A DNA stretch of 64,000 bases from an uncultured bacterium (GTDB lineage: Bacteria > DRYD01), in assembly GCA_937139605.1 (NCBI GenBank), contig CAKZQG010000002.1:24457-88456 (forward strand). Reading direction: 5' to 3'. The position numbers and the translations under genes were made by a program. The notes beneath the pieces were generated by a model, which worked only from the letters and a program-made list of their open reading frames with translations, did not search any database and was not told the DNA's origin. Position 1 is the stretch's first letter. The number at the start of each line of letters is the position of its first letter. Below are positions 1 to 64,000 of the stretch, piece after piece.

Positions 1-118
1 TTGCTTTAACAGGATAAAATGAAATACTACTAAACATCATTACTAATTCATATTCAGTTTTAAATTTCACAGGAATTTTATTAATCCAGCCTATATAAAA
101 ATTATCTTGTTTTTCCAT
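1..118 (-). CDS. N-terminal part of a protein running off the window (MEKQDNFYIGWINKIPVKFKTEYELVMMF...)
   Basis: Open frame on minus strand from ATG at 118 to the window edge, with a purine-rich stretch upstream; no family recognised. Confidence 0.5.
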   Translation of the reverse strand, partial: MEKQDNFYIGWINKIPVKFKTEYELVMMFSSISFYPVKA

Positions 119-168
119 TTTTACACCTCAAAACTATTACTATAAATTTATATTTAAAATCATTTATA

Positions 169-501
169 TTAGAATTCAGTTTCTGAAGCTATAACAGTTT
201 CTAATCCATATTTTAAATTAACAACATCAATGGATGTAGGTTTTCTTACCGCAATTATATTTATTTCTTTTATTTTTTTTAGTTCTTGAGTTAATTTTTC
301 TATTTTTTCATCAGTGTTATCTAACAAATGTACTAATAATCTAATTGTTTTAGGTTTAACTTCTGTTGGAATTATACCTTCTATACCAGTGGTTAAAGCA
401 GAAATATTAGCTTGATTTTCCGCTAATATTTGTGCTAGTTTAGCTAGTATCCCTGGTTTATCTTCCACTACTTTTGCCTCTATATATAACATTTTACTCA
501 T
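169..501 (-). CDS. ACT domain-containing protein
   Basis: ORF track; ACT-like pattern 'VEDKPGILAKLAQILAENQANISAL'; SD-like GGAGGG upstream. Confidence 0.75.
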   Translation of the reverse strand: MSKMLYIEAKVVEDKPGILAKLAQILAENQANISALTTGIEGIIPTEVKPKTIRLLVHLLDNTDEKIEKLTQELKKIKEINIIAVRKPTSIDVVNLKYGLETVIASETEF

Positions 502-538
502 TTATTTTCACCCTCCTTGAGTTAGATATAAATATCAT

Positions 539-1132
539 TTATATCCTTATAACTTGAAATCTATATATTTCATTTTCTTTAAATAAATTTTCTTTATTAT
601 ATTTTAACCCTGCTTTATTAAAGGTTATTTCTAATTGTTTTTCTATTGTATTGATAGTAGGTATATCTGGTAATAATACACCTTTTTTGTCCCCTTTTTT
701 TACTATTATTCCATATTCTTTGGGGTTTAATTTACTTATATCATTTATTTTTTCTATATTTATTATAAAATCTATTTTGTTTTTTAAATAAGGATATTCT
801 TTTAAAGAAATAGATTCAAAGCGAGGATCCTTAAATGCAGCAGATATTGAATTATTTATTATCTCTAATATTAAGTTATCAAATACTGGTTCAATAGTTC
901 CTATACAACCCCTTAAATTATCATTTATATAAAAACTAACAAAGCATCCTAACTTAATATCTTTAAATTCTTTAAATAAAAATGAATACTTTTGATTAAT
1001 GTTATCTTTAATATCCCTTAATTTAGAATAAACTGCTTCTAAAGATAATTGTTTTAGTTCTTTTGAATAATTTAAAATCTTTTGTTTTACAGTATCTATT
1101 TTTTGTATTTCTTCCTCTTTATTATTTTCCAT
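539..1132 (-). CDS. AMMECR1 domain protein (AmmeMemoRadiSam system protein A-like)
   Basis: 'GCFVSFYINDNLRGCIGTIEP' and 'DPRFESISLKEYPYLKNKIDFII' match the AMMECR1 signature. Confidence 0.85.
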   Translation of the reverse strand: MENNKEEEIQKIDTVKQKILNYSKELKQLSLEAVYSKLRDIKDNINQKYSFLFKEFKDIKLGCFVSFYINDNLRGCIGTIEPVFDNLILEIINNSISAAFKDPRFESISLKEYPYLKNKIDFIINIEKINDISKLNPKEYGIIVKKGDKKGVLLPDIPTINTIEKQLEITFNKAGLKYNKENLFKENEIYRFQVIRI

Positions 1133-1156
1133 AAATTCTAAAAATTTTTTAAGATT

Positions 1157-2011
1157 TTAAAATTTTCTTACTATTGGATTAAATCCTTCTTTTTCTATTA
1201 TTTTTGATATTTTATTAGCTTTATCTATGTTTTTAAAGGGACCTACTATTACTCTATACATTTTAGTATTCTTTATTATTACTTCATCTATAGATGAGTA
1301 TATCCCCTTATTTTTTAATATGTCATTTACATATTGAGCATTGTTATATACTGAAAATAACCCCACTTGTACATAATAACTACCTTCTGTATCAGGTACA
1401 AAATCTTTATTATTTACATTATTATCATTTATATCTTTTTCATTTATTTTTTCTTTTTCTTTATTTTCATCAGAAGAATTTAAATTTTTATCAGTTGATT
1501 CTATTAAATTTTCTATTTTAGTTTCTTTAGTATTATTTGAACTTAATTCACTATTAGTAGATGTAGTGCTTTGTGTAGTAGTTTGTGTAGTGGATGTTGT
1601 TTTTGTTGTATCAATTGATTTGGGTTTATTTAGATTTTTAGAATCTGTTTTTTTATCATTTATTTTAGGAATTAAAACGTATTCATTAGGGTTTTCATTA
1701 TTATTATCTATTATATTTTTCTTTTCATCTATTAGTGGTGCTATTAATGAGCTTTGAGTTATTTTTTGGGGTTTTATTTTTTGAGAATAAAAATACTGCC
1801 CAGCAAAATATCCTAACAATACTACTACTAAAATAATTATAAAAAATATTAAAACTCTTATAAACATATTTAAATAATTATTAAATTGATTGTTTTTGTT
1901 TGGATTAGTAGTTTCTTCATTAGCATTGGATTCTAAGTTATTTCTTGTTTTCTTAGTTCTATTACTGCTTTTTCTGGGAGCATCGGATTTATATATGTAC
2001 CTGTTCCCCAT
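1157..2011 (-). CDS. SPOR domain membrane protein
   Basis: Single TM helix, low-complexity linker, C-terminal SPOR pattern 'YYVQVGLFSVYNNAQYVNDILKNKGIYSSIDEV...YRVIVGPF'. Confidence 0.8.
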   Translation of the reverse strand: MGNRYIYKSDAPRKSSNRTKKTRNNLESNANEETTNPNKNNQFNNYLNMFIRVLIFFIIILVVVLLGYFAGQYFYSQKIKPQKITQSSLIAPLIDEKKNIIDNNNENPNEYVLIPKINDKKTDSKNLNKPKSIDTTKTTSTTQTTTQSTTSTNSELSSNNTKETKIENLIESTDKNLNSSDENKEKEKINEKDINDNNVNNKDFVPDTEGSYYVQVGLFSVYNNAQYVNDILKNKGIYSSIDEVIIKNTKMYRVIVGPFKNIDKANKISKIIEKEGFNPIVRKF

Positions 2012-2946
2012 TCAAAGCCTGCTACCTCCGTTAGCCTTGGGATTATCTCTATATGCCAATGATAATATTCTTTACTATTGGAATTAGGTGGAGCAGTATG
2101 TAACATCATATTAAATGGAGGGTTATCTAAAAGTAAATACAATTTAGAAAAAACTACTTTTACAGTTTGAGCTAAATCTACTACATGGTTTTTATCTATG
2201 TCTTCAAATCTATGAAAATGCTTTTTGGGAATAATCCATGTTTCAAAGGGAAATGCGGAAGCAAATGGACAAAACGCTATAAACGAGTTATTTTCAAAAA
2301 CTATCCTATCTTGATGGCCTAGCTCTTGGGTAACTATGTCGCAAAATAAGCACCTATCTCTTAAGTCAAAATATTCTTTTGCATTGTCTATTTCATTCTT
2401 TATAACCGCAGGTATTATAGGAGTTGCTATTATCTGCGAGTGCGGATGAAATAACGATGCACCCGCTCCTTTCCCATGATTCTTAAAAATTATTACGTAT
2501 TTTATTCTTACATCCTTAGATAATTCTATTATTCTATCTCTGTATCCCCAGATAATTTCTTCAAATTGTGAATTAGGCATAGTTAATGGGGTTGCAAAGT
2601 GATCTTCTGTTTCTATTAAAACTTCATGGTATCCTACCCCATTCATCATATCATAAATTCCAATACCTTTTTTATCTAAAGAGCCTTCTGGATTTAGTGC
2701 AGGAAATTTATTATTTATTACTCTTATCCACCAGCCAGGCCCATTAGCCAAGGTTCCTGGTTTTCTGTATGCAAGTACTTCTGGAGGAGTCATAAATTCA
2801 TTTCCCGGGCAAAATGGACATTTTGATAAATCTTGATTAGCTGGAAAATCATCTCTTTTCTTTTTAAAATCATTTGGTCTGCTTGCTCTTTCTGTGGCTA
2901 TTATTACCCACCTTTTTAATACTGGATCTTTTCTAAGCTCAGGCAT
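1933..2946 (-). CDS. galT: Galactose-1-phosphate uridylyltransferase
   Basis: 'MPELRKDPVLKRWVIIATERASRPNDF', 'CPFCPGNE', 'LFHPHSQIIATP' and 'YHWHIEIIPR' typical of GalT. Confidence 0.93.
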   Translation of the reverse strand: MPELRKDPVLKRWVIIATERASRPNDFKKKRDDFPANQDLSKCPFCPGNEFMTPPEVLAYRKPGTLANGPGWWIRVINNKFPALNPEGSLDKKGIGIYDMMNGVGYHEVLIETEDHFATPLTMPNSQFEEIIWGYRDRIIELSKDVRIKYVIIFKNHGKGAGASLFHPHSQIIATPIIPAVIKNEIDNAKEYFDLRDRCLFCDIVTQELGHQDRIVFENNSFIAFCPFASAFPFETWIIPKKHFHRFEDIDKNHVVDLAQTVKVVFSKLYLLLDNPPFNMMLHTAPPNSNSKEYYHWHIEIIPRLTEVAGFEWGTGTYINPMLPEKAVIELRKQEIT

Positions 2947-3171
2947 AACTCCTTGCTCCTTTCTTAATTAATACCATAATAAAAATACTACTTATTTTTA
3001 GAATATATTTTTGTTTTCTTCTTTTTTATTATTCTACATTATTATTCTACATTTTTTTTTATAACCTTGTTAATTTTTTATTTTAATTTTTTATTTTAAA
3101 TTTTTAGAAGGTAAAATATAATTTTAAGTTGTAAATAATAATAGGAAAAAAATATATAAATTAATTTTTAC

Positions 3172-3687
3172 TTGATAATGAATTACTTGTTTTATTATTA
3201 TAAAAAAAACAGTAAAAAAGGGATTTCATTAATAGAAATTTTATTTTCTATGTTATTTTTCCTTATTTTGATTTTAAGTTTTTTTAATTTATATTTAGTT
3301 ATTAATAAGCTGAATAAAGAACATGAGTTTTCTTCTGAAGCTTTAGCTATTGCTTCTTCTAGATTAGAAACTATTCTATATAATTCTAATTTATTAACTT
3401 TAAAAAAAGTTAGTGGAAATTATGTTATATATAATTTAATAGATCAAAAAGAATTAGTTTATAATTCGGCATTAAATGTTTATGATGCTTTTAAAAAAAA
3501 CTATTTAGCTAATCAAATTCCATACTATTTCCCCCTCAGTTATATATATTACTCAATAGCTACTAGAATAAGAGTATATGATAAAAATTATCAACAATTT
3601 TATAATGTTTCAATTTATGTATATCATATAAGTAATCCTCAGAAAAAATATTCTATATCTACTATAATTAAAAGTAATTATCAATGA
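3172..3687 (+). CDS. Type IV pilin/pseudopilin-like protein
   Basis: Prepilin-like N-terminus 'KKGISLIEILFSMLFFLILILSFFNLYLVINKL' (G^ISLIE cleavage-type motif followed by hydrophobic helix). Confidence 0.7.
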   Translation: MIMNYLFYYYKKNSKKGISLIEILFSMLFFLILILSFFNLYLVINKLNKEHEFSSEALAIASSRLETILYNSNLLTLKKVSGNYVIYNLIDQKELVYNSALNVYDAFKKNYLANQIPYYFPLSYIYYSIATRIRVYDKNYQQFYNVSIYVYHISNPQKKYSISTIIKSNYQ

Positions 3688-3770
3688 TTTGTTTTTATTT
3701 TTTTCAAAAAGGTAGAGGATTTTTATTATAGAAATTATAAATAGCTTCAAGATGTGAAAATTAAGAATAT

Positions 3771-4664
3771 ATGGAAATAAGGAAACCAGTAGTTGTTAAT
3801 AAATTTTATCCGCGAGATTATCACGATTTACTACATGATATTTCTAAAAAAGAAAATTTATTAGAATTATTAGAGAAAAATGATTTAAAGAATAATTTAG
3901 GAAATGAGATTTTAGGGGTTGTTCTACCCCATGCAGGATATATCTATAGTGGAAAAACTGCTTTAAAAGCTTTATTCTTAGCTAAAAATATTATTCTTAG
4001 TAACTCCATAAATATTGACACATTAATTTTAATTGGACCTGATCATTACGGTTATGGTAAAAATATTTCTATAGATGATAGAAGCTATCTAATTCCCAAG
4101 GATATTATTTTTCAATCGGATATTGATATAATTTCTAAAATTATTGATAAAATTAATGAAATTGATAAAAAGGAGTATATTCAATTAAATTATAAAGCAT
4201 TTGATTATGAACATTCTTTGGAAGTTATTTTACCTTTATTTTATTTTGTATTTAATAAAACATTTAAAATAGTTCCTATTACTATTACTAAGCAAACACT
4301 TAATAACTGCTTAATTCTAGCTAATATTTTGTTTGAAGTATTAAAAGATAAAAGTAATTTCTTAATGATAGCTTCTTCTGATATGAGTCATTATATTACC
4401 CACAATGAAGCTATTAACAGGGATTCAAAAGTATTTGGCTACATCGTTTCTAATGATTCTATTGGATTTTATAAAACTATTATTGATAATCAAATAAATT
4501 CTTGTGGATTTGGATGCATTACAACTTTATTAGAATTTAAAAAGCTATTTTATTCCTATAAAAATAAAAATCATATAAATAATAGGATAGTAGAATATGA
4601 AACTTCTGCTCATTATTCAAAAGATTATGATTTTGTAGTTGGTTATCTATCTGTTATTGTGTAA
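3771..4664 (+). CDS. Memo-like protein (AmmeMemoRadiSam system protein B)
   Basis: 'VVLPHAGYIYSGKTA', 'LIGPDHYGYGKNISI' and 'SSDMSHYI' match the Memo family. Confidence 0.88.
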   Translation: MEIRKPVVVNKFYPRDYHDLLHDISKKENLLELLEKNDLKNNLGNEILGVVLPHAGYIYSGKTALKALFLAKNIILSNSINIDTLILIGPDHYGYGKNISIDDRSYLIPKDIIFQSDIDIISKIIDKINEIDKKEYIQLNYKAFDYEHSLEVILPLFYFVFNKTFKIVPITITKQTLNNCLILANILFEVLKDKSNFLMIASSDMSHYITHNEAINRDSKVFGYIVSNDSIGFYKTIIDNQINSCGFGCITTLLEFKKLFYSYKNKNHINNRIVEYETSAHYSKDYDFVVGYLSVIV

Positions 4665-4706
4665 TTTTTTTTAAATTTAATTATTGATAATAAAGGGGGT
4701 AAAAAT

Positions 4707-5336
4707 ATGAGTAATGGAAGTTCTTTTTATAGAGGATTAGTTGTACCTTTGGATAGATCGGATATTGATACTGATCAGATAATGCCTAAGCAATTTTTAA
4801 AAAGAACAGAAAGAACAGGCTATGGAGAGTTTGTTTTTTATGAATGGAGGTATAATCCAGATGGAACCCTTAATAAAGATTTTATATTAAATAAAGAAGA
4901 ATATAAAGGTGCTAGTATATTAGTAACTGGGCCTAATTTTGGTACAGGTTCTTCTAGAGAGCATGCTGTTTGGGGGTTGGTTCAATTTGGATTTAAAGCA
5001 GTTATTGCTCCTTCTTTTGGAGATATATTTTATTCCAATGCTATTGAAAATGGGCTTTGGGTTATTAAAGTTAAAGATACTTCTAAATTAATTCAAAACG
5101 CTAGTAATATCAAAAATTATTATCTTAACATAGACTTAGAAAAACAGATAGTTTATGATGATTATAATTATGTTTTAGATTTTGAAATAGATAATGCATC
5201 TAAATTGAGATTAATTAAAGGTTGGGATAATATCGATTTAGTACTTCAATTTGAAGAAAAAATAAAAGAATATGAAAAAAATAGATTCGATTTTTATCCA
5301 AGTACTGATTCTTATAAAACTATATTAAAATTTTAA
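4707..5336 (+). CDS. leuD: 3-isopropylmalate dehydratase small subunit
   Basis: 'DRSDIDTDQIMPKQFLK', 'GPNFGTGSSREHAVWGL', 'IAPSFGDIFYSNAIENGL'. Confidence 0.93.
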   Translation: MSNGSSFYRGLVVPLDRSDIDTDQIMPKQFLKRTERTGYGEFVFYEWRYNPDGTLNKDFILNKEEYKGASILVTGPNFGTGSSREHAVWGLVQFGFKAVIAPSFGDIFYSNAIENGLWVIKVKDTSKLIQNASNIKNYYLNIDLEKQIVYDDYNYVLDFEIDNASKLRLIKGWDNIDLVLQFEEKIKEYEKNRFDFYPSTDSYKTILKF

Positions 5337-5369
5337 TAAAAAAATATAATAAATAAGAGGGGTTTTTTT

Positions 5370-6632
5370 ATGGTTAAGCAAATTTATGAACAGATAAATA
5401 AGGACTTAAAAGAAGTAGATCCTGAAATTTATGATTTAATTATAAAAGAAATTATAAGACAATCTGAGGGAATAAACTTAATAGCATCTGAAAATTATGC
5501 ATTCAAAGCAGTTTTACAAGCTATGGGAACACCATTATCTAATAAGTATGCAGAAGGTTATCCTAAAAGAAGATATTATTCTGGTTGTGAGTATGTAGAT
5601 ATTATTGAAGAAATTGCTATTAAAAGATTAAATGAATTATTTAAAGCAGAGTATTCTAATGTCCAACCGCATTCTGGTGCTCAAGCTAATATGGCTGTAT
5701 ATTTTTCTGTCCTTAAGCCTGGGGATACTATTTTAACTATGAGTTTAAATTGCGGAGGCCATCTAACTCATGGTAGCCCCGTTAATTTTAGTGGAATAAT
5801 TTATAATGTTGTTCATTATGAAGTATCTAGAACTAATGAATTAATTGATTATGATTTAATTAGAGATTTAGCTATAAGATATAAACCTAAATTAATAGTA
5901 GCTGGGGCTTCTAGTTATCCACGGATAATTGATAGTAAAATAATAGCTGATATAGCTAAGGAAATTGAGGCATTTTTTATGTTTGATATGGCACATTATT
6001 CTGGACTTATTGCTGCTGGGTTGTATCCTTCTCCTGTTAATTATGCAGATTTTATAACTTCTACTACTCATAAGACTTTAAGGGGGCCTAGGGGTGGAGT
6101 TATTATTGCTAAAAAAGATTATGAAAAAATTATAAATAAGTGGGTATTTCCGGGAATCCAGGGAGGTCCATTGATGCATGTTATCGCTGCTAAAGCAGTC
6201 GCCTTTAAATTAGCCTTAGAACAGGAATTTAAAGATTACCAAAAGCAAGTTTTAATTAATGCTAAAATTTTAGCCCAAACCCTAAAAGATAATGGGATAA
6301 GAATAGTTTCAGACGGTACAGATTCTCATATGGTTTTATGTGATTTAAGAAGTATTGGATTAACTGGTAAAGAAGCTGAAAATATTCTTAATGAAGTTGG
6401 AATATTTGTTAATAAAAATGTAATTCCATTTGATCCACAAGTACCTGCTATAGCAAGTGGAATAAGATTAGGGACTCCTGCCATTACTACTAGAGGATTT
6501 AAAGAAGACGAAACTAAAGAAGTAGCTAATTTAATAGCTATTGCTTTAAAGGAACCACATAAAAAAGAATATGTTAAATCTAAAGTTAAGGAGTTAAGTG
6601 AAGCTTTCCCTGTTTATAAAATTTATCTATGA
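5370..6632 (+). CDS. glyA: Serine hydroxymethyltransferase
   Basis: 'INLIASENY', '[21 protein letters not shown]', '[14 protein letters not shown]'. Confidence 0.97.
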
Positions 6633-6685
6633 TTTTGTTTTTTATTGATATTATTGAAATTTTTTTAATATAGTGAAGTAATTTT

Positions 6686-8086
6686 ATGTATAGGAAAAAT
6701 TATTTTTTATTATTTTTAGTGTTTTTTAGTTTTAATTTTGTTATTTATAGTTTATTAGTTTTTTCACAGGATTTGATTGATTACGAATGGAGCAAAGTTT
6801 TAGATTATAAGAAAAAAGAATTTGATAAAAGTTGGAATAATTTCTTAGATACTAATTTCTTTGCTTATGATCTAAATAATTCTAAAGTTTATAATTTTTC
6901 TGTTATTTTTAAATATGGTTTAAAAGATGAAGATGTTAATAATGTTGGAATTAGATTTTTTTTATTTTATTTACTAAAAGAAATAATAAATGAAAAATTA
7001 AAAAATCAGGATATATATTTTAAAGATGAATTGATAATAACTGAAGACTATGTTGGTTATAGTTATTTACTTTTGGATTCTTCTGATGTTAAAAAGGTTT
7101 ATCAGGCTTTAAATAATATTTATTTTGATGATATGTATAATATTAATTTTGATATAAAGAAAAAAGAAATAAAAAAAGAAATGAAGGAGTATTATGAAAG
7201 TTCAATAAATCCTGTGTTATTTTTTTTTAAGCAGCAAGTTTTTACTGCTCATCCTTATTATTATTTACCTTATGGAAATTATAATAATATTGATAAAATT
7301 ACTATAAGTGATTTAAAGAATATAGATTTGTCTAAATTTGATAAATTTTATATTTTAATAGGATCTAATTCTAAGGTAGTTTATCGAGAATTATTTAAAG
7401 ATTATTATTATAAGTATTCAAAGAGTAGTTTTTCTAATGATATATTAAAGCTTCCTTATTATAATAATTTAAGTAATTTTTATAATAATGATTATAGTAA
7501 TTATAGGTTTATAGATATAAAGAAATCTAAGGTTTTAAGTTTTGATATATCTTCTAAAAATAGTTATGATATTTTTTTATTTTCTGTTCCATCGTTTTAT
7601 CAAAATTATAAAGAATATTTAGCAATGCTTGTTATTGATAATTTACTTTGTGATGATTTGGTAGGTATCTTTTATAAAGAGTTAAGAGAAGATCAAGGAA
7701 TAATTTATTCTTTATATTCTTTTTATCCTACTTTATTTTTAACTTCATATTATTTGGTTATTACTGCTAGTGATTCTTCTTCTAATGAATTTAAAGTATT
7801 CTATACTATTAGAAATATTTTAGAAAATTTTGAAAATAATAAAGATATATATACTGAGATAAATGAAGCAAAGAACAGAGTTATAAATAAGATTTATTTA
7901 GTTTTTGATAATCCTTATTCACTAAGTAATTCTCTTATTTATTCTTTATTATACAAAGATAAGTCTATAAGTCCATTTTACTTAATTGATAATATATATT
8001 ATTTAGATAATGATTATATTAGGCAAGTAGCTAAGAAGTATTTATCTAGTTTTTATGCTTTTAGATTAATTGGGAATAATAATTAA
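6686..8086 (+). CDS. M16 (insulinase-like) peptidase family protein, apparently lacking the zinc-binding motif
   Basis: Hydrophobic N-terminus; M16-like layout ('FSVIFKYGLKDED...' and a late 'LREDQGIIYSLYSFYPT' R/Y region) but no HxxEH. Confidence 0.55.
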   Translation: MYRKNYFLLFLVFFSFNFVIYSLLVFSQDLIDYEWSKVLDYKKKEFDKSWNNFLDTNFFAYDLNNSKVYNFSVIFKYGLKDEDVNNVGIRFFLFYLLKEIINEKLKNQDIYFKDELIITEDYVGYSYLLLDSSDVKKVYQALNNIYFDDMYNINFDIKKKEIKKEMKEYYESSINPVLFFFKQQVFTAHPYYYLPYGNYNNIDKITISDLKNIDLSKFDKFYILIGSNSKVVYRELFKDYYYKYSKSSFSNDILKLPYYNNLSNFYNNDYSNYRFIDIKKSKVLSFDISSKNSYDIFLFSVPSFYQNYKEYLAMLVIDNLLCDDLVGIFYKELREDQGIIYSLYSFYPTLFLTSYYLVITASDSSSNEFKVFYTIRNILENFENNKDIYTEINEAKNRVINKIYLVFDNPYSLSNSLIYSLLYKDKSISPFYLIDNIYYLDNDYIRQVAKKYLSSFYAFRLIGNNN

Positions 8087-8151
8087 TTTTTTTATAAAAA
8101 GTAGTTTTAAGCAAGGGATATTTTTTAAATAAGTAGAATAATATAAAAAGG

Positions 8152-9348
8152 ATGAAGGAATTGGATATAAATAATTTAAATCAGATAACTGGAAATATTA
8201 ATAGTTTATTTGAGAGTTTAATAAAGAAAAGATTATATAATAATACATTTGATAAATCGAAGTTTTTGAGTATAATAAAAGCGTCTTTATTAAGTGAAGA
8301 TAAGAATTTAAGGAAAGTTGGTGCAAAATTAGTTAGAAGATTAAGATTAATAGAATTTATTGATTATATTAGACCTTTACTTAATGATAATGATCCTACT
8401 GTTAGAGCTGTAAGTATTTTGGCTTTAGCTCAGATGAAAGATTTGGATTCATTTAATAAAATAAAAGAAATATATTTTAATGATATAATTCCTGTTAAAA
8501 CGTCGGCATTGATGTATTTTGGAGTTATTGAAAATCAAGAATCTAAGAATATATTAATAGATGCTTTAAAAAATGGGAATGAAGATTTAAAAGAGAATGC
8601 TTTCCAAGGTTTGACTTGGCATACTAAAGACCATGATTTTAATTTAATGAAAAGTTTCATACTTAAAGAATTATCAAATCCTTATTTAGTTTCTAAGTTT
8701 ATAAAGAATTTAGTAGTTGTTAATAAGCCAGAAGTAGTCCAATTTTTAGAAGAATTAATTTTAAAAACTGATATCTCTGAATATGTTATTTTAAGTGCTA
8801 TTTATGTTTTGTATTATAAAAATATTACTAAATATTTATTATTAGCTGATTCTATTTTAATAAAATATCTAAAAGATTTAGATAATTTATCTAAGCATTT
8901 ACTACTTTATGAAATAACAGCTAATAGTTTATGGGAGATAAAAAAAATCCCTATAAATGAGCAATATAAAATATCTGAAATCATAAGTAGTTATTTAAAT
9001 TATTATAAAGGAAAGGAATTAAAATATATAATAAGAACTATAAAGAATCTTAATCCTATTTTTCATAATCTTATTATTAAAATATTTAATATTGATAAAT
9101 TGAGTATAGATTTAAAAGGAGAATTAATTAGTTTCTTGGTTTCTAAAAATGTTGATAAAACTTTAAAAATATTGTTATTAGAATTTTTAAATGATCCTGA
9201 TTTATATATAAGAGAATTAACTTTATTTAATTTATTAACTACTAATCATATTAAATCAACATTAGCTTATATTGAAGAATATTTATATAAATATGAAGAA
9301 TTGCATTTAAAATTAGTAATACTAGCTATACTGTATTTAAATACTTAA
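8152..9348 (+). CDS. HEAT repeat protein
   Basis: Alpha-helical repeats 'IRPLLNDNDPTVRAVSILALAQMKD', 'NILIDALKNGNEDLKENAFQGL'. Confidence 0.7.
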   Translation: MKELDINNLNQITGNINSLFESLIKKRLYNNTFDKSKFLSIIKASLLSEDKNLRKVGAKLVRRLRLIEFIDYIRPLLNDNDPTVRAVSILALAQMKDLDSFNKIKEIYFNDIIPVKTSALMYFGVIENQESKNILIDALKNGNEDLKENAFQGLTWHTKDHDFNLMKSFILKELSNPYLVSKFIKNLVVVNKPEVVQFLEELILKTDISEYVILSAIYVLYYKNITKYLLLADSILIKYLKDLDNLSKHLLLYEITANSLWEIKKIPINEQYKISEIISSYLNYYKGKELKYIIRTIKNLNPIFHNLIIKIFNIDKLSIDLKGELISFLVSKNVDKTLKILLLEFLNDPDLYIRELTLFNLLTTNHIKSTLAYIEEYLYKYEELHLKLVILAILYLNT

Positions 9349-9397
9349 AAATATTTAAAAAATTTAAAATAATAAAAATATAGAAGGTGTTTATTTA

Positions 9398-10081
9398 ATG
9401 TTAGAGTTTCAAGAAGTAAGTTATATATATCCTAATGGTCATAGAGCTTTAAGTAATATAAATTTATTAATAGAAAAAGGGGAGTTTGTTTTTTTAGTGG
9501 GACATACTGGTGCAGGTAAAACCACTTTTTTAAAACTAATATATCGAGAAATTTTACCTACTACTGGAAAAATATTTTTTGAAAATCAAGATATTTCTTT
9601 ATTAACTCCTAAACAAGTACCTTATTATAGAAGAAGATTAGGAATTGTATTTCAAGATTTTAAATTGCTTAATTATAAAACAGTTTTTTATAATGTTTCG
9701 TATCCTTTAGAAGTTACATTGGTACCTTTTAATGAAACTATAAGAAGAGTAATGAAAGTTTTAAAGATAGTGGGCTTATTAGAAAAGCGAAATTTTTATC
9801 CTGATGAATTATCTGGTGGTGAGCAACAGCAAGTTTCTATTGCAAGAGCTATTGTTAATAATCCTTCTATATTGATAGCTGATGAGCCTACTGGAAACTT
9901 AGATGAAAAATCTGCTTATAAAGTTATGGATATTATCCAAGAAATTAATAATATGGGGACTACTGTTATTGTATCTACTCATAACCTAGAAATAGTTAGA
10001 AAATTAAATAAAAGGGTTATTCATTTAGAAAATGGATATCTTAAAAATGATTCTAAAATAAAGGAATATTTTGTATTATGA
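9398..10081 (+). CDS. ftsE: ABC transporter ATP-binding protein, FtsE type
   Basis: Walker A 'GHTGAGKTT', 'RRRLGIVFQDFKLLNYKTVFYNVSYPLEV', signature 'LSGGEQQQVSIARAI', 'LIADEPTGNLD' typical of FtsE. Confidence 0.85.
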   Translation: MLEFQEVSYIYPNGHRALSNINLLIEKGEFVFLVGHTGAGKTTFLKLIYREILPTTGKIFFENQDISLLTPKQVPYYRRRLGIVFQDFKLLNYKTVFYNVSYPLEVTLVPFNETIRRVMKVLKIVGLLEKRNFYPDELSGGEQQQVSIARAIVNNPSILIADEPTGNLDEKSAYKVMDIIQEINNMGTTVIVSTHNLEIVRKLNKRVIHLENGYLKNDSKIKEYFVL

Positions 10082-12066
10082 TATACTATTATTTAAAAAA
10101 TAAAAAAAATACTTTAAAATTAAATAGTATTTCAAAGTATATAAAGAATAGTTTAAATATTAACTATATTGATTTAAATAATTTAAGTAGTTTTATAAAG
10201 AAATCGAAAGTACCTGATGATAGATTCTTTATTTTCCTTATTGATTCCTTAGATGATGATTTTTTTAACTATTTAAAAAAACTGAAAAATTCTGTTATTG
10301 GGATATTTTTTATTATTTCAAAAGAATCTTCCTTAGATGTTATTCAAAATTTATATACTAAAATTTATACTTCCCCTGAAATATCTAAAACTAATTTAAT
10401 TGTAGATATCATAAATTTTGATAATTTAAATAAAAATGAATTTTATTTTAAATTAAAAATAACATTAGTTAATTTAATTAATTTATTTTTTACTATTCAA
10501 TTAGATACACTTAAGAATCAGGAACTTTATGTAATAATAAGAAATTTTATAAAAAATTTAAGTAATTGTGATGTAATAAGTAGAGTATTTATTTATTCCG
10601 TTAATCCTTTTACTAAGGTTTCTAATTTGTATTTTAATGACGATTTGGAATTATCTAAACCAGAAAAACAAAGGATAATTAATGTTTTTAAAAATTATTA
10701 TATTTCATTAAAAAACGAAGGAAGTAATTTTTTAATTGATAAAAAAGAAAATAGAATTGTATTTTTATCAAAAGTATATAAAAAAAATATAGAATCTATA
10801 TTAATATTAATGTTAGAATTAAATAAAGGTAATAAGCTTTTACCTATTTTTGTTGAAGCTATTGAAACTAATAATAATATAAGAAATATTATTGATTTTA
10901 TAAACGAGAGATTATTGTTTGAGTATGATTTAGAACGTTATTCTAATGAAATAAAAACTATATATAATGTTAGCTTATCTTTCACTAGCTTACATACTGA
11001 AGACGAATTAATAAAATTGATAGTAAGGAAAGCCAAAAGTATATTTAAAGCTGATGTTAGTACTGTTATGCTTTTAGATAGTAATAATAATGAGTTATAT
11101 ATTTATTATTCAGAGGGTTTAAAACCAGAGGTAATAAAAAATACCAGACAGAAATTAGGTCAAGGGATTGCAGGGATTGTTGCTTTAACTGGACAATCTT
11201 TGATTATTAATGATATAAATACTTATTATACTGAAATGGATTATGAAAAAGAGTTTAGAAGCTCAATTGTTGTCCCTTTAAAAGTTAAAGATAATAAAGT
11301 TATTGGGGTTTTAAGTATATCTAAGTATAGTCAATATCCTTTTAGTGAATCAGATATGCTTACTTTATATAATTTAGCTACTATTGCAGCTGCTACTATA
11401 GAAAAAGCTAAATTATATTCAGAAGTTCAAAATTATGCTCAACAATTAGAAGAAACTTATTTAAGTACTATTGAATCCTTAGCTAAAGCTTTTGAAGCTA
11501 AGGATAGATATAATAAAGGTCATATGGAACGGGTTTTGGAATATGGTTTAGCTATTGCTTCTGAATTAGATCCTAATTTACTTAATGATGATGTACTTAA
11601 ACTTGCTTTGTTGTTTCATGATATTGGAAAAATAGAGGTGCCTGATTATATTTTAAATAAGCCTGCTAAACTAACTCCTGAGGAATATGAAATAATAAAG
11701 AGGCATCCAGCTGCAGGTGAAGAAATATTAAAACCTGTGAAATTCTTACAAGAAGTCGCTAAAGTTATTAGACAGCATCAGGAAAGATGGGATGGTAAAG
11801 GATATCCTGATGGATTAAAGGGAGAAGAAATACATTTATATGCAAGGATAGTATCTGTAGCGGACGCTTTCGATGCTATGACTAGTGATAGAAGTTATAG
11901 AAAAGCTATGAACGTTGAAGATGCTGTTCAAGAGATTTTAAGAAATAGTGGTACGCAGTTTGATCCTAAAGTAGTTGAAGCTTTTTATAAAGCTTATCAA
12001 AATGGATTAATTAAAGTAGAAAATTCTTCAAATGATACAGAAAATCAAACAACTAGTTTAGGATAA
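10078..12066 (+). CDS. GAF domain / HD-GYP domain protein (candidate c-di-GMP phosphodiesterase)
   Basis: GAF region 'ADVSTVMLLD...GQGIAGIVALTGQSLIINDI'; HD-GYP 'HDIGKIEVPDYIL', 'HPAAGEEIL', 'HQERWDGKGYPDGLKGEEI', 'DAFDAMTSDR'; ATGA overlap with ftsE. Confidence 0.92.
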   Translation: MIYYYLKNKKNTLKLNSISKYIKNSLNINYIDLNNLSSFIKKSKVPDDRFFIFLIDSLDDDFFNYLKKLKNSVIGIFFIISKESSLDVIQNLYTKIYTSPEISKTNLIVDIINFDNLNKNEFYFKLKITLVNLINLFFTIQLDTLKNQELYVIIRNFIKNLSNCDVISRVFIYSVNPFTKVSNLYFNDDLELSKPEKQRIINVFKNYYISLKNEGSNFLIDKKENRIVFLSKVYKKNIESILILMLELNKGNKLLPIFVEAIETNNNIRNIIDFINERLLFEYDLERYSNEIKTIYNVSLSFTSLHTEDELIKLIVRKAKSIFKADVSTVMLLDSNNNELYIYYSEGLKPEVIKNTRQKLGQGIAGIVALTGQSLIINDINTYYTEMDYEKEFRSSIVVPLKVKDNKVIGVLSISKYSQYPFSESDMLTLYNLATIAAATIEKAKLYSEVQNYAQQLEETYLSTIESLAKAFEAKDRYNKGHMERVLEYGLAIASELDPNLLNDDVLKLALLFHDIGKIEVPDYILNKPAKLTPEEYEIIKRHPAAGEEILKPVKFLQEVAKVIRQHQERWDGKGYPDGLKGEEIHLYARIVSVADAFDAMTSDRSYRKAMNVEDAVQEILRNSGTQFDPKVVEAFYKAYQNGLIKVENSSNDTENQTTSLG

Positions 12067-12210
12067 AGGAGATAGTATAAAGTTTATAGTAAAATAAGGG
12101 ACTAAATTTTTTTTAGAAATGAGATAAATCTTGTTGATATTACGTTCTTGAAGCCTGCTGTAAGGTAAAACCCTAATAATAGCAAAGTACAAAAAAACGG
12201 ATAGTTAAAA

Positions 12211-12316
12211 GTAGCCATAACTATGACAGTAAAGCTATTCAAATTGTAATAGTAAGGTGTTAGGAGAATCTATGGAGGTAAAATTATATAAACAACAATC
12301 CTCTAAATAGGCTACT
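12211..12316 (+). ncRNA. Candidate structured RNA element in a long non-coding gap
   Basis: AGTAGCC (12211-12217) complementary to GGCTACT (12310-12316); internal complementarity ATAGTT...AACTAT; no long ORF across 12067-12610. Confidence 0.25.
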
Positions 12317-12610
12317 GATTTTAGTAAAACCAACCAAGAAGTATATATATTTATGTAAGATGAATTAAACTTTATAAAATATCGGTTTCTGTACATAATA
12401 TTTATACAATAAGGATGCTAACTTAACAAGTATTAGGAGTAAAACACTTTGGAATTAAACTAAAGTAGTGATTATCTAATGTTGAAGATATCAATTATAT
12501 AAGAGGGGAATAATATGCTTAATAATAAAAAAAATTTTGCTAGGAGTTTAAATATAAAAATAGAACTCTAATAATAATGTAATTAAGAATTTAATATATA
12601 GGAATTAGTT

Positions 12611-13552
12611 ATGGAAATAACTTTTGCATTTCCACAAATTTTTTTATTAGGATTCCTTTTGATTCCTGCTGTTCTTATTTTTTTAATTGTGTATTATTAC
12701 AATAGAAAGAGGAGTATTTTATTATTTAGTGAGTATAAGACTTTAGATAAAATAACAGTAAGTAAAGTATCTTTTAGGAGGTTTTTGATTATATTTTTAG
12801 ATTTATTAGCTATGTTTATTTTATTTTTAGCATTAGGAAGGCCACAGGCTCCTGTAACTTTACCGGCAAGTGGTTATGCAGTTGGGATTATTATAGATAT
12901 TTCAGGTAGTATGATGGCTACTGATTTCTGGCCTAGTAGGATCTCTGTTGCTAAAGATGCTGCTAAAATTTTAATTAATAATTTAAAAGGTAATTTTGAA
13001 GCTTGTTTAGTTACTTTTAATAATAATGTTTTTGTTAATCAAGCTTTAACTAGTTCCAAAGAGGATTTATTATTAGCTTTATCTTTAGTTAATGCTAATT
13101 ATGGGGGAACTGCTATTGGAGATGCTATTACTACTACTTTAGCTATTCTAGAGAACTCTTCTATGCCTCATAAAGTTATAGTTTTATTAACTGATGGAGA
13201 GAATAATGCAGGTACTGATCCTATTATTGCTGCTAAAAAAGCAAAAGATAAAAAAATTCCAATATATGCTATTGGTTTAGGGACTTCTACGGGGGCTTAT
13301 ATTCCGGGGATCCCTTATCCTGTTAGGATAGATGAAGCTACTTTAAAAGAAATTGCTAAATTAACTGGTGGGGAGTATTATTATGGTAATAATGTAGAAA
13401 ATTTAAAAAAAGCTTATAAAATTGTATCAGAAAAAGTTGGGAAAATAAAAAAGAATCAAGATATTTCTTCTGTTTTTGCTGGAGTTGCTTTATTTATTTT
13501 ATTTATTAAATTAATTTTAAATTCATTATTTATTAGGTCATTAGAAGTTTAG
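12611..13552 (+). CDS. VWA domain membrane protein, BatA-like
   Basis: Two N-terminal TMs, MIDAS 'DISGSMMATD', 'VLLTDGENNAG', C-terminal TM. Confidence 0.85.
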   Translation: MEITFAFPQIFLLGFLLIPAVLIFLIVYYYNRKRSILLFSEYKTLDKITVSKVSFRRFLIIFLDLLAMFILFLALGRPQAPVTLPASGYAVGIIIDISGSMMATDFWPSRISVAKDAAKILINNLKGNFEACLVTFNNNVFVNQALTSSKEDLLLALSLVNANYGGTAIGDAITTTLAILENSSMPHKVIVLLTDGENNAGTDPIIAAKKAKDKKIPIYAIGLGTSTGAYIPGIPYPVRIDEATLKEIAKLTGGEYYYGNNVENLKKAYKIVSEKVGKIKKNQDISSVFAGVALFILFIKLILNSLFIRSLEV

Positions 13553-13603
13553 TTTTAATTTTTAGTTTTTTTATTTTTTATATATAAGGAGGTGTAAATA
13601 ATT

Positions 13604-14443
13604 TTGGAACCCTTAATAATAACAGTAGCTTTAACTGGTGCAGAAGTAAAACTTAGTGATACTCCTTATTTACCTATTACTCCTGAACAGATTGCTAAGG
13701 ATGCTATAGAGTGTTATCATGCGGGTGCAAGAATTGCTCATATTCATGTAAGAGATTCAAACGGCGATCCTTCTGCTGATATTAATTTATTTAAAAAAGT
13801 TAAAGAATTGATAAATAAGGAAGTACCTATGTTAGTGCAATTTACTACGGGAGGAGCTATTGGGATGTCTGAAGATGAAAGAGCTAATGTATTACAATTA
13901 CTACCTGATATGGCTACTTTGAATATGGGATCTATTAATTTCGGAAATGATGTTTTTATAAATTCGCCTTCTTTTATTGAAAAATTAGCTTTAAAGATGA
14001 AAGAATTAAATATAAAACCAGAGGTTGAAATATATGATTTTGGGATGTTAGAAACTTTAGTTTATTACGTAAAGAAGGGGTATATAGATGAGCCTGTTTG
14101 GGTTGATTTTGTATTGGGTATAAGAGGAGGAGCTCCTGCTGAAGCTAATATATTAATTAATATGGTTAATTATTTAAAAATGAAGAATATAAAATTTTAT
14201 TGGTCAGTTGCTTCTGTAGGAAAAAATCAATTACCTATGAATATTATGGCTATAATTCTTGGGGGTAATGTTAGAACTGGTTTAGAAGATAATATTTATT
14301 ATCATAAAGGAATCCTAGCTACTAATCTTATGCTTACTCAAAGGATAGTGAGAATAGCTAATGAAATAAATAGACCTATTGCTGATATTGATTTTGTTAT
14401 TAATACTTTAAATATAAAATCTCGCTTAAATTATAAAGCTTAA
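13604..14443 (+). CDS. 3-keto-5-aminohexanoate cleavage enzyme (BKACE) family protein
   Basis: 'ITVALTGAEV', 'CYHAGARIAHIHVRDSNGDPS', 'VGKNQLPMNIMAIILGGNVRTGLEDNIYY'. Confidence 0.92.
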   Translation: MEPLIITVALTGAEVKLSDTPYLPITPEQIAKDAIECYHAGARIAHIHVRDSNGDPSADINLFKKVKELINKEVPMLVQFTTGGAIGMSEDERANVLQLLPDMATLNMGSINFGNDVFINSPSFIEKLALKMKELNIKPEVEIYDFGMLETLVYYVKKGYIDEPVWVDFVLGIRGGAPAEANILINMVNYLKMKNIKFYWSVASVGKNQLPMNIMAIILGGNVRTGLEDNIYYHKGILATNLMLTQRIVRIANEINRPIADIDFVINTLNIKSRLNYKA

Positions 14444-14487
14444 TTTTATTAAGAAATTTATATTTTTTTTAAGAAGGGGGTTAAATT

Positions 14488-15036
14488 ATGAATAATGAAA
14501 CTAAAGAAATAAAACAAAAGATTATAGAAAGATTAAAGAAGTTATCTCAAGAAGAGCAGGATAAACGTGAAAAAATTCAGGAAACTAAATTAGAAGGTGG
14601 AGATAGTATTGATAATCAAGATTATCAATTTAATTTAGAATCTTTATTAAGGATTCAACAACAAAAAGCTGAATTAAAAGAAAGATTAGAACAATTAGAA
14701 CAGTTAGAACAAATTCAACAAACCCAAGTAACTACTAAATCTAAATCCAAAAAATCTGAAGAATATTTTTCTTTATTAGGTAAAAAATTTAAACTTGAAG
14801 TTAATCATAATAATAAAACTGAGATAATACAAATTGAGATAGTATCTTTGTATGAGGAAATAGAAATAAATAACGAAGATAATATATATAGAATTACAAC
14901 TGAATCTCCTTTAGCTAAAGCTATTAAAAAATATCTTAATGAAGTTAAAGATATTTCTAAACTTAAGAATATAGAATTTACTCTTAATATTAATGAAAAA
15001 TTTATTAAATATAAAATTTTAGAGAGCTTAAATTAA
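14488..15036 (+). CDS. Coiled-coil protein with possible GreA/GreB C-terminal-like domain
   Basis: Gln/Glu-rich coiled coil followed by 'YRITTESPLAKAIKKYL', resembling GreA 'ISNESPLGKAL'. Confidence 0.4.
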   Translation: MNNETKEIKQKIIERLKKLSQEEQDKREKIQETKLEGGDSIDNQDYQFNLESLLRIQQQKAELKERLEQLEQLEQIQQTQVTTKSKSKKSEEYFSLLGKKFKLEVNHNNKTEIIQIEIVSLYEEIEINNEDNIYRITTESPLAKAIKKYLNEVKDISKLKNIEFTLNINEKFIKYKILESLN

Positions 15037-15070
15037 TTAAATTTAAATTATATAAGAAGGGGTTGAGAAT

Positions 15071-15280
15071 ATGAGAACTATTGAAAAATTAGAAGAAATA
15101 GCTCACGAGGTTATGGAGATGCTTAGTGGTTATAAGTTAGATGATGAAGAAGCATTCTATATCATAGGATATATTGAAAGAAGTTTGTATATTCAATTAT
15201 TGGAAAAAACTTTAGAAGAATATGGACTTATTGAAACTGAAGAAGATTTAGAAGAAGATAATGATGAAAACACTAAATAA
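15071..15280 (+). CDS. Small acidic hypothetical protein
   Basis: 69-aa ORF with SD-like GAAGGGG upstream, directly downstream of 14488-15036. Confidence 0.55.
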   Translation: MRTIEKLEEIAHEVMEMLSGYKLDDEEAFYIIGYIERSLYIQLLEKTLEEYGLIETEEDLEEDNDENTK

Positions 15281-15337
15281 ATAAAAGAATTATATAATTA
15301 TTTTTTATAAATTCTTAATAAATTTTTAATATATGAG

Positions 15338-16612
15338 GTGTTTTTTATGAATAATTCTTTATATAATTTTTTATATAGAAATTTTTCTAATTTTAAAATT
15401 CGAATTATTTTTTTTGTTATTTTTTTTACTTTGATTTTTTATTTTCTGCTTTCTTTTAAGTATTATATTATTAATGTCTTTGATGAAAAACAATTAGTTT
15501 ATCAAAAAATTATCTTTAGTAATAATACTTACAACATCCTTAAAAATATTTTTGAAAATTATAATACTAATAATTATAATAATTCTATTGATATTCATAA
15601 AAAAGTTATTGTTATTAATCTTTTCAAAAAATCTTATAAGGAGGTTGTTGTTGATAATAGATATAAATATGTAATTCCTGTTGATTTTAATTTAACTAAA
15701 TCTAAATTAATTTCCTATATTAATGATATTATTTATAAAGATTTTAATAATAGTTCTAATCATAAGAAGATAAAATATAAAATCCATAAGTTTGATTTTA
15801 TTAAAGATAAGTTTATTTATGTTTATTTATTAAATTCTACTGATTTTTATTTTGGTAATAAAAAAATTACAATATATTATTATAAAGATGAAAAAAATTT
15901 AAAAAATAAAATAATTTCTAATTTAAAGACTTATATATCTAAGAATTTATACAATTTAGTTAATCTTAAAAATATTGAACTTGAAAATATTAAGAGTGTA
16001 GATATATTAGATAAACAAAATGAATATGAATTAGTATTATTTAATAATGAAGATATGAATAAATATTATCAATTGAATATAAAGCTTGAGGTAAGTTATA
16101 AGAAAAGTTTAGGATATAATACTATTTATAGATATACTAATGATTTACCATTGGGTTTTGAAAAAGTTTTGATTCCTGGGAAAAATGGAGTTTGTATTGT
16201 TAAGGAAATTAGGAGTTATATTTCTTATGATGATTATGATATTCTTTCTTTTAATGAAATTATTATTAAGAAACCTGTTGATAGGGTTATTTTGATAGGT
16301 ACTAAAGAATTAAAATTAGATGAAAATCAGGTAGTTTCAGTTTTAGAGATGGAAGCAACTGGTTATACTGCTGGTGTTGGTAATGTCGGTTATTATACTG
16401 CTACAGGACATAGAGTAAAAAGAGGAATTGTTGCGGTAGATCCTAATGTTATAAAATTAGGTACTAAATTATATATAGAAGGTTATGGATATGCAGTTGC
16501 TTTAGATAAAGGATCTGCTATTAAAGGAAATATTATTGATCTGTATTTTGAATCTTATGAGGAAGCTATTAGTTGGGGTAGACGAAAAGTTAAAGTTTTT
16601 ATTCTTAAATAA
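15338..16612 (+). CDS. G5-like and 3D (RpfB-type) domain membrane protein
   Basis: N-terminal TM; '3D' signature 'MEATGYTAGVGNVGYYTATGHRVKRGIVAVDPNVIKLGTKLYIEGYGYAVALDKGSAIKGNIIDLYF'. Confidence 0.8.
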   Translation: MFFMNNSLYNFLYRNFSNFKIRIIFFVIFFTLIFYFLLSFKYYIINVFDEKQLVYQKIIFSNNTYNILKNIFENYNTNNYNNSIDIHKKVIVINLFKKSYKEVVVDNRYKYVIPVDFNLTKSKLISYINDIIYKDFNNSSNHKKIKYKIHKFDFIKDKFIYVYLLNSTDFYFGNKKITIYYYKDEKNLKNKIISNLKTYISKNLYNLVNLKNIELENIKSVDILDKQNEYELVLFNNEDMNKYYQLNIKLEVSYKKSLGYNTIYRYTNDLPLGFEKVLIPGKNGVCIVKEIRSYISYDDYDILSFNEIIIKKPVDRVILIGTKELKLDENQVVSVLEMEATGYTAGVGNVGYYTATGHRVKRGIVAVDPNVIKLGTKLYIEGYGYAVALDKGSAIKGNIIDLYFESYEEAISWGRRKVKVFILK

Positions 16613-16639
16613 TAATTTACTAAGGAAGGAGTGTAAGTA

Positions 16640-17104
16640 ATGAGTGAGCAAAATAATAAAGAAAGAACTTTAATTATTCTTAAACCTGATGCTATTCAAA
16701 GAAAATTAGTTGGTAAAATTATAACTCGTTTAGAGGATAAAGGGTTTAAGATAGTTGGTTTAAAAATGATACATATGACTCAAGAGTTAGCTAAAAAACA
16801 TTATGAAGCTCATATAAATAAACCTTTTTTTGATTCTTTATTAAATTTCATTTCTTCTACTCCTGTTATTGTTATGGTATTAGAGGGGGTAGATGTAGTT
16901 AATCAGATTAGGAAATTAGTTGGTGCTACTGATTGTAAAAAAGCTGATGTGGGTACTATTAGATTCGATTTCGGTTTATCTATTCAAAATAATTTAATTC
17001 ATGCTAGTGAAACCGTTAACGATGCTAACAGAGAAATATCCATTTTCTTTAATCAAAATGAATTATTTGACTATAAATTATTATTAGATGAAATTATTTC
17101 TTAA
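16640..17104 (+). CDS. ndk: Nucleoside diphosphate kinase
   Basis: 'ERTLIILKPDAIQRKLVGKIITRLEDKGFKIVGLKM'; 'IRFDFGLSIQNNLIHASETVNDANREISIFF' with the active-site His region. Confidence 0.93.
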   Translation: MSEQNNKERTLIILKPDAIQRKLVGKIITRLEDKGFKIVGLKMIHMTQELAKKHYEAHINKPFFDSLLNFISSTPVIVMVLEGVDVVNQIRKLVGATDCKKADVGTIRFDFGLSIQNNLIHASETVNDANREISIFFNQNELFDYKLLLDEIIS

Positions 17105-17193
17105 TTAATTTTAAATTATTTTTTTATTTTATTATTTTAGAAATATTTTTTGGTAAATATATTTTATAGTTTTTTTATAAAGTTTTTTCTTTT

Positions 17194-18525
17194 ATGAAGG
17201 TATTGATAATAACTTATTTTTTCCCCCCATTAAATTCTGTTGCTTCTTTAAGGTTATATTCTTTTGCGAAATATTTAACTGAGTTTGGTTTAGATGTTAC
17301 TGTTTTTACTACTCCTAAAAAAAATATACTTAATGATAATGATTTTTTTATTAATAATGGGTATAAAGTAATTGAATTACCTATTCCTAAGCCTTTTAAG
17401 ATTATTTCAATTAATAAGTTAGTTAATAGATTTTCGAAGGTAACGGGTGTTTATTATAAGAATCGGTTTCCTGATGATAGTGATAGGTGGTTAAAACCTG
17501 CTGTTAATTATTTAAAAGATTTCACTTTTGATGTGGTTATAAGTAGTTATGGGCCTTATGTTTGTCATAATATTGCTTTAAATTTAAAGAAATATTGTAG
17601 GATAAAATTTTGGGTAGCTGATTTTAGGGATTTATTTACTGATAGCCCCATTTATACTGGCATACCTTTTTTTTATTTTATCGAAAAGAAAATGGAACAA
17701 GCTTTTTTAAATAATGCTGATCTTATTACTGTTGTTTCCCAGTCCATGAGAAATTTACTATCTTTAAAAACTAATAAAAATATTGAAGTTATATATAACG
17801 GTTTTTTTGAAGAAAATTATGATTTTGTTTTTAACTCAAATAACTTAATTAGTTTTAATTCTTTAAAAAATCCTGATTCTAATAATTTATTAAAAATTTT
17901 ATATAATAAAGATATACTAAAAATAGTTTATACAGGAACTATTTATAAATCTCAGAAAATTGATAATTTATTAGTTGCTATTAGTGATTTAAAAAAGCAA
18001 GGGGTTTTAAATTTTGATAATTTTAGGTTTATTTTAGCAGGGAGTTATGATATAATTTATGATATTAAGAAATATAATTTAGAAGATATTTATATTTACT
18101 TGGGTTTATTAGATTTTAAGGATAGTTTAAGATTACAGTATTTAGCAGATATTTTATTAATGCCTTTAGAAGAAGTTAATATAAAAAAAGCAGATAATAT
18201 TGAAAAGTATAAGGGGATTTTGACAGGAAAACTTTTTGAATACTTAGGGTTAAATTTATATAAATTAACTCCTATATGGGTTATCAATAAAACTATAGAT
18301 GATGAAAAATTAGAAATATTAATAAATTCTGGGGTTTCTACTATTTTCTTTGATGATATTAATAAAATAAAGAACTATTTAATTAAATTTTTGAAAGATA
18401 AAGAAGGTGCTTTAAAAGAGTATAGAGTAAATAATAAATTTATTAGTCAATTTAGTAGGAAAAAACAAGCTGAAAAGTTATATCGTGTAATTACTAATTT
18501 TTTTAATTTTAATATTGTTAAATGA
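17194..18525 (+). CDS. Glycosyltransferase family 4-like protein
   Basis: 'MKVLIITYFFPPLNSVASLRLYSFAKYLTEFGLDVTVFT', 'VIYNGF', 'VYTGTIY'. Confidence 0.75.
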   Translation: MKVLIITYFFPPLNSVASLRLYSFAKYLTEFGLDVTVFTTPKKNILNDNDFFINNGYKVIELPIPKPFKIISINKLVNRFSKVTGVYYKNRFPDDSDRWLKPAVNYLKDFTFDVVISSYGPYVCHNIALNLKKYCRIKFWVADFRDLFTDSPIYTGIPFFYFIEKKMEQAFLNNADLITVVSQSMRNLLSLKTNKNIEVIYNGFFEENYDFVFNSNNLISFNSLKNPDSNNLLKILYNKDILKIVYTGTIYKSQKIDNLLVAISDLKKQGVLNFDNFRFILAGSYDIIYDIKKYNLEDIYIYLGLLDFKDSLRLQYLADILLMPLEEVNIKKADNIEKYKGILTGKLFEYLGLNLYKLTPIWVINKTIDDEKLEILINSGVSTIFFDDINKIKNYLIKFLKDKEGALKEYRVNNKFISQFSRKKQAEKLYRVITNFFNFNIVK

Positions 18526-18540
18526 ATTAGTTTTGTTTAT

Positions 18541-20736
18541 ATGGAGGTAATTGATATGAAGTTAGTTATAGTTGCTAATAGGTTGCCTATTGTTGTTAAA
18601 ACTATTGAGCCTTTTTTTGCTTTGCAGAGTCCAGGGGGATTAGTTTCAGGTATATTAACTTTTTTAAAAAAGGCAAATATTAGTAATTGGTTATGGATGG
18701 GTTGGTTAGGAACTAATATTAAAAAAAATGAGTTTAATAAAATTAAGGAATTTATTCATAGGGAATATAATTATATTCCTGTATATATTTCAGATAAGCT
18801 TATGGATAGGTTTTATAATGGATTTTGTAATAAAACTTTATGGCCACTTTTCCATAGTATGCCTGCTATTGCTAATTATGAAAGAATAGATTGGGAAAGT
18901 TATGTAGAAGTTAATAGAATTTTTGCTGATACTTTATTGCAAAGTATTGATATAGATACTAAAACATATATATGGATCCATGATTATCATTTAATGTTGT
19001 TGCCTAAGATAATAAGGGAAAGAGTTTTTAATGCTAATATTGGTTTTTTTCTTCATATTCCTTTTCCACCGCCAGAAATATTTTCGCTTCTTCCTTGGAA
19101 GAAGGAATTATTACATGGGCTTTTAGGTTCCGATTTAATAGGTTTTCATATTTATGAATATACTATTAATTTTTTACGAACTTTAGTTAGGGTATTAAGA
19201 ATTGAAAGTAATATAAGGGAATTATTTTATCAAGATAGGATTATAAGGGTTGATACTTTTCCTATGGGGATTGATTTTAAATTGTTTAATTCTATGACAG
19301 GAATAGATGACAAAATTGAGAATATAAAGAAGGCTGTTAGCAATAAAAAGATTATTTTTTCCGTAGACAGATTAGATTATACAAAGGGTATATATAATAG
19401 GCTTTTAGCTTATGAAGAATTTCTAAAAACTAATGAAAATTTTAGAGGAAAGGTAGTTCTTATTATGAATGTTGTTCCTTCTAGGGAAAATGTTGAGCAT
19501 TATGCTAGGATGAAGAGGCAAATAGAAGAAAAAATTTCTCAAATAAATGGTACTTTTGGGAATATTGAGTGGGTTCCTGTTATTTATCAGTATAAATCTC
19601 TAGATATTCAAGATCTTGTGGCATATTATAGAGCTAGTGATGTTATTCTAATTACTCCTTTTAAAGATGGAATGAATCTTATTGCTAAGGAGTTTGTAGC
19701 TTCTAGAAGTGATTTAAAAGGGGTTTTAATTCTTTCTGAGTTTGCTGGAAGTAGTAAGGAATTGGGAGAAGCAATAATAGTTAATCCTAACTCCATTGAC
19801 GAGCTTTGTGAAGCTATAAAAGTTGCTTTAACTAGTTCTTTGGAAGAACAAAAGAGTAAATTAAAAGTAATGCAAGAACGTCTTGAAAAGTATGATATAT
19901 TAAAGTGGGGAAACGATTTCATGGAAGCTTTTAATATAATATTATCAAAAAGAAACTTTTTTAAAACTAAAGAAATAGATGAAATTATTTTACAAAAGAT
20001 TATTAGTAATTTTAAAATATCTAAGAAAAAGTTGTTTTTATTAGATTATGATGGTACGCTAGTAGCTATAAAGAATTCTCCGGAGTTAGCTATTTTGGAT
20101 CAAGAGGTAAAGGAAATTTTGTTTAAGCTCTCTAATTTAAAAGATAGTAAAGTTGTTATTATATCTGGTAGAAGAAAAGATGAGTTGGAGGAGTATTTTA
20201 AGGATTTAAATGTTGTTGTGGTAGCTGAGCATGGTTGTTGGGTAAGGGATCAGTATAGTGGTAGCTGGAAAGCTACTTGTACTCCTAATAATGAAATTAA
20301 GAAAAAAATAAAGGAGATAATGGAATATTATACTTATAAACTGCCATTTTCTTTTGTTGAAGAAAAGGATTTCACTGTAGCTTTTCATTATAGGTTATCT
20401 GAGATAGAGTTGGCAGGTAGTAGAATAGCAGAGTTGCTTGATGAGTTGAAATTTCTTGTGTCTAATACTGAGTATGGAGTTCTTATGGGAAATAAAGTTT
20501 TAGAAGTTAGACCTTTGGCGGTTAATAAAGGAACTATCTCATATTCTTTTACTCAACAAGGATATGACTTTGTTCTTGCTATTGGAGATGATACAACTGA
20601 TGAAGATATGTTTAAAGCATTACCTTCAGATTCTATTACTATTAAAGTTGGGTTGGGTCCCTCTTATGCTAAATACTACTTACCTTCTCAAACTGAAGTT
20701 ATTAAACTATTAAAGAAATTTGTTGAACAAAATTAG
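18541..20736 (+). CDS. Bifunctional trehalose-6-phosphate synthase / trehalose-6-phosphate phosphatase
   Basis: OtsA-like 'LVIVANRLPIVV', 'WIHDYHLMLLPKIIRE', 'FPMGIDFKLF', 'DRLDYTKGIYNRLLAYE', fused to OtsB-like 'LFLLDYDGTLV', 'VVIISGRRKDEL', 'AIGDDTTDEDMF'. Confidence 0.92.
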   Translation: MEVIDMKLVIVANRLPIVVKTIEPFFALQSPGGLVSGILTFLKKANISNWLWMGWLGTNIKKNEFNKIKEFIHREYNYIPVYISDKLMDRFYNGFCNKTLWPLFHSMPAIANYERIDWESYVEVNRIFADTLLQSIDIDTKTYIWIHDYHLMLLPKIIRERVFNANIGFFLHIPFPPPEIFSLLPWKKELLHGLLGSDLIGFHIYEYTINFLRTLVRVLRIESNIRELFYQDRIIRVDTFPMGIDFKLFNSMTGIDDKIENIKKAVSNKKIIFSVDRLDYTKGIYNRLLAYEEFLKTNENFRGKVVLIMNVVPSRENVEHYARMKRQIEEKISQINGTFGNIEWVPVIYQYKSLDIQDLVAYYRASDVILITPFKDGMNLIAKEFVASRSDLKGVLILSEFAGSSKELGEAIIVNPNSIDELCEAIKVALTSSLEEQKSKLKVMQERLEKYDILKWGNDFMEAFNIILSKRNFFKTKEIDEIILQKIISNFKISKKKLFLLDYDGTLVAIKNSPELAILDQEVKEILFKLSNLKDSKVVIISGRRKDELEEYFKDLNVVVVAEHGCWVRDQYSGSWKATCTPNNEIKKKIKEIMEYYTYKLPFSFVEEKDFTVAFHYRLSEIELAGSRIAELLDELKFLVSNTEYGVLMGNKVLEVRPLAVNKGTISYSFTQQGYDFVLAIGDDTTDEDMFKALPSDSITIKVGLGPSYAKYYLPSQTEVIKLLKKFVEQN

Positions 20737-20900
20737 AATATACAAAAAAATTAACAAAAATTCAAAACTTTTTTTACATAAATTTAAAAAAGAATATTTA
20801 TAAATTTTAATATATACAATGTTTGTTTTTTATGGAAAATATAGTTTTTTAGTATAGAATATAGTTTTAAATAGAACATGTTTGAAAGGAGTAAAATTTA

Positions 20901-21521
20901 ATGGATATAAATAATAATTTAAATTTAATTGAAAATAAATTTATTAAAGCTGATTTTAAAGATAAAAAAAATATTAATAATTTTAAAGATAATAGTAATA
21001 TTGATAATGTAAATATTGTTAGTATTAATGATGGTATAGTAAGTAATTACAATAAAATTGATAAAAATATAATTACTTTAAAAGAAAATAAAATTGAAAA
21101 ATCTGGTAATTCTAAAGATGAATTAAAAGATGAGTTAAAGAAATATTTAAAGAAGTTTAATAAGAAATTAATTATTAAGACTTTTTCTAAGGTTCCTTAT
21201 GGTGTAGCTGGTTATTTTACTGCTGATAAGTTTGTTTTAAAGAGTTTAAAGTATATGGCTCCTGTGATTGAAGCAGTTTTTGCTTATAAGGATTATCATC
21301 ATAAGATACAAGAGGGAAAAAGCAAGTTTAGTGCAGCTTTCGAAACTATTAGCTCTTTTGTTAGTGGGGTTGGGGTATCTTATCTTGTAGGTTCAAGTAT
21401 CTCTGGACCTTTGGGGTTCGCTTTATCTGTTTCTTTAGGAGCATTAGCAGGAGTTTTAGCTGATAAATTAGCTTCTAAAATATCTTCTAAAATATCTTCA
21501 AAAATATCTTCACATATCTAA
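20901..21521 (+). CDS. Hypothetical protein with Gly-rich hydrophobic C-terminal half
   Basis: ORF with SD-like AAAGGAG; 'SGVGVSYLVGSSISGPLGFALSVSLGALAGVLADKLASKISSKISSKISSHI'. Confidence 0.55.
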   Translation: MDINNNLNLIENKFIKADFKDKKNINNFKDNSNIDNVNIVSINDGIVSNYNKIDKNIITLKENKIEKSGNSKDELKDELKKYLKKFNKKLIIKTFSKVPYGVAGYFTADKFVLKSLKYMAPVIEAVFAYKDYHHKIQEGKSKFSAAFETISSFVSGVGVSYLVGSSISGPLGFALSVSLGALAGVLADKLASKISSKISSKISSHI

Positions 21522-21530
21522 AAGGAAAAT

Positions 21531-21612
21531 AATTAAACCTTCAGGAATTTAAGTTTTCTACTTAAAATTAACTAATAAAAACTAAGTTAGTTTAAATTAA
21601 AAAGGTTTAATT
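21531..21612. other. Predicted three-way-junction structured element
   Basis: Outer 11-bp perfect inverted repeat AATTAAACCTT (21531-21541)/AAGGTTTAATT (21602-21612) enclosing hairpins TTTAAGT/ACTTAAA and AACTAA/TTAGTT. Confidence 0.4.
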
Positions 21613-21706
21613 AACTAAGGATATAATTATATTAATAGGCTTATTAGATTAAGTGTTTTTTAGTTTTTAATTTTTAATTTTTAATTTTAAGCGCGGGGAG
21701 TTTTTT

Positions 21707-21791
21707 GGGGGAGTGGCGGAATTGGCAGACGCGTTGGACTTAGGATCCAATGGGGACACACCCCGTGCGGGTTCAACTCCCGCCTCCCCCA
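21707..21791 (+). tRNA. tRNA-Leu (anticodon UAG)
   Basis: Acceptor GGGGGAG/CTCCCCC, D-arm 'TGGCGGAATTGGCAGACGC', anticodon stem-loop TTGGA-CTTAGGA-TCCAA, long variable arm, T-arm 'GCGGGTTCAACTCCCGC'. Confidence 0.96.
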
Positions 21792-22073
21792 TCCTAATTC
21801 TACTAAAATTAAATTTAAAAATTTCTAAAATTCATACCTTAATTCTAAATTTTTTCTATCATTACTTGACTTAAAGCAACTGGATATAAACTTTTTAATT
21901 TATTATGGATTTGTATTAATTCAATTTTTATTTTTATATTTAAAATAACTGCTTTTTTTTATTCTCAAAAAATCTAAGACTTTCATGTTTTCATTTAAAG
22001 TAGGATTAATTTTCTACTATATCAGTAAATCCCTTAAAAAAGCATCTATTAGAAAAGCAACGTATGGCGTTAA

Positions 22074-22145
22074 ATATAACAGCAACCTTTACCAAAGCTA
22101 CTAGTTTTTATTGATAGATAGTAGTTGTTATATTGCTTCTTTTTA
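22074..22145 (+). terminator. Long hairpin followed by T-run; terminator or attenuator
   Basis: ATATAAC (22074-22080)/GTTATAT (22127-22133), inner AGCTACTA/TAGTAGTT, then TTGCTTCTTTTT. Confidence 0.4.
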
Positions 22146-22216
22146 AAAGGAAAAACTTTAATTAAATATAAATTCTATATTAAGAAGTATAAGTATGGTA
22201 TTTATTAAATTATTAA

Positions 22217-22576
22217 ATGTATAAGAAATTACCAGTCTTAAGTAGCAATTTAACCAAGAATAAGAAAGAAGAAAAATTATGTAGAAAACATATACTATTA
22301 AGGAAATTAACTTTTCAGGAATTAAATATATTGTGTTTAATAGGATTAGGTTATACTAGTAAGGAGATAGCAGACAAGTTATTTATAAGTGTTAGGACTG
22401 TTGAAGTTCATAGGAGAAATATAATGTTTAAGCTTAATGCAAAGACTCGAAAGGATTTGGTTAAAATTTTTATAGAAACGGGTTTAATTTTGCCTTATCT
22501 GCCGTGTATTAGGGATATGAACTATTGTTATCTAAATAAAAAATTATGCCCATCTTGTAAAAAATTTTATTTTTAA
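22217..22576 (+). CDS. LuxR-type HTH protein with C-terminal cysteine cluster
   Basis: 'LTFQELNILCLIGLGYTSKEIADKLFISVRTVEVHRRNIMFKLNAKTRKDLV' is a LuxR/NarL HTH; C-terminus 'CIRDMNYCYLNKKLCPSCKKF'. Confidence 0.82.
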   Translation: MYKKLPVLSSNLTKNKKEEKLCRKHILLRKLTFQELNILCLIGLGYTSKEIADKLFISVRTVEVHRRNIMFKLNAKTRKDLVKIFIETGLILPYLPCIRDMNYCYLNKKLCPSCKKFYF

Positions 22577-22588
22577 TTTTTATTTTTT

Positions 22589-22867
22589 ATGGCTAATATA
22601 AAACTAAGGAGAAGTAATAAAAAAATATCTATAAAGATATTGTTTTTTGCATATGCTAAAGAAATTGTTAATAAGAATTATTTAAATCTTAAGGTGAATA
22701 ATATAACTAATGTTAAAGAAGTATTGGAAAAATTATATATAGATTATCCTGATTTAAAGAAAATTAATTTTTCTGTAGCTTTGAATAATGAATATATAAA
22801 TGATTATGAAATTATTTTAAAGAATAAAGATGTTATATCTATTATTCCTCCTGTTAGTGGAGGCTAA
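22589..22867 (+). CDS. moaD: Molybdopterin synthase sulfur carrier subunit
   Basis: 'KILFFAYAKEIVNKN', C-terminal 'DVISIIPPVSGG' typical of MoaD. Confidence 0.88.
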   Translation: MANIKLRRSNKKISIKILFFAYAKEIVNKNYLNLKVNNITNVKEVLEKLYIDYPDLKKINFSVALNNEYINDYEIILKNKDVISIIPPVSGG

Positions 22868-22929
22868 TAAAGAGGATAATCAATTTCTTAAAACAACACT
22901 TAATAGGTGGGGGAGTTTAGATTGTCAAA

Positions 22930-23400
22930 ATGAAATTGAAAGAAGAAAATAGGAATAAAAAAAATAATAACAAAACAAAAATTATTCAAGAAAATATTTA
23001 TATAGAGATAACTAAAAAGGAAATTAAAGTCAATTCATATTTAAAGAGATTATATGATTCTAAGTTAGGGGGTAATGTAGTTTTTATTGGTACTATACGA
23101 GATAAAACGGATAAAGGGGATTTAATAGATTATTTGTATTATGAAGCTTATAAACCGATGGCTTTAAATGAGATTAGAAAAATTTTAGAAAATTATTTAT
23201 TTCAAGGGGCTTTTAAAAAGGGATTGGTTGTTCATAGGATAGGGATTTTAAAACCTAAGGATATTGCCATTTTAGTAGCATTAGCTAATGAGCATAGAGA
23301 TAATTTATTTAATGTACTTGATTTAATTGTTAAGGAAATAAAAGAAAAGGTTCCCATTTGGAAAAAAGAATACTTTAATAATTCCTATAAATGGATTTAA
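22930..23400 (+). CDS. moaE: Molybdopterin synthase catalytic subunit
   Basis: 'GGNVVFIGTIRDKTDKG', 'YYEAYKPMALNEI', 'VVHRIGILKPKDIAILVALANEHRDNLF', 'IKEKVPIWKKEYF'. Confidence 0.9.
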   Translation: MKLKEENRNKKNNNKTKIIQENIYIEITKKEIKVNSYLKRLYDSKLGGNVVFIGTIRDKTDKGDLIDYLYYEAYKPMALNEIRKILENYLFQGAFKKGLVVHRIGILKPKDIAILVALANEHRDNLFNVLDLIVKEIKEKVPIWKKEYFNNSYKWI

Positions 23401-23639
23401 TAATTTGCTTTCCTAATCAGTTTATATTTTTCTACTGAAGCCGATTTACCTTTTAAACCTTCAATATTTAATTCTTTTAGGTAATAAAAACTTTTAGAAG
23501 CTTCTAAAAAATATGTGTTCCCTGTAAAATTAAATAAATCCTTACAAGTCATAGCTTTTGTTGTTAAATAATTATCACTAAGATATTTTGAAATTAATAA
23601 AAATAGTAAAAAATAATGAGAAAGCTGGGTAAGCACCAA
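23397..23639 (-). CDS. Small hypothetical protein
   Basis: 80-aa ORF convergent with moaE and overlapping its stop by 4 nt; no recognised motif. Confidence 0.25.
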   Translation of the reverse strand: MVLTQLSHYFLLFLLISKYLSDNYLTTKAMTCKDLFNFTGNTYFLEASKSFYYLKELNIEGLKGKSASVEKYKLIRKANY

Positions 23640-23875
23640 CTTAAAATATCAAAAATAGTGTTAGTTATATAAAGTTCAGTTTCAGTTGGTAATTTAAAAT
23701 AACTTGCTATTAAAAGTATATATGTTTGAATTTCTATAAAAATGTTTTAGCCATAATGAGGATAATAAATAATAGATGTAAATATAAATAGTAGGATTGT
23801 TAGAAAAGGGAGTAAATAGAGGGCCAAAGGCAAAGTAGGAAGGAAAATTGGCAATAATAGAGTATTTCCCCACTA

Positions 23876-24985
23876 TTAAAGAGTTTTTTGAGTATTTAAG
23901 GAATCCTTAGGTAGGTAAGCGCATAGTGGTTCAGAAGCTAAGTAATTTTTAAAAGTAAAGTATGCTCTTGCTCTTGAGCCACCACATATATACCTGAATT
24001 CACAGTATCTACATTTACCTTCATAATTATCAGGATCTCTTAGCTTTATTAAGATTTCATTATTTTTATATATTTCTGATAGTTTATTTTTTTTCAAATT
24101 CCCTACTACTATTGGCAGGAATCCTGAGGGATATACCAACCCTTTAGAAGATATAAAGATTATTCCATTACCATCTCTTATCCCTCTACCTTTAAATATT
24201 GTAGTTTTTTTGATATCTTCAAATGTTTTTCCTTCATTTAGCATTCTTTTTATGAAAGTTCTTCTATAATGATGTAATTCTGTAGTTTTTATTATAAATG
24301 GTGAATTTTTATGGAGTTTATATAGTCTGTTGTTAAATATTTCTATTTCTTCTTTAGTGGGTTCTTGTAGAGATATACCTCTTCCTGTTTTTACTAATAA
24401 GAATAAGCTCCATCTATGGGGTTTTATTTTAGTTTCTAAAAATTCATATATTTTTTCTAAATCGTTTATATTTTGTTTAAATATTAGTGTGTTTATTTGT
24501 AGGTTTATGTTGTAGCTTTTTATTATTTCTGAAAGTTCTAAGGTTTTATGGAAAGTTTTTTCTTTACCTCTTATTTCATCGTGTAATTTAGGGTCATATG
24601 AATCTAAGCTAAGCGAAATTGATTCTATATTAAGGGTTTTGAGTTTTTCTATATGTTGTGTTTTGACTAAAGGTGTAGCGGATGGGGCTAGTGCAAATTT
24701 AACTCCCTTTTTAGAAGTGTATTCTATTATATCAAATAAATCATTTCTTTTAAAAGGGTCTCCTCCTGTAAATACTATTATTGAATTATTAGAAAAATTA
24801 GTTTTTATATCTTCTATTATTTGGAATATTTCATAGGTTTTTAGTTCTTGAGGTTCTGGGGTTTTTATTGAATCTGCTCGGCAATGCTTACATACTAAGT
24901 CGCAAGCTCTGGTTAGCTCCCAATATATTAATAATGGGTAATCTTTATATATTATTTTTTCATTTAAAATTGAATTATTTTGCAT
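23876..24985 (-). CDS. Radical SAM/SPASM protein (resembles the TIGR04053-type family)
   Basis: 'YWELTRACDLVCKHCRADSI' CxxxCxxC motif, 'VFTGGDPFKRNDL', SPASM 'CRYCEFRYICGGSRARAYF...C'. Confidence 0.85.
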   Translation of the reverse strand: MQNNSILNEKIIYKDYPLLIYWELTRACDLVCKHCRADSIKTPEPQELKTYEIFQIIEDIKTNFSNNSIIVFTGGDPFKRNDLFDIIEYTSKKGVKFALAPSATPLVKTQHIEKLKTLNIESISLSLDSYDPKLHDEIRGKEKTFHKTLELSEIIKSYNINLQINTLIFKQNINDLEKIYEFLETKIKPHRWSLFLLVKTGRGISLQEPTKEEIEIFNNRLYKLHKNSPFIIKTTELHHYRRTFIKRMLNEGKTFEDIKKTTIFKGRGIRDGNGIIFISSKGLVYPSGFLPIVVGNLKKNKLSEIYKNNEILIKLRDPDNYEGKCRYCEFRYICGGSRARAYFTFKNYLASEPLCAYLPKDSLNTQKTL

Positions 24986-25012
24986 TTACTTTACTTTTTA
25001 TTTTTTATTTTT

Positions 25013-26290
25013 TTATTTTTCTAATAGGAAGCAATTTAGGATAGTGTTTTTTGGGATATGATCGGTATTAATTTCTATGTATGAGTTTATTGTATTTAGG
25101 ATTCCTATGGTATGAGAGCCCCATTTTTCTATCGGTTTTATTATATATTCGTTATTATCTAAGTAGCAGTAAGTAGGTAGCATTGTTAATCTATCATCTG
25201 TTTTTTTTATTCTTATATCTTCTTTTAGTTTAGCGGGGATTATTAATGGGGAGTAGTTATAATTTTGGAGTTTAAAAATTGCAGGGATTACTAATTTATT
25301 AAAATTAAATAGAGCCGATATGGGGTTTCCTGGTAGTGAAAAAATCAGGATTTTTTTTGTTTTATTTTCATAGATGGAGAATGTAGTAGGTTTGCCTGGT
25401 TTTACTTTTAGTTTTTTAAATATTATTTTCGCTCCTATTTCTGTTAGGATATCATTTATTAGATCATATTTCCCTTTGGATATCCCGCCTATTGTTATTA
25501 TTATATCGCTTATTTTTATTGCTTGGGATATTGCTTTTTGGATTTCTTTTTTAGAATCTTTGGTATGCTTTATTATACCTGTTTTGGCATATTTTTTTAT
25601 ATAGGCTAAAAGTGAATATTTATTTGAGTTATATATTTGTCCTAACTTTATTTTGTTGTTTAGGCTTATTATTTCATTTCCTGTGGTTATTAATGATATA
25701 GTAGGTTTTTTATATACTTTAATTTTTTTTATTCCGTTAGCTGCTAAGATACTTAAGCTAAAGGGAGTTATTAAAGTGTTTTTTGATAATATTAGTTCAT
25801 TTTTTTTAAAATCTTCTCCTTTAAAGCGTACGTGTTGGTATTTTCTTATTTTGTTTAAAATATCTTCTTTTATTTTAACTAATTTATTATTAATGAATTC
25901 TATGTTTTCATAAGGTATTATGGTATCGAATTCTGGAGGTAGGAAAGCTCCTGTTGAGATTTCTATACACACTGGGTATTTTGAATCTTTGGTATTTTTT
26001 ATTTTTAAATTATTATATTTTTGTGCTTTTAAAAGAGTAATTATTTGGAAGGTTGTATTTTTAGTTAAGTCTTCGAATTTTATTGCGATTCCATCCATTG
26101 CCGAATTATTAAATGGGGGATTATCTATTTTTGATATTATGTCTTGTGATAATATGTAGTTGGTTGCTTCTTCTATTTTTACTTCTATTTCCTTTAAGTT
26201 AAAATTTATGTTTTTTTCTATTAAATTTATAGCTTGGTATATATCTATGTATTCAGAATGTGTTATGTTTTTTAATGAATTAATTTCCAT
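25013..26290 (-). CDS. moeA: Molybdopterin molybdenumtransferase
   Basis: 'DNPPFNNSAMDGIAI', 'ISTGAFLPPEFDTIIPYE', 'LITTGNEII', 'IITIGGISKGKYDLI', 'KVKPGKPTTFSIY', 'FSLPGNPISALFNF'. Confidence 0.93.
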   Translation of the reverse strand: MEINSLKNITHSEYIDIYQAINLIEKNINFNLKEIEVKIEEATNYILSQDIISKIDNPPFNNSAMDGIAIKFEDLTKNTTFQIITLLKAQKYNNLKIKNTKDSKYPVCIEISTGAFLPPEFDTIIPYENIEFINNKLVKIKEDILNKIRKYQHVRFKGEDFKKNELILSKNTLITPFSLSILAANGIKKIKVYKKPTISLITTGNEIISLNNKIKLGQIYNSNKYSLLAYIKKYAKTGIIKHTKDSKKEIQKAISQAIKISDIIITIGGISKGKYDLINDILTEIGAKIIFKKLKVKPGKPTTFSIYENKTKKILIFSLPGNPISALFNFNKLVIPAIFKLQNYNYSPLIIPAKLKEDIRIKKTDDRLTMLPTYCYLDNNEYIIKPIEKWGSHTIGILNTINSYIEINTDHIPKNTILNCFLLEK

Positions 26291-26454
26291 AAAAAAATTT
26301 AGTATTATTTATTTTGATTTTGTTGGTTTCCAATTATAAAATTATACTTTTTATTTTTGAAACCTTTTAGTACCTTTAAAAATACGTAGTTTATACTAAA
26401 AGAATAGGATTATATTAAGAAAATTTTATAATTGAGGGAGGATAGATAAAGGGT

Positions 26455-27921
26455 GTGAATGGTATGATAGTTATTTTATTTTTAGGGATTTTATTATTAT
26501 TGCTGGATTTAGTGAATGCTAAAAATGTTTCTGATTTTGAACTTAGGGCTCGCTATGAATATTTTAATTATTTTAATAATAATAATAATTATGATAACTC
26601 TTATGGGTTTTTAGGGATTAATATAAGGTATAATTTTATGTTAGATATAGATAGTAATACCTATGGTATGAGTTTATTTATCCCTTATTTATCTAATTTA
26701 CCGAGGAATTCTAATTCTAATGTTGGGCCTTTAGGTTTGGGAGCTTTATATTATCAATTTTCTCATTCTCAAAACTCTAATTTTATTATAAAGCAGCTAT
26801 TTGCTGATTTTAATTTATATAAAAAAAATATTAAAACTGAAAATATTGAATTGAATAAAACTTTAAGATTGAAGATAGGGAGGTTTGATTTTAATGATTC
26901 TAATGAAATTTTACCTGTTAATAGTACTTTAAAATGGATAAGATTAAATAAAATCCAGCAGAGATTGATTGGGACTTTTGGATTTAGTCATATCCAGAGA
27001 TCTTTTGAAGGTTTTAATCTTTATTTTAATAATTCTGTTAATAATTCTGAAAGGTATAATTTTACTTTATTTTTTGGGAGGCCAACTTTTGGAGTATTTG
27101 ATATTAAAACCCCCAATGAGCATATCGATAATTTATCTGTTGGGTATTTAAGCTATAATTTTATAAATGAAAAACGATTATCTGATTTTAGGCTATTTTA
27201 TGGATATTATAATGATCATAGGAATGTTATTAAAACTTCTAATAATTCTTTTGCTATTAGTGATTCTGTTCTTATTAATTCTATTGGGTTTAATTATTCT
27301 AAGGTTTTTGATACTAAAGAAGGTAGTTTAGATTTTGTTTTATATTATATTTATCAATTTGGTAAATGGGGGAATTTAGATCATTCTGCTAATGCTTATT
27401 GTATTGATTTAGGATATAAATTTAAAAGTCTTTATTTAGAGCCTTATTTTAGGGTAGGTTATTTTAGAGCTTCTGGAGATAAAAACCCTTATGATAATAA
27501 GCATACTACTTTTACCCCTTATTTATATACTCCAAGGTTATATGCACTTTTCCCTTTTTATAATCAGATGAATATTTCTGATTTTAGTGTTTATTTGGGT
27601 TTAAAATTAACAGAGGATTTTAATTTAGCTTTGGAGTATCATGATTTAAATTTAACTTCTAAGGAAGATAGATGGTATGCTGGTGGTGGAGCTTTTAATG
27701 AAAGTGTTTTTGGATATTCTGCTATTAACTCGTTTGGTCTATCTAAATTAGCTAACCTTTATAATATTACTTTTTCTTATAATTTTAATGATAATTCTAA
27801 ATTAGTATTGTATTATGGGATAGCTAATGGGAAAGACGTTATTAAAAGGGTATTTAATTTAAAATCTAGTGCTAACTACTTTTTTATTGAATATACTCAA
27901 AAAATCAATTTCCTTAAATAA
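26455..27921 (+). CDS. Outer-membrane beta-barrel/porin-like protein (alginate-export-like pattern)
   Basis: N-terminal signal-like hydrophobic stretch, many alternating aromatic beta strands ('LRLKIGRFDF', 'FSHIQRSFEGFNLYF'), C-terminal 'YFFIEYTQKINFLK'. Confidence 0.65.
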   Translation: MNGMIVILFLGILLLLLDLVNAKNVSDFELRARYEYFNYFNNNNNYDNSYGFLGINIRYNFMLDIDSNTYGMSLFIPYLSNLPRNSNSNVGPLGLGALYYQFSHSQNSNFIIKQLFADFNLYKKNIKTENIELNKTLRLKIGRFDFNDSNEILPVNSTLKWIRLNKIQQRLIGTFGFSHIQRSFEGFNLYFNNSVNNSERYNFTLFFGRPTFGVFDIKTPNEHIDNLSVGYLSYNFINEKRLSDFRLFYGYYNDHRNVIKTSNNSFAISDSVLINSIGFNYSKVFDTKEGSLDFVLYYIYQFGKWGNLDHSANAYCIDLGYKFKSLYLEPYFRVGYFRASGDKNPYDNKHTTFTPYLYTPRLYALFPFYNQMNISDFSVYLGLKLTEDFNLALEYHDLNLTSKEDRWYAGGGAFNESVFGYSAINSFGLSKLANLYNITFSYNFNDNSKLVLYYGIANGKDVIKRVFNLKSSANYFFIEYTQKINFLK

Positions 27922-27967
27922 AGTATATTATTTTAAAATGTAGAATAATAGTACTAAGGGGAATAAT

Positions 27968-28990
27968 ATGGAAGGCATTAATATTGACAGATATTTAAGG
28001 CACGTTATATTACCTGAGATTGGGTATCAGAAGCAAAAGGAGTTAAAAAATAGGAAGGTATTAATAGTAGGCTTAGGAGCTTTAGGGAGTGTTATTAGTG
28101 TTTATTTAGCGGCTTTTGGGGTTGGGTATCTTAGGTTAATTGATTTTGATAGAGTATCTATTTTTAATCTTCATCGGCAAGTATTTTATAAACAAAAAGA
28201 TTTATCTAAAAAGAAGGCTAAGGTTATTAAAAAGTATATAAATGAACAAAATCCGGAGGTATTTGTTGATGCTATTGATCAGCCATTAAGTTATGCTAAT
28301 TTTCAAAAGATTTTTAAAGATATAGATTTAGTTATAGATGCTACCGATAGGTTAAGTAGGAAATTTTTGATAAATGATGTTTCTAAGATTTATAGAATCC
28401 CATTTGTTTTTGGGAGTATTTATCGATTTGAGGGGATGGCTGCTTTATTTTGGGATTCTGCTTGTTTGAGGTGTCTTTTTAATGAAAGGTTTGATGCCCC
28501 TTCTTGTGAGGATTCGGGAGTTTTTACTCCTATTTCTATTGCTGTTTCCTCTATTCAGTTATCTTTAGCTCTTAAATTTTTGTTAGGAATCCCTTTTAAG
28601 AAGAATACTTTATTTGTTTTTGATTTTCTTTATGATAGTTTTTTTGAATATACTATAAAACCTAATAAAAGTTGTTTGTGTAATAATATAGAATCTTTAA
28701 AGGATAGTTTATTTAGGATTAGGGATATTGAGGTTAAGAAAGTAAATAAAGATCTTGATATAGTTTTTGATTTATCTAATGTACCAGCGCTTAAGAATAA
28801 TCGGGATTTAAAAAAATTAGAAGAGAAAGTAAGGAGTTTAGCAAATGGAAAAAATAGGATAGTTTTTAAGTGTAGGAGGGGAGAGAAGAGTTTAGAATAT
28901 GCAAAATATTTTAGAAATTTAGGAGTTAATTGTTTTAGTTTGATAAATGGTAATGAGTCTGGTTGTATTAAGAGTATTGGTATTGAATGA
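27968..28990 (+). CDS. moeB: MoeB/ThiF-type adenylyltransferase with degenerate C-terminal rhodanese-like domain
   Basis: 'RYLRHVILPEIGYQKQKELKNRKVLIVGLGALGSVISVYLAAFGVGYLRLIDFDRV', 'DATDRLSRKFLIND'; C-terminal 'IVFKCRRGEKSLEYAKYFRNLGVNCFSLINGNESG'. Confidence 0.88.
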   Translation: MEGINIDRYLRHVILPEIGYQKQKELKNRKVLIVGLGALGSVISVYLAAFGVGYLRLIDFDRVSIFNLHRQVFYKQKDLSKKKAKVIKKYINEQNPEVFVDAIDQPLSYANFQKIFKDIDLVIDATDRLSRKFLINDVSKIYRIPFVFGSIYRFEGMAALFWDSACLRCLFNERFDAPSCEDSGVFTPISIAVSSIQLSLALKFLLGIPFKKNTLFVFDFLYDSFFEYTIKPNKSCLCNNIESLKDSLFRIRDIEVKKVNKDLDIVFDLSNVPALKNNRDLKKLEEKVRSLANGKNRIVFKCRRGEKSLEYAKYFRNLGVNCFSLINGNESGCIKSIGIE

Positions 28991-29102
28991 TATCTTTATA
29001 AAGTGAAAACCATTATTATGAGGGTATTTAGAAAATGGGTTATGGGGCATTAAGACACATTGTTAGTGGTTTTTGTGGTTATTTAATTCCTATATAGGTC
29101 GT

Positions 29103-29197
29103 TAGCCCCATTATTAGGGGGGTATTTAACCCCCTAAGGGGTTATGGGGCAAGCCCCATTGTTAGGGGGGTTTTTGGGGTTATCTTAACCCCCTAAG
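29103..29197. repeat. G/C-run palindromic repeat cluster
   Basis: Two copies of AGCCCCATTRTTAGGGGGGT, each followed by ACCCCCTAA, plus GGGGCAAGCCCC; striking in an AT-rich background. Confidence 0.7.
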
Positions 29198-29300
29198 AAA
29201 AATTGATTTTTATCAATAAAATAATAAAATTTTTTATGATAAAAAAAGAGGAATTTTTTTTTTGAATAATATTATTAATAACTTAAGGAGGTGATAATTA

Positions 29301-30035
29301 ATGTTAAAGATAATATCAAAACTAAATATAACAGTTTTTATTTTTATATTAATAGGGATAATATTAAGCATGATATCATATAATATTTCTTTTGATAATA
29401 AGTTTAGTAATTTATTAGCAAGTTCTTCAATAGGTAGCGGTATTGGAGGAGGTAACATTATAGGAAAAGTATCAAATACTTTTGGAACTCCATTAAATAG
29501 GGACGTAGACAAAGATGGAGATAGTGATGCTGCTGTAGTTCTTAATAACATCGCTGGCGGGAATGGTTGGGATTATGGATATTCTTTGTATGTAGATAGC
29601 AATGGTAAAGTTTATGTCACTGGGAGGAGCTCTAATGGTAGTAATTCGGATATGTATGTAATAAGGATAAACAGTGATGGGACTATGGATAATACGTTTG
29701 ATAGTGATGGTAAAGTTGTTGTTAATTCCATCGCTGGCGGGAATGGGCATGATATTGGAAGATCCCTGTATGTAGATAGCAGTGGTAAAGTTTATGTCAC
29801 TGGAGAGAGCGATAATGGTAGTAATTGGGATATGTATGTAATAAGGCTAAACAGTGATGGGAGTATGGATAATACGTTTGGAACTAATGGGAAAGTTGTT
29901 GTTAATTCCATCGCTGGCGGGAATTGGCATGATGATGGAGATTCTGTGTATGTAGATAGCAATGGTAAAGTTTTTGTCACTGGGGAAAGCTGGAATGGTA
30001 GTAATGATGATATGTATGTAATAGAGATAGAGTAG
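29301..30035 (+). CDS. Delta-60 repeat protein with N-terminal signal/TM
   Basis: Three near-identical units such as 'IAGGNGHDIGRSLYVDSSGKVYVTGESDNGSNWDMYVIRLNSDGSMDNTFGTNGKVVVNS'. Confidence 0.8.
   Translation: MLKIISKLNITVFIFILIGIILSMISYNISFDNKFSNLLASSSIGSGIGGGNIIGKVSNTFGTPLNRDVDKDGDSDAAVVLNNIAGGNGWDYGYSLYVDSNGKVYVTGRSSNGSNSDMYVIRINSDGTMDNTFDSDGKVVVNSIAGGNGHDIGRSLYVDSSGKVYVTGESDNGSNWDMYVIRLNSDGSMDNTFGTNGKVVVNSIAGGNWHDDGDSVYVDSNGKVFVTGESWNGSNDDMYVIEIE
29551..30031 (+). repeat. 180-bp tandem coding repeats
   Basis: 'tcgctggcgggaat' recurs at 29551, 29731 and 29911 (exactly 180 bp apart) with high nucleotide identity between units. Confidence 0.85.
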
Positions 30036-30079
30036 GGTTAGAGAAATTGAAAATAAAATTTAAAAAATAAAATTTAAAG

Positions 30080-30107
30080 CAAGGGGGGCTTTTTGCTCCC
30101 TTTTTTA
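30080..30107 (+). terminator. Rho-independent terminator after the delta-60 gene
   Basis: AAGGGGGGC TTTTT GCTCCCTT followed by TTTT. Confidence 0.65.
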
Positions 30108-30301
30108 TTTATTCATTTAAACTAAAAATTTTTAGAGTTATTTTTTTATTTAGAATTTCTTTCTTTATTTAAGATTAATTTTTTATTTTGAATGAATTTT
30201 TTTAGAATTAGATTTTCATATTGAATAAATTCTTAAAAAATAACAGGATTATATTTAAAATTAATTTAAATATTAATTAGACAATGTTTATTTAAAAAGG
30301 G

Positions 30302-31834
30302 GTGCTTTTTATGAGAAAATTACCAATAGGAATAAGTGATTTTAAGGAATTGATAACAAATAATTACATATATGTAGATAAAACAAGGTATATATATGAA
30401 TTGCTAAGTAGCTCAAAGTATATATTTTTAAGTAGGCCTAGACGCTTTGGCAAATCTTTATTATTATCAACAATAGAATATTTATATGAAGGTAAAAAAG
30501 AATTATTTAAAGGGTTATACATAGAAGATAAATGGGATTGGAATCAAAAATATCCTGTTATTAGAATAGATTTTTCAGTGGATATAAGAGAGTATAAGGG
30601 AGTATATAGTAGGATAGAAGATGAACTAGAGATTAACTATAAGAAATATAAAATGAAGGAAAGTAAAAAGAAAGACGAAGTAACAAGATTTAAAAAATTA
30701 ATAATAGATTTAAGTGAGAAATATAGGAAGCAGGTAGTGGTATTAATAGATGAGTATGATAAGCCAATATTAGATCTAATAGAGGATAAAAAACAAGCAG
30801 AAGAAGCAAGAAAAATATTAAAAGAATTTTATTCAGTGTTAAAAGGGTTAGATAGATATATAAAATTCGTGTTAGTAACAGGAGTTAGTAAATTTGCAAA
30901 AGTATCATTATTTAGTGGGTTGAATCAATTAGAAGATATCTCATTAAGTAAAGAATATGGAGATATTTGCGGATATACTCAAGAAGAATTAGAACATTAT
31001 TTTAAAGGGTATCTAAAAGATGTGAATATAGAAGAAGTAAGAGAATGGTATAATGGGTATAATTTTTTAGCTAATAAAGTATATAACCCATTTGATGTGT
31101 TGTTATATTTAAGAAAGAAGGAGATAAGGAATTATTGGTATGAAACAGGAACGCCAAGTTTTTTAATAAAGTTAATAAAACAAAAGGAGTATAATATAGC
31201 GGAATTAGAAGGGATAAAAGCAGATGAGAGTTTATTAAATAAATTTGATGTAGAAGAAATAGAAATAGAAGCCATAATGTTTCAAAGTGGGTATTTAACG
31301 ATAAGAGATTATAAGGTAAGTGAAAATGGGATATTATTTGAATTGGGATTCCCGAATAAGGAAGTAAGGGTGTCATTTAATAGAGATATATTATATAATT
31401 TAGTAAAACAAAAATCAAAAGTAAATGTAATAGCAGAAAAAATAATAGAAATATTAAAAGAAGAAAAAATAGGAGAGTTAAAGGAACAAATAGAGATATT
31501 AATAAGTGCAATAAGTTATATGTATTTAAAAGAAGAATATAGTTATGTAATAGCAGTATTTAGTATGTTATATACAACGGGATTAGATGTGATAATAGAA
31601 GATAATACATCAAAAGGGCGGATAGATATGAGTGTAATAGTGGATAAAAAAATAGTATATGTAATGGAGTTTAAGGTAGTAGATAATCAAAAAGAAAAAG
31701 GGAAAGCCTTAAAACAAATTAAAGAAAAAGAATACTTTAAAAAATATTTGAATTATGAGAAGATATATTTAGTAGGGATAGAGTTTGATAAAAACAATAA
31801 AAATTTAGTTAATTTTGAATATGAATTATTATAA
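30302..31834 (+). CDS. AAA-ATPase-like / PD-(D/E)XK nuclease family protein
   Basis: 'LPIGISDFKELITNNYIYVDKTRYIYELL', 'FLSRPRRFGKSLLLSTIEYLY', 'VVLIDEYDKPI', C-terminal 'GRIDMSVIVDKKIVYVMEFKV'. Confidence 0.9.
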   Translation: MLFMRKLPIGISDFKELITNNYIYVDKTRYIYELLSSSKYIFLSRPRRFGKSLLLSTIEYLYEGKKELFKGLYIEDKWDWNQKYPVIRIDFSVDIREYKGVYSRIEDELEINYKKYKMKESKKKDEVTRFKKLIIDLSEKYRKQVVVLIDEYDKPILDLIEDKKQAEEARKILKEFYSVLKGLDRYIKFVLVTGVSKFAKVSLFSGLNQLEDISLSKEYGDICGYTQEELEHYFKGYLKDVNIEEVREWYNGYNFLANKVYNPFDVLLYLRKKEIRNYWYETGTPSFLIKLIKQKEYNIAELEGIKADESLLNKFDVEEIEIEAIMFQSGYLTIRDYKVSENGILFELGFPNKEVRVSFNRDILYNLVKQKSKVNVIAEKIIEILKEEKIGELKEQIEILISAISYMYLKEEYSYVIAVFSMLYTTGLDVIIEDNTSKGRIDMSVIVDKKIVYVMEFKVVDNQKEKGKALKQIKEKEYFKKYLNYEKIYLVGIEFDKNNKNLVNFEYELL

Positions 31835-32093
31835 AAAAGGATTTTTTCGAATAATGTTATTATATACTATTTATAATACTTCTTGTGATAATAATTTTAT
31901 TAATTTATTGGGAGGTTCTTCAATAGCTGAAAGTAGTGGAGTTAATATATTAAGAAAAGTCTCAAATATTTTTGGAACTCTATTAAATAAGGATATAGAC
32001 AATGAAGGAGATAACGATGCTGTCGCATATTATCTCTTTCTTTTTTTTTCTTCTACTAAGTCTATTACTTCTTTTAGTTTGTTTAAATTATAA
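31815..32093 (+). pseudogene. Truncated copy of the delta-60 protein N-terminus
   Basis: 'NNFINLLGGSSIAESSGVNILRKVSNIFGTLLNKDIDNEGDNDAVA' parallels 'NKFSNLLASSSIGSGIGGGNIIGKVSNTFGTPLNRDVDKDGDSDAAV' of 29301-30035, then runs into unrelated sequence. Confidence 0.7.
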
Positions 32094-32370
32094 TCACTTG
32101 TATAGCTTTCTATTAACTGTATTAACCCTAAGTAATCTCTTTTTTTAATAAATCTTTGTAATGATTCGGATGCTTTGTAATAAATTGATTTTGAATTTTA
32201 AATTTTAAATTTGATAACAAAGTCAGGGATAATTATTTTAGGGTATTGTTCTTTTACTTTTATAACATTTATATCTGTTACGTTTTGTATTTAAAAATAA
32301 ATCAGATAATAGTTTAGCAGGAATGTCAGGTCTTTCATAAAATATGCTATTAAAATAATAATCTAAATCC
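32030..32370 (-). pseudogene. Decayed protein-coding remnant of unknown family
   Basis: Minus-strand pieces 'DLDYYFNSIFYERPDIPAKLLSDLFL' / 'IQNVTDINVIKVKEQYPKIIIPDFVIKFKI*NSKSIYYKASESLQRFIKKRDYLGLIQLIESYTSDYNLNKLKEVIDLVEEKKRKR*' broken by a frameshift and an in-frame stop. Confidence 0.45.
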
Positions 32371-32690
32371 TAATACATATTTTAAAATATGTTTTTTAAA
32401 AGTATATTTAATTTTTAAATTATTCTTTATTTTTGGGATTATTCCTATAAAAAAATAACTAAAAAAAGACTATTATAATTCATTAATTTATAAATAAAAG
32501 AGAAAAAGACTACTTAAAAAAGAAAAAATATAATTTCTAAGACACATATACAAAAGAAAAGAAAAGAAAATAATTCTAAAGTAAGGAATAACTTCAATAA
32601 AAAAAACTAACTCCAAAATAAAACCAACTAAATCCTATCTAATTTAATCTAATTTGAATGTGTTGTATGATTTATTATGAAATTTTATAA

Positions 32691-33878
32691 TTATGAAATT
32701 TTATAGATACTACCATATTTACTTTCTAATTTCCCATCTAATTCTAATTTTGATAAAATAAAAACTATTTTAGTTATATCTAAATCTATTTCTTTATTAT
32801 TGATTAATTTTTCTTTTAGTTTTTGACTTATTTCTGTAATAGATAATTCCTGATATTCTTTTAAGATATCTATTATTGTATTTTCTAAAATGTTGTCTTT
32901 TTCATTTAATTCATTTAGTTCATTTTTTTCACTTAAATTGTTTAAGTTATTTAAATTATAATGATTTTTTAAGTTAAAGTAATCAATTATGGTATTAGCT
33001 AATTCTTCTATAGTAGATACTAATTTTCCACCGGAATTGATTAGTTTTTTAGAACCATTAAAGTTAGAGTTAAAATCTAAAAATGGAACGATTAATTCTT
33101 TACCAAATTCTATGGCATATTTTCCGGTAGTAATACTACCGCTTTTTTCTGCTGCCTGAAAAACTATCACTATATCAGAAATTAATGAGATTATCCTATT
33201 TCTGTAAGGGAAATAATACTTTTGGGGTTTGATGTTATCGGGATATTCTGATAAAAGTAATCCACTTTTGGATATCTTTAATTGTAATTCTTTGTTAATA
33301 GCAGGATAATAATAAAATATCCCATTTCCTAAGACTGCAATGGTTTTTATATTATTTTCAATAGATAGTTTGTGTACTAAAGCATCTACTCCCACAGCTA
33401 AACCACTAACAATAACAAAATCTTTTAATAAATATTTATATTTTTCAAAAAATGAATTGATAAATTTTATAGTTTTGGTTTCTGGTTTCCTAGAACCAAC
33501 TATTGCTATTTTTTTATAGCCTTTTGATAATAAATTATAATCACCATTATAAAAGAGAAGCCCTATTGGATAGTCATTTAAAATTAAATAATTTAAGAAA
33601 TCTTCTTCCCAAAAGAACTTTACTTTACTTTTTAATTTATCAATGCTTATATTAATATCTGTTTTAGTAATTTCTAATTTATTATTAATTTTATTTTCAA
33701 GATCTTTTAAGATTTCATAAATTTTTGTTAGATTATAAGGAGGATTTAACAAATTAAATGTTTCCAAAATTTTATAAATTTTATAAAAATCAAATTTAAA
33801 ATAAAAATATAGTTTAAGAAAAATATTTTTTAAGTTTTGAATAAAATTAGGGTTTTCATATTCATTGAAGTTTTCCAT
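32691..33878 (-). CDS. dprA: DNA processing protein DprA/Smf
   Basis: 'KKIAIVGSRKPE', 'FVIVSGLAVGVDALVHKLSIENNIKTIAVLGNGIFYYYPAINKEL', 'LLSEYPDNIKPQKYYFPYRNRIISLISDIVIVFQAAEKSGSITTGKYAIEFGKEL'. Confidence 0.92.
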   Translation of the reverse strand: MENFNEYENPNFIQNLKNIFLKLYFYFKFDFYKIYKILETFNLLNPPYNLTKIYEILKDLENKINNKLEITKTDINISIDKLKSKVKFFWEEDFLNYLILNDYPIGLLFYNGDYNLLSKGYKKIAIVGSRKPETKTIKFINSFFEKYKYLLKDFVIVSGLAVGVDALVHKLSIENNIKTIAVLGNGIFYYYPAINKELQLKISKSGLLLSEYPDNIKPQKYYFPYRNRIISLISDIVIVFQAAEKSGSITTGKYAIEFGKELIVPFLDFNSNFNGSKKLINSGGKLVSTIEELANTIIDYFNLKNHYNLNNLNNLSEKNELNELNEKDNILENTIIDILKEYQELSITEISQKLKEKLINNKEIDLDITKIVFILSKLELDGKLESKYGSIYKIS

Positions 33879-33933
33879 AGTATTACAACTTAAGTATTAT
33901 AAGATTCATTTAATTAATTTTTTATTGTAGGTA

Positions 33934-34731
33934 TTATGTTTCGAAGTGTTCTTTATCAAATTGTAGGTTATTAACGCCACTAAAGGTAAGAGTAACAATT
34001 CTTTCAAATTCAATGGGATCTAAGCTTTTAGAGCCTACTAAAACTCCTGATAGTCCGGTTTTAAATGTTGCGAAATATGCAGTATTTTCTTCAACACTTC
34101 CACCATATAAAACTGGAACCTCTTTATAGTTTTTTCTTAAATAATCAATTATAAAACTAGCAGCTTCTTTTATATCACTAATTTCCATAGGAACCCCTGT
34201 ACCAATAGCCCAAACAGGTTCATACGCTAATACCATTAATTCAAACTTATTAAATCCTTTTAAAGCTAAATCAATTTGGTTTTTAATAACTTCAAAAGCG
34301 ATTCCTTTTCTGCGTTGTTCTAAATTCTCTCCAACACATAAAATAAATGGCATATTATGCTCTTGGCATAGCAACACTTTTTTATTTATTAATTCATCTG
34401 TTTCGTTAAAAATATTTCTTCTTTCGGAATGCCCTAAAATCACTCCATCACAACCTATAGATTTTAACATAATAATAGTAATTTCTCCAGTATATGCACC
34501 TTTTAAAACATGCGACATATTTTGAGCATATATTTTAACTCTTTTAGAAATATCTTTTAAGGGTTTAATATATACATATGGTACTCCAGCAATTAATTTA
34601 ATATATTCTTGGTAATCTATAATAATTCTAGATACATTGGTTTCCATATAGTTAATCCAATTTACAGCTTGTTCAAAAGTTAGATTAGCTTTCCAGTTAG
34701 CAGCGGGAATAGATAATTTTATATCTATCAT
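33934..34731 (-). CDS. tpiA: Triosephosphate isomerase
   Basis: 'AANWKANLT', 'VILGHSERRNIFNETDELI', 'AYEPVWAIGTG', 'VPVLYGGSVEENTA'. Confidence 0.95.
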   Translation of the reverse strand: MIDIKLSIPAANWKANLTFEQAVNWINYMETNVSRIIIDYQEYIKLIAGVPYVYIKPLKDISKRVKIYAQNMSHVLKGAYTGEITIIMLKSIGCDGVILGHSERRNIFNETDELINKKVLLCQEHNMPFILCVGENLEQRRKGIAFEVIKNQIDLALKGFNKFELMVLAYEPVWAIGTGVPMEISDIKEAASFIIDYLRKNYKEVPVLYGGSVEENTAYFATFKTGLSGVLVGSKSLDPIEFERIVTLTFSGVNNLQFDKEHFET

Positions 34732-34782
34732 ATTTTAACCCTCCCTAATATTTTTTTTGTATTATTTTTTTATTTTAATATA

Positions 34783-35757
34783 TTAGCTATTAGTTTTAAT
34801 AGAGAGATAATCGTGATCTTTTACAATATAGTTTTTCCCATAGCTTTCAAAAGGAGGAAATTTAGAATCATTTAAGTTATTGATATTACAAACTAAAGCA
34901 GAAATAAAGTTTCTCCCTATATCCGTATGGATTTTATAAGATGCATCTAATACTGTTTTCCCTTTAGTTATTAAATAAGCTTTGACTTCTTTTTTATTGC
35001 CTGTATAGAAGATAACCCAGTACTTTAAAATGTTATTTATAATCAAATTAACTAGGAATTCTATAAAATTATTTTTAGATAACGAAGTATTATTTGGAAT
35101 TAAATAGTTTAGTGAAAATTCATTAAAGAATTCAATAAATTCAGATTCTTCTAAATCTATTAATTCGTTAATAATGTTAATTGGTATAAATAGAGTTCTA
35201 AATAAATTAATATTAATTAAGTTATTAGAATTTGTATTAATATTAGAATCAACAATAAATAATGATTTTTTGAAGTAAATTAACGCTAAAGAATTTATTA
35301 ATTCTTCCAAGTTAGTATTGTAATAGATAAATTTTTCTGAATCAAAGTTATCTTGTTCTATTGTTTTTATAAGATTTTCTACTTCATTAGCAGAGTATTT
35401 ATTTTGTTTTTTGAAATTCTTTGAATTTACAAAATTATTTAATATTTCTAAGTCTCTTTGTTTTAGATTATTTAGTTCATTAAGAAGATCTGTTATATTA
35501 TCAAATAGTAATATGAAGTAATCTGATTTTGTTATTTCTTTTAGGGGTTCAGATTCTTTGGTATAAAACAATACAGATTCATAGGTTATTTTCTCAGGAT
35601 TAAAGTATTCAATAAGTTTTTTAAAGTTATCATTTTTAATGTTTATTATAATCTGTTTGGTACTTTCTTTATATTCTTTTTTTATGTAGTATGAAAGTAT
35701 TTTAAAAAAGTAAGAAGAAAGATTGAAATTATTGGAAAAAACGAATGTGTTAATCAT
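34783..35757 (-). CDS. Hypothetical protein
   Basis: 324-aa ORF collinear with the adjacent kinase gene; no recognised motif. Confidence 0.6.
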   Translation of the reverse strand: MINTFVFSNNFNLSSYFFKILSYYIKKEYKESTKQIIINIKNDNFKKLIEYFNPEKITYESVLFYTKESEPLKEITKSDYFILLFDNITDLLNELNNLKQRDLEILNNFVNSKNFKKQNKYSANEVENLIKTIEQDNFDSEKFIYYNTNLEELINSLALIYFKKSLFIVDSNINTNSNNLININLFRTLFIPINIINELIDLEESEFIEFFNEFSLNYLIPNNTSLSKNNFIEFLVNLIINNILKYWVIFYTGNKKEVKAYLITKGKTVLDASYKIHTDIGRNFISALVCNINNLNDSKFPPFESYGKNYIVKDHDYLSIKTNS

Positions 35758-35790
35758 AGTTATTTTATAATTATAGTTGTTTAATTTTGG

Positions 35791-37770
35791 TTATCCGAAT
35801 AGCATTATAGCGAAGGCTTTTGTCCAGTATTTTATAGCGGTATTAAAGTCTTTGTTATTGAAATAGATAACGGCGATATTAAAATAAGCTAACCAGTATT
35901 TTGGATTAATTTCTATAACTCTTTCCCATTCCATTATTGCTAATTTATATTTACCTTCAATATAATATGCTTCGCCTAAATTATAATGTGCTTGCCAATG
36001 TTTTTTGTTGATAGTTGTAACTTTTTGCCAATTTTTTATAGCAGTTTCAATATCTCCGAATTCGAAGTAACTGACATTTGCGATGTTCCAATATGGTTCC
36101 CACATATCGGGGTTATAGAAAGTTGTTTTTTTCCAATATTCTAGTGCTAGTTCTACGTTGCCTTGTAGATAGTAAGCGTTAGCTAAGTTATAGTAAGCTT
36201 TCCAGAGTTTAGGGTTATAATTAACAGCTTTTAGCCATAAATCTATAGCGCTAATAATATCAGAAGCCTCAAAATAAAGGTTAGCTAAATTATAATAAGC
36301 TTCAGAAAAGGAGGGGTTTAGTTCTATACATTTTTCTAACATTTCTTGTGCTTTTTGGTAATCGCCTATCTCTAAATTATATAGAGCTAAGCTATAATAA
36401 GACATAACAAAATTAGGATCAATTTCTATGACTTTGTTCCAATAATGTAAGGCTTCTTCAATCCTATCTTGAGAATAATATGCGTTTGCTAAATTATACA
36501 TTGCATCAACTAAGTTAGGGTTGATTACTAATGCTTTTTGCCAATTATCTATGGCTTCTTCTATGAATCCTTTTTTATAAAGTGCGTTAGCTAAGTTATG
36601 ATAACCTGGCGCAAACTTAGGGTTAAGCAAAACTACTTTTTTATAATGTTCTATAGCTTTATCTAAATCATTTACTCTATAAAATGCTGAGGCTATATTA
36701 TAGTGAGTAACAAAGTTATTAGGACTTAGTTCAACTGCTTTTTTATATTCATTTAAAGCTATATCTAATTTAGATAACCCATCATATGCTGTCCCTAAGT
36801 TATTGTGAATTAGGGGATTAAAGGGATCATATTCTGCTGCTTTTTCCCATTCTAATATAGCTAATTCTAAGTTCCCTTGTTTGTAGTAGTTAGTGCCTAA
36901 GGTGTTATGCATAACAGCTTTTGCTGGGGATATGTTCCATTTTCTTTGTTCTTTTTTTATTTCTATTAATGAGTTTATTATATCTCTAAAGCTATCTGGT
37001 CTAAGATCGGGATCCTTAGATAAGCATTTTGATATTAAATCACTTAGAGCTATTGGAATTTTATTATTAATTTTATTTAGATCAGTAGCTTTATCGTTTA
37101 TAATACTTTCAATAGTTTTAGTTATGGAATCTTTTAAGAATGGGTGTGTTCCTGTGGTAAAATAATAAAATAATAAAGCCCAGGAGAATATATCGGTTTT
37201 TTTAGTTATATTTGAGCTTTTATTACATTGTTCAGGAGCCCAGAATATTAGCTTTTCACTAAATTGATTGCTGTTAAATAGATAATTAGAATCTATATAT
37301 CCGAATGCTAAATTAGTTATTTTAAAAATATCTCCAGTAAATATAATATTTTTAGGTTTTAGATCCTTAAACAATACGTTATATTCGTGTATGTAAGCTA
37401 AAACTTTGGCTAATTCTAAAAAGAAATCGATATATTTTTCTAATTCTTTTTCATCTGTTATTTTTTTAGGTTGGATTATTTCAGTTAGCATTAATCCATC
37501 GACTTTTTCGAAAGCGATATAGAATATCCCTTCCTGTTCATTAAGTTCATAAATATGAGCTACATTAGGGTGTTTTATTTTTGATGCTAACTGAATCTCT
37601 TTTAATAGGTTATCTCTATTTTCTGATTCTTCTAATAAGACAGGACTTAGTAATCTTAAAAATACTTCTTTGTTAATAATAGGATCAAAAGCAATATAGA
37701 TTTGCCCTAAGGGGCTGGAATCGTATTCTTCTTTTACTTGATATCTCCCTATTGTTGCTGTAAATTGCAT
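35791..37770 (-). CDS. Serine/threonine protein kinase with C-terminal TPR repeats
   Basis: Kinase 'HPNVAHIYELNEQEGIFYIAFEKVDG', 'YNVLFKDLKPKNIIF', 'FWAPEQ'; about ten TPRs ending '...YYNLANAYYLQGNVELALEYWKK...'. Confidence 0.9.
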   Translation of the reverse strand: MQFTATIGRYQVKEEYDSSPLGQIYIAFDPIINKEVFLRLLSPVLLEESENRDNLLKEIQLASKIKHPNVAHIYELNEQEGIFYIAFEKVDGLMLTEIIQPKKITDEKELEKYIDFFLELAKVLAYIHEYNVLFKDLKPKNIIFTGDIFKITNLAFGYIDSNYLFNSNQFSEKLIFWAPEQCNKSSNITKKTDIFSWALLFYYFTTGTHPFLKDSITKTIESIINDKATDLNKINNKIPIALSDLISKCLSKDPDLRPDSFRDIINSLIEIKKEQRKWNISPAKAVMHNTLGTNYYKQGNLELAILEWEKAAEYDPFNPLIHNNLGTAYDGLSKLDIALNEYKKAVELSPNNFVTHYNIASAFYRVNDLDKAIEHYKKVVLLNPKFAPGYHNLANALYKKGFIEEAIDNWQKALVINPNLVDAMYNLANAYYSQDRIEEALHYWNKVIEIDPNFVMSYYSLALYNLEIGDYQKAQEMLEKCIELNPSFSEAYYNLANLYFEASDIISAIDLWLKAVNYNPKLWKAYYNLANAYYLQGNVELALEYWKKTTFYNPDMWEPYWNIANVSYFEFGDIETAIKNWQKVTTINKKHWQAHYNLGEAYYIEGKYKLAIMEWERVIEINPKYWLAYFNIAVIYFNNKDFNTAIKYWTKAFAIMLFG

Positions 37771-37966
37771 TTTTGTTTTACTACTTTATTTTTTATTATC
37801 AGCACGATACATTACTTTTTTAATTTTCAACATTTTCTGTCTAACTTCCTTTTTAAAATATTTTTTTGTTTTATTATTAACATATTTTTAAAATTTTTAA
37901 ATTTGATTAAAAGGTTGTTTTTGTTAATTAAAAGATATAAAAAGTATTAAAAATTATAAATAGGTT

Positions 37967-38926
37967 ATGTTGGGAAAAATAAAAACTTATGTAAAACCGA
38001 AGGATTTGGAATTAGGTGTTTTAAAGAAACATAAATTTTCTTTATCTAAGGATTTAAAAAGTGAATTAGAAATGGATTTATATGTACAAGCGGAAGCAAA
38101 ATCGGAATTTGACTTAAATTTTGGGAAAACTAAGCGAGATCAAAATAACAATATCATTTATAACCAAGGCTTAAAAACTAATTTATATGCAGTAATAGGA
38201 GCAGGTTTAGAAAATTCTATAACGATTAACAATAAAAATGATTCTATTACAACAACTATTGAGATTTATAATACTTTATATGGCGATGGTTTTTTATTTG
38301 AATTCTATAGAAGTGCTATATTAAATACTAATAGCTGGATACTGAAATACTATTTTAATTTAAGCTTAGGAATAGGAACTTTAATAGAACCATTTACATT
38401 GGTAGGCATAGGACAGGTAATTAATAAAATTTTACAATTTGATATTTTAACAGCTATTGAAGGAGAAGTTGATCTTAAAGAAAAAGCCAAAGAATCTAAA
38501 AATAAACTTTATAAATATGCTAAAAATATTCTATATAATGAATTTAATGAATTTAATAAAATAAGTATTCCAAAAGGAAAGATAAAAAACAAAAATATAC
38601 AAACTGAAAAATTATTAAAGCAGAAAGCTTTGATAAAAGCTTGGGAAATTAAACATTATCAAATTAAGCAAAATTTAATTAGCTATGCTAAGAATAAAAT
38701 TACTAATATTATTCCTTCATTTTTAAATACTTTAACTGAAATTATTAATAATTCAATTGATAAAAAGATTAAAAATAAACTCATAAAAAAATCTGCTTTT
38801 TTTATAATTTCAAATATTAAAAATGTAATAAATAACTTATCAAGTGTTTTTTTATTAGCTATATTTTCAAAACCAGTAGAAAAAGTTATTAGTGAGATAA
38901 CATTAAAAGATCTTAAGAAAGTGTAA
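37967..38926 (+). CDS. Hypothetical protein
   Basis: 319-aa ORF convergent with the RT gene; hydrophobic segments, no recognised family. Confidence 0.55.
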   Translation: MLGKIKTYVKPKDLELGVLKKHKFSLSKDLKSELEMDLYVQAEAKSEFDLNFGKTKRDQNNNIIYNQGLKTNLYAVIGAGLENSITINNKNDSITTTIEIYNTLYGDGFLFEFYRSAILNTNSWILKYYFNLSLGIGTLIEPFTLVGIGQVINKILQFDILTAIEGEVDLKEKAKESKNKLYKYAKNILYNEFNEFNKISIPKGKIKNKNIQTEKLLKQKALIKAWEIKHYQIKQNLISYAKNKITNIIPSFLNTLTEIINNSIDKKIKNKLIKKSAFFIISNIKNVINNLSSVFLLAIFSKPVEKVISEITLKDLKKV

Positions 38927-38958
38927 GTTTTTTATTAATTTTTTAGGATATTTTTATA

Positions 38959-40128
38959 TTATTGGAATATTTCGGATAATCGGGTGTGGTATTTTTTATA
39001 AAGGTTGTTATATTTATTAGGATTTATAAAGTTTAGGTATGATAGTTTTCCTTTAAGAGTTTCTATTTTTTCTTTGGTTAATTTATTTTTATTAAAAGAT
39101 AGGTTATGGATTTCTGCGCGTAGATTTTTATAATATTTTTTATTTATATTTATTTTTTGGTTTATAGATAATCCTAATACTATTTTTCTTTTTTTTAGGA
39201 CTCTTATTTTTGAATCGTTTATTTTTAGTTTATTTTTAGCAATTATTTTTTTTAATTCTATTATTATTTTGTTTGTGATGTTTTTTAAATCTTGACCTTT
39301 TAAGGAGGTATTGAATGATATTATGATATTATCTGCGTAAATTGTGTGATCTATTGATGAGATGTTGTTATCATTTTGCAGGGTTTTGAAGTAGTTTTTA
39401 ATTTGGTTGTTTATGTTAGTTATAATGAGATTAGCGATTGTAGGGCTTGTGGGGCTGCCTATTGGTAAGGCACATTTAGTTTTAATCTTATTATCTTCTT
39501 GGTATTTTATTTTAGTTGTAGTTAAGGCAGTTAAGAAGGCAGCTACATCTGATGGGTATCCTAAGTTTTCAAAGGCTTTTCTAACTTTTATTCTTCCTAT
39601 GCCTGGAAAGAAATTTTTTATATCAATTAGGATTAATATATCTTTTTTTACATGTTTTTCTACAGCTAATTTTATATTTTTATTTTTAATATATCCGCAG
39701 ATTTCTTCGGGAAATGTCAATTTATCTAATATATCTTTTTTTATGATTTTCTGGATTTTTTTAGTAAAATTTTTAGGGATATATATGTATCTTTCTTTAT
39801 TTTTGGTAATTATTCTTTTTTCTATGTAGAAATCACTTGTTTTAGTATTAAAGAGTGCAAAATTTATTAGCATTTTTGGTAAAACTTTATAATTATCATT
39901 AAAATATTTTAAGATTTCTTTTATACTTGGAAAGTAAGGGATATCTGGATTTATTGAACTATTTACTTCTAGTAATTTTCTTTCTTCAGATTTAAAATAC
40001 TCTAATGGATTTGTTTTTAAGTTATCTGTTGTTTTTATTTTTAGACCACTTAAGTATACAGATTTAGTTTTATTTTTATTTTCTAATTTTAAGATTTTTT
40101 TGATGTAGTTAAAGATATTTTTTAGCAT
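38959..40128 (-). CDS. Retron-type reverse transcriptase (divergent; YADN catalytic box)
   Basis: 'RYIYIPKNFTKKIQKIIKKDILDKL', 'ILIDIKNFFPGIGRIKVRKAFENLGY', 'CALPIGSPTSPTIANLII', 'HTIYADNIIIS', 'RKIVLGLSINQKININKKYYKNLRAEIHNL' follow the retron RT block order. Confidence 0.88.
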   Translation of the reverse strand: MLKNIFNYIKKILKLENKNKTKSVYLSGLKIKTTDNLKTNPLEYFKSEERKLLEVNSSINPDIPYFPSIKEILKYFNDNYKVLPKMLINFALFNTKTSDFYIEKRIITKNKERYIYIPKNFTKKIQKIIKKDILDKLTFPEEICGYIKNKNIKLAVEKHVKKDILILIDIKNFFPGIGRIKVRKAFENLGYPSDVAAFLTALTTTKIKYQEDNKIKTKCALPIGSPTSPTIANLIITNINNQIKNYFKTLQNDNNISSIDHTIYADNIIISFNTSLKGQDLKNITNKIIIELKKIIAKNKLKINDSKIRVLKKRKIVLGLSINQKININKKYYKNLRAEIHNLSFNKNKLTKEKIETLKGKLSYLNFINPNKYNNLYKKYHTRLSEIFQ

Positions 40129-40150
40129 ATTTAATTTAAAAAATTAATTT

Positions 40151-40186
40151 AAAAAACTGCAGGAGTAAGGGGTTCTTACTCCTGCA
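40151..40186 (-). terminator. Strong intrinsic terminator upstream of the RT gene
   Basis: Perfect 12-bp stem TGCAGGAGTAAG/CTTACTCCTGCA, 5-nt loop, followed on the minus strand by G-TTTTTT. Confidence 0.8.
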
Positions 40187-40285
40187 CTAACGGGGATACA
40201 TTGACAAATGTATCACCGTTTTGTTATTATGCCCTATTAGTGTTTTTTGCGGTAGCGAATCACTACCAATTTCATTATTCTTCAT
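40151..40285 (-). ncRNA. Candidate small structured RNA upstream of and co-oriented with the RT (possible msr/msd-like RNA), overlapping a 32-codon ORF
   Basis: Hairpins GGTAG/CTACC, AACGG-x-GATACATT/AATGTATC-x-CCGTT and the terminator stem within 135 nt; sORF MKNNEIGSDSLPQKTLIGHNNKTVIHLSMYPR (40187-40285) with GGAG upstream. Confidence 0.45.
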
Positions 40286-40570
40286 ATCTTATTTTTCTCC
40301 TTTTATTAAAATAAAATGGAATTAATTTAAAGAAAAAAAATGATTTTATTCTAAGGAAAGCTATAAAATGGGAATTAAAAGATTTCCCTACTTTTAAGCT
40401 AAATTTTTTAAAAATAAAGGAATAGATCCAAAAACAACAAAACAAAAAAATATAAGATTATTATTGAAGTTATTACATTTCTTTAATTTTATTTAGAAGG
40501 TTATTTCTAATTATTTGAAAATTAAATATTAAATATTAAATATCTTTTACGAGTAAGTGGGTGATTAAGG

Positions 40571-41569
40571 ATGATAATAAGAGGATATTACATAGAGTTT
40601 CCTAAAAGTGATTTAATTAAAAAAGAAAAAATAATTCAGAATATAAAAGAAGATGAAATATTAATTAAAGTAAAATGCTGCGGATTCTGTAGAACAGATT
40701 TACACGTTATTGATGGAGAAATAGATGCAAAATACCCTGTTATCCCTGGACATCAGGTAGTCGGATACATCGTTAGCAAAGGAAATAAAGTTAATAATTT
40801 TAACTTAAATGATAGAGTCGGGGTATATTGGCTATATTCTTCTTGTTTAAAATGTAAGTTCTGTAAAAATGGGTTAGAAAATCTATGTGATAATGGATTA
40901 TTTACTGGTTTTAATGTAGATGGTGGCTATGCAGATTATATTGTTGCTAAAAAGGACTATGTGGTTAATTTAAATGGGTTTAAAGATTACAGTGATTATG
41001 AGTTAGCGCCAATGCTTTGCGGCGGCATTATTGGTTATCGAGCTTTTAGCTTTATTAAAGATAAAGAAATCATCGGGATATATGGCTTAGGTTCTAGTGG
41101 CCATATTATAACACAAATCGCGAAAAATTTAAATAAAAAAATAGTGGTTTTTATTAAACCTAATGATCAAAAAGCTAAAGAAATAGCGATAAATTTAGGA
41201 ATAAAAGATATATATTATAGCAATGAAATTATCAAAGATAAATTAGAAGGGATAATTATATTTGCGCCTGTTGGAGAGTTAGTAAAATATTCTTTAATGA
41301 ATTTAGAGAAGGGTGGGGTTGTAGTTTGTGCAGGCATCCATATGAGTGAGATCCCTGCTTTTGAGTATAAATATTTATGGGGTGAAAGAAGCATAAGAAG
41401 TGTAGCTAATGTAACTAAAAACGATGCTACCGAATTTTTTAATATTATCTCGAATATCCCTAAAATTAATATCCATTATGATGTGTTTCCTTTAAGTCAG
41501 GTAAATAAAGTAATAAAAGATATAAGAAAATCTATTTTAAAACCTTCCGTAGTTTTTGAAGTTGATTAA
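40571..41569 (+). CDS. Zinc-dependent alcohol dehydrogenase
   Basis: 'KVKCCGFCRTDLHVIDGEI', 'VIPGHQVVGYIVSKG', 'CLKCKFCKNGLENLCDN', 'GIYGLGSSGHIITQIA'. Confidence 0.92.
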   Translation: MIIRGYYIEFPKSDLIKKEKIIQNIKEDEILIKVKCCGFCRTDLHVIDGEIDAKYPVIPGHQVVGYIVSKGNKVNNFNLNDRVGVYWLYSSCLKCKFCKNGLENLCDNGLFTGFNVDGGYADYIVAKKDYVVNLNGFKDYSDYELAPMLCGGIIGYRAFSFIKDKEIIGIYGLGSSGHIITQIAKNLNKKIVVFIKPNDQKAKEIAINLGIKDIYYSNEIIKDKLEGIIIFAPVGELVKYSLMNLEKGGVVVCAGIHMSEIPAFEYKYLWGERSIRSVANVTKNDATEFFNIISNIPKINIHYDVFPLSQVNKVIKDIRKSILKPSVVFEVD

Positions 41570-41592
41570 AAATAATATGAAAATATTATTGT

Positions 41593-42876
41593 TTAATAAG
41601 GTTTAAATGATATTGAATTTTCATTATAAATTGTATCAGTTATTTTTATTAGTTTAAAGGTTTCTATGTTTAATAAATATAAATCATAATTTCCAGAGTT
41701 TTTACAGGATAAAATTATATTCTCTGAATCTATGAAATCCATACTTTCTATCTTGTTCAGTATAACAGGGATCTCTTTTTTTATCCTCATATAAGAATTA
41801 GTTTTTTCATCTTTTATTATATCAATAGAAGAAATAATAATTTTGTCTTCTTGGGGGTAAGCGAACATAGTTTTTGTAGGATTAACAGCTATAGTAGATG
41901 TTATAACATCATTTTCTACAGAGGGATTAATAACGTCTGCATTATTTCCATTAATGAAAACTTTATATATTCCATAGAAATTATCATAGTAATATGAGAA
42001 GTTATAGTTAAATATCTTTGTATATGAAACTAATAAAGTGTTATAATCTATAAAGTAAAAACTAAGAACCCCTTCTAGTAGTTCATGAACTTCTTTAGTT
42101 TTTAAATCAATAAACTTTAGAACAGGCTTTTTATCTATAATTTTTTTTGCATATTTTAAATAAGTGTAATCATCTTTTATATTTATAAAAAATATTCTTT
42201 GATCATAAAAATCCCATTTTGGATTATAATTATACCTATCGTCTTCATTATAAAAATTAGTTATTTTTTCTATATTGTTATTTTTAATATCATATATGTA
42301 TAGATTATAGTTTCCATCTTTATTGGAAACGAAAGCTAATTTATCACCTTTATTAGAAAAACAGGGATATGCACTATCTGAATATTCCATATTAAGCTTT
42401 TTATAAATATTTAATTTATAATTGTATTTATCTAAGTATCCTAAAACGATTTGACCATACCCATTTTCGTCAATAACAAAAGCTATATTGTAATTATTTA
42501 TGTTATTTTTTATTTTTTTATTTCTGTTATTTTTTTCTAATAAACTGTAAAATTCTTTGATTATTTGATTTTTATATTCTGTTTTGTTATTTTGATTTGT
42601 AGTGTTTTTATCTATACTTTGGTTTTGATTAGTATTTTGATTTTCATATATTTTTTTAGATGCTTCATTTAAATTATTGGTTTTATTGATATCGTTTTGA
42701 TAAACGTTTTGGTAGATATTATAGTTATTGGAATAAATTATAGTTTTTGGGTTTTTATTATTTGAGTTTACTAAGCTTTTTGAGTTATTTTTTAAAATAT
42801 AAATTATTAATATTATATTTAAAAATATTGAAATAATAATAAAAAAAATTATCAAATGATTTTTTAATTTTAACAT
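41593..42876 (-). CDS. Membrane-anchored TolB/PD40-like beta-propeller protein
   Basis: N-terminal TM, Asn-rich linker, repeats 'YPCFSNKGDKLAFVSNKDGNYNLYIYDIKNN'. Confidence 0.65.
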   Translation of the reverse strand: MLKLKNHLIIFFIIISIFLNIILIIYILKNNSKSLVNSNNKNPKTIIYSNNYNIYQNVYQNDINKTNNLNEASKKIYENQNTNQNQSIDKNTTNQNNKTEYKNQIIKEFYSLLEKNNRNKKIKNNINNYNIAFVIDENGYGQIVLGYLDKYNYKLNIYKKLNMEYSDSAYPCFSNKGDKLAFVSNKDGNYNLYIYDIKNNNIEKITNFYNEDDRYNYNPKWDFYDQRIFFINIKDDYTYLKYAKKIIDKKPVLKFIDLKTKEVHELLEGVLSFYFIDYNTLLVSYTKIFNYNFSYYYDNFYGIYKVFINGNNADVINPSVENDVITSTIAVNPTKTMFAYPQEDKIIISSIDIIKDEKTNSYMRIKKEIPVILNKIESMDFIDSENIILSCKNSGNYDLYLLNIETFKLIKITDTIYNENSISFKPY

Positions 42877-42924
42877 ACTGCCACCCCCCTTTTAGAAAAG
42901 AATTTAATGGATATTGATTGGTTA

Positions 42925-43560
42925 TTAATTTATTTTTTTTCTAAAGATACATTCATAAACTCCTTCATAATCTTCTGTAATTTCTAAATCGGAATCTAAT
43001 TTATAGCCTTTTGTTCTTAATGCTCGCCTGGCGAAAACTAACTCCCAACCTTGGGATCCTAATTCATTGATTTTTTTCTGAAATTCATAATCTTCAAAAC
43101 TGTCTATCCTGTAAATATATTTTGGATTATTTTTATTCTGATTTTCTGTCTTTTCATTAATTTTTAATAAATTATTGTTTAAATTTATTAGTTGTTGAAT
43201 TTCATTATTTGAATTATACTTAAATTCTGAAAAAAAATTAAACGATATCAGAAAAATTGAAATAATCATAATTACAAGGAGAACTAATATTGATTTTAAT
43301 TGGGTATTAATTTGTTTTAAAAATTTTATAAAATTACTATTTTCGTTATAGTTTTTAAGGTATTCTGTGATTTCATATAAGATTGATGTATCATTTATTT
43401 CTTGGATAGGGATGTTTATTTTTTCTATATTTAAATCTGGAGCATCAAGTTTAATTATTTCTATTTCAATATCTTTTTTATTTTGATTAAAAGAAATTTT
43501 ATTAATAATAAAATTATTGATATTTAGTTTATTTTTAAGATATTCATAAATTGTTTTCAT
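42925..43560 (-). CDS. TM protein with C-terminal DUF4177-like domain
   Basis: Central TM; 'YRIDSFEDYEFQKKINELGSQGWELVFARRA...YECIFRKK'. Confidence 0.6.
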   Translation of the reverse strand: MKTIYEYLKNKLNINNFIINKISFNQNKKDIEIEIIKLDAPDLNIEKINIPIQEINDTSILYEITEYLKNYNENSNFIKFLKQINTQLKSILVLLVIMIISIFLISFNFFSEFKYNSNNEIQQLINLNNNLLKINEKTENQNKNNPKYIYRIDSFEDYEFQKKINELGSQGWELVFARRALRTKGYKLDSDLEITEDYEGVYECIFRKKIN

Positions 43561-43624
43561 GATTTCACCCCCTTATGGTTTTGGTCTAATTTAATTTAAT
43601 TTAATTTTTGTTTAATTTATAAGC

Positions 43625-44320
43625 TTATTTTAATCTGCAATCGTAATAGCATAGTATATAGAATGATTTATAGCTTCCGAAATCACCTAATCCATCTATT
43701 TTTCCACTTTTTATTAGAGGATCATAGAGATATGTACCTGAGATAAAGATACCTTTTGATAAGTAAGCCCATGGGTTATCTGAATCTATATATAATGATT
43801 TATCTTCTATTGTTTTTTCTAAGTACTTACAAAGTCTTTTTTCATCTTCATATGATAGATTATACCATATTTCATTTTCTGGTTTTATTTCAAGAGCCAA
43901 GGGTTTATAATATTTATAAAAATTGTTTTCTGAACCAAAGTAAGTAGTGTCGTTTTTATAGTATAAAGTAAGAAAGTAATAGTATTTATCAGATTTGTAT
44001 GTAGCTACTGTGCTGTATTCATACGGTAAAGTTCTTTCATAATATGATAAATCTTTCCATTGAATTTCAGTAATTGTATATTTTCTATATCTTGTGAAGT
44101 ACTGTTTAGCTGCGTTTTTAACTTTTATATATATATCTGTTATGTCTAACCATACAGAAATATAGGTTAAAGTTGATATATAATCACTATATGAGAAAGT
44201 AGGATTTATTTTTGAATAAATAATGATAATAGCAATACTTAAAAATATACAAACTAATCTAATTATTTTTAAATTTTTCATAATTTTGTTTTTTATTTTT
44301 TTTGTTATAGTTATTAACAT
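43625..44320 (-). CDS. Paralogous membrane/secreted protein A (unrecognised family)
   Basis: N-terminal TM; C-terminal 'DPLIKSGKIDGLGDFGSYKSFYILCYYDCRLK' shared with the two neighbours. Confidence 0.6.
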   Translation of the reverse strand: MLITITKKIKNKIMKNLKIIRLVCIFLSIAIIIIYSKINPTFSYSDYISTLTYISVWLDITDIYIKVKNAAKQYFTRYRKYTITEIQWKDLSYYERTLPYEYSTVATYKSDKYYYFLTLYYKNDTTYFGSENNFYKYYKPLALEIKPENEIWYNLSYEDEKRLCKYLEKTIEDKSLYIDSDNPWAYLSKGIFISGTYLYDPLIKSGKIDGLGDFGSYKSFYILCYYDCRLK

Positions 44321-44366
44321 TTTTTGAATTCTTAATCTGTTTTATTTTTTTTAATTTTATTTTTTA

Positions 44367-44945
44367 TTAATAACAAAGGATATATAAAGAGGAATCATTT
44401 GTATCATTTCCTAAATTCATAATTTCTCCTGTTTGTATTAAGGGATTTACTCCTGACCTACCTGTAATAACTTTACCTTTTTTTAAATCAATTACATAAT
44501 CAATTTTATCATCTAAAAAATAATAAATACTTTTTTTATTTTTGTAAGGTGTATAGCCATTATATCTATGAAATAAATAATTACTTATATTTACTTCAAT
44601 AGCAAAAATTCCTTGGTATTTATTTTTATAAGATCCAAAATTTTTTTCATAATCAGCTCCCCAAAGAGTAATTAATAAACCTAATTCTGGAACAATATAT
44701 GTATTAGAATCTATATTTGGTAAGTCTTCATCATAATAAGCAAGATTTTTCCAAAAGATATTAGATATAACTATATTAATTTTACTATTTATATAATCAT
44801 TGTATAGTAAAACAAAAGCATGCTTAACTTTTTTGTAGATATCTTCAATGTATAAAGCTAAATAAGCATATATTTTGGCTTCTTCATCAGTTAAACTTTC
44901 TGAATATAGGTAGTTTTTACTAAAAAATATATTTAAAATATACAT
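44367..44945 (-). CDS. Paralogous membrane/secreted protein B (unrecognised family)
   Basis: 'GKVITGRSGVNPLIQTGEIMNLGNDTNDSSLYILCY'. Confidence 0.6.
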   Translation of the reverse strand: MYILNIFFSKNYLYSESLTDEEAKIYAYLALYIEDIYKKVKHAFVLLYNDYINSKINIVISNIFWKNLAYYDEDLPNIDSNTYIVPELGLLITLWGADYEKNFGSYKNKYQGIFAIEVNISNYLFHRYNGYTPYKNKKSIYYFLDDKIDYVIDLKKGKVITGRSGVNPLIQTGEIMNLGNDTNDSSLYILCY

Positions 44946-45038
44946 GATAATAAAAATATTAGCAATTTGTATATATTTTTTAATGATTTTTATATTATAA
45001 ATTCACCTCCTTTGGGTTTTTATTTACCTTAAATTGGA

Positions 45039-45578
45039 TTAATAGCAAAATATATAAAGTGATACGTAGTTAGTATCGCTTCCTAATTCAAGTAATTCTC
45101 CATTTACTATTAATGGGTTACAACCTGCTTTGGCAGTAATTACTTTACCACTTGATAAATCATAAGTTTTTTTATCATTTTTATTATCTTTATTATTTTC
45201 ATCATCAATTAGCATATCTACATAATAATATACATATTTATTTTCTTTATATAAGATGTCATTAGATATATTAATTTCTAAAGCGAACCTACCTATGATA
45301 TTATTTTTTTCAGACCCAAAATATCTATAATCTTTGTTACAATATGTAGTTACTATTAATCCTTCATCGTAATTGTATATTTTTCCATTAGCAAAAGGTA
45401 GTATTTTATTATAAAATGAATAATAAATAGAAAAAATAGAACTTGCTAAATTATAATACCTTTCTTCTTGTTCTTCTTTATAAGTCTTAGAATATATAAA
45501 ACTACTACTAAAAATTAATATATTGAATATTATTATTAAGTAAAATTTAATGATGTTTTTTATCATATTAAGCCCCAC
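45039..45578 (-). CDS. Paralogous membrane/secreted protein C (unrecognised family)
   Basis: 'GKVITAKAGCNPLIVNGELLELGSDTNYVSLYIFCY'; SD-like sequence upstream. Confidence 0.6.
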   Translation of the reverse strand: MGLNMIKNIIKFYLIIIFNILIFSSSFIYSKTYKEEQEERYYNLASSIFSIYYSFYNKILPFANGKIYNYDEGLIVTTYCNKDYRYFGSEKNNIIGRFALEINISNDILYKENKYVYYYVDMLIDDENNKDNKNDKKTYDLSSGKVITAKAGCNPLIVNGELLELGSDTNYVSLYIFCY

Positions 45579-45745
45579 TTTTTATTTTTTTGCTTTAAGG
45601 ATATTTATATTATATTTTTTTCATAAAAATTCCTCTAAAAATATAAAAAATATATAATTAAAAATGTTGATAAAAGTCAATAAAATTATATAAAAATTAA
45701 CATTATTTTAAAAAATAAACATTTTATAAACAGAATTTATAAAAA

Positions 45746-46003
45746 AAGGATATAAAGGAAGTAATAGATAGTGCTAAAGATTATATAGCTAAAAGAACTA
45801 AAGGATTATCTAATAAGGAAAGAGAGAAATTAGCAGTGGTTTTTGATATAGACGAAACTGCATTATCCAATTTGGAGTTTTTATATAAAACTAATTTTGA
45901 AGATGATTATGATTTAAGAATTGAATGGTTTAAAGAAGCTAAAGCTAAGCCTATTAAATTTTAAACAGGATATGAAGGATATGAAAAAGTATATTTAAAA
46001 CCA
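45746..46003 (+). pseudogene. Fragment of HAD family class IIIB acid phosphatase
   Basis: 'KDIKEVIDSAKDYIAKRTKGLSNKEREKLAVVFDIDETALSNLEFLYKTNFEDDY...WFKEAKAKPIKF*TGYEGYEKVYLKPK': N-terminal DxDxT motif then abrupt join to a distal segment. Confidence 0.6.
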
Positions 46004-46016
46004 AAAATTATTTTAG

Positions 46017-46593
46017 TTATTTTAATTTTATTACATATGCTTTGCTCTTTGCTTTATCAAATTTATCGAAGATGCTACCTGTAGTATATACATAACCTTT
46101 TTTATCTACATATATTGATTCAGCTGTCAATTTAGTATTATTAATTTTATTTGTAATATTATTTATTATGATTTTCCCGTTGTTTCCAAAAGTAGTATCT
46201 AAGGTTCCATTTTTATTTAATTTTATTATATATCCGTATATATTTGTATCAAGAGTTTCTTCTTTATCATTATAAACATCAGCATAGACGGTTCCTGTGG
46301 TGTAGATACTCCCATAATTATCTAAAAATATAGAATCAACTCTACTTATTTCATCTTTATTATTGACTATATAAATTGAATTTACTTTAAGTGAATCGCT
46401 TTTATTATTTTTTTCCAATTATATCTTTATTTTTAATAACTATTAAACCATTATTTTTAAAACTATTATCTAATTTCTTATCGTTTTTTAATTTCACTAT
46501 ATATATATTACTATTGTCTTTATTGGAATATACATTACCGGCAATATATATTTTTTCATTTTTATCTATGTAAATTGTATTACCACTTTTATA
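46017..46593 (-). pseudogene. Delta-60 repeat protein remnant, frameshifted
   Basis: 'NTIYIDKNEKIYIAGNVYSNKDNSNIYIVKLKNDKKLDNSFKNNGLIVIKNKDIIGKK*' then, one frame over, 'VNSIYIVNNKDEISRVDSIFLDNYGSIYTTGTVY...YGYIIKLNKNGTLDTTFGNNGKIIINN...'; shift at an A7 tract near 46417. Confidence 0.65.
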
Positions 46594-46791
46594 TCAGCTA
46601 GCTTAGAATATATTAATATCTTAAGAAATCATATACTAAAAGAAGATAATGTACTCTTTAGATTAGCAGAAGATGTATTAACTCAAGATATAGATGAAAA
46701 AATGTATAATGAATTCAATGAAATAAATATAGGCCATCAATGCCCTCATTACCTTAATACAAAAGCTCAAGAACTACATACTAAAATATAA
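46591..46791 (+). pseudogene. C-terminal fragment of hemerythrin (HHE) domain protein
   Basis: 'ISASLEYINILRNHILKEDNVLFRLAEDVLTQDIDEKMYNEFNEINIGHQCPHYLNTKAQELHTKI*'; no start codon or N-terminal part. Confidence 0.55.
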
Positions 46792-46845
46792 TAAAAAATA
46801 AAGATGCTCATTAGAAATTAGGATAATTAGGAGGTGGTTTTTAAA

Positions 46846-47007
46846 ATGGAAAATTTAACATCCTTAAGACCCCTTAATGAAATTATTACCCTATTACTAA
46901 CAGGAATAATAGGAACAATTATTTTCTTAATTATAATGAACTTTATTTATAAAAATAGGTACACTAAACCCGAAGATACCTTAAAGTATTTTAAAAGAAA
47001 TAAATAA
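46846..47007 (+). CDS. Small single-TM protein directly upstream of narG
   Basis: MENLTSLRPLNEIITLLLTGIIGTIIFLIIMNFIYKNRYTKPEDTLKYFKRNK; GGAGGTGG SD; below the ORF-track length cutoff. Confidence 0.65.
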   Translation: MENLTSLRPLNEIITLLLTGIIGTIIFLIIMNFIYKNRYTKPEDTLKYFKRNK

Positions 47008-47072
47008 CAAAAGTATGAATTCTTTAAAGTATTTTATTTTTTAAATATTTTTTTGAAATATGAGGAGGTGAA

Positions 47073-50000
47073 ATGATGAGCCAATTTGTAGAGAGATTGG
47101 ATGCTGAAGGTAGAATGTGGGAAGATATGTACCGAAATAGATGGCAATACGATAAAGTAGTTAGAAGCACTCATGGAGTTAATTGTACAGGTGGTTGCTC
47201 GTGGATGATATATGTTAAAGACGGGTTAATTTCTTGGGAACTTCAGGCAACAGACTATCCGATGATAGATCCTAATATTCCTCCTTATGAGCCGCGTGGC
47301 TGCCCTAGAGGAATATCTTTTAGCTGGTATATATATAGCCCTATAAGGGTAAAATACCCATACATTAGAACAGCTTTATATAATAGTTTTCAAAAAGGTT
47401 TAGAAAAATATAATAACCCTGTAAAAGCTTGGGAATATGTAGTAAAAGAAGATGATAAGAAATATAAAAAAGCGAGAGGAAAAGGAGGATTTAAAAGAAT
47501 AACATGGGATGAAGTAGCTACTATAATATCTGCTGCTTTGATTTATACTATAAAAGAATATGGCCCTGATAGGATCGTAGGATTTACCCCTATTCCTGCT
47601 ATGAGTATGATGAGCTATGCAAGTGGTGCAAGGTTTTTAGAGCTTATTGGTGGAGTCGCTATGAGCTTTTATGATTGGTATTGTGATTTACCTACTGCTT
47701 CACCACAAGTTTGGGGAGAACAAACAGATGTGGCAGAAAGCGCAGATTGGTATCACTCTAAATTTATTGCTACAGTTGGATCTAATGTCTTAATGACAAG
47801 AACCCCTGATGCACATTTCCTTGTAGAAGCACGGCATAACGGCACTAAAGTGGTTGTTTTCTCTCCTGATTATAGTATGGTTTCAAGACATGCGGATTGG
47901 TGGATCCCTGTAAAACCTGGCCAAGATGCCGCCTTCTGGTTGGCTGTTAATCATGTCATATTAACCGAATATTATTATAAAAAACAAGAACCGTATTTTA
48001 TTAATTATTTAAAACAATATTCTGATGCCCCAATGTTAGTTATCTTAGAAAAACAAGATCAAAATTATTATCCCTCTAAATATCTTAGAGCTTCAGATTT
48101 AGAAGAATTCCAAAATGAAGAAAACTCCGACTGGAAAACCTTAGTTTTTGATAAATTAACTAATAAAATAACATTAGTACCTGGTAGTATTGGCTTTAAA
48201 TATCAAAAAGAAAAAGGATTGTGGAATCTAGAATTGGTAAATGTAAAAACTAAAGAACCAGTTGATCCATTATTAACTTTTATAGATAATTATGATGAGA
48301 TAGTTTTAGTCAATTTACCTGATTTTGTTAATAAAAAAGATATTCAAAGAGGTTGTCCTGTTAAAAAGGTTGTAACTAAAACTGGTATAAAGTATATTAC
48401 TACCGTTTTTGATTTACTTAATGCGCAGCTAGGGGTAAATAGAAATTTACCGGGAGAATACCCTAAATCATATAATGATGATTTACCTTATACTCCTAAG
48501 TGGCAGGAAAGATTTACTAAAATTTCAGGGGATACGGTAATAAATTTTGCTAATCAATGGGCACAAACAGCTGCTAAAACCGAAGGAAAATGTTGTATCA
48601 TAATAGGAGCAGGTGCTAACCATTGGTTCCATTCAGATTTAATATATAGAAGCTGTATATTAGCATTAATTCTTTGTGGATGTGTTGGTAAAAATGGTGG
48701 TGGATTAAACCATTATGTAGGGCAAGAGAAGGTGGTGCCAGTAAGTGCCTGGGCTACTATTGCTTTTGCTCTTGATTGGATAAGACCTCCTAGACGCCAA
48801 AATACACCATCTTTTCACTATGTTCATTCTTGCCAATGGAGATACGATAGAGATTCTATTAAAATGTCTTTGCCTTGGAAAAATATTGAGTATAATCATG
48901 CAATAGATTATCAAGTTAAAGCGGTAAGGCTTGGTTGGTTACCTTTTTATCCTCAATTTAATGTTAATCCTATAAAAATTGTAGATATGGCTAAATCAGA
49001 TGGTGCTAAAGATAATAATGATATCATTAATTGGATAGTTAAAAAAATCAAATCTAAAGAAATAAAGTTTAGTATAGAGGATCCAGATAATCCTATAAAT
49101 TTCCCGAGAGTATGGTTTATTTGGCGTGGGAATGCTTTAATGAGTAGTGCTAAAGGCCATGAATTTTTCCTTAAACATTACTTAGGAACAGACTGTAATG
49201 CTATAGCAGAAGAAGCTGATTTATCTAATCTAAAAGAGATTAACGTAGTTAAAGAAGCACCTACAGGAAAATTTGATTTAGTTATTGATATCAACTTTAG
49301 GATGGATACTAGTGCACTTTACTCTGATATAATTCTACCATCTGCTACTTGGTATGAAAAAAATGATTTAAATTCTACTGACTTACATTCTTATATTCAT
49401 CCACTTCAAGAAGCAGTTAAACCACTATGGGAATCTAAATCAGATTGGGATATTTTTAAATTTCTTGCTAAAAAGTTTAGTGAATTAGCTAAGGAGAATT
49501 TGCCTCAAAAAGTTATAGACGTCGTTGCTACTCCTTTAATGCATGATTCACCTAATGAAATAACTCAACCTGTTGTTAAAGATTGGAAATATGAAGATAT
49601 TGAAATAATTCCTGGTAAAAATTTCCCTAATTTAGCAATCGTTGAAAGGGATTATCATAATGTTTATAATAGATATATAACTTTAGGGGAATTAGTTTCT
49701 AAAGTGGGTGTTGGAGCTCATGGATTGGTCTGGAAAGAAGATGACGTATATGAAGAATTAAAAGAATTGAAATCAATAAAAATAGGGGATAAAGTTTATC
49801 CAAGTATAGAGGAAGATATAGATGCATGTAATGCAGTATTATGGATGGCACCTGAAACTAATGGGAAAATTGCTTTGAGAGCTTTCCAAGAAGAACAACA
49901 AAAAGTAGGTTTGGAATTAACTGACTTAGCTAAGGATAATGTTAATATTAGATATAGTTTTAGTGATTTAGTTGCTAAACCTTGTAGGGCACTTACAAGC

Positions 50001-50669
50001 CCAATATGGTCAGGAATAACTAATCAAAAAATAACTTATACAAGCTATCATTTAAATATTCTTAAAAAAGTACCATTTAGAACTTTAACAGGAAGACAAC
50101 ATATTTATCTTGATCATCAGTATTACATATCTTTTGGGGAAATGTTACCTGTTTATAAACCAAGATTTGATTACCATGAATTAGGTGATATTGTTAAATC
50201 TCATTTAGATCCGAAAACTACACTTGTTTTAAATTATTTAACCCCACATGGTAAATGGCAGATACATTCAACTTATTATGATAATTTAAGGATGCTAACA
50301 TTATCAAGAGGTATAGGAGGAATCTGGATAAGTGATAAGGATGCAGAAAGAGTAGGGATAAAAGATAATGATTGGGTTGAAGTTTTTAATGATAATGGGG
50401 TGGTAGTAACTAGGGCGATAGTTAGCGCAAGGATACCAGAAGGAGTATGTATGATATACCATTCTACTGAAAGAACTATAAGTGTTCCAAAAGCTAGAAA
50501 TGGTAAGCGTGCAGGAGGGCATAATAGTTTAACCAGAACTAGGGTAAAACCTTTGTTTATGGTAGGTGGATATGCTCAACTTTCTTGGGACTTTAATTAC
50601 TGGGGACCCATTGGAGTTAATAGAGATACATTTGTACTCGTTAGAAAATTAGAAAAAATTGAATTTTAA
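47073..50669 (+). CDS. narG: Respiratory nitrate reductase alpha subunit
   Basis: '[28 protein letters not shown]', '[18 protein letters not shown]', '[25 protein letters not shown]', '[23 protein letters not shown]', '[27 protein letters not shown]'. Confidence 0.98.
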   Translation: [1198 protein letters not shown]

Positions 50670-50720
50670 GGGTTTTATTATTTTTATAATTAGTTTTTAT
50701 AAGAAAGGGGTGAGAAGGAT

Positions 50721-52223
50721 ATGGATGTTAGGATGCATGTATCTATGGTTTTTAATCTGGATAAATGTATTGGATGTCATACATGTAGTATAAGTTGTAA
50801 AAATATTTGGACTGATAGAGAAGGAACGGAGTATATGTGGTGGAATAATGTGGAAACTCGTCCGGGAACAGGGTATCCTATAAAATGGGAAGATCAAGAA
50901 AAATTCAGAGGTGGTTGGGAGAAAGTTAATGGAAAACTTAGATTAAAGTTATATAAGTGGGCAGGGCCTTTAGAAAGGATAGGTGCTTTACTCGCTTTAT
51001 TTTATAACCCTTTTTTACCTACAATAGATGCTTATTATCATCCTTGGACTTATGCTTATAAGCATTTATTTGATGCTCCTTATGATGAGAATAATCCTAT
51101 TCAGCCTACTGCTCAACCAATTTCTTTGATAACTGGAGAACCTGTGGAAATAAAAGGGGGACCTAATTGGGATGACGATTTAGGGGGATCACCTTTATAT
51201 GCCTATAATGATCCTAATTTAAGTAAATTATCTGAGCAAGAAAGAGAAATGTTATTTGAAATAGAGCGAGTTGTATTCTTCTATCTACCGAGAATATGTA
51301 ATCATTGTATGAATGCACCTTGTGTTTCTGCGTGTCCAAGTGGTGCAATGTATAAAAGAGCAGAAGATGGGATTGTTTTGGTTAATCAAAATCATTGTAG
51401 GGGTTGGAGGATGTGTGTTGCTGGTTGCCCATATAAAAAAGTATATTATAACTGGCATACGGGAAAAGCTGAGAAATGTATATTATGTTATCCAAGGTTA
51501 GAATCGGGGCAAGCACCTGCTTGCTTCCATTCCTGCGTAGGAAGAATTAGGTATTTTGGAGTTTTATTATATGATTTTGAAAAAGTAGAGGAGGCTGCTA
51601 AAGCTGATTTAAATGAAATAGTTCAAAAACAATTAGATCTTATTTTAGATCCGTTTGATCCTAAAGTTATAAATCAAGCTAAAAAGAATGGTTTAACTGA
51701 TGAAATAATAGAGTATGCTCAAAAATCTCCAGTTTATAAATTTGTTAAAAAATGGAAATTAGCGTTACCTTTGCATCCTGAATATAGAACTTTACCTATG
51801 TTGTTTTATGTTCCTCCATTATTACCTATAAAAGCTAATAAAACTGGTGATACTTATGGTATAGATAAAGATTTATTTACTACTATAGAAAAGTATAGAT
51901 TACCTATAGAGTATTTTGCTAATATGTTTACTGCGGGGAATAAAGAGTTAATGAAAGAAGTATTTAAGAAGATGATTGCGTTAAGGATATACAGGCGAGC
52001 TATTACTGTGGGAGATGTAGATAAGGGAGTTCTAAATGAAGCAGGCTTTAATGAAGAAGATGCTAATGAATATTTTTATTTAACATCTATTGCAAAATTT
52101 GAAGATAGGTTTGTTATTCCAACATTTATAAGGGAAATAAAAGTAGAGCAATTAATGGAACCTTTAGCTTATAAAGCTAAAATGGGATTTAATATACGCC
52201 AAGAAGCTAAAAGAGGGGGATAA
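50721..52223 (+). CDS. narH: Respiratory nitrate reductase beta subunit
   Basis: 'VFNLDKCIGCHTCSISCKNIW', 'NNVETRPGTGYP', 'CNHCMNAPCVSACPSGAMYKRAEDGIVLVNQNHCRGWRMCVAGCPYKKVYYNW'. Confidence 0.98.
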   Translation: MDVRMHVSMVFNLDKCIGCHTCSISCKNIWTDREGTEYMWWNNVETRPGTGYPIKWEDQEKFRGGWEKVNGKLRLKLYKWAGPLERIGALLALFYNPFLPTIDAYYHPWTYAYKHLFDAPYDENNPIQPTAQPISLITGEPVEIKGGPNWDDDLGGSPLYAYNDPNLSKLSEQEREMLFEIERVVFFYLPRICNHCMNAPCVSACPSGAMYKRAEDGIVLVNQNHCRGWRMCVAGCPYKKVYYNWHTGKAEKCILCYPRLESGQAPACFHSCVGRIRYFGVLLYDFEKVEEAAKADLNEIVQKQLDLILDPFDPKVINQAKKNGLTDEIIEYAQKSPVYKFVKKWKLALPLHPEYRTLPMLFYVPPLLPIKANKTGDTYGIDKDLFTTIEKYRLPIEYFANMFTAGNKELMKEVFKKMIALRIYRRAITVGDVDKGVLNEAGFNEEDANEYFYLTSIAKFEDRFVIPTFIREIKVEQLMEPLAYKAKMGFNIRQEAKRGG

Positions 52224-52261
52224 TTAAGTTTTTTATCCTTAATAAAACGAGGTGAATTATT

Positions 52262-52843
52262 ATGAAAAAATTATTACCTAATTTAAATGATTTCAAAGAG
52301 TTCCTAAAAATATCTGATATCTTTGATTATCCTAAGGATCATTTATTTATAAAAAATATTAAATTTATAAAAATTAGTAATCCTAAATTAAATTTAATAG
52401 TTAATGAATTTGTAGAATTCTATGAAAAGAATGATAGTAATTTAGATTCGCTTCAAGAGTTATATACTTTAACTTTTGATTTGAAACCTATTTTTTATCC
52501 ATATTTATCTTATTACATCCACTATGATAGCTTTAACAGAAATACTGAGATGATAAAATTAAGAGATTTATATAATAAATATGAATTTTATTTAGATAAA
52601 GAGCTAAATGAATTACCTGATCACATATTTATAGTGTTAAAATTTTTGGAGTTTGTTAATAATGATGAAATTTTAAAAGAATTATTAATGAATTTAATTA
52701 TTCCTTCTTTTAATAATTATTATAATTCTGTTTTTAGACAGTTAAAACCTGATTTTATATTGAATAACCCATATTGTAAATTGATCTATTATTTGATAAA
52801 TATTTTAAATATAGATTCTAGCTTAAGTATGGAAGCTAATTAA
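52262..52843 (+). CDS. narJ: Nitrate reductase assembly chaperone (NarJ/TorD-like)
   Basis: Position between narH and narI; helical; 'LYTLTFDLKPIFYPYLSYYIH', 'DLYNKYEFYLDKELNELPDHIFIVLKFLEF'. Confidence 0.85.
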   Translation: MKKLLPNLNDFKEFLKISDIFDYPKDHLFIKNIKFIKISNPKLNLIVNEFVEFYEKNDSNLDSLQELYTLTFDLKPIFYPYLSYYIHYDSFNRNTEMIKLRDLYNKYEFYLDKELNELPDHIFIVLKFLEFVNNDEILKELLMNLIIPSFNNYYNSVFRQLKPDFILNNPYCKLIYYLINILNIDSSLSMEAN

Positions 52844-52854
52844 GAAAAAGCGAG

Positions 52855-53571
52855 GTGAGGATAATGTCTAATGAAGTATTAACAACTAACAATAGTTTGT
52901 TATATATTTTAGCGTTTATAATTTTTCCTTATATTTCATTAACTTTATTTATTTTTGGGATAATATATAGATTTAAAACTAATTCATTTAGTGTATCTTC
53001 GTTATCTAGTCAGCTTTTAGAAAACAGGGTTTTGTTTTTTGCTTCTATTAGTTGGCATTTTGCGATTTTAGGTACAATTTTTACGCATGTTACTACTTTT
53101 TTATTTCCAAGCTTTTGGGCAAATTTAGCAAGAACTCCTTACCATAAACCTTTAGAATATATCGGTTCTATTGTTGCTACTTTATTAATTATTGGTTTAT
53201 TGCTTTATATGTATAGGAGAGCTTTTATTAGTGAAGTTACTAAGACTACTACTTTTGGTGATTGGATTGTGTTATTAGTTTTAATGATTCAAGTGCTAAC
53301 GGGTTTTGGACAACTATTATTTTATGAAAATGGGTCTTTGTTTTTTAGTGAGCATGCAGTACCTTGGTTATATTCACTTTTTACTTTTAATCCTAATATT
53401 GAATATATTAAAGATTTACCTTTAGTTAGTAAGCTTCATTTCTTTAATGCCTTTGTTTTTTTTGCTATCTTACCTTTTACTAGATTAATCCATATAATAG
53501 TTTTGCCAATCCCTTATATTTGGAGGAATTATGTGGTTATAAAATGGTTTAAAAAAGAGGAAGCAATTTAA
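52855..53571 (+). CDS. narI: Respiratory nitrate reductase gamma subunit
   Basis: 'FFASISWHFAILGTIFTHVTTF', 'KLHFFNAFVFFAILPFTRLIHIIVLPIPYIWRNY' with paired haem-ligand-type His residues, multi-TM. Confidence 0.93.
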   Translation: MRIMSNEVLTTNNSLLYILAFIIFPYISLTLFIFGIIYRFKTNSFSVSSLSSQLLENRVLFFASISWHFAILGTIFTHVTTFLFPSFWANLARTPYHKPLEYIGSIVATLLIIGLLLYMYRRAFISEVTKTTTFGDWIVLLVLMIQVLTGFGQLLFYENGSLFFSEHAVPWLYSLFTFNPNIEYIKDLPLVSKLHFFNAFVFFAILPFTRLIHIIVLPIPYIWRNYVVIKWFKKEEAI

Positions 53572-53616
53572 TTTTTTATTTAAATTAATTATTTAAATTA
53601 ATGGAGGTGAGTTAAT

Positions 53617-54918
53617 ATGCTTTTAGAAGATAAAAAAGGAAAAATAAGGGACTATAAGTTAGTAGGTACTCCGATGGAGGGGTTAATAGGCGCAACGGTA
53701 GGATTTTTTATAGGTTTTGCAGCAGTTTCTTTATTTGGCCCTGTAGCTAAAGAGTTTAAACAATTACTTAATTTGAATGCTTTTCAAGCTGGTATGCTGG
53801 TAGCTATTCCTATGTTGACAGGTAGTTTATTAAGGATTCCTTTTGCTGCTATGGTAGATTCAGTAGGTGGTAGATTACCGTTTTTAATATTATTGATAAC
53901 AGCTATAATAGGGATGTCGGGGATTTCCTTTTTATTATTTAATCCTACATTGGTTAGTTATAATTTGTTGTTATTGTTAGGTGCGTTATGTGGCTTTGGC
54001 ATAGCTACGTTTAGCGTAGGTATAGCTCAAACTTCTTATTGGTTTCCCCAGCATAAGCAAGGTTGGGCTTTAGGGGTATATGCAGGGTTAGGGAATTTAG
54101 CTCCTGGGATATTCGCTTTGGTTATCCCTTTTATCTTACCTACTTTAGGACTTGCTAAAACTTATTTACTATGGTTGGCTTTCCTTTTTACTGGAACTAT
54201 TGTATATTCAATAATAGCAAAAGACGCTTATTATTTTCAATTAGTAAAACAAAATATTCCTTCTCAAGAGGCTATAGAGATAGCTAAATCTAAGAACCAA
54301 GAGTTATTCCCAACAGGTGCTTTACTAAAAAGCTTACAGATATCAGCTAAAACCTTAGAGAATTGGCTATTGGTTTGGTTATATTTTATATCCTTTGGAG
54401 GATTTTTAGCATTAACTGCTTGGTTCCCTACTTTTTATCAGGAGCTATTTTCTGTAAATAAACAGTTAGCAGGGGTATTTACTGCTTTATTCTCAATAGG
54501 AGCATCATTGATTAGAGTCTGGGGGGGAGGATTTAGTGATAAAATAACTGGTGAAAAAGCTTCTTTAATTGCTATTGTTTCTATATTATTAGGTTCATTG
54601 ATTATAACTCTATTAGGTGGTAATATAATTTTTTCATTAGTAGGGATAATATTTTTAGCATTTGGAATGGGGTTAAACAATGCTGCTGTATTTAAAATAG
54701 TACCTAAGGTAGTTCCTAAAGCAATAGGGGGAGCAGCAGGTTGGGTTGGAGGTTTAGGGGCTTTAGGAGGATTTGTTATACCCCCTATTTTAGGCAGAAT
54801 TGTAGATATTTCTGGGAAATCAGGTTATTATTTAGGGTTTGTTGTTTTTGTTATTATGAGTATTCTAGGTTTGATAACTATATTATATCTTTCTTTTAGG
54901 ACTAAATCATTAAAATAG
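53617..54918 (+). CDS. narK: Nitrate/nitrite MFS transporter
   Basis: 'LNLNAFQAGMLVAIPMLTGSLLRIPFA', 'GIAQTSYWFPQHKQGWALGVYAGLGNLAPGIFALVIPF', 'GGLGALGGFVIPPILGRIVD'. Confidence 0.93.
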   Translation: MLLEDKKGKIRDYKLVGTPMEGLIGATVGFFIGFAAVSLFGPVAKEFKQLLNLNAFQAGMLVAIPMLTGSLLRIPFAAMVDSVGGRLPFLILLITAIIGMSGISFLLFNPTLVSYNLLLLLGALCGFGIATFSVGIAQTSYWFPQHKQGWALGVYAGLGNLAPGIFALVIPFILPTLGLAKTYLLWLAFLFTGTIVYSIIAKDAYYFQLVKQNIPSQEAIEIAKSKNQELFPTGALLKSLQISAKTLENWLLVWLYFISFGGFLALTAWFPTFYQELFSVNKQLAGVFTALFSIGASLIRVWGGGFSDKITGEKASLIAIVSILLGSLIITLLGGNIIFSLVGIIFLAFGMGLNNAAVFKIVPKVVPKAIGGAAGWVGGLGALGGFVIPPILGRIVDISGKSGYYLGFVVFVIMSILGLITILYLSFRTKSLK

Positions 54919-54949
54919 TTTTACTTAATATGGGTACTAAAAATGATTT

Positions 54950-55669
54950 ATGGGTAATAAGGAAGAAAAAAAAATATTAGGAGCTATATTATTAGGAGGG
55001 CAAAGTACTAGAATGAAATATAATAAAGCTTTCCTAAAAATTAATATCAATAATCAAAAGATTACTTTTCTTCAAGAAATAATTAATAGATTATCATTAT
55101 TTGCTGATAAAATTGTTCTTAATTTTAATAAGCAAACTTTTAATTTATATGAGATTCAATATAAATCCTTAAAAGATAAGCTATTAATTGCAGATGATTT
55201 TTTTATAGAGGTATTTGATTTAGAAGTCGATTTAAATTTAAGGGGGCCTTTATTAGGATTATATACTATTTCTAAGGAGTTATCTGTTTATTACAAAAAT
55301 CATTTTATTTTATTAGTTGCAGTAGATCAAGTACTAATAAATCCTGATTTAATTAAACTTGCTTTAAAATATATTGATTATGATTTTATTTTTTTTGAAT
55401 TTGATGATTTCGTTCATTTTTTACCTGGATTTTACAAAATAAATTGCTTTGAACTTATAGAAAAGTATATTATAGATACTCAAAAAAACTCTCAAAATAA
55501 AAAGTATTCTTTAAAGAATTTTGTTAATTATTTAATGTATAATATAAAATCAATAAAGTTGATAGATGAAGAAGAAATAAAAAAAGTAGATAAAAATGGC
55601 TTAACTTTTTATAAAATTGACACTCCTAGGGATTATTATAATATTATACAATTTTTAAGAAATAATTAA
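54950..55669 (+). CDS. Molybdenum cofactor guanylyl/cytidylyltransferase-like protein (MobA-like)
   Basis: 'GAILLGGQSTRMKYNKAFLKI', 'DLNLRGPLLGLYTI', 'LLVAVDQVLINPDLIKLAL', 'DTPRDYYNIIQFL'. Confidence 0.8.
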   Translation: MGNKEEKKILGAILLGGQSTRMKYNKAFLKININNQKITFLQEIINRLSLFADKIVLNFNKQTFNLYEIQYKSLKDKLLIADDFFIEVFDLEVDLNLRGPLLGLYTISKELSVYYKNHFILLVAVDQVLINPDLIKLALKYIDYDFIFFEFDDFVHFLPGFYKINCFELIEKYIIDTQKNSQNKKYSLKNFVNYLMYNIKSIKLIDEEEIKKVDKNGLTFYKIDTPRDYYNIIQFLRNN

Positions 55670-55932
55670 AATTTTAGGGATTTATTAAAATTAAAAGGAG
55701 GATTGAAACAATTAAATACTTGCTAATCAAAGAAGATACAAAAAAGAGGATTAACAAAGATATTAAGCTAATAAGACTAAAGATACAAAACCTTAACAGT
55801 AAATCAAAGAGCCAAGATCAAGACAAGCAGAGGAAGGAACAAAGTGATAGTATTTAAGATACTATTATGTAAGTTGTTAATGCAGTTTTTTGTATTTCTA
55901 TTAAATCTTTTGAGTAGGGACTTAACTATGCG

Positions 55933-56050
55933 TAGGTTAGGTTTTGTACACGGCCTATAGATAGCCTAATACCGCCTGCAGACCATAGGGCTAAAAAAAT
56001 GGCGGAATAAAAATAGGTCTGTCAAAAGTGTATAAAAACATACACTTTTG
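55933..56050 (+). promoter_or_regulatory. Candidate structured 5' leader of moaB with predicted H-type pseudoknot and start-proximal hairpin
   Basis: TAGGTTA/TAGCCTA stem; CCGCC(55972-55976)/GGCGG(56001-56005) interleaved with CAGACC(55979-55984)/GGTCTG(56016-56021); perfect 11-bp hairpin CAAAAGTGTAT/ATACACTTTTG ending at the start codon region. Confidence 0.45.
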
Positions 56051-56053
56051 TTA

Positions 56054-56626
56054 ATGATGATTAATTATATGAAAAGTAAAAAGAAGAGCAATAAAAGTTT
56101 AGAAAAAGATAAACATAATTTTGATAAATATAAAGATGTTTATAAGAGTTTAAGGGTAGGGGTTATAACTGTTAGTGATAGGGTTTATAATAAATTGATG
56201 GAAGATGAGAATTATGGTTTAATAAAAGGGATTTTAGAGGAGGTTGGGATTTCTGTTTCTTATTATAGTGTGGTTCCTGATGAATTGGAATTAATAGAGG
56301 GTGAATTAAGAAAACTTGTACAGCAGCAATTTGATTTAGTATTAACTAATGGAGGTACTGGTTTTAGTCCTAAGGATTTAACTCCAGAGGCTACTAAAAA
56401 GGTTATAACTAAGGAAACTCCTGGGATAACTGAATTAATGAGATATGAAGGGTTTAAGAATACCCCTAAAGCGGCGTTAAGTAGAGCTACTTCCGGGATT
56501 GCTAATAAAACTTTAATAATAAATTTACCAGGCACTCCTAAAGGGGTTAAAGAATGTTTAACTGCTGTTATCCCTATTTTACCTCATGCCTATGAAATGA
56601 TTAATCAATTATCAGTTAGACATTAA
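56054..56626 (+). CDS. Molybdenum cofactor biosynthesis protein MoaB/Mog
   Basis: 'RVGVITVSDRVYNKLMEDENYG', 'DLVLTNGGTGFSPKDLTPEATKKVITKETPGITELMRYEGFKNTPKAALSRATSGI', 'LPGTPKGVKECL'; start placed at ATG 56054 rather than TTG 56048. Confidence 0.92.
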   Translation: MMINYMKSKKKSNKSLEKDKHNFDKYKDVYKSLRVGVITVSDRVYNKLMEDENYGLIKGILEEVGISVSYYSVVPDELELIEGELRKLVQQQFDLVLTNGGTGFSPKDLTPEATKKVITKETPGITELMRYEGFKNTPKAALSRATSGIANKTLIINLPGTPKGVKECLTAVIPILPHAYEMINQLSVRH

Positions 56627-56671
56627 TAAAATTAATAGGCATTAATAAAATTAAATTTTAACGAAATTAAA

Positions 56672-57796
56672 ATGTTAAAAATGGGGAATTATTTAAAATA
56701 TATTAGTTTTATATTGAGGGAGTTAAATGGTTCGTTGGGGGATATTGGGGTTCTTTTTCCTATTGTTATTGGATTATCAAAGTTAGGGATAAATATTAAT
56801 ATAGTTTTATTTTTAGTAGGGTTAGCGTATGTTTTAAATGGGATTATATATAAAGTTCCTGTATCGGTTCAACCTATGAAAGGGATTTCTTCGGTAGTTT
56901 TATCTGTTAAATTAAATCCTATGGTAGTTCCATTTAGTTCTATTATTATTTCTTTGATTTTAATTATTTTAAATAAATTTAGGATATTTTCTAAGTTTAG
57001 ATTAGATGATTCTTTTATAAGGGGGATTCAGTTTGGGGTTGGGATATTATTGGTTATAGCAGCTTTTAATTTATTAAATATCAATTTTTCAGATTTCAGT
57101 AGTTTTAATTTCTTGGAGTTATTATTTTTTGTATTAATTTTAGTATTAGGATTGCTAAGTAATTGGCAAATCCCTGCTATTTTAGTCCTATTAATTACTG
57201 GGGTTATATTAAGTTTTAGCAGTTTTAATGATTTTCATTTTGGTTTAGTGTCTTTTTCTAAATTAACACTTTATTTTAATCAAGTATATTTAGGTATAGT
57301 AAATAATTTTTTTGAGATTTTATTGATTTCTTTAATAATAGTTATTATTCAGTTACCGATTACTATAGCTAATGCTATTTATGCTTCTTCAAAAACTATT
57401 AATGATTTATATAATTTAAAAGTTTCGGAAAGTAAATTATCTTTTACTTGCTCTACTTATAATTTATTTATAGGTTTATTAGGAGGAGTCCCGGTTTGTC
57501 ATGGCTCTGGCGGGATAACTGCTCATTTTGTTTCAGGTGGAAGAACTTTCTTAACCCCCATATTTATAGGATCTATATGTATTTTTATATCGTTACTTAA
57601 TAATATAGACACTTTGGTAATGAATTTTCCTGATTTGATTTTAAGTATATTAATATTTTTTGTTGGTTTTAAGCATATGTTATTTATATTTAAGTTAAGA
57701 CAAAAGGAACAGTATTTAGCAGCTTTATTAACTTCTTTTGCTTTTGTAATTATAAGTCTTAATGTAAAAAATGTTTTTTATTTATTTAAAATTTAG
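56672..57796 (+). CDS. MOT1-type molybdate transporter
   Basis: 'FILRELNGSLGDIGVLFPIVIGLSKLGIN', 'PVSVQPMKGIS', 'LFIGLLGGVPVCHGSGGITAHFVSGGRT'. Confidence 0.85.
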   Translation: MLKMGNYLKYISFILRELNGSLGDIGVLFPIVIGLSKLGININIVLFLVGLAYVLNGIIYKVPVSVQPMKGISSVVLSVKLNPMVVPFSSIIISLILIILNKFRIFSKFRLDDSFIRGIQFGVGILLVIAAFNLLNINFSDFSSFNFLELLFFVLILVLGLLSNWQIPAILVLLITGVILSFSSFNDFHFGLVSFSKLTLYFNQVYLGIVNNFFEILLISLIIVIIQLPITIANAIYASSKTINDLYNLKVSESKLSFTCSTYNLFIGLLGGVPVCHGSGGITAHFVSGGRTFLTPIFIGSICIFISLLNNIDTLVMNFPDLILSILIFFVGFKHMLFIFKLRQKEQYLAALLTSFAFVIISLNVKNVFYLFKI

Positions 57797-57832
57797 TTAA
57801 TTTAAATTAGGAAATCAATTAGAAAATAAAGT

Positions 57833-58858
57833 ATGTTGAAAGTAGAGAGTTTAAGGATATCTATAACAGATAGATGTAATTTTAGGTGTATATATTGTAT
57901 GCCCCTTTATGGTATTGATTTTTTGAATAAAGATGAGATTTTAACTTATGAGGAGATATTGATGGTGGTAAAGGTTATGATGAAATTGGGGGTTAATAAG
58001 TTTAGGATAACTGGGGGTGAGCCATTAGTAAGAAAGGATATAACTAAGCTTATAAGGATGATATCAGCTTTGGATGTTCAGGATTTGTCATTAACTACTA
58101 ATGGATATTTATTAGGGATAAATGAAAATTTAGCTTATGAATTAAAGGAAGCAGGTTTAAAGAGAATTAATATAAGTTTGGATACTGTAGATCCTTTTAA
58201 GTTTTATCAAATAAATCGACCACAAAATTTATTAAAAGTTAAGAATAATAATTATAGTTTTCATAAGAATTATGTTAATATAGTGATAAAGGGTATAAAG
58301 AATTGTTTGAAAGCTGGATTTAAGAATATTAAAATAAATACAGTCTTACTAAAGGTATTAACCGTAAAAGATATTTTAGATTTGATAAATTTTGCTATTG
58401 AAAATGGATTAATCTTAAGGTTTATAGAATTTATGGATACAACTCCTTTGTTTGATATTAATCTTTATGTATCTTATAAGGAAGTTTTAAATGATTTACA
58501 AAGGTATGTTAAGATAGAAGAATATAGGGATAGCAAGATGGGTGAAGGTCCTGCTAAATATTATAAATTAACTGTTAATAATGACTCTTGTTTTATTGGT
58601 TTTATTTATAATACTCTGGATAATTGTAAGGAATGTAATAGGATTAGATTAACTGCAAATGGATATATTAAAATTTGTATTTATCAGGAGGATGGGTATT
58701 ACATTAGGCATATTTTAAAATCTAATAAAGATTCTTTTCAAAAGGAGTTAGAGTTAGAGAATTTTATTAAGGATATTCTTTTGATAAAAGAAACAGGGAT
58801 GATAAATTATTCCATTTTTAACAAGCAACGAAACTATATGTTTAAATTAGGGGGATGA
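57833..58858 (+). CDS. moaA: GTP 3',8-cyclase
   Basis: 'LRISITDRCNFRCIYCMP', 'KFRITGGEPLVRKDI', 'INISLDTVDPFKFYQI', C-terminal cluster 'CKECNRIRLTANGYIKICIY', terminal 'LGG'. Confidence 0.95.
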   Translation: MLKVESLRISITDRCNFRCIYCMPLYGIDFLNKDEILTYEEILMVVKVMMKLGVNKFRITGGEPLVRKDITKLIRMISALDVQDLSLTTNGYLLGINENLAYELKEAGLKRINISLDTVDPFKFYQINRPQNLLKVKNNNYSFHKNYVNIVIKGIKNCLKAGFKNIKINTVLLKVLTVKDILDLINFAIENGLILRFIEFMDTTPLFDINLYVSYKEVLNDLQRYVKIEEYRDSKMGEGPAKYYKLTVNNDSCFIGFIYNTLDNCKECNRIRLTANGYIKICIYQEDGYYIRHILKSNKDSFQKELELENFIKDILLIKETGMINYSIFNKQRNYMFKLGG

Positions 58859-59141
58859 ATAACAAGATTTTTTTTTTAATTTTAATTTTTTTTACTTTGG
58901 GAGTTAATATGAGCATAGAAAATGAAAGAATATGTTTAAATTGAGTGGATAAAAGACTATGGAAAAATTTAAACTAAAAAATGTTTTAAAGTAGTATAGA
59001 ATTTTGAAGATATTATATAGAAAATGTAATGTGTTTTGATTATAATTTTGATTAAAGGATATTTAAGTTAATTAATTGAAAATTATATTATAAATTAGTT
59101 TTATATTTTTTATTAAAGAATATGAAGGGAGGTAGTTTTAG

Positions 59142-59531
59142 ATGAAATGTCCAGTATGTAATGAAAATCTTAATATTGCTTATAAATTTAATGTTGAAAT
59201 TGATTATTGTCCTAAGTGTAGAGGGATTTGGTTAGATAGAGGAGAATTAGAAAAAATTATTGAACTTTCTATTAATCAGGAATATTCTTCTTATAATAAA
59301 AAATCTAAAGAAAACTATCATTATGATAAAGATTATCATTATGATAAAAACTATAATGAATATCATCAAGAAAAAAATTATAACAGATCTTATAATGAAT
59401 CTCAATATTATTACGATAAAGAACATAATAAGTATTATGATAAATATTATGAAAATCATAGATATTATGATAAACATAAAAAAAAGAAAAAATTTAAAAG
59501 CTTTTTAGAAGAATTATTTGATATTTTCTAA
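59142..59531 (+). CDS. zf-TFIIB family zinc-ribbon protein with Tyr/His/Lys-rich tail
   Basis: 'MKCPVCNENLNIAYKFNVEIDYCPKCRGIWLDRGELEKII' zinc ribbon; degenerate 'HYDKDYHYDKNYNEYHQ' repeats. Confidence 0.8.
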   Translation: MKCPVCNENLNIAYKFNVEIDYCPKCRGIWLDRGELEKIIELSINQEYSSYNKKSKENYHYDKDYHYDKNYNEYHQEKNYNRSYNESQYYYDKEHNKYYDKYYENHRYYDKHKKKKKFKSFLEELFDIF

Positions 59532-59615
59532 ATATAACTTTATATAGTTTTTATATTACTTTAAAGGAAATTTCATTTTAAGGAATAATAAAATAAATAG
59601 GGGGTAATATTATTT

Positions 59616-60290
59616 ATGGATGAAAAAATGATTGAAAATCAAAACCTATTGGATTATAAAAAAGAGGGGTTAGTGGATTTATTAGTTGATTTTAATAGAA
59701 GTAAATTACCTATTCCAAGGAGTGGATTGGAAACTGAATCTAATTTAGGTAGGTTTGGAGCTTTAAAGGAACCTTCTTTAAAAGATAAAATCCCACCAGT
59801 TTATTTAGAAACTTTACCAGGAGGACAATTGCTATTAACTAAATTAGATGATTTTTTAGCTTGGTCTAGGGCTAACTCTTTATGGTATTTGCTCTTTGGA
59901 TTAGCATGCTGTGCTATAGAGTTAATGGCTACTGGAGCAAGTAGATTTGATTTTGAAAGGTTAGGGATGCCTTTTAGAGCTTCTCCAAGACAAGCAGACT
60001 TAATGATTTTAGCAGGAACTATTACTTGGAAAATGGCTCCAAGAGTTAGATTACTATATGAGCAGATGGCTCATCCTAAATATGTTATAGCTATGGGAAC
60101 CTGTACTATCAGAGGTGGCCCATATGTATATCAATGTTATTCAGTTTTACCTGGGGCAGATATGATTGTTCCAGTAGATGTATATGTCCCTGGCTGTCCA
60201 CCAAGACCAGAAGCACTACTTCACGGATGTATTGTCCTACAAGAAAAAATAAGAAACTCTAATAAAAATAATAACAATAATAATAAATAA
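59616..60290 (+). CDS. nuoB: NADH-quinone oxidoreductase subunit B
   Basis: '[76 protein letters not shown]', '[19 protein letters not shown]'. Confidence 0.93.
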
Positions 60291-60331
60291 AATAACAACA
60301 AAATAGTAATAAAAAATATAGTAATAAAGTA

Positions 60332-60613
60332 GTGGGATTTGATTTTTTTATTGGATTTATTCTGTTATCTTTATTAATATTTATAGATTTTTCTACAAGA
60401 CTTCTATATTTATGGTTTGTTTATAGAAAAATAAAAATAGATTATATTTTTTTTGTTTTTTTTAGGTTATCTTTAATTTTTATAGTTATGCTTTTAGGTA
60501 TTAAAGTTTTACCGAATTCTATTTATTTTATTATAGGATTTTTAATTTATTTTTTATTTTCTCCTGTTATATGGAGGTTTATCTTAAAATACCAACAAAA
60601 AACTAAAAATTAA
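60332..60613 (+). CDS. Small multi-TM hypothetical protein
   Basis: 93-aa ORF, three hydrophobic segments. Confidence 0.45.
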   Translation: MGFDFFIGFILLSLLIFIDFSTRLLYLWFVYRKIKIDYIFFVFFRLSLIFIVMLLGIKVLPNSIYFIIGFLIYFLFSPVIWRFILKYQQKTKN

Positions 60614-60616
60614 GAT

Positions 60617-62711
60617 ATGCTTTCTTTTTTTAGGATTTTAAAGGGATTATCAAAGATAGATGTACCGGAACATAGTTTAGAGTATAATAGATGCTTTAAG
60701 AGGGGTAGCTGTTATATTAGTTATTTTATTTCATTTATTTCCTGATATTTTTCCGTTTGGATATGTTGGGGTTGATATATTTTTTGTTATTTCTGGGTAT
60801 CTTATAACAAAAATAATTATAAAACAAATATTAGAAAATAAATTTAGTTTTTGGATATTTTATAGTAATCAAATTAGAAGGATATTTCCTGCTATGTTGG
60901 TTGTTATTGTTTTTTCTTTAGTAATGGGGTATTTATTTTTATGGCCGGAATATTATCAATATTTAGCTAAACATGTTAATGCTGCTTTGGTTTTTCAAGA
61001 GAATTTCAGATTAATTAAAGAAAATAAATAATAGTAGGAGCAGTTTTATTTATTTTGGCCTTTTATTTTAGTTATTTTATTTAGAGTATTTAAAGATAAT
61101 AAAAATAATTTAGTTTATGGAGTTTTATCAATATTTTTCCTATTTTTTATTAGTGCTTATATTTTTAAATTAGGTTATTATCATAGTATATCTAGATTCT
61201 GGGAATTATCCTTAGGTGCTGTTTTAGCTTCTATTGATATTCATATTAAAGATAATTCTTTATTTATTCAAAAAATAAGGAAATTATTTATTAATTATCA
61301 AAGTTTAATAATAATTTTATTTATAATTGCTGTATTACTGAATTATAATGTTAAGAGTTTTAGTTTATTACATTTATTTTTGGTTGATATTTTTACATTT
61401 TTTATTATATTTAGTTTTGTTAATAAAGAGAATAGCTTATTTTCAAAGGGATTTATATGGTATAGTGGAGTTATTAGTTATTCTTTATATTTGTGGCATC
61501 ATGTTTTGTTAAGTTTTGCTAATTTTTTGGATAATTCTATTTATACTAAAATATATTTATCACCTAATAATTTTGCTTCATTTTATTTAAATATAAATGT
61601 TTTATTGTTATCATATGTTTTATCTCATTTAACGTATAAGTTTATAGAGTTTCCGTTTAGGAGAGTAAAGAATTTTAAAAAAGTGATATTTTTATTATTT
61701 TTATCATTTATTTTAATTGAGATTGCGGCTTATATTGATAAAAAGAGAGGTTTGTTTAAAAGATTTCATATTGATTTTGAAAATTATGCTAAAAATTTTT
61801 GTGTGGTTCAAAATGAAAAAACTGGATTAAATTTGGTTAAAAAGATATTAAAAAGTGATCCTGTTAATGACGGTATTAAAGCTACTACTGATGATTTAAA
61901 TCAAAATAATTTTATCATATTAATAGGGGATTCTCATGCTTTTATGCTTTATGAAGGATTAGCTAATTATATTAAAAAATTAAATTATAATTTATTATTA
62001 GTTTCTAATTCAGGGAATGCTCCATTTTATAAAGATATACTTGTATCTTCTTCTGTTAATAAAAAAGATTTAGAAAAATATTTTAAGCAAGTATATGATA
62101 TATATAAGATATTAGATTATATGATAAGAAATAAAAAAGTAAAAAAAGTGATTTTTTGCTGTAGATTTATTGCTTACTATATGTCAAATGATTATGGGAT
62201 TTATTCTAAATTTTCTAATAAAAATGATTCTAATAAATATCAGATAGTATTTTCTGATTATTTTAAAGATCCTGTTAATTATAATCAGAAGGAGGTTTTT
62301 AAAAAAAGATTAAAAGATACTTTTGAATATTTTTCATTAAGAGATATTGATTTTTATTTTGTTTTAGATATCCCTAATTTAGGGTTTGAACCTAAGGTTT
62401 ATTCTTATCAATTTTTTGAATTAAATAAAGCATTAAAAAAAATTATTGGAATTAATGTATTTAATTATATTGATAAGATATATTATCAAGATTATTATAA
62501 AAGACAGTATATTTATAATAAGTTTATATTGAATATAGCTAAGGGATATCCTAAGGTAAAAATAATAGATTTATCAAAAGCAATGTGTGATAAGAATTAT
62601 TGTTATATAATAAAAGATGGAAATTATTTATACCTTGATGATGATCATTTAAATATAACTGGTTCATATTATGTTGCTCCTTTTATAGTAAAGAATATTT
62701 TGGAAAAATAA
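60617..62711 (+). pseudogene. Acyltransferase-3 (OafA-like) / SGNH hydrolase protein, disrupted
   Basis: 'IIDALRGVAVILVILFHLFPDIFPFGYVGVDIFFVISGYLITKI...ENFRLIKENK***EQFYLFWPFILVIL...YSLYLWHHVLL...FIILIGDSHAFMLYEGL'; frameshift near 60684 and stops TAA TAG TAG at 61029-61037. Confidence 0.85.
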
Positions 62712-62755
62712 AGGATAAAGTTAATATTAGTTGAATAAGTAAAAAAAGGAGGTAT

Positions 62756-63127
62756 TTGTTTATGAGAATAAAGAGAGGGGTAATAAAGAAAAAGGCACAT
62801 AAAAAGATATTGAAATTAGCTAGAGGATATAAAGGCGCAAGGAGTAGAAGGTTTAAGACTGCTAATGAAGCAGTAATGCATGCAGGAAAATATTCTTATA
62901 GAGATAGAAAACAAAAGAAAAGAGATTTTAGAAAACTTTGGATAGAAAGAATTAATGCTGCTGTTAGACAATTCAATTTATCTTATTCTAAATTCATTGG
63001 TTTATTAAAGAAAAATAATATAAAAATAGATAGAAAGAATCTACAGCTTTTGGCAGTTGAAAATTTTGATGTATTTTCTAAATTAGTTGAACAACTTCAA
63101 AATAAAGAATTAGTTCTGAATAAGTAA
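62756..63127 (+). CDS. rplT: 50S ribosomal protein L20
   Basis: '[66 protein letters not shown]'; likely start ATG at 62762. Confidence 0.97.
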
Positions 63128-63201
63128 ATTTTAATTATAAATAAATTTTGATATAAGAAATGAGTAGGAATTTTTGAAGAAATTTATAATATTAAAAAGG
63201 G

Positions 63202-63306
63202 GGTATAGCGATTAAAAATATTTTGCCAAACAGGGGCAAAAAAAATATACCTGTTGCTCTGAAAGAGACCGGTTGCTCTGATTTTTATACGAGCTAAAAG
63301 GAGCTC
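63202..63306 (+). promoter_or_regulatory. Structured 5' UTR of RRM protein gene
   Basis: GGTATA(63202-63207)/TATACC(63246-63251) enclosing TTTTGCC/GGCAAAA; direct repeat GTTGCTCTGA at 63253 and 63272; GAGCT-AAAAGG-AGCTC hairpin before the SD. Confidence 0.45.
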
Positions 63307-63327
63307 TTGGAGTTCAAGGAGGTTCTT

Positions 63328-63675
63328 GTGTCTAAATTGTTCGTAGGTAACTTAAGCTATCAATTAACAGAAGAGGAGTTTAAAAACACTTTCGAACCCT
63401 ATGGTAGTATAAAAAATTTAAGACTACTAACTAATAAGGGGTTTGGATTTGTAGAATACGAAACTCCTGAAGAAGCTCAAAAAGCTATAGAAAATTTAAA
63501 TGGTAAAGAACTCAAAGGAAGACCAATGAGAGTAGAATTAGCTAAACCTAGAGAAGAAGGATTTAGATCTAATAATAACAGATTTAGAAATAGAGGCTTC
63601 TCTTCTTCTAGAGGATCATCCTCTAAAACCTCTTCTAATAGAAACTTTAGAAGAAATTTCTCTAAATCAGAATAG
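63328..63675 (+). CDS. RRM-type RNA-binding protein
   Basis: 'KLFVGNLSYQLTEEEFKNTFEPYGSIKNLRLLTNKGFGFVEYETPEEAQKAIENLNGKELKGRPMRVELA' (RNP1/RNP2), R/S/N-rich tail; GTG 63328 has SD AAGGAGG, so the track start 63307 is probably too early. Confidence 0.93.
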   Translation: MSKLFVGNLSYQLTEEEFKNTFEPYGSIKNLRLLTNKGFGFVEYETPEEAQKAIENLNGKELKGRPMRVELAKPREEGFRSNNNRFRNRGFSSSRGSSSKTSSNRNFRRNFSKSE

Positions 63676-63956
63676 TTCCTATTAAATTATAAATTAAATC
63701 ATCAATTCTTTTTGCTATACCCCCTCTTTATTCTATCCATATTTCATATCTAAATCTATTTATTTCTATCTAAATGTTTTTATATTATTTTTAATTTATA
63801 TTTTTATAAATAAAATTATAAATTTTTTTATTTTTTTATCTTAATTTTTAAGGAGGATTTTTTTTTTTAATATAAAATTTAAAAATATAAAACTAAAAAT
63901 AAAGATTTAAAAAATTTAGTTATAAAAAATAAAAAAATAAAAGGAGGGGGTTAAAA

Positions 63957-64000
63957 GTGAATAATGTAAAAAAATATTTTAAAATAGCAGTTTTTTTAAT
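63957..64000 (+). CDS. N-terminus of a protein running off the window (MNNVKKYFKIAVFL...)
   Basis: GTG start with AAGGAGGGGG SD; hydrophobic N-terminus. Confidence 0.5.
   Translation, partial: MNNVKKYFKIAVFL

Follow-up and report, generated by a model that had tools for sequence, protein, structure and literature searches.

The closest described systems are the retrons Ec86 (Eco1) and Ec67 (Eco2), in which a noncoding RNA (ncRNA) lies upstream of the gene for a reverse transcriptase (RT) with a characteristic block order, a histidine in region X and a stretch of the NIDRxYYxxLRAxxH type in region Y. These features recur at a locus in the window, the whole stretch of 64,000 nucleotides from an uncultured bacterium that was analysed. 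However, the window RT differs from the RTs of Ec86 and Ec67 in having YADN and not YADD in motif C, VLG and not VTG at the start of region Y, I/T at the position of the motif B glutamine and no arginine before the catalytic box. The cassette differs as well, as it apparently lacks an effector gene or fused Toprim and has no clear a1/a2 repeats.

The second aspartate of motif C is in contact with metal A and with a non-catalytic ion close to it, and enzymes mutated there mostly lose some or all of their activity (PMC3394715). Mn2+ suppresses mutants at this position in poliovirus polymerase and HIV RT (PMC3394715). A published survey gives the residue as Asp in all RTs and, among the groups it compared, as Asn only in the birnavirus polymerases, which are naturally ADN and become more active once changed to GDD (PMC3394715). 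Like the window RT, the birnavirus enzyme has a natural Asn at this position, and it is active (PMC3394715). However, it is an RNA-dependent RNA polymerase with permuted motifs and serves as an analogy of chemistry only, not as a relative. A literature search for YADN in an RT found no description. With the RTs reported here, the question whether this aspartate is indispensable can be put to natural enzymes and not to crippled mutants.

The RT gene and its product

The initial annotation had described an intact frame of 389 residues with the conserved RT blocks and the YADN codons. All are present, and the strand, which it had not given, is minus (Table 1). Its assignment of the protein to the RTs of retron type was borne out by several methods. 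The protein matched Pfam RVT_1 (1.6e-22), and the PADLOC models listed for it were all retron RT models (25 of 25), RT_XIII being the top match (4e-51). The best relative of solved structure was the Ec86 RT (6e-20) and, by profile, the Ec67 RT. The NCBIfam retron_St85 score was 153 bits, below the cut-off of 235 for that family. AlphaFold, with 27 retron RTs as the input alignment, predicted a low-confidence helix and linker for residues 1 to about 60 and a confident RT fold for residues of about 61-389, with a confidence of about 94-98 in most blocks of the core from residue 61 onward. When the model was compared with the PDB, the best 18 matches were all retron RTs. Furthermore, in the RT tree the protein and its relatives fall among retron-like RTs and are separate from the outgroup, a group II intron. 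Judged by profiles, predicted fold and tree, the window protein is a real RT of the retron clade. It was the sole RVT_1 match in its own genome.

Table 1. Features of the RT and of the predicted RNA upstream of it
Feature	Position (+ strand coordinates)	Strand	Basis or remark
Retron-type reverse transcriptase, 389 aa	38959..40128	minus	Uninterrupted ORF, profile matches, AlphaFold model
VLG for VTG, residues 317-319, start of region Y	39172..39180	minus	Alignment
Motif C, YADN, residues 264-267	39328..39339	minus	Codons TAC GCA GAT AAT; kept in G003 and G004
Motif B, LPIGSPTSP, residues 221-229	39442..39468	minus	I/T/T for the usual Q at 223
Motif A, DIKNFF, residues 169-174	39607..39624	minus	D169 is the retained metal ligand
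Region X equivalent, AVEKH, residues 155-159	39652..39666	minus	His invariant
Predicted structured ncRNA, three hairpins, directly upstream of the RT	40150..40285	minus	Folding z -6.6, paired both-sided changes
Hairpin SL3, 12 bp, 5-nt loop, then T run; candidate msd hairpin or ncRNA 3' end	40158..40186	minus	Structural alignment
Hairpin SL2, 13 positions with one mismatch, loop UGUC	40190..40219	minus	Folding, structural alignment
Hairpin SL1, 7 bp, loop AUU; candidate msr recognition hairpin	40251..40267	minus	Folding, structural alignment

Searches beyond the phylum were also made. A tblastn search of phages and plasmids with the window RT gave no match at 1e-5, and a search with the related RT of genome G004 returned generic retrons only. 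Genome contigs yielded one distant St85-type retron. No relative was found when viral contigs were scanned with a profile of the RT clade and with L004.

The PADLOC model of the retron type XIII RT (PDLC02956) was the top match of the window RT and of both its relatives described below (172-188 bits). However, the unrelated viral RTs L107, L108 and L113 also match this model first (179-228 bits), and true members of a type reach 370-551 bits on their own PADLOC model (L114 on VIII, L034 on III-A). Membership in type XIII was rejected because the score is low and unspecific and because no PADLOC retron partner gene adjoins the RT.

Distribution of the YADN box

In the phylum sample for the RT survey, 7 genomes, the RT was present in three, with one copy in each. 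The copies in G004 (L002) and G003 (L003), genomes of another genus than that of the window, are 45% and 40% identical to the window RT over the full length and likewise carry YADN and VLG. All three frames are open, and the proteins, referred to here as the window clade, are 40-49% identical to each other. Among the copies found in the 7 phylum genomes, comparison of the sequences indicates that YADN is a clade feature, and its presence in G003 and G004 excludes a sequencing error or recent decay. A strain mutation or error had been entertained in the initial annotation, and the orthologues, with YADN and not YADD, speak against both. Its suggestion of a recently inactivated retron RT did not survive either, since the frame is open in all three species, at 40-49% identity, and D169, D266, R113 and K307 are retained. 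The other suggestion, a divergent clade with changed or lost polymerisation, agrees with the data, as YADN is fixed in all three and neighbouring near-invariant residues have changed too.

The rarity of the box was evaluated in three ways. In a set of 82 non-redundant reference RTs motif C ended in DD in 79, and the remaining three were YADN retron RTs (L108, L113, L114) that had been added deliberately after a targeted pattern search. A second set of 96 RTs, made up of 80 from viral contigs together with retrons of plasmids, phages and genomes and a group II intron, was gathered regardless of Asn. Motif C read YADD in 85, YSDD in 6, YVDD in 3, YGDD in 1 and YIDD in 1 of these, with YADN only in the three members of the window clade, but the viral part of the set had been fetched partly by a pattern that demands DD. 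Finally, a complete scan of the viral contigs for Y-T-x-Y-A-D-N (third residue R or S) returned 7 stretches, three of which are the retron RTs L108, L113 and L114, whereas the DD version of the pattern gave at least 120 matches. YADN thus amounts to at most a few percent.

Other conserved residues

Three motifs of the window RT had been singled out as altered in the initial annotation, a view that holds in part. The D-to-N change in motif C is, on these comparisons, the unusual deviation, rare but not unique, whereas VLG and AVEKH had been over-read. In retron-like RTs VTG occurs in only 47% and NAXXH in 59% (PMC4244168). Leucine stands at the threonine position of VTG in 6 of 82 other RTs of the comparison set, and region X of the clade reads AVxxH, with the Asn of NAXXH lost and the His, a residue that did not vary in the RT alignments, kept. 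By these frequencies, the VLG and NAXXH deviations look like ordinary variants.

In the RT region of the window clade 90 of 288 positions (31%) are invariant. R113, D169, F173, F174, G224, S228, D266 and K307 are among them, D169, F173 and F174 belonging to the longer motif A block DIKNFFPGI (residues 169-177). The invariance of R113, D169, D266, K307 and the others, at a level of 31% overall, suggests from sequence that catalysis is still under selection in the YADN clade. K108 is seemingly lost in the clade, but the alignment is gappy there and this residue was left out of the argument.

Three near-invariant residues are missing from the clade: the motif B Gln (Q223 to I/T/T), the Arg before YADN (R263 to I/V/I) and the helix Asp D240. 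L108, L113 and L114 retain all three. Sequence comparison therefore indicates that the palm of the clade has been remodelled beyond the single D-to-N change. The motif B Gln, which is I/T in the clade and part of LPQG in most retron RTs, is presumably the equivalent of HIV Gln151, and nucleotide selection too may differ in the clade.

Predicted structured RNA upstream of the RT

The predicted ncRNA directly upstream of the RT gene ranked first of 1826 windows of the 64 kb by folding strength and is present as a single copy in the genome. The folding z against shuffled sequences was -6.6 in the window, -8.4 in G003 and -4.6 in G004. The three loci share one plan. SL1 has 7 to 9+ bp and a loop of 3 nt (AUU in the window, GUC and GUU in the relatives); after 29-34 nt comes SL2, with 12-14 positions, and beyond a short gap SL3, with 11-12 bp, precedes the RT start. 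An Rfam search matched no family.

MAFFT could not align the three sequences, and the hairpins were aligned by hand on structure. Pairing is kept across the three genomes in 87 of 90 cells, although the sequences of the arms largely differ. Both-sided changes occur at 26 of 30 pair positions, a count that is approximate for a hand alignment of three sequences yet far above the slid controls, in which pairing is lost. Of all the evidence that an RT and an RNA work as a pair at this locus, the covariation upstream is the strongest; the initial annotation had not mentioned this RNA. SL3 resembles a terminator in the window; in G003 it is followed by TAGTCC and no T run.

A search for a1/a2 flanking repeats in the three clade loci found complementarity no better than that of shuffled sequence, and the hairpins are flanked only by short A+T-only repeats. 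In the window clade the primer helix may be altered or hidden.

An ORF of 32 codons (MKNNEIGSDSLPQKTLIGHNNKTVIHLSMYPR; 40190-40285, minus), which has a good ribosome-binding site, lies across SL1 and SL2, and inspection of the sister loci by eye showed no counterpart. Two other windows, 29121-29260 and 63561-63700, both minus, fold at z below -6, nearly as strongly as the ncRNA of the RT.

Viral YADN retron RTs

The RT tree was computed without the motif C columns. The window clade had a support of 100/100 and was joined with the YADD RTs L084 and L107 at 90/94. These two, the nearest branch, have LLG/VLG, carry YADD and come from viral contigs, and no strongly folded RNA was found upstream of either. 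The viral L108, L113 and L114 have YADN in an otherwise intact retron RT, as in the window, but are placed elsewhere in the tree, L108 branching with YADD RTs at 99/90. A least-change count on the tree requires four changes to Asn, while an AU test did not reject one clade of all YADN RTs (p-AU 0.203). By its distribution over the tree, YADN is likely to have arisen convergently.

Upstream of the YADN RT of L108 (IMG/VR contig 3300034759_000344), positions 2448-2950 hold three tandem complete msr-msd-like units. The units share a 64-nt msr block with a 3-nt-loop hairpin, and their msd hairpins differ. Each unit has one a1/a2 pair of 9-12 bp (TAAACTTGGGTA/TACCCAAGTTTA, GTTTGGGTA/TACCCAAAC and GCACAGGTA/TACCTGTGC), and these pairs were clear by the same kind of search that found none in the window clade. 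The a1/a2 units indicate that a YADN box is compatible with canonical retron RNAs. L108 is a retron with an array of ncRNAs, and a literature search for such arrays found nothing evidently on this arrangement. L114 matched the PADLOC model of the retron type VIII RT at 2e-111; L114/L124:1-924 is a retron type VIII RT carrying YADN.

Extent of the cassette

In G003 and G004 the ncRNA and RT are flanked by genes for a thioredoxin-like protein and a thioesterase (named from sequence), within a run of housekeeping genes on one strand. G005 provides a natural empty site, where these two flanking genes are direct neighbours. In that genus the cassette therefore consists of the ncRNA and the RT, with no effector. 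The window cassette occupies a different site, between an alcohol dehydrogenase gene and an unrelated ORF of 319 residues. A fused effector was not found, as the N-terminal 60 residues of the RT are not a folded domain in the AlphaFold model. The cassette is apparently without a linked effector, and an unlinked one is possible. The RNA and RT of such a unit may serve another role than toxin guarding.

Proposed mechanism and alternatives

On balance, the locus is probably a selected, effector-less retron-like cassette in which the RT still carries out two-metal catalysis on its own ncRNA, slowly or with a shifted metal preference. The RT would bind the three-hairpin ncRNA through its C-terminal region Y, and a short cDNA would be primed and templated by this RNA, as happens in retrons. 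Asn267 stands at the position of the second motif C Asp, a residue involved in holding catalytic metal A as well as a third ion near it. The aspartates D169 and D266 are kept and, by the established two-metal scheme, should suffice to place both catalytic metals, so the enzyme most likely still polymerises, slowly or with an altered metal preference such as for Mn2+. We infer RT-RNA binding, cDNA synthesis and altered metal use, as well as a role in phage defence or regulation. The data comprise an intact, selected RT clade with Asn and three further YADN retron RTs, one of them with textbook msr-msd units. A more far-reaching reading, tentative and less likely than not, is that this natural RT lineage is active although it lacks the second motif C Asp, its metals being arranged differently (with Mn2+-dependent or deliberately slow synthesis, for example) in an effector-less RT-ncRNA system, and that the change has arisen several times among retrons.

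The main alternative is that polymerisation has been lost and that the RT is kept as a binder of the three-hairpin RNA, the two forming a stable RNP that would make no DNA and would serve in regulation or as a structural particle. This is a serious though not the probable explanation. The D-to-N change falls where Asp is normal, the motif B Gln, the Arg before the box and the helix Asp are lost, and neither an a1/a2 primer helix nor a linked effector was detected. In HIV RT, replacing both motif C aspartates by Asn removes all activity (PMC5498913), but in a double mutant the effect of the second position is not isolated. Moreover, D169, D266, R113, K307 and the FF after motif A are invariant where only 31% of positions are, and L108, a retron whose units have canonical a1/a2 repeats, has YADN as well. 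A working but attenuated or metal-shifted RT is therefore favoured over a polymerase-dead, RNA-binding one.

The upstream hairpins could instead be a 5' leader or attenuator of the RT mRNA, the RT having another substrate. The terminator-like SL3 and T run of the window, the lack of a1/a2 repeats and the position of the G003 and G004 cassette inside a one-strand housekeeping run would fit this proposal. We consider it improbable, since the T run is replaced by TAGTCC in G003, all three hairpins are kept, including SL1 with its constant 3-nt loop, and their placement matches that of retron ncRNAs. Recent inactivation of a retron RT, or a single-codon sequencing or strain error, is given far less credence still. 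AAT is one base from the GAT of GAT GAT, and the change of other near-invariant residues could be read as decay. However, the codon encodes Asn in each of three genomes, assembled separately and belonging to two genera, whose RTs have open frames and are 40-49% identical, and the partner RNA is under selection. The working, attenuated or metal-shifted RT remains the preferred reading.

Neighbouring genes

The 319-residue ORF beside the window cassette (37967-38926) was considered as an effector and rejected, having a homologue in G001 without an RT match and no match to a defence family. PADLOC gave no match on the neighbours tested except for generic kinase models on a Ser/Thr kinase. This protein, of 659 residues with TPR-like repeats (35791-37770, minus), matched several PD-T4-6 defence kinase models (1.7e-40) and is probably a generic signalling kinase. 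The thioesterase gene of G004 (L116 / G004:C22:3036-3566) contains one in-frame TGA relative to its homologues, which may reflect a pseudogene, a frameshift or an assembly error.
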